A DNA stretch of 64,000 bases from the NCBI RefSeq assembly GCF_000203815.1, contig NW_004457713.1, positions 325,358 to 389,357 on the forward strand. Direction: 5' to 3'. A model generated the notes under the pieces. That model ran no database searches, was not told the DNA's origin, and worked only from the letters and a program-made list of their open reading frames with translations. Shown piece after piece: positions 1-64,000 of this stretch (position 1 is its first letter; each line of letters begins with the position of its first letter). Made by a program: the position numbers and the translations under genes. The DNA comes from Cavenderia fasciculata. Its lineage: Eukaryota; Evosea; Eumycetozoa; Acytosteliales; Cavenderiaceae.

Positions 1-1905
1 GCAATACGTGAAAGTAAACCAATTAAAATATCAGTATTGAGATTACGTTCATGAGCTTCATCAATAATGATACAACTGTATTTAGTCAGCAAAAAGTCAC
101 CTTGAACTTCACGCAGTAAAATACCATCAGTCATGAATTTAATCTTGTTGGTTTCAACATCGATTTGTTTGTCGTAACGGATTTGGTAACCGACCTCTTT
201 ACCAAACTCGACGTTTAATTCTTCGGCAACACGTTTGGCTGTTGATACAGCTGCCACACGTCTAGGTTGTGTCACACCAACCAACCCTGGGAAATATTCA
301 CTCTCTTGATGACCAAACCCACTTTCATAGAGGAATTGTGGTACTTGAGTTGTCTTTCCACTACCAGTCTCACCACATATAATCACTACATCATTATCTT
401 TAACCTTTTCAATTATATTATGTTCTTCCATCATAATTGGTAAATTATCTCTAACTTGATTAACTTCTTCTGTTCTATTAACTTGAACATGGAATACCTA
501 AAACAAAAATAAATAATTAATTATTATACTTTCTTTTTTTTGGTTTGTTTTCTTTTCTTTTTTCTTTTTTTAGACATACAGAATATTTAATATCAACTTT
601 TCTACTTAAATCTTCTTTTATACGTTGTTCAAGTATTTCTAAACCAGATTGTTCAGACAACATAATAACTCTATTTTCCTCTTCAGTTTTACCAAAATCA
701 TCAATTGTCAATGCATATCGATCGACTTGATCATCTTTAACCAATGATTCCTCCATTTTTTCATCTTCGTCTTGATCACCTTCCAATTTATCTTCTAAAT
801 TAATATCTCTAATTTCTTCTTTTGTCTTGACTGTTTCATTAACTGTATAAATTGTACCATTACTATTATTATTATTATTATTATTTTCAACAATATTATT
901 ATTATTTTGTTTTAATTTCTTTACAACCTTTTTATCAGTTGTTGTTGGTGTAGTTGTAGTTGAAGTAGTGATAGTTGTTGGTTTCTCTTCCTCCACTTCT
1001 TTTTGTTCAACTGGTGATGATTTTCTCTTTGTTTCTTTAATATTATTATTATTATTATTCTTCTTTTCTTTTTCCAACTCTTTTTGCTTTTCAATTTCTT
1101 TAATATCACCAGTATTACCTTTAAGTTGAATAGTATTTTCATCTTCACTATCTTCACTATCTGAATTTTCAAATTCTAATTTAATATTTTGATCTCCAGT
1201 TGTTGTTGTTGTTGTTGTCGATTGTTTGATTGATTTCTTTCTACCAACTTCTTCATCATCATTGTATTCATCGAAATCCATATCTTGTTGATCTTTAGAC
1301 CAAAAGAAATACTTTTTCTTGGTAGCTTCTTGTTTCTTGATGATCGCTTCTTTCTTTGGTGCTTTTGGTCCACGACTCTTTTTTGGTAGGTCTCCTTCTG
1401 CTGCACCTTGTAATTCTCTTTCTTCCTTTGCTTCTTTTTGTGCTGCCTTTTTATCGGCTGCAATTGAATTGATAATATCTTTTGGCATTACGAATCCTCC
1501 ACCAGTACCATTGTTTGACTTGTTGAGAAGATGCTTGAAATCATCATCATCTTCGAAATCATCCCAATTGTCAGAGACGGCTTTAGTTATTTTCTTTTTG
1601 TCTAGTGGAGTGTCACGAGCATACTTGTCTTTTGGAACGACATCTTTGACATTTAGTTTGATCTCTAGTTGTTGACGTTCAATCGATTCTTTGTTTGTCT
1701 CTTTTTTACCAATGGCCGACGATGCTTTGAGTAATGCACGGTTATCAGATGACACCGAGTTACCAACAATCTTGTCAAATAGTTGTTTACGTTGTGTTGC
1801 TTTATCCAACTTTCCTCTGATTGTAGTGGCAAGTCTCTCCTCTCTTGTTAATTTCTTTTCACCTTGAGATAGTTTCTTTTGTAAAGGTTTTGCACCTTGT
1901 GACAT
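1..1905 (-). CDS. dhx37: DEAH-box RNA helicase, DHX37/Dhr1-like, 5' part (runs off the window)
   Basis: Two exons are visible: 580-1905 and 1-497, joined by a 82-bp intron (GTATGT donor, TTTTAG acceptor) that keeps the frame. The gene continues beyond base 1. Exon 1 encodes a basic, low-complexity N-terminus of about 440 residues with Lys/Glu-rich stretches and Asn and Thr runs. Exon 2 opens the helicase core: Walker [20 protein letters not shown] (motif Ia), and DEAH in the context [14 protein letters not shown]. The family acts in the nucleolus, where it releases U3 snoRNA from pre-ribosomes during 40S maturation. The assignment to DHX37 rather than another DEAH helicase rests on the long charged N-terminus and on the sequence around Walker A ([12 protein letters not shown]). 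The start ATG is the first in a long open frame. A divergent gene starts 650 bp upstream. Confidence 0.88.
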
Positions 1906-2551
1906 TCTCTATATATCTCGAGCGAGTTGACTCTATCTCTCTACTACTAAAGATAGAGGGAATATATATATATATATTTATATATTTATATAATAAACTT
2001 CTTTTAATTAATTAATCATAATTTGTTTAAAAGTAATGAGACGAGCGAGGAACCATGGGAATCGTTCGTTTTTTTTGAAAATGTTTTTTTTTCATTTATT
2101 TTTTCTCTCTTCCTCTCAAAAAAAGATAATAGTCATAGTGATGGAGATTGATTGATGTTTCAAAGATGTATTGTTATTATTATGTCAGATATAGTATATA
2201 TATTGTGAACTTCTCACTTCTCGAAAAGTAGAAATGAATGATCGTTTGAAGTTTCTTGTACAATGAGAACTATAGTACTTTTCAGTGATCGGGACACACT
2301 GATAATAATACCTCTTTGGGGCACACGATATTTTTTTATGAGCTGTTTTACGATTTGTAGGGGATGAGATTTACGAGCTTTGGTATCCTGGTCGGTTGAA
2401 AGGTCGTCGGTCTCGCAACAACCCTCTTTCAACAACCCCTCTAACACTTTCTCGTTCAACTGCGAAACTCCTCCTTGTCCCTATTTATTTGTATTAGTTA
2501 TTCATAGTTATATTCTCATCACAAACAGATAGTTGTATATATAAACACAGA
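1906..2551. other. Intergenic region between divergent genes
   Basis: AT-rich immediately upstream of the helicase (TATA repeats near 1970-1995). A less AT-rich stretch at about 2210-2470 holds an 81-codon minus-strand open frame with no recognisable feature. A TATATAAA-like box lies about 15 bp before the start at 2552. It probably holds promoters of both flanking genes. Confidence 0.5.
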
Positions 2552-3969
2552 ATGAGATTCTCTAATCTTTTATTATTATGCTTTGCATTGTTATGTTGTT
2601 CAACTGTTTTCGCAGCTGTATGTAGTCTACACACCCGAACCCTTCACCCCCTAACCCCCCCCAACCCCTATGCTATCAGATATTTTAAAACATGATGATC
2701 AGTCACCCCCTCAACCCTCAACCCACCATTGTCACACACAAACACACACACAAACACACAATGGATGTTGTATACTAAATAATAATCTTTTTTATTTATT
2801 CTGTTTTGTTATTGTTGTTTAGGACTCTGTTTATACAGGATCAGTTGATTTAGGTGAAATTGCTAAAGGAAAAGTTTATAAATCAGCAGTTGCATCTGTA
2901 CCATTACCAACTAGCACCTTCCAATTGAATGCTATTCATGTTACTTTGATGAACAAGTCTAGTAATGCTCCATTCTCACACGACTCTATCTTTTTGTCGA
3001 CTGTTGAATTTAGTTTGGCCGGTAAAAAGGTGGCTCAATTCTCTGCTTCTAATATCCTCAACCCAGTCTATTTCAATGCTCCCTATGGTTTGGAAATCAA
3101 GGCTCCATTGGCATTAGATACTGCCGTCATGACATCCAACGCTGCTCCACATGATATTGTCTTGACCTATTCCATCAAATATTCTACTTCTACTGCCTAC
3201 ACACCATTGACTCGTCTTGCTACTAGTTGTCAACCAAATTATGCTCCATTTAATGTGCCAGCTGGAAAAGGTGGTTTCACCGCTACTCATGGTGTTGAAT
3301 GGCCACAAAGTATGTAATTCAAATCAAATCAAATCAATCCCTAACCAAACGTATCATCTAATAATATTCATTTCCTATTTAGATGTAAACGCAATGGCAT
3401 TCCAAGCATACGCATCACAAGGTATTATTTCATTGAGTTTTGTTGAAGCTACCAAAGGAACAGTTTTATGTAAATCAACTCCAGTTGTCGACGCCAAGAA
3501 GATTCTTCAGTACATGACACCATGCAATACCGTCGTTGCACTCGCCAAGGGAACTACTTACAATACTATTGCAGTCTATGACAACTCGGTTGCTCGTAAG
3601 AGTGTTATGGGTAACTTTGGTTTATATGTTGGATCTCCACATACCACCACTTCTACCACCTCTGCTGGTACCTCTACCCATGCCGCTACCTCTTCCACTA
3701 CCCATGCTGCTGCCACTTCTACCCATGCCGCTGCCAGTTCGACTCATAGTGCTGGTTCAAGTGCTGGCGGTTCTAGTGCTGGTGGTTCAAGTGACGACGG
3801 TGGCAAGACCTCTGCCACATCCTCTGAATTCACTTCTGGTCCATCCCACGACACTGACTCTACCTCTGGTCAAACTTCTGCCTCTCCAACCGGTTACTCT
3901 ATCAGTACCGGTGCTGCTGCCTATGATTTCCTTTGGGATTCCGATAGAAAGAATGTTCAATTCTATTAA
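2552..3969 (+). CDS. Secreted Ser/Thr/Ala-rich protein, function unknown
   Basis: Three exons: 2552-2617, 2823-3309 and 3383-3969 (379 codons with stop). Exon 1 is almost exactly a signal peptide (MRFSNLLLLCFALLCCSTVFA). The middle 270 residues look like a beta-rich extracellular domain: alternating hydrophobic strands and four cysteines (CQP, LCKS, PCN). It ends in YDNSVARKSVMGNFGLYV, faintly like the end of copper-monooxygenase/SURNod19-like beta domains; that is only a resemblance. The last 110 residues are Thr/Ser/Ala/His-rich with repeated THAA and AGGSS units, typical of a glycosylated stalk. The tail ends in polar residues, so there is no GPI signal. Intron 1 is 205 bp and unusually C-rich. 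Confidence 0.75.
2634..2668. other. C-rich tract able to form G-quadruplex on the minus strand
   Basis: Five runs of three or more C (2634-2636, 2640-2642, 2647-2651, 2655-2662, 2665-2668) separated by 2-4 bases, within intron 1 of the secreted protein gene. More CCC runs follow at about 2705-2730, and then CA-rich repeats to 2760. This is very unusual for such an AT-rich genome. It fits the standard G-quadruplex pattern on the template strand and an i-motif on the other. Confidence 0.6.
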
Positions 3970-4095
3970 ACCAATTTAAATTAAACGATTAATTTAAATT
4001 AAATAAATTATTAATTATTAAAATGAATGATTTGATTTTGATTGGTGTAATTATTATTAATTATTAGTTATTAATTATTTATTATTAACTATTTA

Positions 4096-6139
4096 TTAAT
4101 TATTTAGATTGAGTGAATGAGATAGTGATTGATTAATTGTAGATAATATTTTGTTGTTTATAAAATTTAAATTTGATAAGGTGGTTGGTGGAGGTTGATT
4201 TGATAGGGATTGTTTTGAAAATGAAGATGCTGGAGTACTTAGTATTCTTCTTGCTATGATTGGGAGTGGGTCCCAAGGATATGTATCGGCACGTAGTTTC
4301 CAATAATTTAAAATGTCAACTTGTGATGATACTCGATGTGAAGCATATTCTGATTCTATCCTTTTTAAAATATAATTGGTATCTATCCCTCCTCCTTCTC
4401 CTTCTCCTACTTTTGTATATCCCAAAACTTGATTTAAACTATCATATATACTATATTCAGGTTTTTTAGTTGTAGTTGTAGTATTTGTAGTAGTTGTCGT
4501 AGTTGTATTATTAATATTATTATTAATATTAATATTATTATTATTATTATTATTTGTTGAATTTTTATAATAATCAAATAAAGTTGATGCCAATTATTGA
4601 TTTAATTGATCTTTTGGGAAAAGACTAATAGTTTGTGGATCAAACAACATTGATATATTATAAAGAGGGTTTATAAGCAATTGTTCAATTCTCTTTTTCA
4701 AACTTTCAACCAATTTTGTTTTCAATTTCTTTCCTAAATCTGTCCCTGGCACAACCGATTCAATATGAAAAGTAATGGCCTTAAATATTGGAATAATCTT
4801 TGAAATGGTTATATTTTCTTTATCATTTAACATTATAGAAACTTCTGCTAAAGGTTTCATCAATGAAATATAATCACTAATAATCTAAAATTAAAAAAAA
4901 AAAATTAGAATCTATTTAAGTTTGGATTATGACATTCATATAACATACCTTGATTTGAATATCTGATGAAACAACAGAAGAATCTTTTAATGATTGAATA
5001 GATCCAAGTGAATAAAGAGTATATAATCTTTCGACCATTTTAAATAAACTTGTCCAACGAGTTGAAGAATAATATTTCAATCCAAATCCTATCCTTGTTC
5101 CAAATATCTTTTCTTCCATTAACTGTTTTGCTTCTCTAGGATCCATAGTAGTAGTATTTTTAGTAGTATCCATATCAGCATCTATAGTATCCATATTAGT
5201 ATCTATAGTATTTGTTGTAGTTGTAGTTGTGGTGTCATTTGATGGTGGTCGTGGTATAGGTTGTTCACCTGTCCTGAATATAATTGTTTTGAGTTTCTTT
5301 GTCAATGTTCTATCAGATTTAATCTTTACAACCAAACTTTTAATCTTGCCAAGAATATGTTCAATAGTATCTAAATTCTCCTCTTCTCTTGTTGTTTTTG
5401 TTTTTGTTGTTTTTTTGTTTTTTTTGTTTTTGTTGTTTTTGTTGTTGTTGGTTTACCAATTAAATTGTATGTTATTTCCTCCACTTTAACCATATTTATA
5501 CAATCAAATACAGATGATTGAATGGTATGTACTGCGCAACTGATAGGATTTAACCCTGCAATTTGAATACCTTTAACGAGACTGATTTTATTTTCAATAA
5601 CTACAGCATCAACTCTATCATTTACAATATTGTATTCTTTTAGACATTCAGTGATAACACTTGCCAATTGAATAGGGGAATCTATTAAAGTTTCAGCAAG
5701 ATAAGTCCCAAGAAGTACCGATTCAATAGTAAATTCATATTTGGTAATAAAATGAGATGTTATACCAAGATATTTGATTGATTGGTTGTTGGCCCATGTG
5801 TCCATTGTCAAAGACAGAGAATCACATCTTGCAATGAGACCATCTATTTTGAGTCTAACATCTTTTGCCAATCTTGGTATATGATTCTTTGTAATATCAT
5901 CGTATGATGGTGGAGTGTACTTGAGAGCGCTACAAAATTTTAAAAAGGCTTCTGCCTTTAATGTCTACTGGAAGCTCTCCATCAATGATTAATTGTGATA
6001 TGATATCATCTGCCTTCCCTTTTCTTTTATCTATTTGCCTTTGTACTTCTGCTTTCTCATGAAGAGCCAACTCTAGAGCTTCCTCTAAAGCTTCCTCTTC
6101 CTCTTTCTTTTTTGTTACTTTTGATTGTTTTTTGGCCAA
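4096..6139 (-). mobile_element. Decayed hAT-family transposase
   Basis: Pieces of one hAT transposase can be read in order on the minus strand. There is a charged N-terminus (from 6139). Next comes FLKFCSALKYTPPSY (around 5945), the usual segment before the catalytic domain. Then LTMDTWANNQSIKYLGITSHF (about 5820-5740), a cysteine/histidine CAVH after a former DN motif (here EN), YYSSTRWTSLFKMVERL (about 5070) and a C-terminal dimerisation segment LNYWK...ARRILSTPASS (about 4300-4210). An intron at 4885-4948 with good splice signals is retained. The frame is broken near 5950 and again in the Lys/Gln/Thr-rich stretch around 5390-5450, and TAA interrupts it at 4594-4596. An Asn/Thr run follows that stop. 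I did not find terminal inverted repeats. It is therefore a relic and not an active element. A retired domesticated gene is the alternative. Confidence 0.8.
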
Positions 6140-6269
6140 AATCTATTGCTATTACTATTAGTAATAGTAGTAGTATCTAAAGAGTTAACAAAAGAAATAA
6201 TATAATGATGATGATGATGAGTGGTGAACAACAGAGTGCGCCAAATTTGAAAAATTAATATTTATTTAT

Positions 6270-6830
6270 TTATTGAAGAAAAGTAGAGGTTGGGATGACT
6301 TTAGCAAAAGCAAAAGCTAAAGCTGAAAGATAGGCATTATGAACTTGTTGAGCTGGGATGATTGATTTGTCCAATGGTGATTCAAGGTCACGTGAAGCAC
6401 AAGCATCACCCAAGACTGTAATATCTTTGAAACCAAGATCGGCAGATGCACGTGTAGCAGAATCGATACACATGTGTGTCATCGAACCTACAATGACCAA
6501 CTTCTCAACTTTCTTTTCCTTTAAATGAGCTTCGAGATCGGTACCGAGGTAAGAGTTGATTTGACGTTTGACAATGAGTTTCTCACCATCGATTGGGGCA
6601 ACGTCGGCATGGATCTTTACACCTTCAGTACCTTCAACAAAGAATGGGAATCCTGCTGGAGCAACATGTTGTACGTGAACTACATGGTGGAGACCATCAG
6701 ATTTCTTTTCTCTAAAACTAGCCAATACCTTTTTAACATTTTCTAATGCTCCTTCTTGATTGTAAAGTGTCCAATTACCACCTTTAAAGTAATCATTTTG
6801 AACATCGATAATAATTAATGCTGTTGACAT
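6270..6830 (-). CDS. Isochorismatase-family cysteine hydrolase
   Basis: A single uninterrupted frame of 186 residues, the usual length of the family. The three catalytic residues are in place: Asp9 in IIIDVQNDYF, Lys88 in LIVKRQINSYLGTDLE, and Cys121 in the GSMTHMCIDSATRAS loop, where the GxMTxxC turn normally carries the cis-peptide. Family members hydrolyse amides or enol ethers (nicotinamidase, isochorismatase, ureidoacrylate and related amidases). The variable substrate loop does not allow a choice, and there are no metal-binding Asp/His residues typical of nicotinamidases that I can point to. No signal peptide is seen, so it is probably cytosolic. The gene lies just downstream of the hAT relic on the same strand and ends at VIPTSTFLQ. 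It is well conserved and not disturbed. Confidence 0.92.
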   Translation of the reverse strand: MSTALIIIDVQNDYFKGGNWTLYNQEGALENVKKVLASFREKKSDGLHHVVHVQHVAPAGFPFFVEGTEGVKIHADVAPIDGEKLIVKRQINSYLGTDLEAHLKEKKVEKLVIVGSMTHMCIDSATRASADLGFKDITVLGDACASRDLESPLDKSIIPAQQVHNAYLSALAFAFAKVIPTSTFLQ

Positions 6831-7877
6831 GATTTGTTATGTTAATTTGATTTGTGATTGTAATACAAATAAATAATAGTAATTAAAAGAGAGTTATAGT
6901 AATGAAAATAAATTAAATGTTAACTTGTGCTGGTGTGAGATATTTGATTTGTGGTGATGGATGGGTAGAGGGACAAGGACCTATGGTTTAAATAGTTGAC
7001 GGATTTTTTTTAATGAGTGTCTATTCGAAGTGACTTCGAATGATTCGAATAAAGACGAGGGACGGTTGCTAGATTAGATTTGGGGTACCAGTATTGATCT
7101 ATCTTTGTCTTTGAGATACTCCCTAGTTTGCCTATCTATCTACCTATCGTCATCATCTATAGTCAATTAAGTGATTTAAATATCTCATTCTAAAGAAAAA
7201 AAAATCTTCGTTGACCAAAAGGATAGAGCCAGACGACGGATCATTTATTTTATTTTTTTCCCTTTCAGTTATCTGTGTCTCTCTGTCTGACTCTATTCTT
7301 GTTCTAGTATTTTATCACATTTATTCTAATCATTCTACTACTTTGTATTTCGTTCAAACTCTGGTGATTATTATTATTATTATTATTATTTAATTTAATT
7401 TTATTTTATGAGAGGCTTTTGTTTTACCGATCGATCACAAAACAAGCCCCCGTTGTTGTGCTGAGACGGGGGCAAAAAAAATAAAAAGAAAATAAAAAAA
7501 AGCTTCAGAGCTGACGTCTGCTGTCAAAAGCCAGCTCAGTCATGCCACTGTAGCAACAACCTAAAGCCAAAGCCTAAAAAAACCACTTTGTGCACAGCTG
7601 GTTGATCTACGTCAGCTCTGTCACAGCCCAAAACCAATGATCTCTCAAGACTACTATGAAGGGAGACTGTTAACACAGTACTAGTAATAATGGTGAAAGA
7701 TGTGTGTGCGTGGTCAGAGAGAGATAAAGGGGCCAAGCAAGCAGCAAGGGGGAAACCAACTAAATATGTGTTAGGGATGATCATTCATTCATTCATTATT
7801 CACATACATACACAATTATAACTATATAGTTATAAACCAACTTATTTATTTGTACATATAATATATATTTTTAAAAA
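6831..7877. other. Long divergent intergenic region with a GC-richer island
   Basis: Separates the divergent genes at 6270 and 7878. The flanks are AT-rich with TTA runs (7370-7390). The stretch 7440-7760 is much richer in G+C than surrounding non-coding DNA. It contains a perfect hairpin (7446-7473) and an 11-bp inverted repeat (AGAGCTGACGT at 7507-7517 against ACGTCAGCTCT at 7609-7619). An 82-codon minus-strand open frame across it has no recognisable features. The island could be a promoter/enhancer or a non-coding RNA. Confidence 0.5.
7446..7473. repeat. Perfect 8-bp GC hairpin
   Basis: GCCCCCGT (7446-7453) pairs exactly with ACGGGGGC (7466-7473) around a 12-base loop. It is followed at once by A-runs on the + strand. 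In an AT-rich intergenic region a stem this GC-rich is unlikely by chance. Read on the minus strand it is preceded by U-rich sequence and not followed by it, so a Pol III terminator is not supported. Confidence 0.6.
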
Positions 7878-9382
7878 ATGGTCATCAACAACAACCGTCA
7901 ACACTCTTATTTCACTACTCTTTTTATTGTATATATTTTATTTTTTATTTGTTTTATTAATAACAATGTCGTCGACGCTAGAATTAGTAGTAGAAGTAGT
8001 AGTAGTAGTAGTGACAGCAGTAGTAGTAGTAGTTTATTAAATAGTTTAGAAAGAACAGACTCTTCTTCATCTTCATCATTTGAATCACAAGATGATATGT
8101 GTAGATTTAAAGATACAAGAACAGGAAAATTATTTGATTTAACTGTACCTGGTAAAGAAACCTATTCAAGACATGTAATAGAAGATTCATATTGGAAGTA
8201 TATGTATCATTTTAGTGTTTGTGGTCTTGTAGATAGACATTGTCCTGTCGATCAAATACCATCACAGTCACAATCATGTCAAGTATTTGATGATGTTCAT
8301 TCCTATACACCTCAGCCAACTGGATTGTTATCAACTAGATTGGCCAAAGTCATTAATGACAAGACTATCCAATTTCAATACAATGTTGAAGGTGATAAGG
8401 GGTGTCCAAAAGGTCGTACCTCTACCTATACATTAGAGTGTGATGAAACCAAAGATACCCCTCAATTTGAAGATATCCAATGTTCGGCTCAAACTTGTCA
8501 TTATCAATGCTATATTCGTTCATCTTATGCTTGTCCTATTAAACCATCAACAAATGTTCTTAGTATGTATAGCTATATAAATATAATATAGCTATTAATA
8601 ATTACATCTTATCTAATCATCTATTTATTTCTTCTATTTATGTCTTCTTTTTTTAGAAAAAAAAAAAGAATTAGTTTACTCTCAATTGGAACCGTGGGCA
8701 GCTGGTAGTAAGACAATTGAATTGGTTGGAGAGTTCTCAGAGATGGATGATACCGAGATTTCAGTGGCTGGTATGGTTTGTCATATCACCGAGTTTACAA
8801 AGACTCGTATCTATTGTACCATTCCTAGCTATCCAAATATCGATTCTGGAAGATACTATGATTTAGAGTTTCATAATGGACAATATAGTAGTATTGTTGA
8901 AGTTTATTTCCCAGCTTACGATACTCCAAAACAAAATAGATTACTTTGTGAAAAAGATATTACTCTTTGTTCTGGTATGTAAAAAAACAAAACAAAAATA
9001 ATAATAATAATAATAACAATATTTACATTATATTAATTTAATTATTTTCTTTATTCTTTTTATTTTAGTACCAACAATTTTAAAATCATCAATTTCAATT
9101 GTACCATCACAAGTAATAAGTCTTTATGGTAATTTTGGAACTCAAAATGAAATATCATTGGACAATATAGAGATTGCTCTAAGTAATGAAGACCATTATT
9201 TTGGTTGTAGAATAACCTCTTTTAGCCAACACGAGATTAAATGTCGAATTAAAACCAGTGACTATCCATATAGTGGTGGTAACTTTGATTTATCTCTTGG
9301 CTATGGATCACCAGACCATAATGGTGCAGGTACTACCAGTCAAATTTATTTGGAACCATTTCAATTATTAGCAAATCGCTAA
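7878..9382 (+). CDS. Secreted protein with MRH-like domain and IPT/TIG-like repeats
   Basis: Three exons: 7878-8562, 8657-8974 and 9069-9382. Joins are in frame and give about 438 residues. A hydrophobic leader (residues about 13-33, ending VVDA) is followed by a Ser-run linker. Residues about 70-220 resemble a mannose-6-phosphate-receptor homology domain: CRFKDTRTGKLFDLT, a YMYHFSVCG strand, GCPKGRTSTYTLEC, and the closing CHYQCYIRSSYACP. Two beta-sandwich repeats follow (KTIELVGEF...CHITEFTKTRIYC and SQVISLYGNF...CRITSFSQHEIKCRI). These match IPT/TIG domains found in dictyostelid adhesion proteins. There is no transmembrane or GPI end, so it is probably secreted or lysosomal. The same architecture recurs in the minus-strand gene at 13598-16163. 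Sugar binding is an inference from the MRH resemblance. Confidence 0.75.
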
Positions 9383-9948
9383 GCAAAGCAAAACAAAACA
9401 AAACAATATAACAATTCTTTTACGATGTGGAATCAAATGATTCTCACCAACTACTTTAATAAACCGATCTTGTACATGAAACAAAAAAATACTGTAATTT
9501 TAGGGAATTGTTCCATCAACCATGGATCTTTGATTTAAAGTAATTGTTTTTAAAAAAAAGTAAAAAAATTGAGTAAAAATATATGACGAGTATTATTTAA
9601 ATACCACCTCTTCATTCACTGTTACAACCAAACAATTGAATCATTATTTAACTACAATCACCACTGCAAACTAGATTTACATAAATATAATATTTATTAT
9701 ATAATTTTACTTTTTAAAAGAGACTTTAGAGTACTACCATTCTTTTACTTTTATACTACCAAATTCACAAATCCTCCTAGCTTCCTTCCATCTTTTTCTT
9801 TTCTATTTAAAAAAAGATAAACCTCCTCCTCCTCCTCTCCTCGCCACAGTCATCCATAAAATAAATCTGTTTATGACAGAGATTTCCTCTACATTGAACA
9901 TCATCAAGGTCATCAACAACATATCAAAGACGACAAATCGAAATATTT
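9383..9948. other. Intergenic, AT-rich
   Basis: Contains the 3' flank of the MRH/IPT gene and the promoter side of the next gene. A CTCC-repeat (about 9828-9842) lies 110 bp before the next start. No gene or RNA is seen. Confidence 0.4.
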
Positions 9949-10875
9949 ATGATGATGACGTCCTCTAAAAATTACCAAACCGGTGTTGTATCAACCAATG
10001 ACAATGACACTCAAAATACAAAAATAATCATTCATCAACTAATAACTACACTACAAACTGAAGCAAAAATCAACAATCGAGAAAAAGAAATTTTTCTTAA
10101 ACTATTGGTTTCTGCATTCGACTTTTATATTTTTTCAATGCAAACACACCACACCACCATCCTCCCCCTTATTCCATTTTCGTGGTTTGATCGTTTAGAT
10201 GAAATAAAAGATCGATTTGAACATCCACCAAATCTTCAACATGAATTCACCAAATTCCTCGACCATCTTTTACATTGGACTCAACGTTTAAATGTTACAC
10301 ATCATGATCATTTCCTAGGTTTGCCTATTGTTCAACAACTACAACAAGAAAATGAAGATGAAGAGCCTCAACATGATGAAGATGAAGAAGATACCAACCA
10401 TTCACCCACTCCAGCACAAGTCATCGATATGTTTGGTGTTCCAGATATTTTATTAAACAGTGCCTATAGTCCTGAAGATATAGACAACTCTTTAACAGAT
10501 ATCATTCAAAATAGAATGACACAATTTGTAGTACAGCACGATAAGGCCACCAATATCTCTCCATCAATTAATTCTTTGACATTAGTTCATGGCTTATTAG
10601 AAATGGTAGCTGTAGTTGAAAGTAAAAATAATAATAATAATGAAAATCATTCCGAAAATAATAATCATAACGAAAATAATAACGAAAATGATAATAATAA
10701 TAATAATAATCATAACGAAATTAATAATAATAATAATAATAATAATAAGGATAATGAAAAAATCGAAATCATAGAACATAATCAACAAAAAATTTCACAA
10801 GTAATCAAAATCCTTGAATTCAATGATAGTGCTAATTTAAGAGGGGTTTTTAAAATTCTAAACAAATATTTTTAA
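9949..10875 (+). CDS. Asn/His-rich protein of unknown function
   Basis: An intronless frame of 308 codons. I do not recognise it. Residues 20-125 are mostly helical (IIHQLITTLQTEAK, EIFLKLLVSAFDFYIF, EFTKFLDHLLHWTQRL). An acidic Glu/Asp stretch (about 135-150) follows, then a second helical part (150-225). A long Asn run broken by His and Glu covers about 225-270, and a short conserved-looking C-terminus ends KILEFNDSANLRGVFKILNKYF. It has no signal peptide, membrane segment or zinc site. The start may be any of three consecutive Met codons. The coding potential is supported by length and balanced composition outside the Asn run. Confidence 0.6.
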   Translation: MMMTSSKNYQTGVVSTNDNDTQNTKIIIHQLITTLQTEAKINNREKEIFLKLLVSAFDFYIFSMQTHHTTILPLIPFSWFDRLDEIKDRFEHPPNLQHEFTKFLDHLLHWTQRLNVTHHDHFLGLPIVQQLQQENEDEEPQHDEDEEDTNHSPTPAQVIDMFGVPDILLNSAYSPEDIDNSLTDIIQNRMTQFVVQHDKATNISPSINSLTLVHGLLEMVAVVESKNNNNNENHSENNNHNENNNENDNNNNNNHNEINNNNNNNNKDNEKIEIIEHNQQKISQVIKILEFNDSANLRGVFKILNKYF

Positions 10876-11397
10876 CCCAAATAAATAAAAACAGATGTTG
10901 GTGGTTTTCTAAACCAACTTTTGCGTCTCCAATACTTATGATACTATTCTTTATTTATTACTAATTATTATAAATTGAAGATGAGGATAAAGACAAAGAT
11001 GAAGACGAGGAAGAATAAAAGTCAAAATGATCGGATCATTTGAAAGTAAAGATCCAAGATGAAAAGAGAACAATATCAATGATACAAAATATTAATATTT
11101 TGTTGTTTTTAAGAAGATCCACGTTAAATGACCTCCATCAATCTTTACTTTAAAAAACAAATACATTTAAAAAGAGAACCCTTACCCGTAACCCCTATCC
11201 CCCTTACCTTTTACCACTACCTATTCCAACATGTTGGCTGATAAAAAAACCATTGACTTAGCATTTTCCAACCAGATCATACCCTATTTTGTATTTATTA
11301 TTTTTTGAACCTCTCTACTTGGTATTATTATCATTTTTAATCATTTATTTTTTGTAATATTTAATAAATATATATATATATATAAATAAAAGAAAGA
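10876..11397. other. Intergenic with a fragment of the adjacent family and a C-rich tract
   Basis: About 10975-11060 resembles the acidic segment of the duplicate at 11398-12040 (GACGAGGA followed by a short gap and then AAAAGTCAA(A/G)ATGAT), so it is probably a third, tiny remnant. At 11179-11203 four runs of three or more C with 3-4 base loops form a second predicted minus-strand G-quadruplex. The rest is AT-rich. Confidence 0.4.
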
Positions 11398-12040
11398 TGG
11401 TAGCCTCCAACACAATATTCAAAACAACTTAATGAAAAAACACATACAATTATAGAACCCATTCAATGCCTGACTGTAGTCGATCATCTTGTCCGACTAC
11501 AGATGAAGAAGAAGAAGAAGATGAAGAAGACGAGGAGGATAAAAGTCAAGATGATGATGAAAGTGGTGATACAAGTCAAGATGATGATGATGATGAAAGT
11601 GGAGATTCAAGTGATTCAAGAGATGATCAAGATGAAAAGAAAACGATATTAATGACGTGTTAAAGAGATGTTTATTTAGAGACCCAATAGTTCTAGGTTT
11701 CGGGGGGAATGGGCAATCAAAATTCTCAAACATCATTCAAAAACCATTCGCCATTTCTCTAGTTGTATCGGGCGGTACCAGGATGAAGAGGATTCATTTG
11801 AAACCTATTGGCAATCATTTATTTCAAGAATTCGATCACTCAATCTACAACACGCCAATGACATGGTCTACCAAATCCACGACAGTCCCGAAAAATCATT
11901 AATCAATGATGATTTTGATGAAAGTGAACATAATATGGAAGAGGTATTTGAGGCATTTGAATACAGAGAATTTGAAGATCCGACCTTTTCAATCTATGTA
12001 AAGGGGTACCCGAGAATAAGAGGAATCCCAGATGAATATT
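11398..12040 (+). pseudogene. Truncated duplicate of the gene at 12316-13478
   Basis: The start (ATG then ACACAATATTCAAAACAA) and the 3' 350 bp (11660-12040) are near copies of the downstream gene. They share GAGACCC, the AATGGGCAATCAAAATTCTC block, the CATTCGCCATTTCTC block and the final GAATCCCAGATGAA. Most of the middle of the parent (about 800 bp) is missing. What remains there includes the GATCATCTTGTCCGAC segment, then an expanded Asp/Glu-coding run (11500-11620). The reading frame is broken several times, and stops occur soon after the start. The copy keeps the same orientation and lies 280 bp upstream, so it arose by tandem duplication and decayed. The repetitive acidic stretch still gives a 65-codon open frame that I do not consider a gene. 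Confidence 0.8.
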
Positions 12041-12044
12041 AGTA

Positions 12045-12076
<32 letters not shown>

Positions 12077-12154
12077 TATTATTAGAGTTTGTTTAAATAA
12101 AAAAAAAGATCATATTACGACGACTATTCATTGTTTGTTTTTTTAGAAACGGAT

Positions 12155-12209
<55 letters not shown>

Positions 12210-12315
12210 TTACACAAAAACCATTTAATTTTTAAAAAATTACTCCAACCCTCTTCTTCTCGTTCATGTATTTCAATCTATTAAAGATAGATATAAATAA
12301 AAAAAAGAGTAGAGG
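12041..12315. repeat. Microsatellites: (TAA)n and (TTTA)n
   Basis: A TAA run (about 12040-12075) directly follows the pseudogene stop, and a perfect TTTA repeat spans 12153-12210. The remaining 100 bp carry the promoter of the next gene. The repeats sit in the spacer between the two copies of the duplicated family. Confidence 0.75.
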
Positions 12316-13478
12316 ATGTCGAATACAATATTCAAAACAATTAGATCAAAATTAAAAAAGGATGAAGAAAAAGAGATAGAAGAATTTTGGAGAGCTGACA
12401 AGGTTAATTTAAAACTTGCAGCTAGTTTACCACATACTGTTCAAAGATTGATCGTCTACTTTTCAAATGACATCAGATTGGATTTAGTGTGTTGGAGGTT
12501 CTTTGGTTATGTATCAGAGTGGTGTACTCATGTATTCAGACCATACTGTCATCTAGGTGAATACGTTCAATGTTTGGCAATAGTTGATCATCTTGTCCGA
12601 CCTTGTTGCCCACTTAAAACCATCACCCATGTTGCCTTCTCAACAGAGAAAGCATTTGTCTATGATCTCATCAAATACATGAATAAAGAAAAGTACAACA
12701 AACAGAAGTAGAACTCACAAAGTGTTGGTGTGATGGTATTGGTAGTGAATATGTTGCAATTAATGTTGAAAAAGACAAAGATAATAGTGACTCAAGAGAT
12801 GCACAAAATATCAATATGTATGCAATGGCAAAAAGGGTTTTAGCATCGATTCAATGTATGGCATGTGTTGTAACATCGTATTATGAATACAGTGATGAAG
12901 ATTTTATCTATATTGCAAGTCAGTTACCAAACTTGCGATCATTCATCTATAATCCAAAGGATCAAGGCTTTTATGGCAATGACGATGATGAAATTGCTCT
13001 AAGAAAAGGGACATTGGCTTTCCTTTGTCAAGATACGGAATATCTTGCACAAGACAAAGAAATGAAAGATTATAGAAATGGTATATCGGTGTCATTGGAA
13101 GAGATTTGTTTATTTAGAGACCCGGAAGTTTATGGTTTCGAGGAATGGGCAATCAAAATTCTCAAACATCATTCAAAAACCATTCGCCATTTCTCTTGTT
13201 GTATCGGGTGGTACCAGGATGAAGAGAATTCCTTCCAATCATTCTGGCTATCATTTATTTTGAGAATTCGATCACTCAATCTACAACATGCCAAAGATAT
13301 GGTCTACCAAATTCACAATGGTCCAGAAAAATCATTAATTGATGATGATTTTGATGAAAGTGAACATAATATGGAAAAGGTATTTGAGGCATTTAAAGAC
13401 AAACAATATGAAGATCCGGCATTTTCAATCTATGTAAAGGGGTACCCGAGAATAAGAGGAATCCCAGATGAAAATTAG
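12316..13478 (+). CDS. Dictyostelid family protein (LRR/F-box-like look), with one frame break
   Basis: The first frame (12316-12711) reads MSNTIFKTIRSKLKKDEEKE, then a helical region with HLGEYVQCLAIVDHLVRPCCPLKTITHVAF. A second frame covers about 12690-13478 and includes CMACVVTSYYEYSDEDFIYIA, LPNLRSFIY and LEEICLFRDPEVYGFEEWAI. The second frame is open upstream of its first Met and continues the first with a shift in the AAAGAAAAGTACAACAAAC stretch (about 12690-12712). No intron of normal size fits. So either the gene is newly broken or a base is missing in the sequence. The alternating hydrophobic strands (LRSFIY, IRHFSCCIGW, IRSLNLQH) resemble the degenerate leucine-rich repeats of dictyostelid F-box proteins, but no F-box is evident. 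Function unknown. Confidence 0.6.
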
Positions 13479-13597
13479 TAGTAGTAGTAGAGTTGTTTAA
13501 ATAATAAAAAGATCAAGAAATAGATTTTATTTATTTTAAAAAGGTGATCAATAAACATGGAAATTCAAAGATGGGTATAGATAGAGAAATAAAAATT

Positions 13598-16163
13598 TTA
13601 AAAAAAGTAAAAGGAAGAAATAATTGATAAAAGAAGAATAATGATTGGTGAGGATAATGATGATAGGGATGGGGATCCAGATGTTTGGATGGAGCTAGTT
13701 GTACCGGTGGTAGAAGTTGGTGGATCATTTGAGGGATATGGTTGGATTTGTAGTGAACCATCAACAGGTGATATACTACACATGGTTCCAGCAACACGAC
13801 AAGTTATATCGGTAGCTTGACAAGTGATTTGTTTTGGAGCTGAACATCTAGTCATAGAGTTGACACTGTTTCCTTGACATTCAAATCCACCTGGAGTAGT
13901 ACAATAACTGTATCCATTTGATGAGCAGTTGATTGCTTCATTTCCGTTGTACACAACTTTAAGTTTTCCACGACTCAATGTACAAACTACTGTAGGTTCA
14001 AATGAAGAAGAGGATGAGGAGGAATCAGAAGAATTGGAAGAATCAGTTTGATTTCCAGGAGGGAAATATACTAAATAGAGAGGTGTTTGGAATGGTCCCA
14101 TTGATGAATTAGCATTAATACCCACCTCGCCATAGAGGTCCAATGATGAGGTGTTTGGATATTGACCGATGGAACAGTTGAGATTAGTGCTATTTGAAGC
14201 AAAGATAGTACATTGAATGGGATACCCACCAAAATAGAAATATACCCTTTCATTGTAGAAATAGTATGGGAGACTACGATAGATACTTATCACTGGACTA
14301 TTTGGAGTAATAGACACATTATAAATTTGAATTACAGCTATCATAAATAAAAAGATTTGATTTGTATTGATTAATATTTTGAAGTGTTTTTCTTTTCTTT
14401 TCTTTTTTCTTTAATACTTTACGAGCACAATTAGAGTATGGAGATGGTTGATAACAATGACATTGGCCGTAAAAATCACAATATCCATTTCTTTGACAAT
14501 TATTAGTTTCATAGATACACTTTTCTTGAGGTGTTTGATAACAATTTGAATAATTTGATGGAGTATAGCAAACACATGTACCATAGAAATTACAATATCC
14601 ATTACCACTACAATTATTTGTTGAATCCATACATTGTTGTTCCAAGGAAATAGCTAAATATAAAAAAAAAAAAAGTTAAATTTAGTTTGGGTTTTGTTTC
14701 GATCTTAAACTTGAATACATACGATTAAAATAAACATTTTGTTGAAGAGTATAATTATAGTAAAGTTGAGTGATTTCAACTGGGAAATATCCTCCTTGAG
14801 TTGGGTAGTTGGTGACATTACATTGAATCGAATATTGATTAAAAATATAAATTATACATGGTCCACCATTGATAGAAATATTTGGTAAACTTGATCCAAA
14901 TTCTCCTTCCAATATCAATGTTGTATTGTTTTTATAACTAGACTCAATTCTATATGGAGCTTGAATAAATAGAATAAATATTAATATAAAATATCAATAA
15001 TTTCACTTTTCAAGTTTATTCTGATTACATACCAGTATTTGAAATAAAGTAAGATGTATTTAATTTGTATTCAAATAAATTCAATTGAATTGATTGGTTA
15101 CCATAGACATAGTTTGGTAAATAACATTCAATCTTTGAGGTATTTAGAGTAATAATGCTACATTCAGTATACATATTCCATCCAGTGTAATTGACGAGGA
15201 CATAACCACCATTCTGTAACATATTAAAGTGTCCATTGAAAACAAAAACATTTCCATTCATTGTAACATTTGAAACATAGTTTGGAGTATCTAGAAATAA
15301 AATTTGGAAAGTTTAGAAAATCTTATATTTATCTATTTTAGATTTAAAATTACATACATGAAGGGAAATAAACAGACTCTTGATTGGTAAAATTTTTGGT
15401 TGTTGATATCAGTGATAATGTGACCAATTTGTATCCACCATTGGGCGAATAATTATAGATTAAACAAGTAATCATAGACGAATTTGATAGATAATAAAAT
15501 TTCTCGCATCCATAGCCACCGACATCGATGAAGGTATTTAAATAATAATCTCCAAAGTAACCACGAACTACAAGTGTTCGGTTTTTAGGGTTGACCTCGT
15601 ACGAACTGACATAGAGTTCTTGTGAAGGTTGTGGACATGCATAAGCAGTTTGGATGTGACATTCTTGATTGAGACCATTTGCAAAGCATTCATAAAAGTT
15701 AAAGTAGGACTCTGTTTGGTTTGGATTACAATACAAATAATAGGTTGTATTGATACGGTTAAACACGGTTGGCGATAAATAGTTGAATGAAACTACATTG
15801 TCTGAGATTTTAGTTGAACCTGTTGCAAATGAACCCGATACAATTGATGTTCCATTATTATTATAGAATATGGTCGATTGTACATCTTTCACATTTGAAT
15901 TTTGACAAAGGGTCCATTCAAGTGTATAATTTGATTCATTTTGTTGATCTTGAATAAAATAAGAATAAGTTTTATTTAAACTAAACAGAAATAATTAAAA
16001 TGATTAAAATAGAAGATATAAAGTTAAAAGTAAAAGAATGAGAAAGTACTTACCCAACTAAAGTAAAATTAAATTGTTGATTTCCTGAGCCGAAGATACA
16101 AGATGAACTGAATACTTGTCCAATAAACAAAATGATTGATAAGAATATTAATTGTTTATACAT
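13598..16163 (-). CDS. GPI-anchored surface protein with MRH-like, IPT/TIG-like and EGF-like modules
   Basis: Six exons: 16054-16163, 15358-15980, 15033-15290, 14723-14959, 14423-14653 and 13598-14337. All joins keep frame. A signal peptide (MYKQLIFLSIILFIGQVFSS) leads into an MRH-like region (CIFGSGNQQFNFTLVG, YTLEWTLCQNS, ECHIQTAYACPQP). IPT/TIG-like repeats follow (EVNPKNRTLVVRGYFG, TMNGNVFVFNGHF, NTTLILEGEFG). Exon 5 encodes two EGF-like Cys modules (CSGNGYCNFYGTCVC and CQRNGYCDFYGQCHC). Then come a further IPT-like repeat and a Cys-rich segment. The C-terminus has a Ser/Thr stretch followed by SPIIILLLSIISSFYFF, a typical GPI-attachment signal. There are many N-x-S/T sites. Module boundaries coincide with phase-1 introns, as expected for shuffled extracellular domains. 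It is probably a cell-surface adhesion or recognition protein related to 7878-9382. Confidence 0.82.
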
Positions 16164-16603
16164 ATTTTGTTTTGATATAATATATTAGAAAGAGGAGGGA
16201 CATGTCCTTCTTTTAAAGGTTTCTCTAGAGATAAATGGTAACTACATAAAAAAAAATTAGTTTTGCCACCTATGCAAAAAAACCAGGGCCACTCTCATCT
16301 TGTCGGAAATTGGAGTCTCCATCCGACGTCAGCATGCCATTTTAGGAAAGGGAACCCTTTACTTTGGTTTCTAGGAAATTTATGAACGATCATTAAACAT
16401 TGACAAGAATTCCACAGTGATTGAATCTCTTTTTTTTTTTTTTTTTTTTTTTTTTTAGATTATATAATCTCGTTCCTCTATATATTCTCTTCCCAGGCGA
16501 CGGGATGATGAATGTTGGATCGATTTGTTAACGTACGGTTTTATTATTATTATTAATTATTATTATTATTTGACAAGTGATTTTTAGAGTATTTAAAGTT
16601 TTT
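16164..16603. other. Intergenic with poly-T run and a nested hairpin
   Basis: A 27-base T run lies at about 16430-16456. At 16302-16327, GTCGGA...TCCGAC encloses a second stem, TGGAG-T-CTCCA, so a compact nested hairpin is possible. An ACGTCA element immediately follows (16326-16331). TTA repeats precede the downstream gene end. No gene is seen. Confidence 0.45.
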
Positions 16604-17883
16604 TTAGGCAATGTTGACATTGGCAAGAGTCTTGCAAGTACATGGACCAGCAGAAGTCAAACCAACCTCACCCTTCCAAGTGGCAACTCTGTCACCGTTG
16701 GTCTTGAGTTCCTTGAGAACGACATCAATGAGCTCTGGCTTGGTGAGAGCCTTGTCAAACTCACCTGGGTACGATGCAAATACAACACGCTCGCCAATCT
16801 TGGCAGTGGCGGGTGGTTCGACAAATTCAACGGTACTCTTGCCTTCACCTGATCCACATAAAACCATACCCTCTGATTTAACTCCCTTCATATTACGTGG
16901 TTTAAGATTACAAAGTACTAATACCATACGATCCTAAAAGAAAAAGAAATTAATAATTAATTATTTAAATAAATAAATAAATAAATATTGTTTGTTTTTT
17001 TTTTAAATTTACATACTTGAACTTGATCAATTGGAATATAATTAACTAAACCACTAACAATGGTACGTGGACCAGTTGATTCACCGAGATCGATCTTTTC
17101 TACGTATAAAGAGTCGGCATCAGCATGTTTGGCAACTTCAACAATCTTTCCAACTCTAATTTCAAAACGTGATACATCCTCTGGTTTTGGAGCTTCAACA
17201 GTCTTGTTTGATTCACGTCCACTACCTCCCTTTTTACCAGCAGCAGCTGGAGCAGCGGCGGCATCACCAGCCTTCTTTTCATCAACCTTTTTATCACCGG
17301 CAGCAGCATCCTTTGCCTTTGGTTTAGGTGGTTCTGGTGGTGGTGGAGTAGTTGAAATGGGGACAAGATCCAATTGACCATTGTTCAAAAACACAGTATT
17401 TTGAACGTAGTTGAACCATCTAGTGATATTACAGAAAATGAATCTATCCTTGTCATTGAATTTAACCATGGATGCATGCAAAAATACATAATAGAATACA
17501 TCAAATGCAGTCAATTCGTTTCCACTGATATATACGGTTACCAACACCTCTTTGTTTAATTTGTGTAAAAGAGCTGCTTGTTTCTTTGCATCATTTTCAT
17601 TCTTTGATAAATCATAAATTCCTTCTAAAAGTTTAATTGATGTTTCAACCTAAAATGAAATACAATTAATAACAAAATAGATATTAAAAAGTAAGTATAT
17701 ATACAATATCTCTCCCTCTCTATTACTACTATCTTTATATCTAAATCATACATTATCCTTTGGAAGATGAGACTTGACAACATCATTTGTAAAGAGGGTG
17801 GTGATTTTACCAAAGTCTTCTGGTACAGAGACTGTAGTATTCCAAACTTTTGTTGCAATAGCGTTGAATGCTTTAATATTCAT
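16604..17883 (-). CDS. aimp1: AIMP1/p43 (EMAP-II)-like tRNA-binding protein
   Basis: Three exons: 17752-17883, 17017-17649 and 16604-16933 (364 residues). Residues about 45-130 ([29 protein letters not shown]...FVFYY-type helices) resemble the helical GST-C-like fold found at the N-terminus of synthetase-complex proteins. A Pro/Lys/Ala-rich linker ([20 protein letters not shown]) follows. The C-terminal 165 residues are a classic EMAP-II/Arc1p/MetRS-beta tRNA-binding OB domain: [31 protein letters not shown], then [33 protein letters not shown], and the EMAP-II extension to [10 protein letters not shown]. The family binds tRNA and scaffolds aminoacyl-tRNA synthetases in the cytosol. Lacking a catalytic core, it is an auxiliary factor. 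Arc1p-like naming is an equally fair label. Confidence 0.9.
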
Positions 17884-18184
17884 TATATCTATATTTATAT
17901 ATGTGTATGTGACTAAATAGAGTTCAAAACTACTATATTTATATTAAAGTGACAATAGGAGGGTAGGTAGTTTCTGTTGTAGTTCTCATCCCGCAAATCG
18001 AGTGGGACGTCAGAGTGTGATCTTTCAAGAGGTGAGAAAAAAACAAAAAAATTAAAAATAATTAGTTTTTTAGGCATCTGCTTGTTGTTGCGTCAAGACG
18101 AACGAATCAAATTTTAGTGCTACATAGAAATCTATCTATTTTGTTTGTTAGTGCTTATATTAAAAGAAAGAAAAGAGTAGAAAA
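17884..18184. promoter_or_regulatory. Divergent promoter region (AIMP1-like / NOL11-like)
   Basis: Three hundred bp between the two divergent starts. It contains TATATTT-like boxes near 17890 and 17935 and a GGGACGTCAGAG element at 18004-18015. AT-rich elsewhere. Joint regulation of two translation/ribosome genes is plausible but only an inference. Confidence 0.4.
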
Positions 18185-19564
18185 ATGAATAACAAGAGAA
18201 GAAGTACTGCAGCAACAAATGGAGGAGGAAAAAAGAATGAAGAACAAGAGATAATTAAAGAAGTACAACAACAACAAGACAACATTCAAGTAGAAGAACA
18301 ATCAACAAAAAGAGTAAAGACAAATGAAGGTCAATTAACAACACTAGAATTGTTAAAGAAATCTATTGCTACAGAGCCATCGAAAAAGGTTGCAGCTGTT
18401 GTATCACCATTAGAATTCCATATTGAAAAGATTACATCAACAACTTCTAAAAAGGATACATCGGTCATTATCAATCGTACAACCGATCAACTACCAAAAG
18501 AGTTTACATCTAAATACTTTCAAAATACATCTACCGATTCATTATACAAAGATTTTAAATCTTATTTCTCTATTGATGGTAAGCAATATAAAGAAATAGA
18601 AATAGATAAAGAAATAGAAAGAAAAGATAGAATGTATACTTACTTACTTTTTACATTTATTTACTTTTTTTTTTCTATAGTTGAAAAGAAATTATCAAAA
18701 GAAAAGATTGATATGGATTATCTTTATAATATACATCAACAATATTATTGTAGTGTCAATAGCAAGTTTAGTTATTGTATTGTAAAGAGATTGTCCAATT
18801 TGTTTACAGAGTTGAAAGAGTGGAATCTATTGGCTTTGGTGATGGTTTTGTCGAGCAGTGTGTCTTCGTCGTCCACCCCATCACTCATTCCAGCCGTCGT
18901 TGCAGCTCAACGTCTTGATATGGTACCAGTCATCATTCGTTATATGACCAATATCAAACAAACTGAAATATGCTCCCTTCTCAAAGAATCAATCATTACA
19001 ACCTTTAAATCAATTGATCATACCATCAACTTTGTAAATAACCAACAATTAAATAATAATCAAAATAATCAAAATAATCAAAATCAAAATAATAATAATA
19101 ATGGTAACGAAAATCAAAAATTTTTAGAAAAATTAAATACAATTAATACTGATTGGATTGATTGGATTACTGGATACAATGGAATTGATTATGATCAAAT
19201 GGTAGAGTGTATCCGTGCACAATTTGATTTCACACAGACTCGTCTATTATTCAACCATCTCTTCTTTTACATCAACCGTTATCTCGAGATGCACATTGAA
19301 ATCGTACCAAAGGAGAGACGTACCGACAACTCTGTCATTCTCTCACTCGAACAATTGACCCAGTGGGTCGGCATCTTGCTCGACAGCCACTACCAAGATT
19401 GGGACGAATCCTCACTCTCTCACTACAAATTCATCATCTCCAAATTGGTCAACAACTACTCGCTCATTGGAAACACTCACGCATTCTTTAAAATTAATAT
19501 TAATAATAGAAGTGATTCTTTGATGGAGGATATCACTTATTCAATTCATACTTATGATATTTAA
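18185..19564 (+). CDS. NOL11-like nucleolar protein
   Basis: Two exons, 18185-18578 and 18681-19564 (425 residues). The N-terminus is basic with Gln runs and a possible nuclear signal (STKRVKTNEGQ). The C-terminal 350 residues are helical. They include KRLSNLFTELKEWNLLALVMVL, an Asn/Gln run (about 285-305), and the end segment LSLEQLTQWVGILLDSHYQDW...YKFIISKLVN. That end resembles the NOL11 C-terminal domain, which sits in the U3/t-UTP complex for pre-rRNA transcription and processing. The usual NOL11 propeller half is missing, so it may be a shortened ortholog or a different helical protein. The 102-bp intron (GTAAGC...TTCTATAG) is a multiple of three and carries no stop, so intron retention would give a 34-residue insertion. 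Confidence 0.6.
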   Translation: MNNKRRSTAATNGGGKKNEEQEIIKEVQQQQDNIQVEEQSTKRVKTNEGQLTTLELLKKSIATEPSKKVAAVVSPLEFHIEKITSTTSKKDTSVIINRTTDQLPKEFTSKYFQNTSTDSLYKDFKSYFSIDGKQYKEIEIDKEIERKDRMYTYLLFTFIYFFFSIVEKKLSKEKIDMDYLYNIHQQYYCSVNSKFSYCIVKRLSNLFTELKEWNLLALVMVLSSSVSSSSTPSLIPAVVAAQRLDMVPVIIRYMTNIKQTEICSLLKESIITTFKSIDHTINFVNNQQLNNNQNNQNNQNQNNNNNGNENQKFLEKLNTINTDWIDWITGYNGIDYDQMVECIRAQFDFTQTRLLFNHLFFYINRYLEMHIEIVPKERRTDNSVILSLEQLTQWVGILLDSHYQDWDESSLSHYKFIISKLVNNYSLIGNTHAFFKININNRSDSLMEDITYSIHTYDI

Positions 19565-19707
19565 CATAACAAAAAAAAAAAGGAAAAAAAATAAATCAAA
19601 AATAGGAAATTAATTTAACAACACATGTTAACTCTCATTCAATACTCAAAATAAAACTTTGTTGAATTTTCACGTTATTTTTTTTGTTGTACAGTTTATT
19701 GCTATAC

Positions 19708-22700
19708 TTAGTCACTATCACAGTAATCTGAAGAGTCATCATCAGAACTACAAGAAAAGTATGCATTATCATAATTTTCCTTATTGTTTTCGTCTATCGA
19801 TGCACCTTCAATCTTGTAATTTTTAACTTTGCCTCGATCTTGGATTGAGGGTAGACTGACAACCTTTTCAAAGACAAACTCTCTTATAACTGTAGTATCG
19901 TGGATGTAGGGTTTATCTGCAGAAGTCATTTTGTGTTTATAGTTGGGATATCTCTCACCAAATCTTCTTTTTCTAATTAGTTTATAGTTTGCCATAATCG
20001 ATCCTTTGACAATAGGATTCTCTCCTTGTCTTGTTTGATAGTAGGTGTTACCGTTTGAAGTGGGTTGCTCGAGAGAGATGTGAATTCTATCTCCAGGTAT
20101 TTGTAATTGTGAAGCAGATTGAAAGAAATTGGGAATGACTTGCTCAAATCCTGCTTCACCTGATCCACGAAATGGACAGTTCCAGTGGATTCTCTTGAAT
20201 CTTTGACCTTTAAAAAGTTGGTCAATTTCTTTAGCATTGATTCCAAATAAAATCTTGACACCCTTTTTCTGTAACTGTTCAATGGGATAATTAGGGTTAT
20301 TATTGTTTTGTAATTCTGTTGCAATGATTGATTTCCCCAATCCTTCCAATTGTGAGTGTTCATCCAACAGTGATTTGGTGTATGAGAAATTCCCTTCGCC
20401 AATGATTAATCTTGATTTGTAATTTCGGTTAAATTCTTTCATATATTTTTTGTTGCCTGTTTGTTTGAATAGTTCCAATGCAACAACTCGACGTTGATGT
20501 TTATATGGAGTACTTTTTAAATACTCGTAGAATCTAATGGCTGTTTCTATCTTTAGTAGGCCACTTGTACAACGTTTAGCCTTTTCATAGAATCTTCGAG
20601 CTTGATAAATGTTGTTTAGTTTCATTGCTGATTCCATCCCGTTTATATATGTCTTGTAGGGATCTGAAACAATAACGGCGAGCTCGTGGTACAAGTTGAG
20701 TTGGGTAAAGTCATGTTTGAGTTTCAAACCCAGTTGCTCAATCTTGAAACTATTCCATTGATCGAGAGCTTTAATGACTGGCTCGAGAATAACAACGCCG
20801 CCTTGATAAAAACCAATAACCAGACCGTCAGCAAATTCTTCTAAAAGACCAATTCTGAAATGATCTTGGGTACTTTGTATCGTATCATGATTGGATTGGA
20901 TGTGTTGAAGGCGATTACCGATTGGATAGATTATTGAACCATCTGAAAGAATTGTCGTAGAACCGATCGAATGACCAACCCCAAAGTTAAAGTTGAACAA
21001 GATATCTCCTCGATCAGATATCTTCATTGAATCACCATCTCGATACACAATTCTATTGTCGTTTGTATATTTTAAATTTGTCCAATATTGGGTATTTTGT
21101 CCACAAGGTATTCTTTCTCCAGGGTTGGGACCCAACATATATATTTGATCTTTTTCCAATACAAATAAAGATGAGTCATGGGCATATTCAACCCTATCTA
21201 TATTATTCTCCAAACAGATGTTAGATTGGGTTGTTTTCAATTTTTTCGATTTAGCATCATGCAATATAATATTGCCATTACTTAAACAAAAGAACTCTGT
21301 GTCAATTCCCAACCGCTCTGTGTTCTTATCTTTTAGAGAAACCAATGAAATACTACTATAGTTATTTTGTACGTTATAGTTATTATTATAATGATGATCA
21401 TTTACATTATTATTGTTATTCATGATATTATTATTATTATAGTTTGTATTATAAATATTATTATTATTATAGTTTGTATTAATATTATTAATATAGTTGG
21501 TATTATTATTATTATAGTTTGTAATATTATTATAGTTTGTAATATTATTATAGTTTGTATTATTATTATTATTATTATTATAGTTGGTATTATAAATATT
21601 ATAGTTTGTATTATTACTATAGTTTGTAATATTTTTAAAATAATTATATTGTCTAACCACTACCTGATTTTGATTGATAAAGGTGATCCTTTCAATGGTC
21701 CCTTTATTCAAAGATATACTATCGTCCGATGATAGATGAAGAACACCAGCATTATCGCCCACGATTAATACTCCTTCGGGACTCTCTGCCATGGCTGTAA
21801 TTTGATTGGTTTGAAAGACCTGTGTTGACCAAGTGTTACTGTGGATATCAAAAGTTTCGACAGCGTTACCAATACCAAAGCTAATAGTTCCATTCAATCG
21901 TACAAGATAGCACCGGTAATTTAACGAGGGATTGTGAAGTTTCTTCCAATCTACAATTGGTGATCTTGTTACAAAAGTAATTTGTTTGTTTGTTTGATTA
22001 ATCTCTGGTTTTACAAGTCTATTCCTTAACAATATTTTAAGGCGACCAAGTTGTGAAATTGCGACGTGATTTTGATTTCTAATTGGAGGAAGTACTACTG
22101 TGAATTCATCTTGATCAGCTTTAGCCACTAAACACTTCTTTTGTTCATTAAAGAAGAAATATATTATTTTGTCACCACACATTGAAGAAATGGGCATCAA
22201 GATGACTGGTTGCAAAACAACTAATGCATTACCACAAAAACCAACAACCAAACCATCAGCCATTTCTTTTAGTTCGCTAATTGAATTGGCACCGGCGGGC
22301 GAGGATGTCATATCGGGTTTATCAATATATTGAATGTGATGAATACCTGCTTCTCGTCGATCCGTTGCATAGATTATTGAACCATCAGATAGAATTGTTG
22401 AACAATTTATACACCAAGAGTTATGCTTATTAGGTGTGTGTTGGGTCGGTTTTTCTTTTAATCTATCATATATTTCCATTCCAAATGTACCGTAGGCATA
22501 TACAATTCTATTGTTGTCTAGAGGTTTGAAAAACAATTTACCAATAGGAACATTACCAAATGGTATTCTTTCTCCCGTGTAGTCCAACAGGCATGTTTTA
22601 TCTTTTTCTTCTGATACAAATAAAGATGAGTCATGAGCATATACAACACCACCTATATTCTTTGATAAAACGGTTTCTGTTGATTCATTTAATTTAATTT

Positions 22701-23676
22701 CGACAGTGGACAAACTATTTCCTCTATGTATTATAATGTTGCCATTACTTAAGCAGAAGAACTTGTTGGCGCCAGTCCACTCTCTAATAAATTCCTTTAA
22801 CTGAAGAGAAACCAACGAAATACAATTTTGGTGGCCAACCACAACTTGATTTTGATTGATAAATGTGATCCTTTCAATGGGCCCTTTGTTCACATGTATC
22901 ATATCGTCCAACGATAGATGAAGAACACCAGCATTGTCACCCACGATTAATACTCCTTCGGGACTCTCTGCCATGGCTGTAATTTGATTGGTTTGAAATG
23001 ATTGAATCGACCAAGTATCGTTGTGAACATCCAAAGTTTTAACAGTATTACAAAAACTAAAGCTAATGGTTCCGTTTGATCGTACAAGGCGGTGATCATA
23101 CTTCAATGGGTAGGTTTTCAGAATCTCCCAAGATTCAATTGGTGGACCAGTTACAAAATTAATTTGTTTGGTTGAGGTTTGAATAGAGGGACTGACAAGT
23201 CTATTCCTCAGCAACATTCGAAGACGATGAACCGGTGACAATGCTACGTGTTCTTGATCTCTAATTGGAGGAAGTACCACTGAGAATTCATCTTGATCAA
23301 CTTTAGCCACCAAACACTTCTTTTGTTCATTAAAGAAGAAATCTATGCTTTTATCACCACACATTGATGATATGATAGGAATAATATTTGGTTTATCATC
23401 TTTGATTTCGGGTGGTGGTAGTCGAGTCTGCGAAGAGCTTTCTGATACTGATAGTGTTGATAAAAGCGACGACAATTCATTACTCGTAGTGCTAGTTGTA
23501 GAAGTACCATCAAAACTTGATGACTCTGACTCTTCTCCCTTCTCTACGGTAAGACCTGGCGATGGTACCATTGATTTAGTTGGGTGTGGTGTTGTGATCA
23601 TTGATGGCTCTGACTTTTCTCTGATCTCCAGTTCTAATACCTTTTCTTGCTTTGAGCTTTCTTTCTCTCTAATCAT
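19708..23676 (-). CDS. Double beta-propeller-like / BMT5-like methyltransferase fusion (1322 aa)
   Basis: An intronless 1322-codon frame. Residues 1-105 are polar and Ser/Glu-rich. Two homologous units follow, at about 106-490 and 497-965. Each starts CGDK.I.FFFNEQKKCLVAK and contains repeated short strands such as ITAMAESPEGVLIVGDNAGVL, FFCLSNGNIII and HDSSLFVSE, typical of a beta-propeller. Unit 2 carries an Asn/Tyr/Thr-rich insertion (about 677-770). A helical region (about 970-1085, MESAMKLNNIYQARRFYEKAK) resembles a TPR-like hinge. The last 235 residues match the BMT5-like Rossmann domain (DUF2431): IIGEGNFSYTKSLL (SAM loop), SIIATEL, and the position of the conserved N-x-P-H motif, here WNCPFRGSG. 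The protein ends in an acidic tail (DDDSSDYCDSD). BMT5 methylates U2634 of 25S rRNA in yeast; here the substrate is unknown. No signal peptide. Next to a shorter paralog at 23850. Confidence 0.75.
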   Translation of the reverse strand: MIREKESSKQEKVLELEIREKSEPSMITTPHPTKSMVPSPGLTVEKGEESESSSFDGTSTTSTTSNELSSLLSTLSVSESSSQTRLPPPEIKDDKPNIIPIISSMCGDKSIDFFFNEQKKCLVAKVDQDEFSVVLPPIRDQEHVALSPVHRLRMLLRNRLVSPSIQTSTKQINFVTGPPIESWEILKTYPLKYDHRLVRSNGTISFSFCNTVKTLDVHNDTWSIQSFQTNQITAMAESPEGVLIVGDNAGVLHLSLDDMIHVNKGPIERITFINQNQVVVGHQNCISLVSLQLKEFIREWTGANKFFCLSNGNIIIHRGNSLSTVEIKLNESTETVLSKNIGGVVYAHDSSLFVSEEKDKTCLLDYTGERIPFGNVPIGKLFFKPLDNNRIVYAYGTFGMEIYDRLKEKPTQHTPNKHNSWCINCSTILSDGSIIYATDRREAGIHHIQYIDKPDMTSSPAGANSISELKEMADGLVVGFCGNALVVLQPVILMPISSMCGDKIIYFFFNEQKKCLVAKADQDEFTVVLPPIRNQNHVAISQLGRLKILLRNRLVKPEINQTNKQITFVTRSPIVDWKKLHNPSLNYRCYLVRLNGTISFGIGNAVETFDIHSNTWSTQVFQTNQITAMAESPEGVLIVGDNAGVLHLSSDDSISLNKGTIERITFINQNQVVVRQYNYFKNITNYSNNTNYNIYNTNYNNNNNNNTNYNNITNYNNITNYNNNNTNYINNINTNYNNNNIYNTNYNNNNIMNNNNNVNDHHYNNNYNVQNNYSSISLVSLKDKNTERLGIDTEFFCLSNGNIILHDAKSKKLKTTQSNICLENNIDRVEYAHDSSLFVLEKDQIYMLGPNPGERIPCGQNTQYWTNLKYTNDNRIVYRDGDSMKISDRGDILFNFNFGVGHSIGSTTILSDGSIIYPIGNRLQHIQSNHDTIQSTQDHFRIGLLEEFADGLVIGFYQGGVVILEPVIKALDQWNSFKIEQLGLKLKHDFTQLNLYHELAVIVSDPYKTYINGMESAMKLNNIYQARRFYEKAKRCTSGLLKIETAIRFYEYLKSTPYKHQRRVVALELFKQTGNKKYMKEFNRNYKSRLIIGEGNFSYTKSLLDEHSQLEGLGKSIIATELQNNNNPNYPIEQLQKKGVKILFGINAKEIDQLFKGQRFKRIHWNCPFRGSGEAGFEQVIPNFFQSASQLQIPGDRIHISLEQPTSNGNTYYQTRQGENPIVKGSIMANYKLIRKRRFGERYPNYKHKMTSADKPYIHDTTVIREFVFEKVVSLPSIQDRGKVKNYKIEGASIDENNKENYDNAYFSCSSDDDSSDYCDSD

Positions 23677-23849
23677 TATAACTATTATTACTGTCTATAA
23701 TATTGAAGCTTTAAAAAAAAATAAGAAAGAGAAAATAATATTATCAGTATGAAGCTAGATCGATTAACCAAAAAAAAAAGAAATTAAAATTTATTTTGAA
23801 TTATTTATTTATTTAAACAAGTTTGTATAGAAAGTACTTAATAACCGAA

Positions 23850-26360
23850 TTAGTCACTATCACAGTAATCTGAAGAGTCATCATCGGTACTACAATCAAA
23901 GTAGGCATTGCCATAATGTTCTATGTTTTTTTGATCGGTCACTATACCATTTATCACATAGTTTTTATCTATTTCACCGTCTTGGATTGAAGGAATGTCA
24001 TGGTCAACCTTTTCAAATACAAACTCTCTAATAACTGAAGGTTTTAAGGATGATCCATCTTGATCAGTCATTTTATGTTCATAGTTGGGATATCTTTTAC
24101 CAAATCTTCTTTTTCGAATTAGTTTATATTTTGCCTTGATTGATCCTTTGACAATAGGATTGTCTGTTTGTCTTTCGATATAAACATAATTTTTTCTTTC
24201 TTTCCAGTAACTCTTTGATTGATCGAGAGCGATATGAATTCTATCTCCAACATTCTGTAATTGTGAAGCAGATTGAAAGAATTTTGGTACGACTTTTTTA
24301 AAATCTTCTCTGGCTGTACCTGATGTTCCACCAAAAGGACAGTTCCATTGGATTCTTTTGTATTTTTGATCTGTAAATCTTTTTCCAATTACTTGGCCAT
24401 CAACTTCAAACATAATATTCACACCTTTTTTTTCTAATTCTTCAATGGTTCCCAAAATAATTTTGTTTTTGAGTTCAGACTTTTTGATTAATTCTGTTGC
24501 AATGATTGATTTCGCTAATCCTTCCAATTGTGAGTGTTCTTCCAACAGTGATTTGGTGTATGAGAAATTTCCTTCACCAATGATTAATCTTGATTTATAG
24601 GTTGAGTTGAATTCTTTCAGATACTTTTCTTCTTTTGTGAGGGCATACAGTTCCAGTGCGACCACTCTTCTTTGTTGTTTATATGGAGTACTTTTTAGAT
24701 GCTGGTAGAATCTTTCAGCTGCTTCTTGCTTAAAAAGTGGTAGCACATTTTTAGCTTTTTCATAGAATCTTCGAGCTTTATAAATTTTGTTTAACTTGAT
24801 TGCAGCCTCCATCCCCCTCATAAATACCAGGTATTTATCAGGACTATTGCCTTGTAATGCGACGAGTTCGTCATACAAATGAAGTTGGGTAGGGTCATAC
24901 TTGAGTTGGAGATTTAGTTGGTCTTTCTTGAAATTATTATCAATGTTTGGATCCCAAGCTTCAATGTCTGGTTCGAAAATAACTATACCTCCTCCATAAT
25001 TAAAACCAATAACCAAACCATCAACCGTTTCTTCTAATATTCGGATGCTATATTCTTGGGCAGATGAGGATGTCATTTTATCTAATTGAATATATTGGAT
25101 GTGATGAATACCTGCTCCTTGTTGATTTGTTGCATAGATAATTGAACCATCCGATAGAATTGTTGAACAATTGATAAACCATTCTTTATGTTTTTTGGGG
25201 TTGTGTGTCCATGTAGACTTTTCTCCTGAAATCCTCATTACGGATTTTTCTTTAAACTCTCTATACGCAACTCTATTGTTGTCTATAGATTTTAAATGTA
25301 TTGATATTGCTCGATCTTCCCATTTATCTATCCACCCAAAAGATGAGATTGTTTCTCCATTGTAAGACAAAATGAATGTTTTTTTGCCTTTCAATACCAA
25401 TAAGGATGAGTCATGGCCATATAAAACACCGTCTACATTTTCTTCAAAGGCTTTTTCCAATTTGAATTCTTTGTCCACTTTGTGCAAAGTCTTATCTTTT
25501 TGAATTATAATTTGTCCATTACCAAGGCAAAAGAATTCATTGGCTTCAACGTGCCCAGTTAATTTCATTGGCTTAAGAGAAATCAATGAAATGATGTTTT
25601 CTTGTTTCACTAGTACTTCATTTGGATTTTTAAATGTGATCCTTTGAACTGGGCCCTCCAAAGCTATGGATATACCCTTTTCTGGGATATGAATGACACC
25701 ATTGTCATCTCCAACTATTAATAAGCCATCGGGACTCTCTGCCATGGCTGTAATTTGATTGGTTTGAAATGATTGAATTGACCATGTATCATTGTGAATA
25801 TCTAAAGTTTTGACAGTATTTCCAACACCAAAACTAATAGTTCCATTTGATCGTACCAGGTAGCAATCACTCGAAATTCCAGCTGGGGGGTTTTCGGGGT
25901 TCAGTATCTCGTAGGTACTCAGTATCTTCCAAGATTCAACTTGTCTTCCTGTTCCAAAAGTAATTGTTTTGTTTGTTTTATCGATTAAAGGCTTTACAAG
26001 TCTATTTCTAAGCAACATTCGAAGGCGACAAGCTTGTGAAAGAGCGACATGATTTTGATTTCTAATTGGAGGAAGTACTACTGTGAATTCAACTTGGTCA
26101 ACTTTACCAACTTCACCATCTTTACCAACTTTAGCCACCAAACTCTTCTTTTGTTCATTAAAAAAGAACTCTACTCTTTTATCACCGCACATTGTAGATA
26201 TGATACTAGTAGAGGTACCACCACTAAATGATGACTTTGACTCTTCTTGCTCTAATCCCTCACCAATCCTTCCCTCGGTACTGCAGTGGAGATCTTTGAC
26301 TTTGCTAGCAATTGGTGAACCAGTTGCTACTTTCTTTTCAAAGCTTTCTTTCTCATTCAT
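23850..26360 (-). CDS. Single propeller-like / BMT5-like methyltransferase fusion (836 aa)
   Basis: An intronless paralog of the 1322-aa gene, 173 bp upstream on the same strand. Order: short N-terminus, one propeller-like unit (about 55-445, opening CGDKRVEFFFNEQKKSLVAK), helical hinge (about 470-580, MEAAIKLNKIYKARRFYEKAK), and BMT5-like domain (from about 588: IIGEGNFSYTKSLLEEH, SIIATELIKK, WNCPFGGTSG, FFQSASQL, IVKGSIKAKYKLIRKRRFG). It ends in the same acidic tail DDDSSDYCDSD. Compared with its neighbour it lacks the second propeller. The duplication was therefore either a gain inside the long gene or a loss here. The bases just upstream of its ATG form the left edge of the 8-kb tandem duplication that carries the polyketide synthases. 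The start at 26360 is the first ATG (MNEKES). Confidence 0.75.
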   Translation of the reverse strand: MNEKESFEKKVATGSPIASKVKDLHCSTEGRIGEGLEQEESKSSFSGGTSTSIISTMCGDKRVEFFFNEQKKSLVAKVGKDGEVGKVDQVEFTVVLPPIRNQNHVALSQACRLRMLLRNRLVKPLIDKTNKTITFGTGRQVESWKILSTYEILNPENPPAGISSDCYLVRSNGTISFGVGNTVKTLDIHNDTWSIQSFQTNQITAMAESPDGLLIVGDDNGVIHIPEKGISIALEGPVQRITFKNPNEVLVKQENIISLISLKPMKLTGHVEANEFFCLGNGQIIIQKDKTLHKVDKEFKLEKAFEENVDGVLYGHDSSLLVLKGKKTFILSYNGETISSFGWIDKWEDRAISIHLKSIDNNRVAYREFKEKSVMRISGEKSTWTHNPKKHKEWFINCSTILSDGSIIYATNQQGAGIHHIQYIQLDKMTSSSAQEYSIRILEETVDGLVIGFNYGGGIVIFEPDIEAWDPNIDNNFKKDQLNLQLKYDPTQLHLYDELVALQGNSPDKYLVFMRGMEAAIKLNKIYKARRFYEKAKNVLPLFKQEAAERFYQHLKSTPYKQQRRVVALELYALTKEEKYLKEFNSTYKSRLIIGEGNFSYTKSLLEEHSQLEGLAKSIIATELIKKSELKNKIILGTIEELEKKGVNIMFEVDGQVIGKRFTDQKYKRIQWNCPFGGTSGTAREDFKKVVPKFFQSASQLQNVGDRIHIALDQSKSYWKERKNYVYIERQTDNPIVKGSIKAKYKLIRKRRFGKRYPNYEHKMTDQDGSSLKPSVIREFVFEKVDHDIPSIQDGEIDKNYVINGIVTDQKNIEHYGNAYFDCSTDDDSSDYCDSD

Positions 26361-26514
26361 CTCTTTATATTTCTATCTCTGATTATTTATGCTGTCCTTA
26401 AAATTAACAGCATCAATCTAGCAAAATAGAGTCTAGCAAGAAAAAAAAAAAAAAAAAAAGAGAATATCGAAGATATTTTTTTTCATTTAATATTAATTTA
26501 TTTAATTATAATAT

Positions 26515-29500
26515 TTATTTCCTATTTGAAACAGCTTGAATGATTGAATTAAGTGACCCATTTGAAATTTGAGAATGGTTAATGATTTGAGTTTTACCAA
26601 ATTCTTGTTCCAACCATGTTTTAATTTGAATTGAAACCATTGAATCGACACCGTAATCTTTTAGTTTGGTGTCTGGTGACAAGAGTGATTTCTCAATAGA
26701 TAGTGCTTCTGCGATATGATCGATAATCATATTCTCTATACTATTTCCACCATCTTGTGCATTATTCTTTTTCTTGGCTGTCACTCCGAGATCCTCGTCG
26801 AGTAAATGTCCAAAAGTGTGTTGAAGGAATTGATGTGACCCAATAAATCGTTTGGTCAAGAAACTAGCACACATGATTCGAGTGATTGGTGTTGTCTTGT
26901 TGGCAAATGATGATCTGAGTACACCATAGATACAAGACAATGGTAGAAAGCTCATACCTAATCCTTGTAGAGTTGCATTTGAACCTTGGTTGACAACAGC
27001 TCTTCCAGTACTACCAATTGATCCCCATGCAACTGATGTGGCCTCTAACCCAATTGATCTTCTGTACATTGCAAGACTATCCAAGAATAAATTAGCAACA
27101 CCATAACTTGTACTTTCTCGAACCAGGTATTGTCCAACCGATGAAAATAAATGGAAATGATTTAATTTCCATCCCAACTCTTCGAATAGGTTGTGAAGGT
27201 TCCAAGCACCAACTGCCTTTGCCGACATTGCCACTGCATGTTCTCCCAAACTGATTTTCTCTGATACATAGGTTACTGCGCAATGTATTACCACGCTAAC
27301 TGGTTCCATACGACTATTGGCTTGGTACAATGATTGAATGGATGATTTGAGAGAGTTATAATGACCAAGATCACATTGTAAATAATGGAGTTTTACATGT
27401 GGATAATTTGTTTTGATGATATGATCTAACCATTGCATTTCAAACTTTGGTTTAGAAAATGACAAAACAATAATATTGGTCAATTTAGGAGCATGTTTGA
27501 GACAATAATAAATACATTCGACAGAGATACCAGATTGACCAGTGACAAGCATTGTACCTTGGCAACCATCAAGATTGTATGATAATCTTTCAATTGCTTT
27601 TGGTTGTTTGACTAGAACTGGATAGAGATCTCGGTCGATGTTTTGATAGTCTAGAACAATCTTTCCAAAATGTTTTCTTGATTTCATGAGGTCCATTGCT
27701 TTGTGAATATCTTGACCTGGGAATGCAATGATTGGAGTCAATGGCATTCCCTCTTTGACAACAAGATCAGTGACAGTGCAGAGAATTGGGTATTGACGTT
27801 TGGTCATATGAATGGTAATGTAACTTCTTTGATACTTTAACAATTGCATATCCATGTTGTCAAGGTTGGAGAATTGATCGATTGACAAATCAATCAGAGT
27901 CCCAGTTTGTGAGAGTGCTTGGAAATTCTGTTGCATTTGAGAGTGGTCGAGTGTATTGAGAATATATTCGACACCTTTACCATCGGTCAATTCGAGAATA
28001 CTGTCTACAAAATTAGATGATGGAAGAATAGCAGTGATAAAGCTACCATACGTGTCTTTGAGATACTGTATCTTTTCCTGTCCACTTCCAATCGTTGCAA
28101 ATATCTTTCCACGGTGACCTTTATGTTTCAAGAGATTGAGTGCTGCCAACCCTACACCACCCGATGCACTGTGCAAAAGGACTGAATCATCAGGATCGAT
28201 ATTCCCCTTTTTGTAGAGACCATAGTAGGAAGTAGTGCCGACAGTGACCATTGACGCAGCTTCAACAAATGACAATTCTTTTGGTTTGGGGATAACAGAA
28301 ACCTCATCAGAGACTACATGAGAAGCAAGAGAACCAGGTGCAATACCAACTACCTCGTCACCAACTTTGAATCGTGTCACATTTGGACCAACTCGAGTAA
28401 CAATACCAGCACAGTCCTGTCCAAATGGTGGGTCGTAAACATCACCAGTTGGGAATATTTCTTGTGGTACACCTCCATCCAACATTAAACAATCTTTAAA
28501 GTTTAATGATGATGCCATCACCCTTATCTCTATTTGTCCATCTAAAAGAGTCTCTTGTTTGGTACGTGCACGTAAATGATATTTACCATCCTTTTCAAAT
28601 TTAATCTTGGTTTCTTCTTGATCTGTAACCGTCATTCTATCTTTTTCCAATGCCATTGAATTCTTTGAAAGTAATACTCTTTCAACCATTACTTGAATAG
28701 TACTATTTGAATCATCTTTACATTCCAATTTATAATCCAATTCACCAAGTTTTGAATAATTTGATACTTTTAAAATTTGGTCAAGTGTAACACGATCGAT
28801 TGATTCCTTGTCCAAAGTCATGACCATTGTACCAAATTCAAAATTATTACCACATTTATACCCAAATTCTCTTGCAATCGAAGTCAAACATTCATTAAAG
28901 AATCCAGATCGAAGTGCAATTAATTTAACTGGTAACTGTTCCTGTCTAATGACAAGGTGAAGATGAAGATACTGTGTTGATTTTGGTGTTAAACTATCAA
29001 TAGTCATTTCTTCCATTGATTCCAAATAAATGATTGTAACCTTTTTATCACTATTCTTTTCCATTGCAATCGAGTCTAATAATAATTGATGTTTATCAGG
29101 ATTCATTAAATCATCTGATGAAAATAATCCAATACTCTTTGTCATTGAACCGGCTTGTTGAATTAATTTTGTTGTAAATAATTTAGTTGTCTCTGAAGAA
29201 GTGGAGGATGAAGGTGTTATAAACAATAAATGATCAATTGGTTCACGTTCCATTTCAAATATTGATTCCTTTTCTCCAACTATACATTCTTGATTTGAAA
29301 ATATAATTTTAAATCTTGAATCATCCAACAATCTTAATCTATGATCATTATCATCCAATATATCTTCTTCTTTTTCTTCTTGTTGATTTCTAACAATCAT
29401 TAATTTACCACAAGGATTTAACAATTGATAAAATTGATTTGATAAATGATGATGATTATCGGTTGATAGAATTAAATCATAACTTGATTCTAAAAATCCT

Positions 29501-32500
29501 TGGTCGCTGATTGAATCCTGTATGTTGACATCTTTGATTATTTTAAATTTGATAATTGGATGATTGAGCATAAATTCTGGCATTAAACTATCCAAATCAC
29601 CATCTTGATCAATTATAGTATAATCGATCGCACCAGCCAAAACATTTTCTTCTTCTTTTCCATCTGCCAAACACTTGTCAATTAATTGAAGGAAATTAAA
29701 TGAAAATAATTCATTTGATAATTGATAATCCAATATTCTAATAACCTTGTGTGACTTTAAACCATTTTGAATAAATGATTCCAACATTGAATGACTATCT
29801 ATATTATTATTATTATCTATATTATCTAAATTATTATAGTTGATGATGTTTGGAGATTGTTTTGGTTGAATAAAAGATTGTTTGATATGTTGAGATGGAT
29901 CTTTGGCTTGATGAGTTTTTAGTACTTTGGTAAGTGAACGTAATGCAACTTCACCAATAATGGCAATGATATTACCATCTTGATCAATGACATCATAGGA
30001 TACGGCACATTCATTTCCTCTTTGTGATATGCATTGACCTGGACGAGAAATGCAATACAATGAATCTACCTGTCCAGTCTTTGGTATGTTGTTGGCAAAT
30101 ACTCGAACTGAACGTACACGTTCACCGACCATTTCACAATTGGGAGGTTCACCTTGGAAATTAACAAGACCACCATGTAGAATACAATCTAGTACCGATG
30201 CATTGAGAAGGGTATGATCTGCTTCAAAGCGATCTTTTGGTTTGACATCAAGCTCGGTCATGATACCACGATCCTTGTTGAAATCGATCCTTTGTACACG
30301 TTTGAATGATCCACTGTAGGGGAATCCAACTTTTATCAACTTTTCATAGACTTCAGTGTGAGTCATTGTAGCAACATTGTAAGTCTCTTTACGTAGTTGT
30401 TCGACACTTGGATAAGCAGGTTGAGGAGGTGTTGATGCATTACGAACCGATATTCTACCAACTGCTGATTTGATCCATTTCTGAGCCTGGTTATCAAAGT
30501 ATTCACCTTTGAATAGATACTCTGTCGCCGAACAACTAGTAAATGTGGTCTTTAGTCTCGATTGAACACCTTCTTTTAAAAAGAATGCATTGATAAAATT
30601 CAATCTATGAATTATGATATCTTTGCCTGGGAATGCCAAGAGAATGCACTCCATGTATCCAGCTCCTGGGAACAAGTATTTTCCTTTGACTTTGTGCCCT
30701 TTGAGACCTTGATACAATGGTCTGTTGATATCAATGCACGATTCATAAACATGAACCGATGGATTTTCAGCGATACCCAACAGAGTGGTTGAAACACCTT
30801 CCAAATGATGATAACTGATTCTTGAATTTAACATTTACATTATTAAACCAAAGTTGTGAAAGACAAGATTGAATTGATTCAACTTCATCTTTTCTTCTAT
30901 TTAATGGTGATAATATTGTTGTTGTTGTCAGATTCTTTAAATAAAATGATAATGTTGAATGTGGTGCAATTTCTAAAAATAAAAGATTATCGTCACTATT
31001 ATTATTATTTATAATATTATTAATAGTTTGTTGAAATAATACAGGTAATCTTAAATTATCATAAATGTATTGTGCATTGAAAGAAGAGGATGATGTAATT
31101 TGGTTTGAAGTTGTTGTTGAAAAGTATTTAATCTTTGGTTGTTCTGATTGATACTCTATCTGATTGTCCAAATGTTTAAAGATGTAATCTTTTGTTTGTT
31201 CTTGTGTTGGGGTAGTATCTTTATCATTTGATAAATATAAAGAAATGTTCAGTAAACAAGATCTATTTGATCAAGTCCATGTTGCATGTTACAATTCAGC
31301 TGAATCAATTGTATTGGCAGGAAATGAAGATCAACTCAAATCTATTGATCAACAATTGAAAAATGACAATATATTTAGTGCATTCCTTGGTACACCTTGT
31401 GCATTCCACAAATAGATCTTGTTTACTGAACATTTCTTTATATTTATCAAATGATAAAGATACTGATAACATTCTACCACTTCCAATTGTTTGATTTTGA
31501 GCAACACTACGATGATAAACAATTCTACAAGCTTCTTCCAATGATATTAATCCTGAACACCATGCTCCTGTTACATCTCCAAAACTAAAAAAAATTAAAA
31601 AAATAATAAATAAATTAATATAATATTCCAAATTGATTCTAGTATATGTCTTTTCTTTTCTTTATCTTACCTATGACCAACAACAATTGAAGGAATAATA
31701 CCAAAATGTTTATATAAATTGACCAAAGCAACTTGAATGATAAATGTTGAAGGTTGAGCAAGGATTGGATGATGAATCATTTTACTATCTGCATTTGTCT
31801 GTTCTCTCAGTCTACCAATAATAGAGTATTGATAGTATTGTGATAATAGTTTATCTATATGATCTATAGATTCACGGAATACTTGATAATGGTTGTAAAG
31901 TTTTTCACCCATTCCACTCCATTGTGCACCTTGACCACAGAATACCATCACAACTGACGTCTCCTTTTTAGTTCCCAATTGAGACATGTTTGATGCAAAT
32001 GATGTTTCTTTTTCAAATGTACGACTATCTTTGAATGAATCCCAATCATTGGCAACGATAACTTTTTGACAAACTGGATGAGTTGTTTTTGATATCTGTG
32101 AACAAACAAAATCTTCAAATGACATTTTCTCTTTATATTGATCAACATTGTCTCTAATCTTTTCAATATATTTATCAATTGATTTTTTACTATTTGTTGA
32201 AAATGGTATCAAGTATTCATCTAAAAAAAAAAAAATTAATATTAATGAAATTATTATTATTAATTTGTTTTTTTTAACATACTTGAATGAATTGTTTGAT
32301 CTTGCTTTTCTTCTTCTTTCTTTTTATACTCTTCAATAATTAAATGAGAATTACTACCAGTAATACCAAAAGAATTAATACCCATTCGGATTGGTTTATC
32401 TAGGTCAGTTGGGATTGGTTCATTTTCCAATACAATTTTAATTTCACCACCGAGTAAATCAATCTTTGGATTGAGTTTGTTGAAATGAATATTCTTGATC

Positions 32501-33627
32501 AACATTCTATTCTTTACCATCATTGCACATTTGATGAGTGATGCTACACCTGCTGTACTTTCAGTGTGTCCAATGTTACCTTTGATCGATCCGACTCTGA
32601 GTGGTTCCTCTTTTGAATGTGATCCTCTAAAAACATTGGCGATGCCAGCCATTTCAAGTGGATCTCCAGTTGGTGTTCCAGTACCATGACATTCGACATA
32701 GTAAATGTCAGATGGAGATACACCAGTCTTTCTCAGTGCTTCAAGAGTATTAACTTGTTGAGCAGCCGATGATGGTGCAGATGGGGATGACTTTTCAAAA
32801 TTACCATCTACATTGCAATTACCACCTTTGATGATACAATAAATATCATCATTGTCGGCAATAGCTTTGGAGAGACGTTTGAGAACGACGACACCAACAC
32901 CTTCACCACGACAATATCCGTCGGCATCCTCGTCAAATGGAGCACAACGACCCTTTTTACCAAGCATATTCATCATGGTAAAGGCAGCCGAATTGGTTGG
33001 TTCAAAAATACCATTGGTACCTCCGACGATCGAGATATCACTATCACCCTTGCGAATCGTGTCTACTCCCATCATGACAGCCACCAAAGAAGACGAACAG
33101 GCAGTATCGAGGGCAAGTGATTCACCTCTAAAGTCAAAGAGGTACGATGCCTTGATGGCAGTGTCTGACCGACCAAAGCGAGAGGCATGGGTCATGGTTG
33201 TCAAGTTTCTCATCTGCATATTGGTGACAGCATCAAACATTTGACCTAAAAACACCGATGTTTTGCTCCCTCTGATCGAGGCAGGGTCAATATGTGCGTC
33301 TTCCAAAGCTTCCCAGAGAACCTGTAAATAGAGGCGTACCTGAGGATCAACCACTGCGGCGTCTTTGGGTAGAATACCAAAGAACGAGTTATCAAAATGC
33401 ATCCATTCATTCCAATCAATCAGTGCAGCCTTGTCAGATGCGATAAAGCCTTGATCGGCATATGTCTTGCTCCAACGTTCAGTAGGGACCGGCACGAATG
33501 CATTCAACCCTCCCAACAACTGTTCATAAAACTCTTGACCCGTTTTAGATCCACCAGGTAATCTACATCCAATACCAACCAATGCTACACCATCATTATC
33601 AATATCGCCATCTAATAAATGTTCCAT
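26515..33627 (-). pseudogene. Polyketide synthase A (KS-AT-DH-MT-ER-KR-ACP), disrupted in AT
   Basis: Exons 32283-33627, 31671-32220 and 26515-31584, with introns at the same places as copy B. KS: VALVGIGCRLPGG, DTACSSSLVAV (active Cys), VECHGTGTPTGDP and GNIGHTES (active His). AT: FCGQGAQWSGMG and GHSFGD (active Ser). DH: GHKVKGKYLFPGAGY (HxxxGxxxxP) and SVLDCILHGG. A methyltransferase-like region with YDLILST and NPCGKLMIV looks degenerate. ER: LLHSASGGVGLAALNLL. KR: FSS...TSYGVAN. ACP: GVDSMVSIQ (phosphopantetheine Ser). There is no thioesterase or chalcone-synthase end. Two lesions break it. A 139-bp stretch of AT is inverted between 56-bp inverted arms (31214-31464). About 100 bp are deleted near 30785, which removes roughly 34 residues between AT and DH and shifts frame. 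The DH-to-ACP part remains one open frame of 1439 codons, so the lesions are probably recent. Confidence 0.85.
31214..31464. repeat. Perfect 56-bp inverted repeat around an inverted AT-domain segment
   Basis: Arms 31214-31269 and 31409-31464 are exact reverse complements. The 139 bp between them (31270-31408) match copy B's AT region at about 39149-39287 in reverse orientation: on the + strand they encode FDQVHVACYNSAESIVLAG and FLGTPCAFH. The arms encode SFDKYKEMFSKQDLF. Copy B contains this segment once and in the correct orientation. This is the signature of a template-switch or fold-back mutation. Confidence 0.92.
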
Positions 33628-34352
33628 TCTTCTAAAAAAAAAAAAAAAAAAGTAAAAGTAAAAGTAAAAGTAATGTTGTTTATAATTAATATTAAAGTAA
33701 TAATAAGATTAATTGTTAATATTGAAGGCTCTTTTTGATTTATAGAAGAAAAATAAAAGACAATACGTACATAGTACTAGTACAACAACAACCATGTCAT
33801 GTCATCTTGAAGGAATATTTGTTGTAAAATTACTCTTACACAGACAGACAGAGAGAGACAGATAGACAGATAGACAGATGTAGGGCACCTTATTAATTAA
33901 TCATCTATTAAGTAACCATCTATTCAATACATAATATCAATAGACTGTAAAATGAGATTTGTTTTAAAATAGTAACAGAGTAAGTAAGTAAAGTTTGACA
34001 GGTACGGTACCTACATACCTACATTATTATTAATTATTATTATTATTACGCGTCATAATGATAATATACAAAGCTGCTCAAATCTCCTTTGATTTAGTAC
34101 TTGTTACTTTATACTCATAATAATTAATGTATCTATCTATATCATTATTAGTTGGTTTGTAAAAAACTAGAGATGAGATGAAGTTCATCTCTCGCAGTCT
34201 TTGCTGACTAATTGCTTTTTTTGTTTTTATATATAATATTATAGTATGATGTGGAAGGAGTGTTGAAGTCTATCTTTTTTTTCTTTTATTCAAAGGTTTT
34301 GCCAATTGTCTTGGTTAAACTCTGAATCTGGGTATCCAGGTCTAAAAGTGAT
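33628..34352. other. Upstream region of PKS A with duplication scar at its end
   Basis: AT-rich with a poly-T/A run just upstream of the PKS start, a GACAGA/GATAGACA repeat (about 33840-33878) and TTA runs. The last 60 bp (34290-34352) hold the copied tail of the gene at 42472-43118. No functional gene is seen. Confidence 0.6.
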
Positions 34353-34373
34353 CTTTCATTCTCATTCATCTCT
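34288..34373 (-). pseudogene. Duplication junction: chimeric scrap of two genes
   Basis: Read on the minus strand, the first codons of the 836-aa propeller/BMT5 gene (MNE) run directly into the last part of the gene at 42472-43118 (LTKTIGKT). Together they form a 27-codon frame that ends in TAA. A 10-bp difference relative to the source lies between GGATACC and GTTTAAC. It is a breakpoint scar and not a gene. Confidence 0.65.
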
Positions 34374-34446
34374 TTATTATTTCTATATCTTATTATTATT
34401 TTTAATTCATCAGATAATTTATTCAACTTTAATTATATTATAATAT

Positions 34447-37400
34447 TTATTTCTTATTTGAAACAGCTTGGATGATTGAATTAAGTGACCCATTTGAAAT
34501 TTGAGAATGATTAATGATTTGAGTCTTACCAAATTCAAGTTCAATCCAAGATTTAATTTGAATTGAAACCATTGAATCGACACCGTAATCTTTGAGTTTG
34601 GTGTCTGGTGACAAGAGTGATTTCTCAATAGACAGTGCTTCTGCAATATGATCTACAATCATATTCTCTATACTATTTCCATCTTGTGCATTATTCTTTT
34701 TCTTGGCACTGACTCCTAGATCCTCTTCTAGTAAATGTCCAAATGTGTGTTGGAGGAATGGATGTGAACCAACAAATCGTTTGGTCATGAAACAAGCACA
34801 AATGGCTCGAGTGATTGGTGTTGTCTGGTTGGCAAATGATGATCTGAGTACACCATAGATACTTGACAATGGAAGCAAGCTCATACCTAATCCTTGTAGA
34901 GTTGCATTTGAACCTTGGTTCACAACAGCTCTTCCAGTACTACCAATTGATCCCCATGCAATTGATGTGGCCTCTAACCCAATTGATCTTCTGTACATTG
35001 CAAGACTATCCAAGAATAAATTAGCAACACCATAACTTGTACTTCCTCTGACGAGATATTGTCCAACCGATGAAAATAAATGGAAATGATTTAATTTCCA
35101 TCCCAACTCTTCGAATAGGTTGTGAAGGTTCCAAGCACCAACCGATTTGGCTGACAATGCTTCTGCATGTGCTCCCAATTCTATTTCCTCTGATACATAT
35201 GCTGCGGCACAATGTATTACCACGCTAACTGGTTCCATACGACTATTGGCTTGGTACAATGATTGAATGGATGATTTGAGAGAGTTATAATGACCAAGAT
35301 CACATTGTAAATAATGGAGTTTTACATGTGGATAGTTTGTTTGGATGATATGATCTAACCATTGCATTTCAAACTTTGGTTTAGAAAATGAGAAAACAAT
35401 AATGTTGGTCAATTTAGGAGAATGTTTGAGACAGTAGTGGATACATTCGACAGAGATACCAGATTGACCAGTTACAAGCATTGTACCTTGGCAACCATCA
35501 AGATTGTATGATAATCTTTCAATTGCTTTTGGTTGTTTGACTAGAACTGGATAGAGATCTCGGTCGATGTTTTGATAGTCTAGAACAATCTTTCCAAAAT
35601 GTTTTCTTGATTTCATGAGGTCCATTGCTTTGTGAATATCTTGACCTGGGAATGCAATGATTGGAGTCAACGGCATACCCTCTTTGACAATAAGATCGAC
35701 GATATCAGAGAGACCTGGAGAGAAACGGGTCATGTGAATAGCAATATAACTTCTTTGATACTTTAACGATTGGGTGTCCATGTTGTCCAAGTTGGAGAAT
35801 TGATCGATTGACAGATCAATCAGTGTTCCAGTTTCAGAGAGAGCTTGGAAATTCTGTTGCATTTGAGAGTGGTCGAGTGTATTGAGAATGTATTCGACAC
35901 CCTTTTCATCGGTCAATTCGAGAATATCTCTTGCAAAGTGTGATGATGGAAGGATAGCAGTGATAAAGCTACCATAGGTATCTTTGAGATACTGTACCTT
36001 TTCCTGTCCACTTCCAATCGTTGCGAAAATCTTTCCACGGTGACCTTTATGTTTCAAGAAATTGAGTGCTGCCAACCCGACACCACCCGATGCACTGTGC
36101 AAGAGGATCGAGTCGTCAGGATTGATATTACCCTTTTTGTAAAGACTGTAGTAGCTGGTGATACCAACCGTGACAATTGATGCAGCTTCAACAAACGACA
36201 ACTCTTTTGGTTTGAATACAAGGGGACCTTGCTCAGATATGACATGAGAAGTATGAGAGCCAGGGACAACACCAAATACCTCGTCACCAACTTTGAATCG
36301 TGTCACATTTGGACCAACTCGCGTAATAATACCAGCACAGTCTTGTCCAAATGGTGGGTCGTAAACATCACCAGTTGGGAATATTTCTTGTGGTACACCT
36401 CCATCCAACATTAAACAATCTTTAAAGTTTAATGATGATGCCATCACCCTTATCTCTACATGTCCATCTTGAAGTGTCTCTTGTCTTGCACGTAAATGAT
36501 ATTTACCATCCTTTTCAAATTTAATCTTGGTTTCTTTTTGATCGGTGACTGTCATTCTATTTTTCTCCAATGCAAATGAGTCATTTGAATCCAATACTCT
36601 TTCAACCATTACTTGAATATTACTACTGTCATCTGTACACTCCAATTTATAATCCAATTCACCAAGTTTTGAATAATTTGATACTTTTAAAATTTGGTCA
36701 AGTGTAACACGATCGATTGATTCCTTGTCCAAAGTAATAACCATTGTACCAAATTCAAAACGGCCATTACCACATCTATACCCAAATTCTCTTGCAATCG
36801 AAGTCAAACATTCATTAAAGAATCCAGTTCTTAGAGCAATTAATTTAACTGGTAATTCCTCTTGTCTGATGATTTGGTGAAGATGAAGATACTGACTTGA
36901 TTTTGGTGTTATACTCTCAACAGTCAACTCTTCCAATGACTCCAAATAAATGATTGTAACCTTTTTATCACTATTCTTTTCCATCGATATTGAATCTAAT
37001 AATAATTGATATTTATCAGGATTCATTAAATCATCTGATGAAAATATTTCAATACTCTTTGTAATTGTCTGAGATTGTTGAATTAATTTTGTTGTAAATA
37101 ATTTAGTTGTCTCTGATGAAGAAGTAGATGAAGGTGTTATAAACAATAAATGGTCAATGGGTTCACGTTCCATTTCAAATATTGATTCTTTACAAATTAA
37201 TTTATCTTCTTCTTTTTCTCCCTCTTGTTGATTATTATTAATAAATAATAAATTACCACAAGGATTTAATAATCTATAAAATTGATTTGATAAATGATTG
37301 AACTGACTAGTTGATAGAATTAAATCATAACTTGATTCCAAGAAACCTTGTTCAATGATTCCATCCTGCATGTTGATATCTTTGATTATTTTAAAACTGA

Positions 37401-40400
37401 TAATTGGATGATTGAGAGCAAATTCCTCTGGAATCAACTTATCCAAATCACCGTCATGATCAATGATAGTATAATCAATCATTCCAATTACTACACCTTC
37501 TTTTTCTTTACTATTGGCCAACCATTGGTCAATCAATTGAAGGAAATTAAATGTAAACAATTCATTTGACATTTGACAATCCAATATTCTAATAACCTTG
37601 TGCGACCGTATGCCAGATTGAATAAATGATTCCAACATTGAATGACTATCATTATCATTATGATTATTCATATTAATGATTTGAGGTGATTGTTTTGGTT
37701 GAATAAATGATTCTTTGATGTGTTGAGATGGATCTTTGGCTGATATGTTTTTACTACTTTGGTAAGTGAACACATAGCAACTTTACCAATAAATGCAATC
37801 ACATTACCATCTTGATCAATGACATCATAGGAAGCCATACATTCATTTCCTCGCTGTGTCATGGTACCACGAGAGATACAATACAATGAGGTGGCTTGTC
37901 CAACCTTTGGTATGTTATTGGCATATACGTGAACTGAACGCACACGATCAGCAACCATTTCACAATTAGGTGCTTCTCCTTGGAAATTAACAATACCTCC
38001 ATGAAGAATACAATCTAGTACCGATGAATTGAGAATGGTATTCTCCTCTTCAAAACGATCTTTTGGTTTGACATCAACCTCGGTCATGATACCACGATCC
38101 TTGTTGAAATCGATTCTTTGTACACGTTTGAATGATCCAGCATAGGGAAGACCAACCTTTATCAACTTTTCATAGACTTCATTGTGAGTCATCGTGGCAA
38201 CATTGTACTTTTCTTTACGTAGTTGTTCGACGCTTGGATAAGCATGTTGAGGAGGTGACGATGATGGAGTTTGAACTGATATTCTACCAACTGCCGATTT
38301 GATCCATTTCTGAGCTTGATTATCAAAGTATTCACCTTTGAATGTATACTCTGTCGATGAAGAGCTGGTAAATGTTGTTCTTAGTCTTGATTGAACTCCT
38401 TCTTTTAAAAAGAATGCATTGATAAAATTCAATCTATGAATGATAATATCTTTGCCTGGGAATGCCAATAGAATTGGTTCCATGTATCCAGTTCCTGGGA
38501 ACAAGTATTTTCCTTTTACTCGATGTCCCTTTAAATATTGATATGATGGTCTGTTGATATCAATACCTGCTTCATAAACATGAACCGATGGGTTTTCAGC
38601 GATACCTAAAAGATTGGTTGAAATACCTTCCAAACGAATCTTTCTATACTCTGCTTGTTCATCTAAAAAGTATTCAGTATCCCATTGATATCTTGGTAAA
38701 TGTCTTGTTCTATTCTTCCAATCACTGTCACTTGATGATAATTGATTCTTGAATGCAACATTTACATTATTAAACCAAAGTTGTGAAAGACAAGATTGAA
38801 TTGATTCAACCTCATCCTTTTTTCTATTTAATGGTGATAATACTGTTGTTGAGTTGGTTGTCAAATTCTTTAAATAAAATGATAATGTTGAATGTGGTGC
38901 AATTTCTAAAAATAAAAGATTATCACCTGCTTGTTGACTAGCCACAATATTATTAATAGTTTGTTCAAATAATACTGGTAATCTTAAATTATCATAAATG
39001 TATTGTGCATTGAAAGAAGAGGATGATGTAATTTGGTTTGAAGTTGTTGTTGAAAAGTATTTAATCTTTGGTTGTTCTGATTGATACTCTATCTGGTTGT
39101 CCAAATGTTTAAAGATGTAATCCTTTGTTTGTTCTTGTGTTGGAGTATGGAATGCACAAGGTGTACCAAGGAATGCACTAAATATATTATCATTTTTCAA
39201 TTGTTGATCAATAGATTTTAATTGATCTTCATTTCCTGCCAATACAATTGATTCAGCTGAATTGTAACATGCAACATGGACTTGATCAAATAGATCTTGT
39301 TTACTGAACATTTCTTTATATTTATCAAATGATAAAGATACTGATAACATTCTACCACTTCCAATTGTTTGATTTTGAGCAACACTACGATGATAAACAA
39401 TTCTACAAGCTTCTTCCAATGATATTAATCCTGAACACCATGCTCCTGTTACATCTCCAAAACTAAAAAGAAAAATTAAAATGAATAAATAATAATTTTA
39501 ATTATATATTCTTTTCTTTATCTTACCTATGACCAACAACAGTTGAAGGAATAATACCAAAATGTTTATACAACTTTACCAAAGCAACTTGAATGATAAA
39601 TGTTGAAGGTTGAGCAAGGATTGGATGATGAATCATTTTACTATCTGCATTTGTCTGTTCTCTCAGTCTACCAATAATAGAGTATTGATAGTATTGTGAT
39701 AATAATTGATCTACATGATCGACAGATTCACGGAATACTTGATAATGGTTGTAAAGTTTTTCACCCATTCCACTCCATTGCGCACCTTGACCACAGAATA
39801 CCATCACAACTGACGTCTCCTTTTTAGTACCCAATTGTGAAATATTTGATGCAAATGATGTTTCTTTTTCAAATGTACGGACACTTCCATCCTTGAATGA
39901 ATCCCAATCATTGGCAACCAATACTCGTTGACAAACTGGGTGAGTTGTTTTTGATTGTGTTTGCATCGAAACAAAATCTTCAAATGACATTTTCTCTTTA
40001 TATTGATCAACATTGTCTCTAATCTTTTCAATATATTTATCAATTGATTTTTTACTATTTGTTGAAAATGGTATCAAGTATTCATCTAAAAAAAAAATTA
40101 ATATTAATTAAATTGTTTGAAAAAAATATTATTATTTATAATAATAATAACATACTTGAATGAATTGTTTGATCTTGCTTTGTTTCTTCTTTTTCTTCTT
40201 TCTTTTTATACTCTTCAATAATTAAATGAGAATTACTACCAGTAATACCAAAAGAATTAATACCCATTCGGATTGGTTTATCTAGGTCAGTTGGGATTGG
40301 TTCATTTTCCAATACAATTTTAATTTCACCACCGAGTAGATCAATCTTTGGATTGAGTTTGTTGAAATGAATATTCTTGATCAACATTCTATTCTTTACC

Positions 40401-41527
40401 ATCATTGCACATTTGATGAGTGATGCTACACCTGCTGTACTTTCAGTGTGTCCAATGTTACCTTTGATCGATCCGACTCTGAGTGGTTCCTCTTTTGAAT
40501 GTGATCCTCTAAAAACATTGGCGATACCAGCCATTTCAAGTGGATCACCAGTGGGTGTTCCAGTACCATGACATTCGACATAGTAAATGTCAGATGGAGA
40601 TACACCAGCCTTATTCAATGCTTCAAGAGTATTGACTTGTTGAGCGGCTGGCGATGGTGCAGTGGGTGATGATTTTTCAAAATTACCATCAACGTTGCAA
40701 TTACCACCTTTGATGATACAATAAATATCGTCATTGTCGGCAATAGCTTTGGAGAGACGTTTGAGCACGACCACACCAACACCTTCACCACGACAATACC
40801 CATCGGCATCCTCGTCAAATGGAGCACAACGACCCTTTTTGCCAAGCATACTCATCATAGTAAAGGCGGCAGAGTTTGTCGGTTCAAAAATACCATTGGT
40901 ACCTCCGACGATCGAGATATCACTCTCTCCTTTGCGAATGGTGTCTACACCCATCAATACGGCCACCAAAGACGATGAACAGGCAGTGTCGACGGCAATG
41001 GACTCTCCTCTGAAATCATAGTGGTACGATGCCTTGATTGCAGTGTCTGAACGACCGTATCTCGAGGCATGAGTCATGGTTGCAAAGTTTCTAGTCTGCA
41101 TATTGGTGACAGCATCAAACATTTGACCTAAAAACACCGATGTTTTGCTCCCTCTGATCGAGGCAGGGTCAATGTGTGCATCTTCCAATGCTTCCCACAC
41201 GACATGCAAAAAGAGACGTACTTGGGGATCAACCATGGCAGCATCCTTGGGTAGAATACCAAAGAACGAGTTATCAAAATGCATCCACTCGTTCCAATCG
41301 ACAAAGGCAGCCTTGTCAGATGCAATCAGTCCTTGGTCGGCATATGTCTTGCTCCAACGTTCTGGAGTCACCGACACGAATGCATTCAACCCTCCCAACA
41401 ACTGTTCATAGAATTCTTGACCGGTTCTTGATCCACCCGGTAATCTACATCCAATACCAACCAATGCTACTCCATCATCACTATAATCATTATCAATATG
41501 ATTATCTAATAATCTAGAATGTTCCAT
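34447..41527 (-). CDS. Polyketide synthase B (KS-AT-DH-MT-ER-KR-ACP), one base missing
   Basis: Exons 40156-41527, 39527-40085 and 34447-39462, coding for about 2315 residues if one base is restored. KS (about 15-435): DTACSSSLVAV, VECHGTGTPTGDP, KGNIGHTES. AT (about 555-850): CGQGAQWSGMG, VVGHSFGDVTGAW. DH (about 930-1180): LKGHRVKGKYLFPGTGY and SVLDCILHGG. MT-like region (about 1230-1400), weak. ER (about 1560-1850): GQDCAGI and LLHSASGGVGLAALN. KR (about 1950-2200): catalytic Ser-Tyr-Asn pattern FSS...TSYGVAN. ACP (about 2240-2310): DYGVDSMVSIQ. The single break lies at about 37741, where copy A has CATCAAGCC and this copy ATCAGCC. Whether it is real or a base-call error cannot be told here. 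Dictyostelids use such synthases for developmental and defensive polyketides. The highly reducing domain set predicts a largely saturated, possibly methylated chain. Confidence 0.85.
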
Positions 41528-42471
41528 TTTGTTTAAAAAAAAAAAAAAAAAGAAAGTTGTTTGTTGTATTAATTATAGTAATAATAATTATAAGGTAGAT
41601 ATAAATATAAGGGAGATATAAATATATATATTATTATTATTATGAAAAGGGATGAATTTAATTGGATCAATTATGATTCATATTGCTCTTATATATAGAA
41701 AAAACAACTTTTAAGTTAAACTATACGTACGTACTACAACTATAACAACAAAAGGAATCATTCCTTCCTTCCCACCACCTTAGTTGTAAGATGACTCCAC
41801 GTGTATCACACTCAAACCTATCCATCCACACAAGCTGTGCAGGTTAATTCGTACAGCACCTATATAAATTAATACTACCTCTCATTTATAATACATAAAG
41901 ATTGTTAGATCAATCGATGACTGAAATATCAATGCAAAGTAAGAACATACTTTTAAAGTCTAACTTTTACATACATACATACTATACATACTAAATATAC
42001 TATATATACTATATACTATATATACTATATATACTATACATACTACTATCTGTCCTTAATTATTTTAAAAGTCATATTAATAATAATAATAATAATGAGA
42101 GTATAGTTCTGCTTCAGCACACTCTTCGCAAAAGATGATCTTCTCTTTCAACCAATAAGATATCAGCTGCAACTACTAATGATTAAAAATTCATATTTGA
42201 AGGGAGATACAAGATAAAATAGATTTTAGATATCATTAATTACATATATATGACCGCATACTAATTTTAACAACACACAAAAAATAGTATTGAGTCTTAT
42301 TAAATTCTAAAATCCGACACATTTAAATCTATGTTGAATGAATCTCCCACACAAAAGTATATGATATGAAGAATGAGGATAATATTTATTAAATAATAAT
42401 AATAACAAAGTAGTATTGAATACTATCTGAGGTGAATTAAAAAGTGTATACTTTTAAAAAAAAATCATTGA
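41528..42471. other. PKS B upstream region
   Basis: AT-rich. It includes TATACTATATA repeats (about 41975-42050) and GATATAAATATAAG repeats near 41600. No gene is seen. It presumably contains the promoter of PKS B on its left side. Confidence 0.45.
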
Positions 42472-43118
42472 TCAATGAATGAATAAATTAATCATCCAAG
42501 TCTTGCCAATTGTCTTCGTTAAACGGTATCCTGGTCTAAAAGTGATGGTAACTGATTGGCAAGAGGTTATATTCAAGTTACAAACTTCAAGTTGTTTGGT
42601 ATCCCAGTTGAAATGTGACTGCCATTTGAACTGATCATTGGTCTTTGTAGAAAGAGATGTAGGTGTGGTGGTGGTGGAGAGATAAGATGTTGACCAATTG
42701 ATTAATCCAATCAATTCTTGTTTGTATTTGTTGGAATCGGTGGGAAGCCAATAGGTATTACCATTTCTAGGCTTTAGAACGAAATAGTCGTCAAGGTGTA
42801 AATCGGTGTATTTGTATGATACATCTTTGGTATTTAAAAAGTAAAGTTTGATGTTGGTATTCTTTTGGTTCACTCTTTGAATGTTGATAATATGGTCAAT
42901 AGATACTGTAGAACAATTCTATTAATAGTTGACATTGTCATATGGGAATAGATTAGATTGTCGATTTGGTCCACAGGCACAGGTGCCATAGCAACTGCTT
43001 CAAGCCATGACACAAATATTCTACCGAGTTCTTGGATAAAGTCTTTTTGCATTATTACCTGTTTGAAAGAGAAAGGGAAGGAAAATACAACTGATGCAGA
43101 TGAGAAATAGAAAGACAT
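42472..43118 (-). CDS. Unknown small protein, two exons
   Basis: Exons 43059-43118 and 42472-42918 give 168 residues. The intron (GTAATA...TTAATAG, 140 bp) joins FSFPFSFKQ to NCSTVSIDHIINIQRVNQKN in frame. Exon 2 looks like a beta-rich domain (NIKLYFLNTKD, DDYFVLKPRNGNTYWLP, FKWQSHFNWDTKQLEVCNLN) and ends GYRLTKTIGKTWMINLFIH. I do not recognise the family. Exon 1 is short and hydrophobic but not a convincing signal peptide, so the true first exon may differ. The 3' end of exon 2 is copied at about 34290-34352 by the tandem duplication, which ends inside this gene. Confidence 0.5.
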
Positions 43119-43166
43119 ATTGAAAAAAAAAGTGTCCTAGATCAGATTATATATTATTAATAGATT

Positions 43167-43220
<54 letters not shown>

Positions 43221-44073
43221 ACTGGTTGCTCTATTGTTGGATCTTTCGACCACTCAACATAATATAACATAATGGTATGGAGACATTGTTTTTCTACTGG
43301 TGGGGGTCGATAAGAATGTGGTTGGTTGTGTATGACTTAGCAACAGTATTATATTATATTATGCATGCATGTTAGAATGAACAAATTGTTGTACAATTCG
43401 TTTAACTACTCTACTGTACTACATTTTTAATTATCTCATCATCTGATGATGATGATGGATCGATGATAATGATCATTTGGGTGTAAATGGGACTTTCAAA
43501 ATCATTCTATATTTACTCTGTGTGTTGTACGAAATGTATGTTTGAGGGTTGAGGTGAGGATGATGCTGAATCGTTGCTGGAATCTTAATCGATAGGAGAT
43601 ATTACTACTATTGAAAAAAAAGATGCCAGATTTTTGTCAAGATATTTATGTACAAAATTTGATCAACTCCATGGAGGCTTTGAGTTTTTTCATGAGGGAA
43701 ACTATTTAGTTTTGATTTAAATTTATTTATTTCGGAAGGTCGACAACCAATTTTTTTCGATAGTCTGTTCATTTGTTTGTTTTTAATTTATTCATATTGA
43801 ACAAATAAAATAAATAGAAAGGAACAATAAATAAAAGCAAACAATAATAATAATATTATCTGTTAACAATAATATTCTTTGAAGAAGAAAACTCTCTTAC
43901 TTTAGTGATCGCAGTAGTGATCAAAAGCGATCAATTACAGCTTCAAAAAAATAAAAACTCTTTTGAAGAAAGAGTTTTGAAAACAAGAAAATCTAGAAAA
44001 CCTTGTGTTTCGAAAGAGTCCAAAGAAAAGTTGAATCTTAAAAAAGGAGCGAATTTTTCAAAAGAGCCCAACT
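43119..44073. other. Intergenic with long TAA microsatellite
   Basis: (TAA)n at about 43160-43216, ATG-rich repeats near 43440-43460, and low-complexity AT elsewhere. Upstream of the next ATG an Arg/Lys-rich frame (43905-44135) overlaps the gene in a different phase. I see no support for it. Confidence 0.45.
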
Positions 44074-44937
44074 ATGGAACCAACAATCAAAAAACAAAAG
44101 ATAGAAGAATATATTGGATCTTCTACAATATGTGAATCAGATGCAAAAACTACTACTACTACTACTACTACTACTCCTCCTCCTCATCTAAATACAAATA
44201 ATAAAAAAAAGAATTTCAAAATATTACTCACTGCAGAAGGAAATTTCTCCTACACCAAATCACTTTTAGATAGATACTCACATTTGAAAGGATTTGGTGA
44301 GTCTATCACAGCCACTGAATACACCAAGCAATTAGACGCCAGCATTATTCCAGTCACCAAACAGTTAGAGGAAAAGGGTGTAAAGATTATGCTTGGGGTT
44401 GATGGCCGAGAAATAGGTCAGATTTTTAAAGGTGAAAGATTCAACATCATCCAATGCAATTGTCCTTTTGGTGGGTCGTCCGAAAGAGATAGAGATGAAT
44501 TTAAAACATTCACACTAGAATTCTTTCAATCTGCTTCAGAGCTACAAAAGCCTGGAGATAGAATTCATTTCGCTCTCGATCAATCAAAAGGTTACTGGAA
44601 AGAAAGAAAAACTTTTATATATATCGAAAGACAAAGGGAGAATCCTATTGTAAAAGGATCGATTAATGCAAACTATAAACTAATCCGAAAAAGAAGATTT
44701 GGTGAGCGATATCCTAAATATAGACATAAAAAGACCTATAGTAACGAATCTTTTCTAAAAGATACTAGCGTTATAAGAGAGTTTGTATTTGAAAAGGTTG
44801 ACCATCTCGTTCTACTAACAGATTATGATGATGATGTTAGTGGTCATCAAATTAAATATAAAGATAAAAATAACAAAGATTTAGATAATGCCTACTTTTT
44901 TTGTAGTACTGATGATGAAGACAGTGATGATGATTGA
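44074..44937 (+). CDS. Stand-alone BMT5-like Rossmann methyltransferase domain protein (287 aa)
   Basis: The frame begins MEPTIKKQKIEEYIG, with a Thr/Pro run (about 27-38). The rest is one BMT5-like (DUF2431) domain: ILLTAEGNFSYTKSLLDRY (SAM loop), ESITATEYTK, VKIMLGVDGREIG, IIQCNCPFGGSS (site of the usual N-x-P-H motif), FFQSASELQKPGDRIHFALDQ and IVKGSINANYKLIRKRRFGERYP. The end, AYFFCSTDDEDSDDD, matches the acidic tails of the two fusion proteins at 19708 and 23850. The three are therefore one family, and this member lacks the propeller and helical hinge. It may represent the ancestral form, or a fragment that keeps only the catalytic half. Opposite strand to its relatives, 18 kb away. No intron. 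Confidence 0.8.
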   Translation: MEPTIKKQKIEEYIGSSTICESDAKTTTTTTTTTPPPHLNTNNKKKNFKILLTAEGNFSYTKSLLDRYSHLKGFGESITATEYTKQLDASIIPVTKQLEEKGVKIMLGVDGREIGQIFKGERFNIIQCNCPFGGSSERDRDEFKTFTLEFFQSASELQKPGDRIHFALDQSKGYWKERKTFIYIERQRENPIVKGSINANYKLIRKRRFGERYPKYRHKKTYSNESFLKDTSVIREFVFEKVDHLVLLTDYDDDVSGHQIKYKDKNNKDLDNAYFFCSTDDEDSDDD

Positions 44938-45105
44938 GTAGATATATATCTATTTATTATAATATAAATAAAATTGGGTTTTAGAATTTCTTAATTTTTT
45001 TTTGCTGGGAGTGGAATTATATACATTTAATTATTTTTATTGATTATTTACATTTAATTGATTGTTATAGGTTAACTATTTTTAGATTTCTATCTATCTA
45101 TCTAT

Positions 45106-45791
45106 CTATCTATATCTTTCTTGTAAATCTTGTAGATAGTTTGTAGCTATATTTGAAATTTTCTTGCTACTGTCTAGTACAACATTTGATATTGCTTTGA
45201 AATCAGTACGAGCAGTGTCGACTAGAGTTCTAGCCATCTCTGTCGCTCTCATTTCATAGCTTGGTGAGTATTCAACACGATCATAGTATTGAGCACTCGA
45301 AATGGATGATGCACTCGAGAATTTAGACAACTTTTCTCTCTTTTCCATATCATATTGTTGGTCTTGCTCATCTCCAAAATATTGTTTTGATGAAATTGAT
45401 TTAGCCTCTCCAAAATTTCTTCTTGCATAATCATTATCATCTCTTTCTCTTTCTATATGTTTTTGATTTTGATTATTATTATTATAGTTATTATTATTAT
45501 TATTCTTTGATTTCTTTTCATTATTATTATTACTATCATAAAAATCATATTCACTATCTTGTTGTTGTTGTTTTCTTGATTGTTTTCTATCAGAGTTGTA
45601 ATTATTATTATTATTATTATCATTGTTGTTATTGTTGTTATCATCATCATCATAATTCATAGAGAATTTTGATTTTGATGAATAAATATGACTATCTGAA
45701 TTAAATGTTGTTGGAGAATCAATGATTGAAGAAGTTGATGATGATGATGATAGATTATTATTATTATTATTATTCTTCTTATTTTTGTTTC

Positions 45792-45824
<33 letters not shown>

Positions 45825-46776
45825 CATCATCAATAGAAGTATTATTTAATTTATCAGGAATTGAATCCCAATCATCATCAAAAGAATTTTTGTTTACTTT
45901 TCTAACGGCCGTTGTCTTTTTAACTGTTGATGATCTAGATGATGATGATCTTGGTTTGTTGTTACTACTTGTCTCTTGATCGTCCGACTCATCATTAAAT
46001 GATACTAGATTAGTTGGTGGTGACAAGATTGAAGATGATTTTGACTCTGGTGTTGAAATTGAACTATTGTTGGCATTGTTACTACTATTTGCATTGACAC
46101 CATCCTTTGATGTAAATGGTGATGGTAGTGACGATGATGGGGACGACGTTGATGAATTTAAATTCAATGGTGATGATATTTGAACATTACTATTCTCCAA
46201 TGTAGTAGTAGTAGTTGATTTTGATGATTCATTTGATTTAGTTCTAAAAGTAAAAGTGAAAGTGTCAGTCAAGTAGATTCATTCATTCATTCATCAGAGT
46301 TGTTATAGTTTTGTTTGTACATACACTTTTGAAACTTTAGATTCCAACAATTTCTTATAGTTTGTAGCAACTTGACCATGATACTTGGCATCACTATTCA
46401 AAGTAACACCATGCTCTGAGAAATAAATCTTTGCTTGATGGTTACCTCCTGCCTCCATTAATTTTAATTGTGATACTTTCCATTTATCCATTTGTGTTGA
46501 TCTAAAAATAGAAAGTATAAAGTAAAGTAAATGATTGGTAACACTATTTCTATTCTATTCTGTATTCTATTATCTATCATACCTAACAAAAGAAATATGA
46601 GTACCCATATTACGATGAAGTGAAGCACAATCTACACAAATGAGTATACCGTAGGGGATACTCGCCCAAGTAGGGTTCTTTGCTCCACAATCAAAACAAC
46701 TCTTGTTATCATTGTTCTTTGCTCTCAACTTTTGAAAGAATGTTGTTACTTCATCTTGATCGACCAATTCTGTCAT
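45106..46776 (-). CDS. ArfGAP2/3-like GTPase-activating protein
   Basis: Exons 46583-46776, 46325-46501 and 45106-46243 (502 residues). The N-terminal 120 residues are an ArfGAP domain: zinc finger [24 protein letters not shown] followed by [15 protein letters not shown] (arginine finger region) and [16 protein letters not shown]. The remainder is low complexity with Ser and long Asn runs. Near the C-terminus two short repeats, [10 protein letters not shown] and ISSAQYYDR, match the Glo3/ArfGAP2/3 motif, and an amphipathic end ([11 protein letters not shown]) follows. The family hydrolyses Arf1-GTP during COPI vesicle cycles at the Golgi. Each splice join was checked for frame (phases 2 and 2). 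The ArfGAP identity is certain. Choosing ArfGAP2/3 over other classes rests on the ISS repeats. Confidence 0.93.
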
Positions 46777-47182
46777 TTTTTTTAATTAACCTTTTTTTAA
46801 ATGTTTAATTTAAATGAAATGCTCTATTTATCTGTCTCTCTATCTATCTAACTTAAGTATTGTATCTATCTTAACTGATGATTGTGTATAATGTATTTAG
46901 CTGTATGGTTAGTGATAAAGGGGTGAGGTGAGTAAGATGCAACAAACATTTAAATTAATTTTTTAATTTAATTCCAACCACCCCCACTGACTCACGACCT
47001 TTTTTTCTCTTCCCTTCCTTGACACCCTCTCCCTCTGTCTTTTTAAAAAAGAGTAGTAGTTGGATTACTATGACTATGTTAGTACTTGATAATAATAATA
47101 ATATTATTATTAACTATTGATTACTATTTATTTAATTTTTATTTTGAATAATTAATTGATTGTATGTTTGTGATGATGATGA
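46777..47182. other. Intergenic, AT-rich
   Basis: Contains TATC repeats (46840-46860), a CCACCCCCACTG segment near 46980 and TTA runs. No gene seen. Confidence 0.4.
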
Positions 47183-47891
47183 TTAGAAATCATCGTCTCC
47201 AAAACCAAAATCATTATTTCTACGATTATTAAAATCATTTGTAAAACTATTCATATTACCACTAGTAGAATAATAATTATATCCATTATTATTATAATCA
47301 TTGTTATAATAATTATTATATGTGCGATTATGAACATTAAAATCGAAATAAAGGAAACTGGCTACGATGACAACGGTAGATACTAGGGAGAAAAAGACGA
47401 GTGCAGAAATACCCAAATCACGAGCTACTTTGGATGGTGAACGTAGGAATGCGAAGCCTCCAACCCACAATGGGAAAAATATCCTATATTTATATTTTAA
47501 GAAAGAAATTATTAATATTTTATAAAACGATTGATTTTGATTGATTTATATGTTCATACCATCCAAAACAAAACATTAGGATTGCATTTTTCTTATCTTT
47601 TCTCATCTTTTGTTCAGTTTTGGCAATTTTGTTTGCTTCTAGTAGTTTGAATTGTTGGTATAGGAAATTATTGTCTAAGGTGAAAGATGAGGGTTGTTGA
47701 ACTGGTTGAGATGGGTGTTGGATAAATATACCTTGTTGTTGTGGTTGTGGTTGTTGGGAAGCAGAAGATTGATGAAGAGGATTTGAAGGTATATCATCAT
47801 ATCTTTTATTTAGAGGTGGGGTAGATGCACCATCAATACTATTGATTGAATGATTCGAATTAATATTATTATTGTTATTTTTATTCTCCAT
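47183..47891 (-). CDS. Small two-segment membrane protein, paralog 1
   Basis: Exons 47560-47891 and 47183-47483 (210 residues). The first half is cytosolic-looking: Asn run, Pro/Gln-rich stretch and a helix, FLYQQFKLLEANKIAKTEQKMRKDKKN. It then enters a hydrophobic hairpin, AILMFCFGWIFFPLWVGGFAFL, a polar loop RSPSKVARDLG and a second membrane segment ISALVFFSLVSTVVIVASFLYF. The tail is Asn/Tyr-rich. The frame remains open 20 codons upstream of the chosen ATG, but that stretch is Ile/Leu/Tyr-rich, so I use the second Met (MENKNNNN). A close paralog lies immediately upstream (48478-49018). No family name is known to me. The RSPSKVARDLG loop is the conserved core. Confidence 0.8.
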
Positions 47892-48477
47892 TTTTAGAAA
47901 AAGAGATAGATAGATAGATAGATAGATATTTATATTTTTGAAAATAAACAATGATATTATTATTATATTATATTTTGATGATCATTATCATCATTATCAT
48001 CAATGGAATCCATACATGTATTTCTAAATTACAACGATATAAATCGGAATAAATTGGTTGGATGGTTGGCAATAATGCAAAATATCTCTTTGTAAACCAA
48101 CTCTACCATTCGAACCACCACACCACCCCATTCATTGATGATCAATATGAATCAATCTACTCTTGGTTTGGTTTGAGATACATAATATTATTTTAACCCT
48201 GGTTGTCTGCGAATGTATATAAATGGTTATGAAAGTCGGATGTAGAATGAATGAAAAATCTATATTAATCATAATATTATCACCCCATCCATCCATCATC
48301 CCACTACCCCACCACCAAAATAGTGATCGTCGACGTACAATCCAACATTGCAATGTCAATAGCATTAAGTATATTAGTATATGTTTTGAGGGATCATGAT
48401 ACATATTAATAATATTTATTTTATTGTTATTTTGAAAAAAGATGATGAATTGTTATAGAGTCTATCAATTTATTTAT
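47892..48477. other. Spacer between the paired membrane protein genes
   Basis: AGAT repeats upstream of paralog 1 (47903-47925). CACCA-rich patches at about 48100-48130 and 48285-48320. An open frame at 48132-48404 on the minus strand has no support. Confidence 0.4.
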
Positions 48478-49018
48478 TTATGTGTAACTGAGACCATTTA
48501 AATTGTTACCACTGATAAAATGATCAAAATTAACGAATACACCAATGATCACTGCAATTGAAATGCATGCGAAAAAGACTAATGCAGAAATACCCAAATC
48601 ACGAGCTACTTTGGATGGTGAACGTAGAAATGCGAACCCACCAACCCACAATGGGAAAAATATCCTATAAAAGATAATTAAAATTAATTATTGATATAGA
48701 TATATAGATAGATAGATATATTTGTTTGTATTCTTACCATCCAAAACAAAACATTAGGATTGCATTTTTTTTATCTATTTTTGATTTTTGTTCAGTTCTT
48801 ACAATCTTGCTTGCTTCTAGTAGTTTGAATTGTTGGTATAGGAAATTATTATCAAATTGTTGGTCCATCATTGGTGGTGGAGGAGGTTGGATGTATGGAC
48901 CTTGATGAGCTACTTGAATTGGATGAGCTGCTGGTTTTTCATATTTGATTGGTTGTGTTTTTGGTGTCGCTCCATCATGATGATCAATATCATTAATTGA
49001 ATTATTTAAACTTGTCAT
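48478..49018 (-). CDS. Small two-segment membrane protein, paralog 2
   Basis: Exons 48738-49018 and 48478-48664 (155 residues). It shares with paralog 1 the helix NNFLYQQFKLLEASKI and the block NAILMFCFGW-IFFPLWVGGFAFLRSPSKVARDLGISALVFF (hyphen marks the exon join). The intron position and phase are identical. The N-terminus is Pro-rich (PPPPPMMDQQF). The C-terminus diverges after the second membrane segment and lacks the Asn/Tyr tail. At DNA level the exon-2 core is almost identical to the neighbour while flanking parts have drifted. That suggests strong constraint or gene conversion. Confidence 0.8.
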
Positions 49019-50071
49019 TTCCTTTTCTTTCTTTCTTTCTTTCTTTGAGTTGTTTGAAAATTAATTATTGTTAATATTTTAATTATTATTTAGATTAAAC
49101 AATTATTTGATTCTATCCATTTTCTTTCTTCTTAATGTTGTTTGGAGGGAATGGGAGTCCAGTAATTTCAATGACTTTCAATGATATATACCATCAAAAT
49201 TGACTACTATTCATAACCCACCCCACCACCACCACCATAAATCTATCTATCTTTTTCGAATTTCTTGATTGACCACTTGAAGAGGGGAGATATTATTATT
49301 TTGATTTTATATCTATCAATCTATCTATCCATCCTCTTGTTGTATCTTCTTTTCTCCAATTTTTAAACCTTTGTAGTTCAACACAGAAGGTGACACCAAT
49401 GGATAGATTGGCTATAATAATAACCAAATTTGTATATCGTATTGAATCGATTGTCCTCTCCTTTTTGTATTTGGAATATATATATTATTATCAGTACCCT
49501 TTAATGGTGACAGAGACACTTAGACATTTTTTTTAATTTCTTTTTTTATTTCACGATCTTTGATTGAAGTTTAAACATTCAACATACATACAATACATAA
49601 TTAATGATTTATTTAATAGAGATAAGATACTGTAGAGAATAACACAAAAGAGATAATAATAGATCGTTCCCCACTAGTGTTACTATCCAAACTGTTTATT
49701 ATCGATAGATGCTATGGTTATGTAGAGTAGTTGTGTGGGTGTGAATAAACATACATAGCACTAGCAATAAAAAGTGATAGAACAATTGTTAAAGTAAATA
49801 TGTTAGAAAATGCAACAATATTAAAAATACCTATAGAGAAATGAAACAATAATAATTATTCACAACCATCTATGACAAAGATCTTTCAAATATATTGGTT
49901 CAGGGAGATGTAAGCATCATACTGTTGAATTTGAAAATGAAAAGGTATCCACCAACCAGTGATTTTGGACAATAGGCAAAGATAATGTAATATGGTTTGG
50001 ATATATCCATCTCATCCTATCAGAAGAACATATAATATAATATATTCAATGGTACGAAAACAATATTAATA
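49019..50071. other. Intergenic, low-complexity
   Basis: CTTT repeats next to the upstream gene (49020-49045), CCACC repeats near 49215 and AT-rich sequence to 50071. No gene or RNA identified. Confidence 0.4.
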
Positions 50072-50428
50072 TTGAGAGAAAATACACCTCTTTCCTTTTT
50101 TATTTCTTGGGAAGCTTATATTCCAAATCAAGTTGACAACACCAATACTGACTACACCAATCAACTACAACAAGACAATGTAGATCAACAAGAAATTGTC
50201 AATACTCATGTTGGCGTGCCTATTATCGACCCACCTTTGGGAGGCTACTACAGTATATTAAATTGTAAGTATAATAATAATAATAATAATGAAGTTTAAA
50301 TATGTAATATAATAATAATTGATAATTATCAATTTATTGATTTTTTTGTAATAGATGATGAAATGAAATATTTGGATTTTATTTATACGCACAATGTATC
50401 ATTGAATCTTGGAATGGAAATTATTTAA
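50072..50428 (+). pseudogene. Possible gene fragment, unrecognised
   Basis: An open stretch 50072-50264 (LSFFISWEAYIPNQVDN ... IDPPLGGYYSILN) ends at a GTAAGT donor. A TAATAG acceptor at 50351-50354 continues the frame with YDEMKYLDFIYTHN to a TAA at 50426-50428. The join fits, but no start codon or credible upstream exon is visible. It may be a 3' gene remnant or an exon pair of an unannotated gene. Confidence 0.3.
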
Positions 50429-51097
50429 AGTAATTCATTTCTAAACGAAAAAGAAAGAAAAATTAAATATAACGAAATTAAATTGCAGGGAGAGTTGTAT
50501 ACTAGTGAGAGATATCATGGGAAATGGAATCAACAATGTAAATCAAAATCATACGATGTCGACTGAAAGTGGTACAACTCAAAATAGTAATGATGAAAAT
50601 GGAATCAATAGTGGCCTCTACATTACCAATTACTTTATTTATTTTATTGACTTGTTTTGATAGAGTCAATATTAAATAAAGTAATTGGTTATCAAGGAAT
50701 GTTTGTTCAAAAAAAAAAAAAAAACAAAAAAAAGTATGTATTATATCATAGAAAACGATTGCAATTATTTATGGTCCCACTTCACCAATTGATGTCAACA
50801 AAAAAGGTATGGGTTGATCATTTACTAAATTTAGGTCGGTGTCAATCATGGTGGTCGAGTAGAACTCTTTAAGCTCGAGTGCAACCAATTGCCCCTTGTT
50901 GCAGATTGGGAGTGTAAGAGTCTATCATTCAAGTGACAGCGTTCATGCATGGTAATGACGAGAGGTTGGAGAAGTTTAGAGCTTTGAAACGCTTTAAAAG
51001 GTCCAAAAAAACTTGTTTTAGTGTTTTGAGAATAGTATGCAAAAAGATAAAAATTAATTTCCTATAAAAGGTCTATGCCCAAAAAACTTTCAACCAA
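50429..51097. other. Intergenic upstream of the tRNA
   Basis: An Asn/Ser/Thr-coding stretch at 50489-50610 is open (MGNGINNVNQNHT) but isolated. The remainder, including A-runs near 50708, shows nothing convincing. Confidence 0.35.
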
Positions 51098-51179
51098 GGC
51101 ATCTTGGGTGAGTGGTCTAAGCCGATTGACTAGAAATCAATTCTCTTCGGAGGCGCAGGTTCGAACCCTGCAGATGTCG
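51098..51179 (+). tRNA. tRNA-Ser (anticodon AGA)
   Basis: An 82-nt cloverleaf: acceptor GGCATCT pairs with AGATGTC (one G-U), discriminator G at 51179. D region GGTGAGTGGTCTAAGCC is A-box-like. Anticodon stem ATTGA/TCAAT surrounds loop CTAGAAA with anticodon AGA, reading UCU. The long variable arm TCTCTTCGGAGG is the serine class signature. T-arm GCAGG-TTCGAAC-CCTGC contains the B box. There is no intron and no encoded CCA. A TTTT run is 13 bp downstream, a possible Pol III stop. Confidence 0.95.
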
Positions 51180-51196
51180 AAAAAACCTTTTGTTTT

Positions 51197-51369
51197 CCCA
51201 GAAAATGGTTTTTTTGTCATTTCCATGGATTATTCGGTGGCTACATTTCTAGCCAAGTTTCATTGATTTCCGTTGAATCCTCATAGGAAAAACCTTTCAA
51301 AAGAAAAAGTTGATTGTTTTTTTCAAGTCGGCCCAGAAAAGGTTTTTTTTGTCATTTCCATGGATTATT
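51197..51369. repeat. Direct repeat downstream of the tRNA
   Basis: A unit of about 38 bp, CCCAGAAAA(T/A)GG, a T-run, then TGTCATTTCCATGGATTATT, occurs at about 51198-51235 and again at about 51332-51369. The repeats are 134 bp apart. The intervening sequence is unique. No protein or element family is recognised. Confidence 0.7.
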
Positions 51370-51449
51370 TTCTTTTTAAAAAGATGATTTTACCTCTTTG
51401 GTTTATTGATAAATTTAATGATTAAATATATATATATATTTTATAAAAA

Positions 51450-51827
51450 TAATAGATGTGAAAGCACAGGATTTGGGTGAACCAGTAGCACTTGAACAAG
51501 ACAAGAGAATAGTGATTTGTATGCTTGACCACATTGAAGAGTGGTGCTGTTAATTTGGGTCGAGGTGGCAAAACAAGTACCTTGGCCGATTTCAGTGGGA
51601 CATTGGACTACAAGTTTGACCTACTGTACAACGATTTTGACATGTGGATGTGGTAGTATTACAGAATTGAGAGTATAAACAATCCAATGATTCTGAACAA
51701 GCTGTAGTTGGTAATGAACATGTTGAATTTGATAAAAGAGTGAGGTATTACATTTCTCTGAAATGACACCTCCAAGGAATAAAGTTGAAATAAATAGTAT
51801 AGATAAAATGATTAAAGTTGATTTCAT
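51450..51827 (-). pseudogene. Decayed Cys-rich secreted protein gene
   Basis: The minus strand starts with a good signal peptide (MKSTLIILSILFISTLFLGG) followed by SEKCNTS. Conserved-looking Cys-rich peptide is then found in other frames: TACSESLDCLYSQFC, TCQNRCTVGQTC, and CPTEIGQGTCFATSTQINSTTLQCG. The pattern of spaced cysteines is like other dictyostelid secreted Cys-rich proteins. At least two or three frame changes are needed to follow it. One could be a very short intron (about 50 bp, GTAATA...CTACAG), but the later ones have no splice signals. Confidence 0.6.
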
Positions 51828-52215
51828 ATTTGTATCTTTTTTTTTGTTGATATTTGTTTAATGATCAGTTTCAAAACCGGATCATTATTTTATAGTATGT
51901 TGCTTATAATATAATAATATTAATCTTCTCATATATGAGAGGGTTTGCGAGCATCCTCGAAACCAAGGATTCTAAAAGTAGGGCCAACAAACAAAAAGTG
52001 ATAGACTACTGATAGTTGGAATAGAATGAATGAATGTAACGAAAATGGGTCGGTCGTTTTTCGCTTGAAAAAATAAATAATAAATAAATTCTATTTATTT
52101 TTAAATTATGATAATTAAATAGAATGTAAATATATATCGATTGATATGATGTGACTAATGGATAGATAGTTATTTATGATGGATAGATAAAAAATACTTT
52201 TTTTGATTTTGTTTT
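51828..52215. other. Intergenic, AT-rich
   Basis: A short inverted arrangement CTCATATATGAG at about 51937-51948, otherwise AT-rich. No gene seen. Confidence 0.35.
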
Positions 52216-52648
52216 TTAATTTACAATGGTACAATTAAAATTGGCAACCATTTCAATGTTTGAACCACCGATACCAGTAGCACCATAGATACGAATGGAA
52301 TCACAAGCTGGTACATTTGGTAAATTACAAACGAGTGGAGTCCAACCATACAAAGCCTTGCAATATGGTATGATACTAACATCCATTCCATTGAAAATAA
52401 GCTCTTCTTCAAATAGTATCAATGTCATTGGTTGATAATTGATTGTTAATTGTTTACCATTTTGAATTACACTAGTAACTATATAGTTGAAAACAACAAA
52501 AAGAAAGAAAGAAAGAGTAGGGAGGTATTTAGTAATTAAATATGATTTTTTAAAATATTTAAAATAATATATACATACTTCCAGCATTTGTAACAACTGT
52601 AAATACAAATAAAATAATAGAAAAAGCTGCAATTGATGATTTAAACAT
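52216..52648 (-). CDS. Small secreted protein (about 110 aa)
   Basis: Exons 52579-52648 and 52216-52478. Exon 1 encodes a clear signal peptide (MFKSSIAAFSIILFVFTVVTNAG). The mature part has about 87 residues with four cysteines (YCKALYGW, VCNLPN, ACDSIRI, FNCTIVN), two likely disulphides, and beta-like strands (KQLTINYQPMTLILFEEELIF). The frame is phase 1 at the junction and consistent. A long leftward extension of the frame without splicing would skip the signal peptide, so the two-exon model is preferred. No family recognised. It lies downstream of the secreted hydrolase on the same strand. Confidence 0.7.
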
Positions 52649-53060
52649 ATTGAAATAAAAATAGTTGTAATAGTTAAACTTGATTGTTGATTTGATGATA
52701 TTAGAATGAATATATGACATTCTTTTATATCATTCTGTCTATTCATGATCGGTACATATATATTGTGCAATAATCATCATCTGACCGAGATATAGTATAA
52801 TTGTTTACGATTGAAGACAAACACACAACAACACTTTTGTTTTTTTTTTGTTCAGGAAACACAGTAATTTTTTTACTATTGTTTTTTTTTTTTGTTTATT
52901 TAATTTATTTCTTTTTGAAATAATTAAAAATAGATATAAATACGGTTTGGTTATTATTATTTTTAAAGTACAGGGATATATTATTATTGTTATTATTGTT
53001 GTTATTACAGGGTATAATAATAAATGATTATTATTTTGTGTTTTCTTTTTTTTTGTTTGT
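52649..53060. other. Intergenic, AT-rich
   Basis: T-runs and TTA repeats. A minus-strand frame through part of it is low complexity (Ile/Lys/Leu) and not credible. Confidence 0.35.
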
Positions 53061-54104
53061 TTAACGACCCCAAATTTTAGCGGGATTGGTAGAGATCTTA
53101 TTAGATAGAGCAGCAAGACCAGAAATGATAACATCTGGATTTGTGAGTGGTACAAAATGATCGATTGGAACAACTGGAAGGGTCATGGAATTGGACGAGA
53201 GCGAAGCCATGTAGGTTTGACGATTGGTCCAGTCTTGGTCATGACTGGCAAAGAGGTTGACATATGGCAAGTCCTTGAGAGTTGTACCTTTGAGAGCATA
53301 GGTAAAGTTGAGCATGACCGAAGATACGACCATAATGTTGTACTCTTGGATGGCAGCCTTGAGGAACTTGTTATTCAAAAAGATGTCTTGCGTGGCGTCG
53401 ATGGAACATTCGGTGAAACCAGTCGAGACCAAGGCACTTGGGAACCATCCAAAAGCATGTGAAATTTCGTCGGCTCTGGCCAACGACTCGAGCGAGCCTA
53501 CATTATTGAGACTAATGTAACCTCTGATAATGTCAGTGTAGGTGATAACGGCTTGTTGATTGGACGAGATGAATCCCCATTTCGAGTCAGTTCCATCGAC
53601 TGTCATAATACCGACTACATCCTTGGGATAGGTGAGTGAGTAGGTTTGAACAAAGATCGATCCCCATGACCAACCGACGAGGACATACTTTCCAGTCAAA
53701 CCGGCTACTTGGAGTGACCCACGGAGACGCATGACATAGTCTTGAGTGGTGATTGGGTATTTGGAAGAGTCACTCCAGCCATATCCGTAACGGTCAATAA
53801 AGCAAGCTTTGCTAATGTTCCAAGCTGGCATGTTTTCCAAGACCGATGGAATGACAGACACCCAAGCAGTCGAAAAGAATGGAAGACCCGAGTCAAACAA
53901 GGCAATAGGTCCCTTTCTATTGGCAGATGTTACATTGGCATAACAACGAATATGTATCTTTAATCCAAGATATGATGGGAAAAGTGAAACACCAGTGTCA
54001 TTGGCACCCAAAAATGAATCCGATACCTTTGGATATGGTATTGGTTGAGCTTCAATTAAAGCTATTAAAATTACAATTAATAATATTAAAGATTTCATCA
54101 TCAT
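53061..54104 (-). CDS. Secreted alpha/beta-hydrolase
   Basis: An intronless 347-residue protein beginning with a signal peptide (MMMKSLILLIVILIALIEA). Alpha/beta-hydrolase landmarks are in order: an oxyanion region (FDSGLPFFSTAWVSV, in place of the usual HGGPG), DRYGYGWSD, nucleophile elbow VLVGWSWGSIFVQ (GWSWG), acid candidate Asp in TVDGTDSKW or near the C-terminus in ASHDQDW, and catalytic His in PIDHFVPLTNP. The composition is normal and the DNA is richer in G+C than surroundings, consistent with an expressed gene. It is probably a lysosomal or secreted lipase/esterase/peptidase-like enzyme; the substrate cannot be told. There are several N-glycosylation sites (NDT, NVT, NIS, NFT). Confidence 0.88.
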   Translation of the reverse strand: MMMKSLILLIVILIALIEAQPIPYPKVSDSFLGANDTGVSLFPSYLGLKIHIRCYANVTSANRKGPIALFDSGLPFFSTAWVSVIPSVLENMPAWNISKACFIDRYGYGWSDSSKYPITTQDYVMRLRGSLQVAGLTGKYVLVGWSWGSIFVQTYSLTYPKDVVGIMTVDGTDSKWGFISSNQQAVITYTDIIRGYISLNNVGSLESLARADEISHAFGWFPSALVSTGFTECSIDATQDIFLNNKFLKAAIQEYNIMVVSSVMLNFTYALKGTTLKDLPYVNLFASHDQDWTNRQTYMASLSSNSMTLPVVPIDHFVPLTNPDVIISGLAALSNKISTNPAKIWGR

Positions 54105-55819
54105 TTTTTTAAAGAGGATTATAATATATATTATTATTAAAGAAGGAGGAAGATGGAGATTTAATAGTACAGGTTGGGTAATATTACAGAAAAAAAAATA
54201 TAATGATACAAAAATAAATACAATACTTTTTGTTTTGTATTTGTTTGTTTGTTGTTTAGTTGTTGTTTGAGTTGATTATTGTTACAATGAAATCAATTAA
54301 TTGAAAATTTCCATTATTTATAGTAGAGTGTTTGGGTATTGTTGATAGCTTTTGGTTTGGGTTACAATTTTCTTCTTCTTCTCAACTGACGTCACCAATG
54401 TGTTGTTGGTAATTGTGATGCGATTGATTGATTGTACCCGCAGGCGCGCATGGTTTTACAATCGGAAGATTTGTTGTTGTTGTACTGCCCTCCTCTGTTA
54501 TTGTTGGTTGTTCGCGAAAACCTTGTACCTGGGTGCTCACTCTCCCTATGTCAATCGTATTTTTAGCTAGCTATGTACCATATGGCATAGAAGAGAGGAG
54601 ATTTACTCTTCATTCACACAAAAAGAGACAGGAGGAAGAGAAAGAGGAAAGAGTAGAGTAGTATGGTTGGCTTTCGTGTGTGTTAAGAAAACAGTGTGCT
54701 GTTAGTGTGTGTGTGTGAATCTTGTATTTTGGGTTTGGTGTAGTTATTATTCGCTCACTTTCATTGTGTAGTGGGTGGGGGGTGATTCAAACGATCGGTT
54801 CACTTCTTTGATCTAGAACCATTTGTCATCACCGATGACCAAGAACTAGAGAGGAGAACAAGCCCAGCTAACTGAGCAAGACACTTGTTTTATGAAAATC
54901 ATCCTCTTCCTGCTTCCTGCTTCCTCTTCCTCTTTGATCTTGACTTGTGACTACTTCCTCCTACCGTCACTGATTCAATTAATCATGATTATGATATTAT
55001 TATTATTATTATTATGCAAAGTACTGCTATTATTAGTTCTATGGTTGGTTAGTTAGTCAGTTGGTTGTATGATGTGTGTTATTTGAATAACTGCTATTCT
55101 ATTCTTCTATTCTTCCTTTTCACTCATTGTCTTTGAGATTATTTTCGCGTTATTGATTCTCTCTCTTCTTAAGATACTATCTCCTACACTTTAGATTACA
55201 AATCTACAAATCTTAGATGATCATAGATAGTAGGATAGTACGCTCTTTGTAAATTTAATTAATAAAAAAAAAAAAGGTGGTGTGAAGTTCTATCTCTCAT
55301 TTGACAGGTGTAATAGAGGTAGAACCAAAAAAAACAATTAATTAATTAATTAAATGATGTATATATATATAGCTTCAACTACAGCCACAACCACCCTACC
55401 TACCTCTTCACTTCCACTACTAATATCCACAAATAAACGAAAATATTGAATATCGAACATAAACATACAATTCAATTTAATTATTATTTGTTTAATGATA
55501 TTTAACGATCTATAGTATCATATCATTCTTGAAATTAACAAGGAATAAGCTTTGGAATATACTTTAGAGTATCGTAAAAGAGCGAAAATTCTTTTCGAAC
55601 ACATCAAATCGAGTGGTAACCAAGTTTTTTCCATTTTAACTAAAGTCTATTATTTAATATGATAGATATATATAACATGTCGTCGTAATCAAAGTCAGAT
55701 GGATGATCAATCCTCTTTTGGTACCAATGAAAACTACTTAATGTTTCTCAAAGGTCTTGTTTCTTTTATTGATATCAATTATCAAAATAGAGATAAATTA
55801 AATTAAATCTATAGTTTTA
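54105..55819. other. Large divergent intergenic region (1.7 kb)
   Basis: Separates the divergent hydrolase and lysozyme genes. It has a perfect TGACGTCA palindrome at 54387-54394, a GC-richer stretch around 54430-54600 with overlapping frames that look like noise, TG-rich runs near 54700 and AT-rich sequence with TTAA repeats near 55335. The final 300 bp show the poly-T/A pattern usual for dictyostelid promoters. No RNA gene recognised. Confidence 0.4.
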
Positions 55820-57510
55820 ATGATCAAGGTTATTATCTTTGCTCTAGTTGTAGCACTTTCAATCTCATCGGTTGTCAATGCTGGTAACGCTATCGATGTA
55901 GATGCTGATACAGCTGGTTATATCGCGCCATCACAATACAGCTGTTTTGCAGAACAAAATCAAAAGATCATCATTCAAGCTTGGTCTGGAGGTTATGGTT
56001 TAAATAATGATTGTATGTAGTATCATAATAAATGCTAAGTATCAATCAATCAATCAATCAACTAACTATTTTTTTTTTGAACTTATTTATAATTATAGTG
56101 GCATCTGCATATAATAGTGCCACTGCTGCTGGTTTATCTGTTGATATTGTAAGTGTTTTGAATAATAACAAACTTAATCTATAATGCATATTAATTCATT
56201 ATCTTATTTTATTTAATTTACAATTTAATATTTTTAAAGTATGCCTTTTTTTGCAGTCAATGTACTGGAAATAATCCAGTATCAACAGCTATCAAGACTT
56301 TGGTTTCTTATTGCAGGTCTAATGGTGTCTACTTTGGTACGCTTTGGATCGATGTTGAACAATGTCAAGGATGTTGGGGAAGCAGTACCTCTTCCAATGC
56401 TCAATTTGTTGTCCAAGCCGTTCAAGCTGCTGCATCATTCGGTGTTAATGTCGGTGTCTATTCTTCCCTCAGTGAATGGAGTCAAACCGTCGGTACATTG
56501 GACCAATTATCTGCCTACCCACAATGGTATGCTCACTATGATAACAACCCTTCTTTCAGTGACACTTCCTACTATAAATATGGAGGCTGGTCAAACCCAC
56601 AAATGAAGCAATACTTTGGTATGTATACGTATATCATCATCATCACATGATGAGATCATATGATATCTAATATTATTATATTATATGATTTTTAAAACAA
56701 TTAGGTAACTCTGACCAATGTGGCGTCATTGTTGATTTAAACTATTTTGATGAATCCAATACCACCACCACCGGTACTACTAGTGGCTCGATATCTGGAT
56801 CGGGCTCTGGCTCAGGTTCAGGTTCAGGTTCAGGTTTATCATCCTCTGGTAACTCTACCTCCACTTCAGCCACATCTGGCTCGGGATCATCAGGATCGGG
56901 CTCTGGCTCAGGATCAGGATCCTCATCCTCTGGCAACTCTACCTCTGCCACATCTGGCTCAGGATCAGGATCGGGTTCCAGCTCAGGTTCGGGATCAGGT
57001 TCGTCATCCAACTCGACCTCATCTGGCTCTGGATCAGGATCATCCAACTCTGGCTCAGCATTTGCCACCACTGGATTCTCGACCTCTGGTTGTCCAACTC
57101 CAGCTACTGGCTCAACGTCTGCCTCTGGTTCCTCGGGAGCAACATCTGCAACAACCTCTGGGTCAGGCTCTGGCTCAGGATCAGGTTCGTCATCCAACTC
57201 GACCTCATCTGGCTCAGGATCAGGCTCAAGTTCATCCAACTCGACCTCATCTACTGGATCTGGTTCTGCCTCTGACTCGTCCAACTCTGATAACTCCTCA
57301 GACTCCTCGACATCTGGCTGCCCAACACCAGCTACTGGCTCAACCTCTGCCTCTGGTTCCTCGGGTGCAACATCTGCAACCACCTCTGGATCTGGATCTG
57401 GTTCGGGTTCTGGTTCGGGATCTAGCTCAGGTTCTTCCAGCTCTGATTCAGCTGATGATTATAATATTATACTATTCCCTTCCACTAAAACAAAAATATC
57501 GGTTATATAA
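55820..57510 (+). CDS. GH25-type lysozyme with Ser/Gly-rich tail
   Basis: Four exons: 55820-56012, 56099-56148, 56240-56618 and 56705-57510 (475 residues). After the signal peptide (MIKVIIFALVVALSISSVVNA) comes a GH25 (Chalaropsis/Entamoeba-like) fold. The N-terminal Asp is in AIDVDADT. IIQAWSGGYGLNND follows, then the exon-3 core YFGTLWIDVEQCQGCWG, with Asp and Glu in the D-x-E catalytic pattern. GVYSSLSEW, PQWYAHYDNNPSF, KYGGWSNPQMKQYF and the closing GVIVDLNYF complete it. The final 250 residues are Ser/Gly/Thr/Asn tracts. A 30-residue unit beginning CPTPATGSTSASG occurs twice (from about 57091 and 57319). The extreme C-terminus (ADDYNIILFPSTK) is not a GPI signal. Expected role: digesting bacterial walls in phagolysosomes. 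Confidence 0.9.
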
Positions 57511-57676
57511 ACCAATACCAATAAGGTGCACCTTATTATTAATTATCAATCAATGTAGCGCTTGTTGTTGATAAAATATTAATATTAAACTTATCATTTA
57601 TGAAACTACATTACGTGTCGTACAAAATGTATGAATCAATAAACAAATTTATTAATGTTTTATTATTTATTATTGA

Positions 57677-58377
57677 TTATTTCATTAAACTGTTAGTGTA
57701 AGCTAGATCAACAATTCTACCAATATAGAAACCAGACAAATTGAATGAACGTCCATTCCAGGCAGAGATTGCATTATCAAACCATCTAGTGATTTCATGT
57801 TGATAGTGGAAATTGGTATAGACTATTTCAATGTCACATTTCTTGGTGATAATATTAAATACATTGCTCCAATCTTGACCGTGGAATTGAGAGAGACTGT
57901 CGATAACGGTGAATACAGTGGTTTGATTGCATGCACTAAGGGGAGCCTTGATAGAATTTATACTGGTTACAAATTGATAGAGACCACTCTCAATATCTTT
58001 GATTTGTTTATTAGCCAATCCACTTTCAATCAGTTGTAATCCTCTACCAAGTTGTTCAGTAAATGACGCATTCAAACCAAATTCATTAAAACATGTATCA
58101 ATTGGTGTATTTTCTACTATTTGATCCTATATTATAATATTTTAATTAAATTTAAATAGTTTGAACCAATATTTGAATATATTATTTAAACAACACTTAC
58201 AGTGATACCAGATACAATACCAGATAAGAAATCACCAGCCAAGAAATCACCTACTTTGAAGAAAGGTTCGAATTGAGCAAGAGGCTCTTGTGGAGGGACG
58301 TCAGATTCACATTGACATGCCAACGCGAATGTACCGATCATTAAAAATACTACTATTAATACTATCTCTTTTTTCAT
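57677..58377 (-). CDS. Secreted helical protein, family member 1
   Basis: Exons 58201-58377 and 57677-58126 (208 residues, phase 0). A signal peptide (MKKEIVLIVVFLMIGTFALA) precedes an acidic segment and a glycine-spaced hydrophobic helix (FLAGDFLSGIVSGITD). Exon 2 is mostly helical with the pattern CFNEFGLN, LQLIESGLANKQIKDIESGLYQFV, LSACNQTTVFTVIDSL, and ends SFNLSGFYIGRIVDLAY. A paralog with the same plan lies at 60523-61408. No family recognised. The glycine-spaced helices (GFYIGR, FLAGDFLSG) recall membrane-active helical proteins, but that is speculation. Confidence 0.78.
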
Positions 58378-58628
58378 TATTCTTTTTAAAGTCTAATTAA
58401 AATTGTTGAAATGAATCTACATCATATGATGTTTAAATAACTAATGCATGATCACTGGGTAAAATGACATTATTACATTTATACTGAATGCTTCGTCACG
58501 TCACAAAACTAGTGAGTCATTTTGCTAAAAGAAAAAAATACTTGTATTAAAATTCCGAGCTACAAGATAAGACTCTTTCTATTATTATAGATAATAGAAA
58601 GAGTATTTTATTAAATAATCATTTGATT

Positions 58629-60311
58629 TTATATTAATTTTGATTTCTTTTCCATTTCAATATTATTATTATTATTAATATTATCAAAATCTTTTCTTTT
58701 TTTATCTAATAATTCTTTTAAAAATGGAATAGGAGTTTTTGAATCTAGTTGAGTGTCATTGTTGATATACCCATGATGAACGAGATAGGTGATAAGTGGT
58801 AAACTTTTAGGTTGAGTTAAAAGAGGAAATACTTCTTTGACAAGCATTTGGGGAGAGGAGTCAAAATAATCTAGATCTAAAATCATTTTAAGTAATTGAC
58901 TACCATTTGTTTTGGCGTGTAGAGCTGTTTGAATGCATTCTTTAATAGATTCAGGGTCATTCAATTGATACTCTAGATCTAAAAAGAATTTCAACATTGA
59001 TATCTGATTACTTGAAGCAGTGGCAGAGATCCAATTGTCACGAATTGGATCCATCGATTGTGGGTATTTGTTGGCAACGTGTTGAATAAATGCTAGTTGA
59101 TTAAAAGTGATGGCTTCACTAACAAGATGTTCAAACTTTTCCAATGGTTTATGTTTGGCCATAAATTTATCAAACATTTTAATATCACCTCTTGATCCAA
59201 TTTCTCTCCAAGTTGACATGTTGAATTGTAATAATACTCGTGTATTCTCCTCATCCTTTTCCTTTTCCTTTTCCTTTTCTTGTTTAATATACTTTTTAAT
59301 TAATTTGTATAGTTGTTTGAATTGACCATTATGAGCTGCCGAAAGACTGTTGACAAGTGTTTCAGAGTCTGGTTTGAATTTCTTTTGTTGGTTTAATAGA
59401 TAGTTGACAATCTCGATTTGATTGCCTTCACTAGAGATTCGTAGTTGATCTTTGTAGAGTGAAATGGTACTATCATTCATTTCACATTCCTCGTAGTATT
59501 TTTTCATTAATTCAAAACCCTCTCGACCGGCTTGTTTGTTGTAATAGTAGGTGATGGAGGGGAACTTTAGGAATATGTCAATATGACTGGCATTGATACC
59601 TGTACCATCTCGAATATAATAACTTTGACGACGAAGAAATAGTTGTTGTTGAATGGTTGTTGTAACTGGTTGAACTGGTTGAAATGGTTGTTCTTCTGGT
59701 GGAGGAGGAGGAGGGGAGGGGACGGTGAGCATATGAGCAAGATGATATTGATCGAAATTTGTCATAAAATTGAGAATAACGCGATTACTATTTTCAGTGA
59801 ATAAATGGGGATAGTGTTTAAAGAGGAACGGGAAAATGACGTGGTTGTCTGGATCGTAACATTTCATTCTATCCAATTGAAATGGATGGATGTTATTGTC
59901 ATGGAGGAATTGAGCAATGGCCATGGAATCTGACGGGTCTTTATGAGTTGGACTAAAGGTAATCTCGGGGTCAGCAGTGTCTACCAATCCCAATGAATGT
60001 GCCACTTGAACATGTTGTAATTTACCAAAGTTCATTATAAAATCCCATCCAAATGTTTTATGTAACATTTCAACAAACTCTACCATTTGATCTTCCTTGA
60101 CTCGTACTTTGAAAATGTGAGGTATGTCTGGTGGTGATTTGTTTTGAGCACCAGTTGATTCTGCTTCATCACTATCGAAATACAAAGTATACATGAAAAT
60201 AAACCAACGAGATTGTTTGGTTGATAGGTGATAAAGAGTATCAAAGTATTTGATAATGTTGTCTGGTTCGTCTTGGTCATCTTGATCAAAATATTGGTCG
60301 TCTCTATCCAT
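58629..60311 (-). CDS. Ankyrin-like dictyostelid repeat protein
   Basis: An open frame of about 560 residues. From about residue 240 on, helical pairs recur with the ankyrin feel of dictyostelid multigene families: LRISSEGNQIEIVNYLLNQQ, LSAAHNGQFKQLYKLIKKY, WREIGSRGDIKMFDKFMAKH, ITFNQLAFIQHVANKYP, SATASSNQISMLKFFLDLEY, and PLITYLVHHGYINND. A Pro run (about 205-210) and a Lys/Glu run divide the parts. The frame continues open upstream to about 60395 (KFVIDKEQESDAKIVP) and is preceded by TTTATAG, a possible splice acceptor. So a short first exon is probably missing from my model, and I placed the start at the first ATG (60311). It lies between two paralogous secreted genes. Confidence 0.7.
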   Translation of the reverse strand: MDRDDQYFDQDDQDEPDNIIKYFDTLYHLSTKQSRWFIFMYTLYFDSDEAESTGAQNKSPPDIPHIFKVRVKEDQMVEFVEMLHKTFGWDFIMNFGKLQHVQVAHSLGLVDTADPEITFSPTHKDPSDSMAIAQFLHDNNIHPFQLDRMKCYDPDNHVIFPFLFKHYPHLFTENSNRVILNFMTNFDQYHLAHMLTVPSPPPPPPEEQPFQPVQPVTTTIQQQLFLRRQSYYIRDGTGINASHIDIFLKFPSITYYYNKQAGREGFELMKKYYEECEMNDSTISLYKDQLRISSEGNQIEIVNYLLNQQKKFKPDSETLVNSLSAAHNGQFKQLYKLIKKYIKQEKEKEKEKDEENTRVLLQFNMSTWREIGSRGDIKMFDKFMAKHKPLEKFEHLVSEAITFNQLAFIQHVANKYPQSMDPIRDNWISATASSNQISMLKFFLDLEYQLNDPESIKECIQTALHAKTNGSQLLKMILDLDYFDSSPQMLVKEVFPLLTQPKSLPLITYLVHHGYINNDTQLDSKTPIPFLKELLDKKRKDFDNINNNNNIEMEKKSKLI

Positions 60312-60522
60312 TGGCACTATCTTGGCATCACTTTCTTGTTCTTTGTCGATGACAAACTTGGCGACGGATTGAATGAGATCAGGAATCAGTCCCTATAAAG
60401 TGCACTCGGTTCAAAATACAATTCTTCTAAAAATGAGAGCTAGATCGATCGATCAATCAATGCATGCGTATACGTTTGTTTATATATGATTCTGTTTTAA
60501 AAGTTTGTTTTTCATTCATTAT

Positions 60523-61408
60523 TTAATCGGCCAATACACCAATAACTCTACCAACATAGAAACCAGCATGATAGTATGATTCTTCTTTCCAATAGGCAAT
60601 AGCATTTTGAAATAGATTATTGAGTTCGACCCTATTATAAAGAATAAATAATGAAAAGTGTTAGTTTGATTTTTTGTTATTATTAACTGTCGACATACTT
60701 GTTATGAACAATCTTAATTCCTTCTTTGACAATTAATTCAAAAGCACCGACCCAACCTTCACCAAATAGTGCAATGATACCTTCGATACTCTTGTACACC
60801 GATACTACGTTACATGCTTTGTAGGCATTCTTTACGTCGTTGACACCAAGTACGAAATCGGCGATACCACCTTCAATGTCCTTTACTTTATTTTGACTAA
60901 ACCCTTGGTCAATCAATGTTAATCCACTCTTAAACTTTGAAATAGTTGCATCTAAATCATTAAAACATGATTCAACCGTTTTGTTTACAACTTGATCCTA
61001 TAGAGAGAGATAAATGTTAGAGATATTTAGAAAAAAACAAGATTTTAAGATATTATTTATCTATCTATCTATAATATCTATTATATTAAATTATCGGCCG
61101 ATACATACAATAACACCAGCAGCGACACCAATCAAGAAATCAGCAGGATCTAGAATTGCATCAGAAGAGTCATAGGTTGGAGCAGATTCACTACTCTCTA
61201 AAGAATAACTAGCATCGTCACAACTCATGTATCCACCAGTATATGTGATACAACCTGATGTTCCACTATTTCCTCCCGATGATGATCCTGATGATCCAGA
61301 TCCAGATCCTTGACCTGTATATCCACCTGACCCAGAATATGAAATGACTCTTTCAAATTGACATGACAACAATAATGCTGCTACCAATATAACTAGTATT
61401 TGTTTCAT
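60523..61408 (-). CDS. Secreted helical protein, family member 2
   Basis: Exons 61109-61408, 60699-60997 and 60523-60631 (235 residues). A signal peptide (MKQILVILVAALLLSC) is followed by a Ser/Gly linker and the hydrophobic Gly-spaced helix FLIGVAAGVI. Exons 2 and 3 align with member 1: DQVVNKTVESCFNDLDATI, LTLIDQGFSQNKVKDIEGGIADFV, YKACNVVSVYKSIEGI, and HAGFYVGRVIGVL. Both have the first intron just before DQ(V/I)V in phase 0, and this one has an additional intron before VELNNLF. The two genes are separated by the ankyrin-like gene, so an insertion or rearrangement split a tandem pair. Confidence 0.8.
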
Positions 61409-62055
61409 CGTTCTACTACTACTACTTTATACTATTTACATATAAATATATACGACAAACTACTCTTCTATAAACAATCAATGATCACATGACTAGGTTG
61501 TAGAACAAGAAACAGAGGTCGAAACTGCAGTTTCAGCTCACGTGATGGTATCGGCCCTTAAGGAGATAGCTCGTATTTTTTTTGTAAAGAAGGAAATTTG
61601 AAGCAAAAAATATCTTTCTTTCAATGAACATTTTCGATGCTGACTCGTTTTTGATGTTTGTAGACTTGCCATAATTAAGATAAGATCCACGGTTATTTGT
61701 ATGCTCTTCAAAAATTACAAGACAGATCTAGAGAGTAGAAATTAGTGGTTACATGTGAAAAGGGAAATGCGATAACCGTACCCCATCTCTCATCTCTTCA
61801 TTGTTGTTTATGTGTAAGAGCTTTATAGGTGTTATGTTTTTAAGTAGTAGCTGACTAGATTGCATTTTATTCATATCTATTCTATTCTATTCTATTATTC
61901 GTTAGTTTGTTCGATCATCATCAGTGATTTGTATATGTATAGATGAAAGTTATGTTTAAAGAAACAAGTTCTAGAAAACTAAAAAAAAAAAAAGAGAAAA
62001 GTTAATATATTTATTTATTTATTATTATAATATTAGGATCCTATTCTATTGTCAG
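61409..62055. other. Intergenic with palindromic sites
   Basis: A 14-bp perfect palindrome GAAACTGCAGTTTC (61521-61534) and TCACGTGA (61538-61545) lie close together about 115-135 bp upstream of the secreted gene's start. TATTC repeats at about 61877-61896. No gene seen. Confidence 0.45.
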
Positions 62056-63904
62056 TCAGTCTGTCTGTGCAATATATTTGAATACAGTTTTGACTTGGTT
62101 TCTAGAACCGTCCATTTTGAATCGCTGGCTTGTAGGTTTGTAGGAAAGACCTGCTTGCGATAGATTATGTTTATGGTTGTAACGTCTTTCGTAGAAATAA
62201 GTGCGTAATATTATTGTTTTGATTCCTTTCACCATACCTATTGGTCGACTAGTAGTAGTAGTAGTAGTAGTACTTTTAATTTCTTTATCTTGATTATTAT
62301 TATTATTATTTTTGCTATCTATATTATTACTATCTATATTATTGTTTTCGTTATTATTATCATCATCGTCATCTGTATCATTATTATTATTACTATAAGG
62401 TTCCGGAAATCTAATATAATATAATTTTTTTTTCCTATTTTGATTATTATTATTATTATTATCACTATCACTATCGCTTTCGCTTTCACCATCATTACCA
62501 TCATTACCATCGTCAATAATATTTATGTTATTATTACTATCATTATTATTAAAATAAAACTTATGATTATTATAATTATTGTAGCTTTCGGGTTTCAATA
62601 TAGTAATATCTTGATTGATTAAACTTAATAAATTATTACAAAATGCATGACATGTATCTTTACAATGATTATGTGAATAGTCTTCGAGAGTGGTGAGTGA
62701 TGGGAATCGAGGTAGAATTTCACCAAACCATCGTTTGATACGATGTTCATACGTTAATTCACCTGCTATATAAGTTACATTGTTTACCATAGTTGCAAGT
62801 GTCATACGACATTCACCAGTCACATGCAATTTCGAGAGTGATGTGTATTTTGTTGCAAGGTCATCTGGTAGAGCTGAAATACGAAGCTTTTGAATGTGTG
62901 ATTTGATAGTATCTGAAAGTGGCGACAAGTCATAATAGTAATTCTCTGGCATTTGTAGTGTTTGGATTGGGTTGGTGATGCGTTCGATGACCATTGGATC
63001 AACATACCTTGGAAGACAATCCGAGAATGATAGGTGCTTAAGTGACGGTTGGTACAGTTTCGATCGACTGTCTGACGTTTCAAGTATGAGTGACTCAAGG
63101 TTAACCATCAACCTAAGAACCTTTTCAAACATACCAGCGTAGCAATGTGTCATATAGAATAGACGCAACTTTCTAATACCTCTAAAAAACAGAATGGAAC
63201 CTATTGATGGCTCCAATGCAATACCAATCAATAGAGAAGACGGTACTGCAACATCGGTTGCTTGCTGTGCGACACATGCAATGTTATCAAGGTGTCTTGA
63301 CACTTCATCCGATGAATCTGCTCTGGCTTGGTTGTCTTTAAATCGTCCGTCAGTATGTTTGAGTGGTTCTGGGTCAATCATGATACGACTAAACAGAGAT
63401 GATTTGACAAGATGAAAGAATTGTTTGCATACCAACCCAAGTGACAATGGCCATCTGTACCGACCTTCAAGTAGGTTGTATTTAAATGGTCTGCACGCTC
63501 TATACTTGTACCGACCTGTCTTTGTATGCATCTCCCATGCATATCTAATAATATTGGTGATAATTAACATTGGTAGATGAGTACCTGTCATATTAGCATA
63601 GTTTAAAAGTAAATCTAAAAACACATGTTAGAGAAAGAAAGAAAGAAAGAAAGAATGAGTTAGTTTGTTAACAACAACAATATTATTACTACTATAAACA
63701 TCATCATGATATATTATACCAACCATTCTTCATATTCTCTTGGTAGGTTTCAATATCATCTCTTCTTTGTGTAATCATTTCGATCATCTTTGATCTTCTA
63801 GGTGCTTGTTTTGGCTTAAACACATTAAGATCCTTATCCCAAAAAATACACAATGATTTCATTGTCTTTTTGAGTTCTTTATCACTCATGTCATTCAACT
63901 CCAT
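62056..63904 (-). CDS. F-box/LRR-like dictyostelid protein
   Basis: Exons 63724-63904 and 62056-63614 (579 residues). The donor is unusual (GTTGGT). It is preferred because the GTATAA two bases on would create a stop. Exon 1 carries a SAP-like helix (LNDMSDKELKKTMKSLC...PRRSKMIEMITQ). Exon 2 starts with an F-box-like segment (LPMLIITNIIRYAWEM...LGLVCKQFFHLVKSSLFSRI) and degenerate leucine-rich strands (IRKLRLFYMTHC, LESLILETSDS, LKHLSFSDCLP, IQTLQMPEN, IQKLRISALP, LSKLHVTGEC). An Asn/Asp-rich low-complexity region (about 370-480) and a basic end follow. Dictyostelids carry large families of such proteins, usually assumed to recruit substrates to SCF ligases. Function here is inferred only from that. 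Confidence 0.7.
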
Positions 63905-63919
63905 CTGCTACTAGTAATT

Positions 63920-63921
63920 TC

Positions 63922-63954
<33 letters not shown>
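63920..63954. repeat. (CT)n microsatellite
   Basis: A near-perfect CT run of about 34 bp immediately upstream of the F-box-like gene's start at 63904. Confidence 0.85.
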
Positions 63955-64000
63955 TCCTTCATACTGTAATTATCTTTATGTGGTTTGTTTGTCAAAATTT

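Follow-up and report, generated by a model that had tools for sequence, protein, structure and literature searches.

An inverted segment with one duplicated edge in the acyltransferase of a tandem polyketide synthase gene of Cavenderia fasciculata: a possible young micro-inversion

Two adjoining polyketide synthase genes and a rearranged acyltransferase

The DNA analysed here, a 64-kb stretch of the Cavenderia fasciculata genome (hereafter the window), contains two adjoining polyketide synthase (PKS) genes, both on the minus strand: copy A, at about 26.5-33.6 kb, and copy B, at about 34.4-41.5 kb. Both are type I synthases by Pfam, with KS, AT, DH, ER, KR, and ACP found in each copy in separate open frames. 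The exon that carries the N-terminal part of the acyltransferase (AT) in copy A ends in GH and the split Ser codon of the GHSFG motif, and an intron follows. The window has a G+C content of about 33%, as does a 200-kb control stretch (C14:1-200000). Searches were made against 31.0 Mb in 21 contigs, and the DNA search scores best candidates only, a limit that applies to the genome-wide DNA matches below.

The pair has further features. Between DH and ER, copy A has about 26 residues more than copy B, in frame (A 29273-29356 against B 37192-37198). The PKS pair is also flanked on either side by members of a second repeated family (19708-20640, 23850-24815, and 44220-44805), about 73-76% identical in DNA, one of them in the opposite orientation.

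Copies A and B are collinear up to A 31214/B 39147 and again from A 31409/B 39287. The sequence between these points is turned around in copy A. Read on the opposite strand, A 31214-31408 matches B 39342-39148 at 192 of 195 positions (98.5%), and all 64 encoded residues are identical (Table 1). The turned segment and the normally oriented sequence beside it form a pair of arms of 56 nt each, 100% complementary, with a spacer of 139 nt; the corresponding 56 bp (B 39287-39342) occur once in B and twice in A, at both ends of the inversion. A preliminary description had 139 bp reversed with the adjoining 56 bp on both sides, and both the complementarity of the arms and the alignment to copy B bear this out exactly. 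At the left join, base 31214 is compatible with both sides, and at most 1 base was lost. The net change is a 195-bp inversion together with a 56-bp duplication, which makes copy A 55 bp longer than B, and not 56 bp, because one base is common to both sides at the left join.

Table 1. Positions in the window of the features of copy A, and of the copy B counterpart of the inverted segment.
Feature	Position	Strand	Details
Copy A downstream open frame, DH-ER-KR-ACP	26515..30834	-	1439 aa; Pfam
98-bp deletion, copy A	30805..30806	.	Lacks B 38635-38732; shifts the frame; join without a common base
Left junction	31213..31214	.	B 39146/39147, then complement of B 39342; one base (A at 31214) fits both sides
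Left 56-bp arm, inverted-orientation duplicate	31214..31269	+	Perfect complement of 31409-31464
Inverted 195-bp segment, 64 complete AT codons	31214..31408	+ (gene is -)	Reverse complement of B 39148-39342
Inverted 139-bp core	31270..31408	+	Differs from B at 31335, 31337, 31367
First in-frame stop of AT frame	31305..31307	-	33 codons read from inverted segment
Right junction	31408..31409	.	Complement of B 39148, then B 39287; joined without a common base
Right 56-bp arm, normal gene orientation	31409..31464	-	56/56 identical to B 39287-39342
Copy A AT N-terminal exon, approximate ends	31670..32206	-	Pfam PF00698 profile positions 2-90
Copy A KS exon	32260..33627	-	455-aa open frame; Pfam PF00109/PF02801
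Copy B counterpart of inverted segment, AT uninterrupted	39148..39342	-	Alignment, tblastn, genome search

The arrangement is peculiar to copy A. A 301-bp query from the AT of copy B gave 16 matches among the best candidates in the whole genome: B itself, 12 other loci, and copy A in three pieces. B and each of the 12 other loci match without a break, and in a single orientation, over the part that copy A has inverted. Likewise, in a tblastn search with the AT of B, copy A alone has residues 53-117 of the downstream exon on the strand opposite to their flanks; B and the seven further PKS loci examined in this way give an uninterrupted AT. The alignments thus place the segment of copy A, and of copy A alone, in inverted orientation relative to the apparent ancestral order. 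A scan for inverted repeats with perfect arms of at least 24 bp and spacers of up to 2 kb returned the copy A pair as its sole match in the window. The inverted repeat is not a product of chance.

On the control stretch, the same scan gave 82 overlapping matches, 81 of which are runs of period-3 microsatellites. The remaining one is a perfect 41-bp AT-rich inverted repeat (C14 12-52 and 289-329, with a 236-bp spacer) at the extreme end of a 3.5-Mb contig.

Copy B had been taken as an intact paralog. This holds for its AT, which is uninterrupted and in one orientation, but the gene carries a 1-base frameshift near 37.74 kb (within 37730-37751) that separates the DH part from the remainder of the synthase and is either real or, possibly, a sequencing error. 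Copy A has a second lesion, a 98-bp deletion. Nine other loci, among best candidates, match most of the 98-bp stretch; the match of copy A begins immediately past it, and 3 of the 12 other loci have no listed match in this search. The two lesions of copy A lie 408 bp apart, and their joins have 0-1 bp of homology.

Source and age of the inverted sequence

None of the three differences between the inverted core and copy B (31335, 31337, and 31367) changes a residue in the AT frame; the first two share one codon and may be one event. Seven outgroup loci were used to polarise them. At 31335 the base of A is present in all seven; at 31337 it is present in six of seven, and the base of B in none. 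Position 31367 is not diagnostic, with the base of B in five outgroup loci and that of A in two. The core is therefore the sequence of A itself, turned in place and not copied from B, since it keeps the outgroup bases at two of the three sites, where B is derived.

This comparison bears on the idea that an inverted copy of B was inserted into A by conversion in trans. The two copies are nearly identical in this region (98.5% in the segment and 100% over 246 bp), as such an exchange would have it, yet the outgroup bases at 31335 and 31337 speak against B as the donor, and a second A core was not found among the best candidates in the 21 contigs. We consider conversion from B highly improbable. 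For the same reason, the suggestion that the structure is an assembly mix-up between the two near-identical copies is disfavoured for the core, which has the bases of A.

Several observations bear on age. The arms show 0 differences over 56 bp, an outcome with a chance of 0.6% at a divergence of about 9%. Dating by arm identity is weak when taken alone, because A and B are themselves locally identical, with no difference over 246 bp (B 39222-39467), and because their identity is a mosaic shaped, it seems, by gene conversion.

Along the whole alignment (A 26480-33720 against B 34405-41600), identity per 100-column block ranges from 77 to 100%, a pattern that suggests past gene conversion between the tandem copies.

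A second line of evidence comes from constraint on the protein sequence. With changes polarised by one outgroup sequence per part, the DH-ER-KR-ACP region has 40 amino-acid changes unique to A and 37 unique to B over 1352 aligned residues; the N-terminal AT exon has 2 and 4, and the C-terminal AT part 3 and 3, respectively. The dN/dS between A and B is 0.10 for KS, 0.26 and 0.36 for the N- and C-terminal AT parts, and 0.29 and 0.30 downstream (the latter 0.30 over 1097 codons). We found no small lesions in copy A in the frames examined. Long-term decay of copy A as a pseudogene is not supported by the 40 against 37 unique changes; the lack of excess amino-acid change in A means that its lesions are either recent or artefactual. 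The inversion looks younger than most of the divergence between A and B. The earlier proposal of a young event thus stands, on the identity of the arms and the lack of excess change in A. Its companion, continued homogenisation, is compatible with the local identity of A and B over 246 bp but is not needed to explain identical arms.

Mechanisms of inversion and the possibility of an artefact

Our preferred explanation, which we hold tentatively, is that copy A underwent a real, young, one-off micro-inversion by way of one near-blunt and one staggered break. Two breaks would have occurred in the AT exon, one near-blunt at about B 39147/39148 and one with a 56-nt stagger (39287-39342). Fill-in at the staggered break would then have left the 56 bp on both of its ends, and the 195-bp fragment would have been rejoined backwards with 1-bp and 0-bp homology. 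The 98-bp deletion may stem from the same episode. We prefer staggered breaks because a single step explains both the near-exact left joint and the single duplicated edge.

There is precedent for such an outcome. According to a study of Drosophila inversions, staggered breaks and their repair duplicate one or both edges of an inversion, in inverted orientation, and D. subobscura inversions with a duplicate from one breakpoint only are attributed there to staggered double-strand breaks (PMC5080602). In the preliminary description, duplication of the arm was held to be beyond a simple inversion; that argument fails, since a staggered break does exactly this (PMC5080602). The copy A segment resembles these inversions, such as O8 of D. 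subobscura, in that the sequence of one breakpoint is duplicated, in inverted orientation, at both ends. It differs from the chromosomal inversions of Drosophila described in that study in being 195 bp long, lying within one exon, and being known from one genome assembly.

A second comparison is with microinversions between human and chimpanzee, of which 59 are reported, with inverted segments of 17-33 nt and arms of 3-75 nt; the inversions there are attributed to the action of the repeats (PMC8755829). A small inverted segment between inverted arms is common to those cases and to copy A; the arm pair of copy A, unlike theirs as described, is a product and not a driver, because B and the 12 other matched loci have no second arm.

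The earlier note had attributed the structure to a replication template switch or a fold-back event, and here the order of the switch points is informative. In a four-point switch between strands, synthesis would leave at B 39147, copy from 39342 back to 39148, and resume at 39287, and three fragments fit this model: one ending at 39147, the reverse complement of 39342-39148, and one starting from 39287. An out-and-back jump of this kind accounts for an inversion with one inverted duplication and, as a study of template-switch mutations has it, often yields perfect inverted repeats (PMC7954356); the joints, with 0-1 bp of homology, also suit it. The copy A segment is thus like the short-range template-switch mutations described there in being a local reverse-complement copy with a perfect inverted repeat. 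Its switch-point order, 1-3-4-2 or the mirror 3-1-2-4, with points 1 and 3 adjacent, is unlike that of the typical mutations in the same study, where the majority patterns, 1-4-3-2 and 3-2-1-4, give a single inverted repeat in another layout (PMC7954356). Points 1 and 3 would moreover have to adjoin by coincidence, and the switch would have to be inter-strand, with point 2 ahead of point 1 in both directions. By the rule given in that source, a fold-back switch on the same strand is excluded, the landing point being ahead of the departure point in either direction (PMC7954356). The inter-strand half of the earlier attribution therefore fits the product and the fold-back half does not, and we regard a template switch as an unlikely origin. 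The product by itself does not discriminate between inter-strand template switching and break repair.

An artefact of assembly, finishing, or cloning is a serious rival to staggered-break inversion, and we take it as distinctly possible. A piece of about 195 bp derived from A, with a 56-bp overlap with the right-hand contig, would have been set backwards, or one unstable AT-rich clone or PCR product would have been rearranged. Near-exact abutment on one side and a 56-bp overlap on the other are what a flipped small piece is expected to give, and the same explanation would perhaps cover the loss of the 98 bp as well. The two lesions fall within or on the border of the part of the alignment that is hardest to assemble, with 91-100% identity between A and B in each 100-column block, and copy A is as constrained as B yet has two gross lesions, 408 bp from each other, with 0-1 bp joins. 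The 1-base frameshift in copy B may itself be a sequencing error, and the genome was presumably the one sequenced with dideoxy and 454 reads (PMC5282741).

Other evidence speaks against an artefact. The piece shares only 1 bp and 0 bp at its joints, so an overlap assembler would presumably not join it. There is no N in the 64-kb window or in the 200-kb control, and the assembly was, again presumably, aided by primer walking and a fosmid map (PMC5282741). Nor did the best candidates in the 21 contigs include a normally oriented A core elsewhere or, as a sign of misassembly, a stray A-like version of the 98 bp that copy A lacks. Finally, the further 200 kb of control sequence hold no similar inverted repeat apart from the AT-rich pair at the contig end and the microsatellites. 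We infer that the inversion is present in the living genome, with breaks, and not a polymerase jump, as its cause.

Consequences for copy A and its neighbour

The AT frame of copy A runs from GHSFG through the normal arm into the inverted segment and stops after 33 foreign codons, and the left junction falls within the codon that encodes the His of FHTP in B. This residue is presumably the catalytic His of the AT. The premature stop and the inverted codons would disable the AT of copy A, and we infer that the AT, and hence the entire synthase, is dead. Splicing out the inverted codons is unlikely to leave a working AT, because they sit between GHSFG and the presumed catalytic His.

The arms raise the question of reversibility. 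It had been proposed that recombination between them flips the core and restores the AT, so that copy A would be a switchable gene. Perfect inverted arms do flank a coding core, as such a switch would need. By arithmetic on the coordinates, however, a flip of the core leaves the length unchanged, with A still 55 bp longer than B, which is not a multiple of 3, and the frameshifting 98-bp deletion at the other lesion would remain. On both counts a flip would restore neither the AT nor the synthase, which defeats the proposal, and a single orientation of the core is present in the assembly. A gene switch through the arms appears very unlikely.

A further idea concerns RNA. The transcript strand of 31200-31480 folds into a perfect stem at -106.9 kcal/mol; 200 shuffles of the same interval gave a mean of -52.3 (sd 4.1), and none was as stable. 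The stem of copy A is 56 bp long and identical in sequence to the AT of copy B. If transcribed, the hairpin could conceivably feed RNA interference against B and so make copy A a trans-acting silencer of its neighbour, a reading of the sequence that we consider very doubtful. Under our preferred explanation, the inverted structure has no function of its own.

The genome in which such interference would take place has two loci that each encode a pair of RNase III domains, as in Dicer-like proteins (C8:87345-88126 and C21:2855767-2856558).

The likeliest account of copy A is an ordinary young micro-inversion that disables its acyltransferase, or else an artefact that takes the same form. Among the literature matches listed for dictyostelid or Cavenderia fasciculata polyketide synthase, pseudogene, and inversion, none showed anything on this locus. 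Neither outcome, real or artefact, would greatly surprise a specialist. Should the structure be an artefact, models of PKS genes from this assembly will have to be backed by reads. Should it be real, it offers a clean and very young protist case of how a small inverted segment comes to have an inverted duplicate of one edge, the ancestral state and the identity of the turned copy being settled by an almost identical paralog and some twelve other members of the family; one of the two PKS copies would then have been freshly lost.
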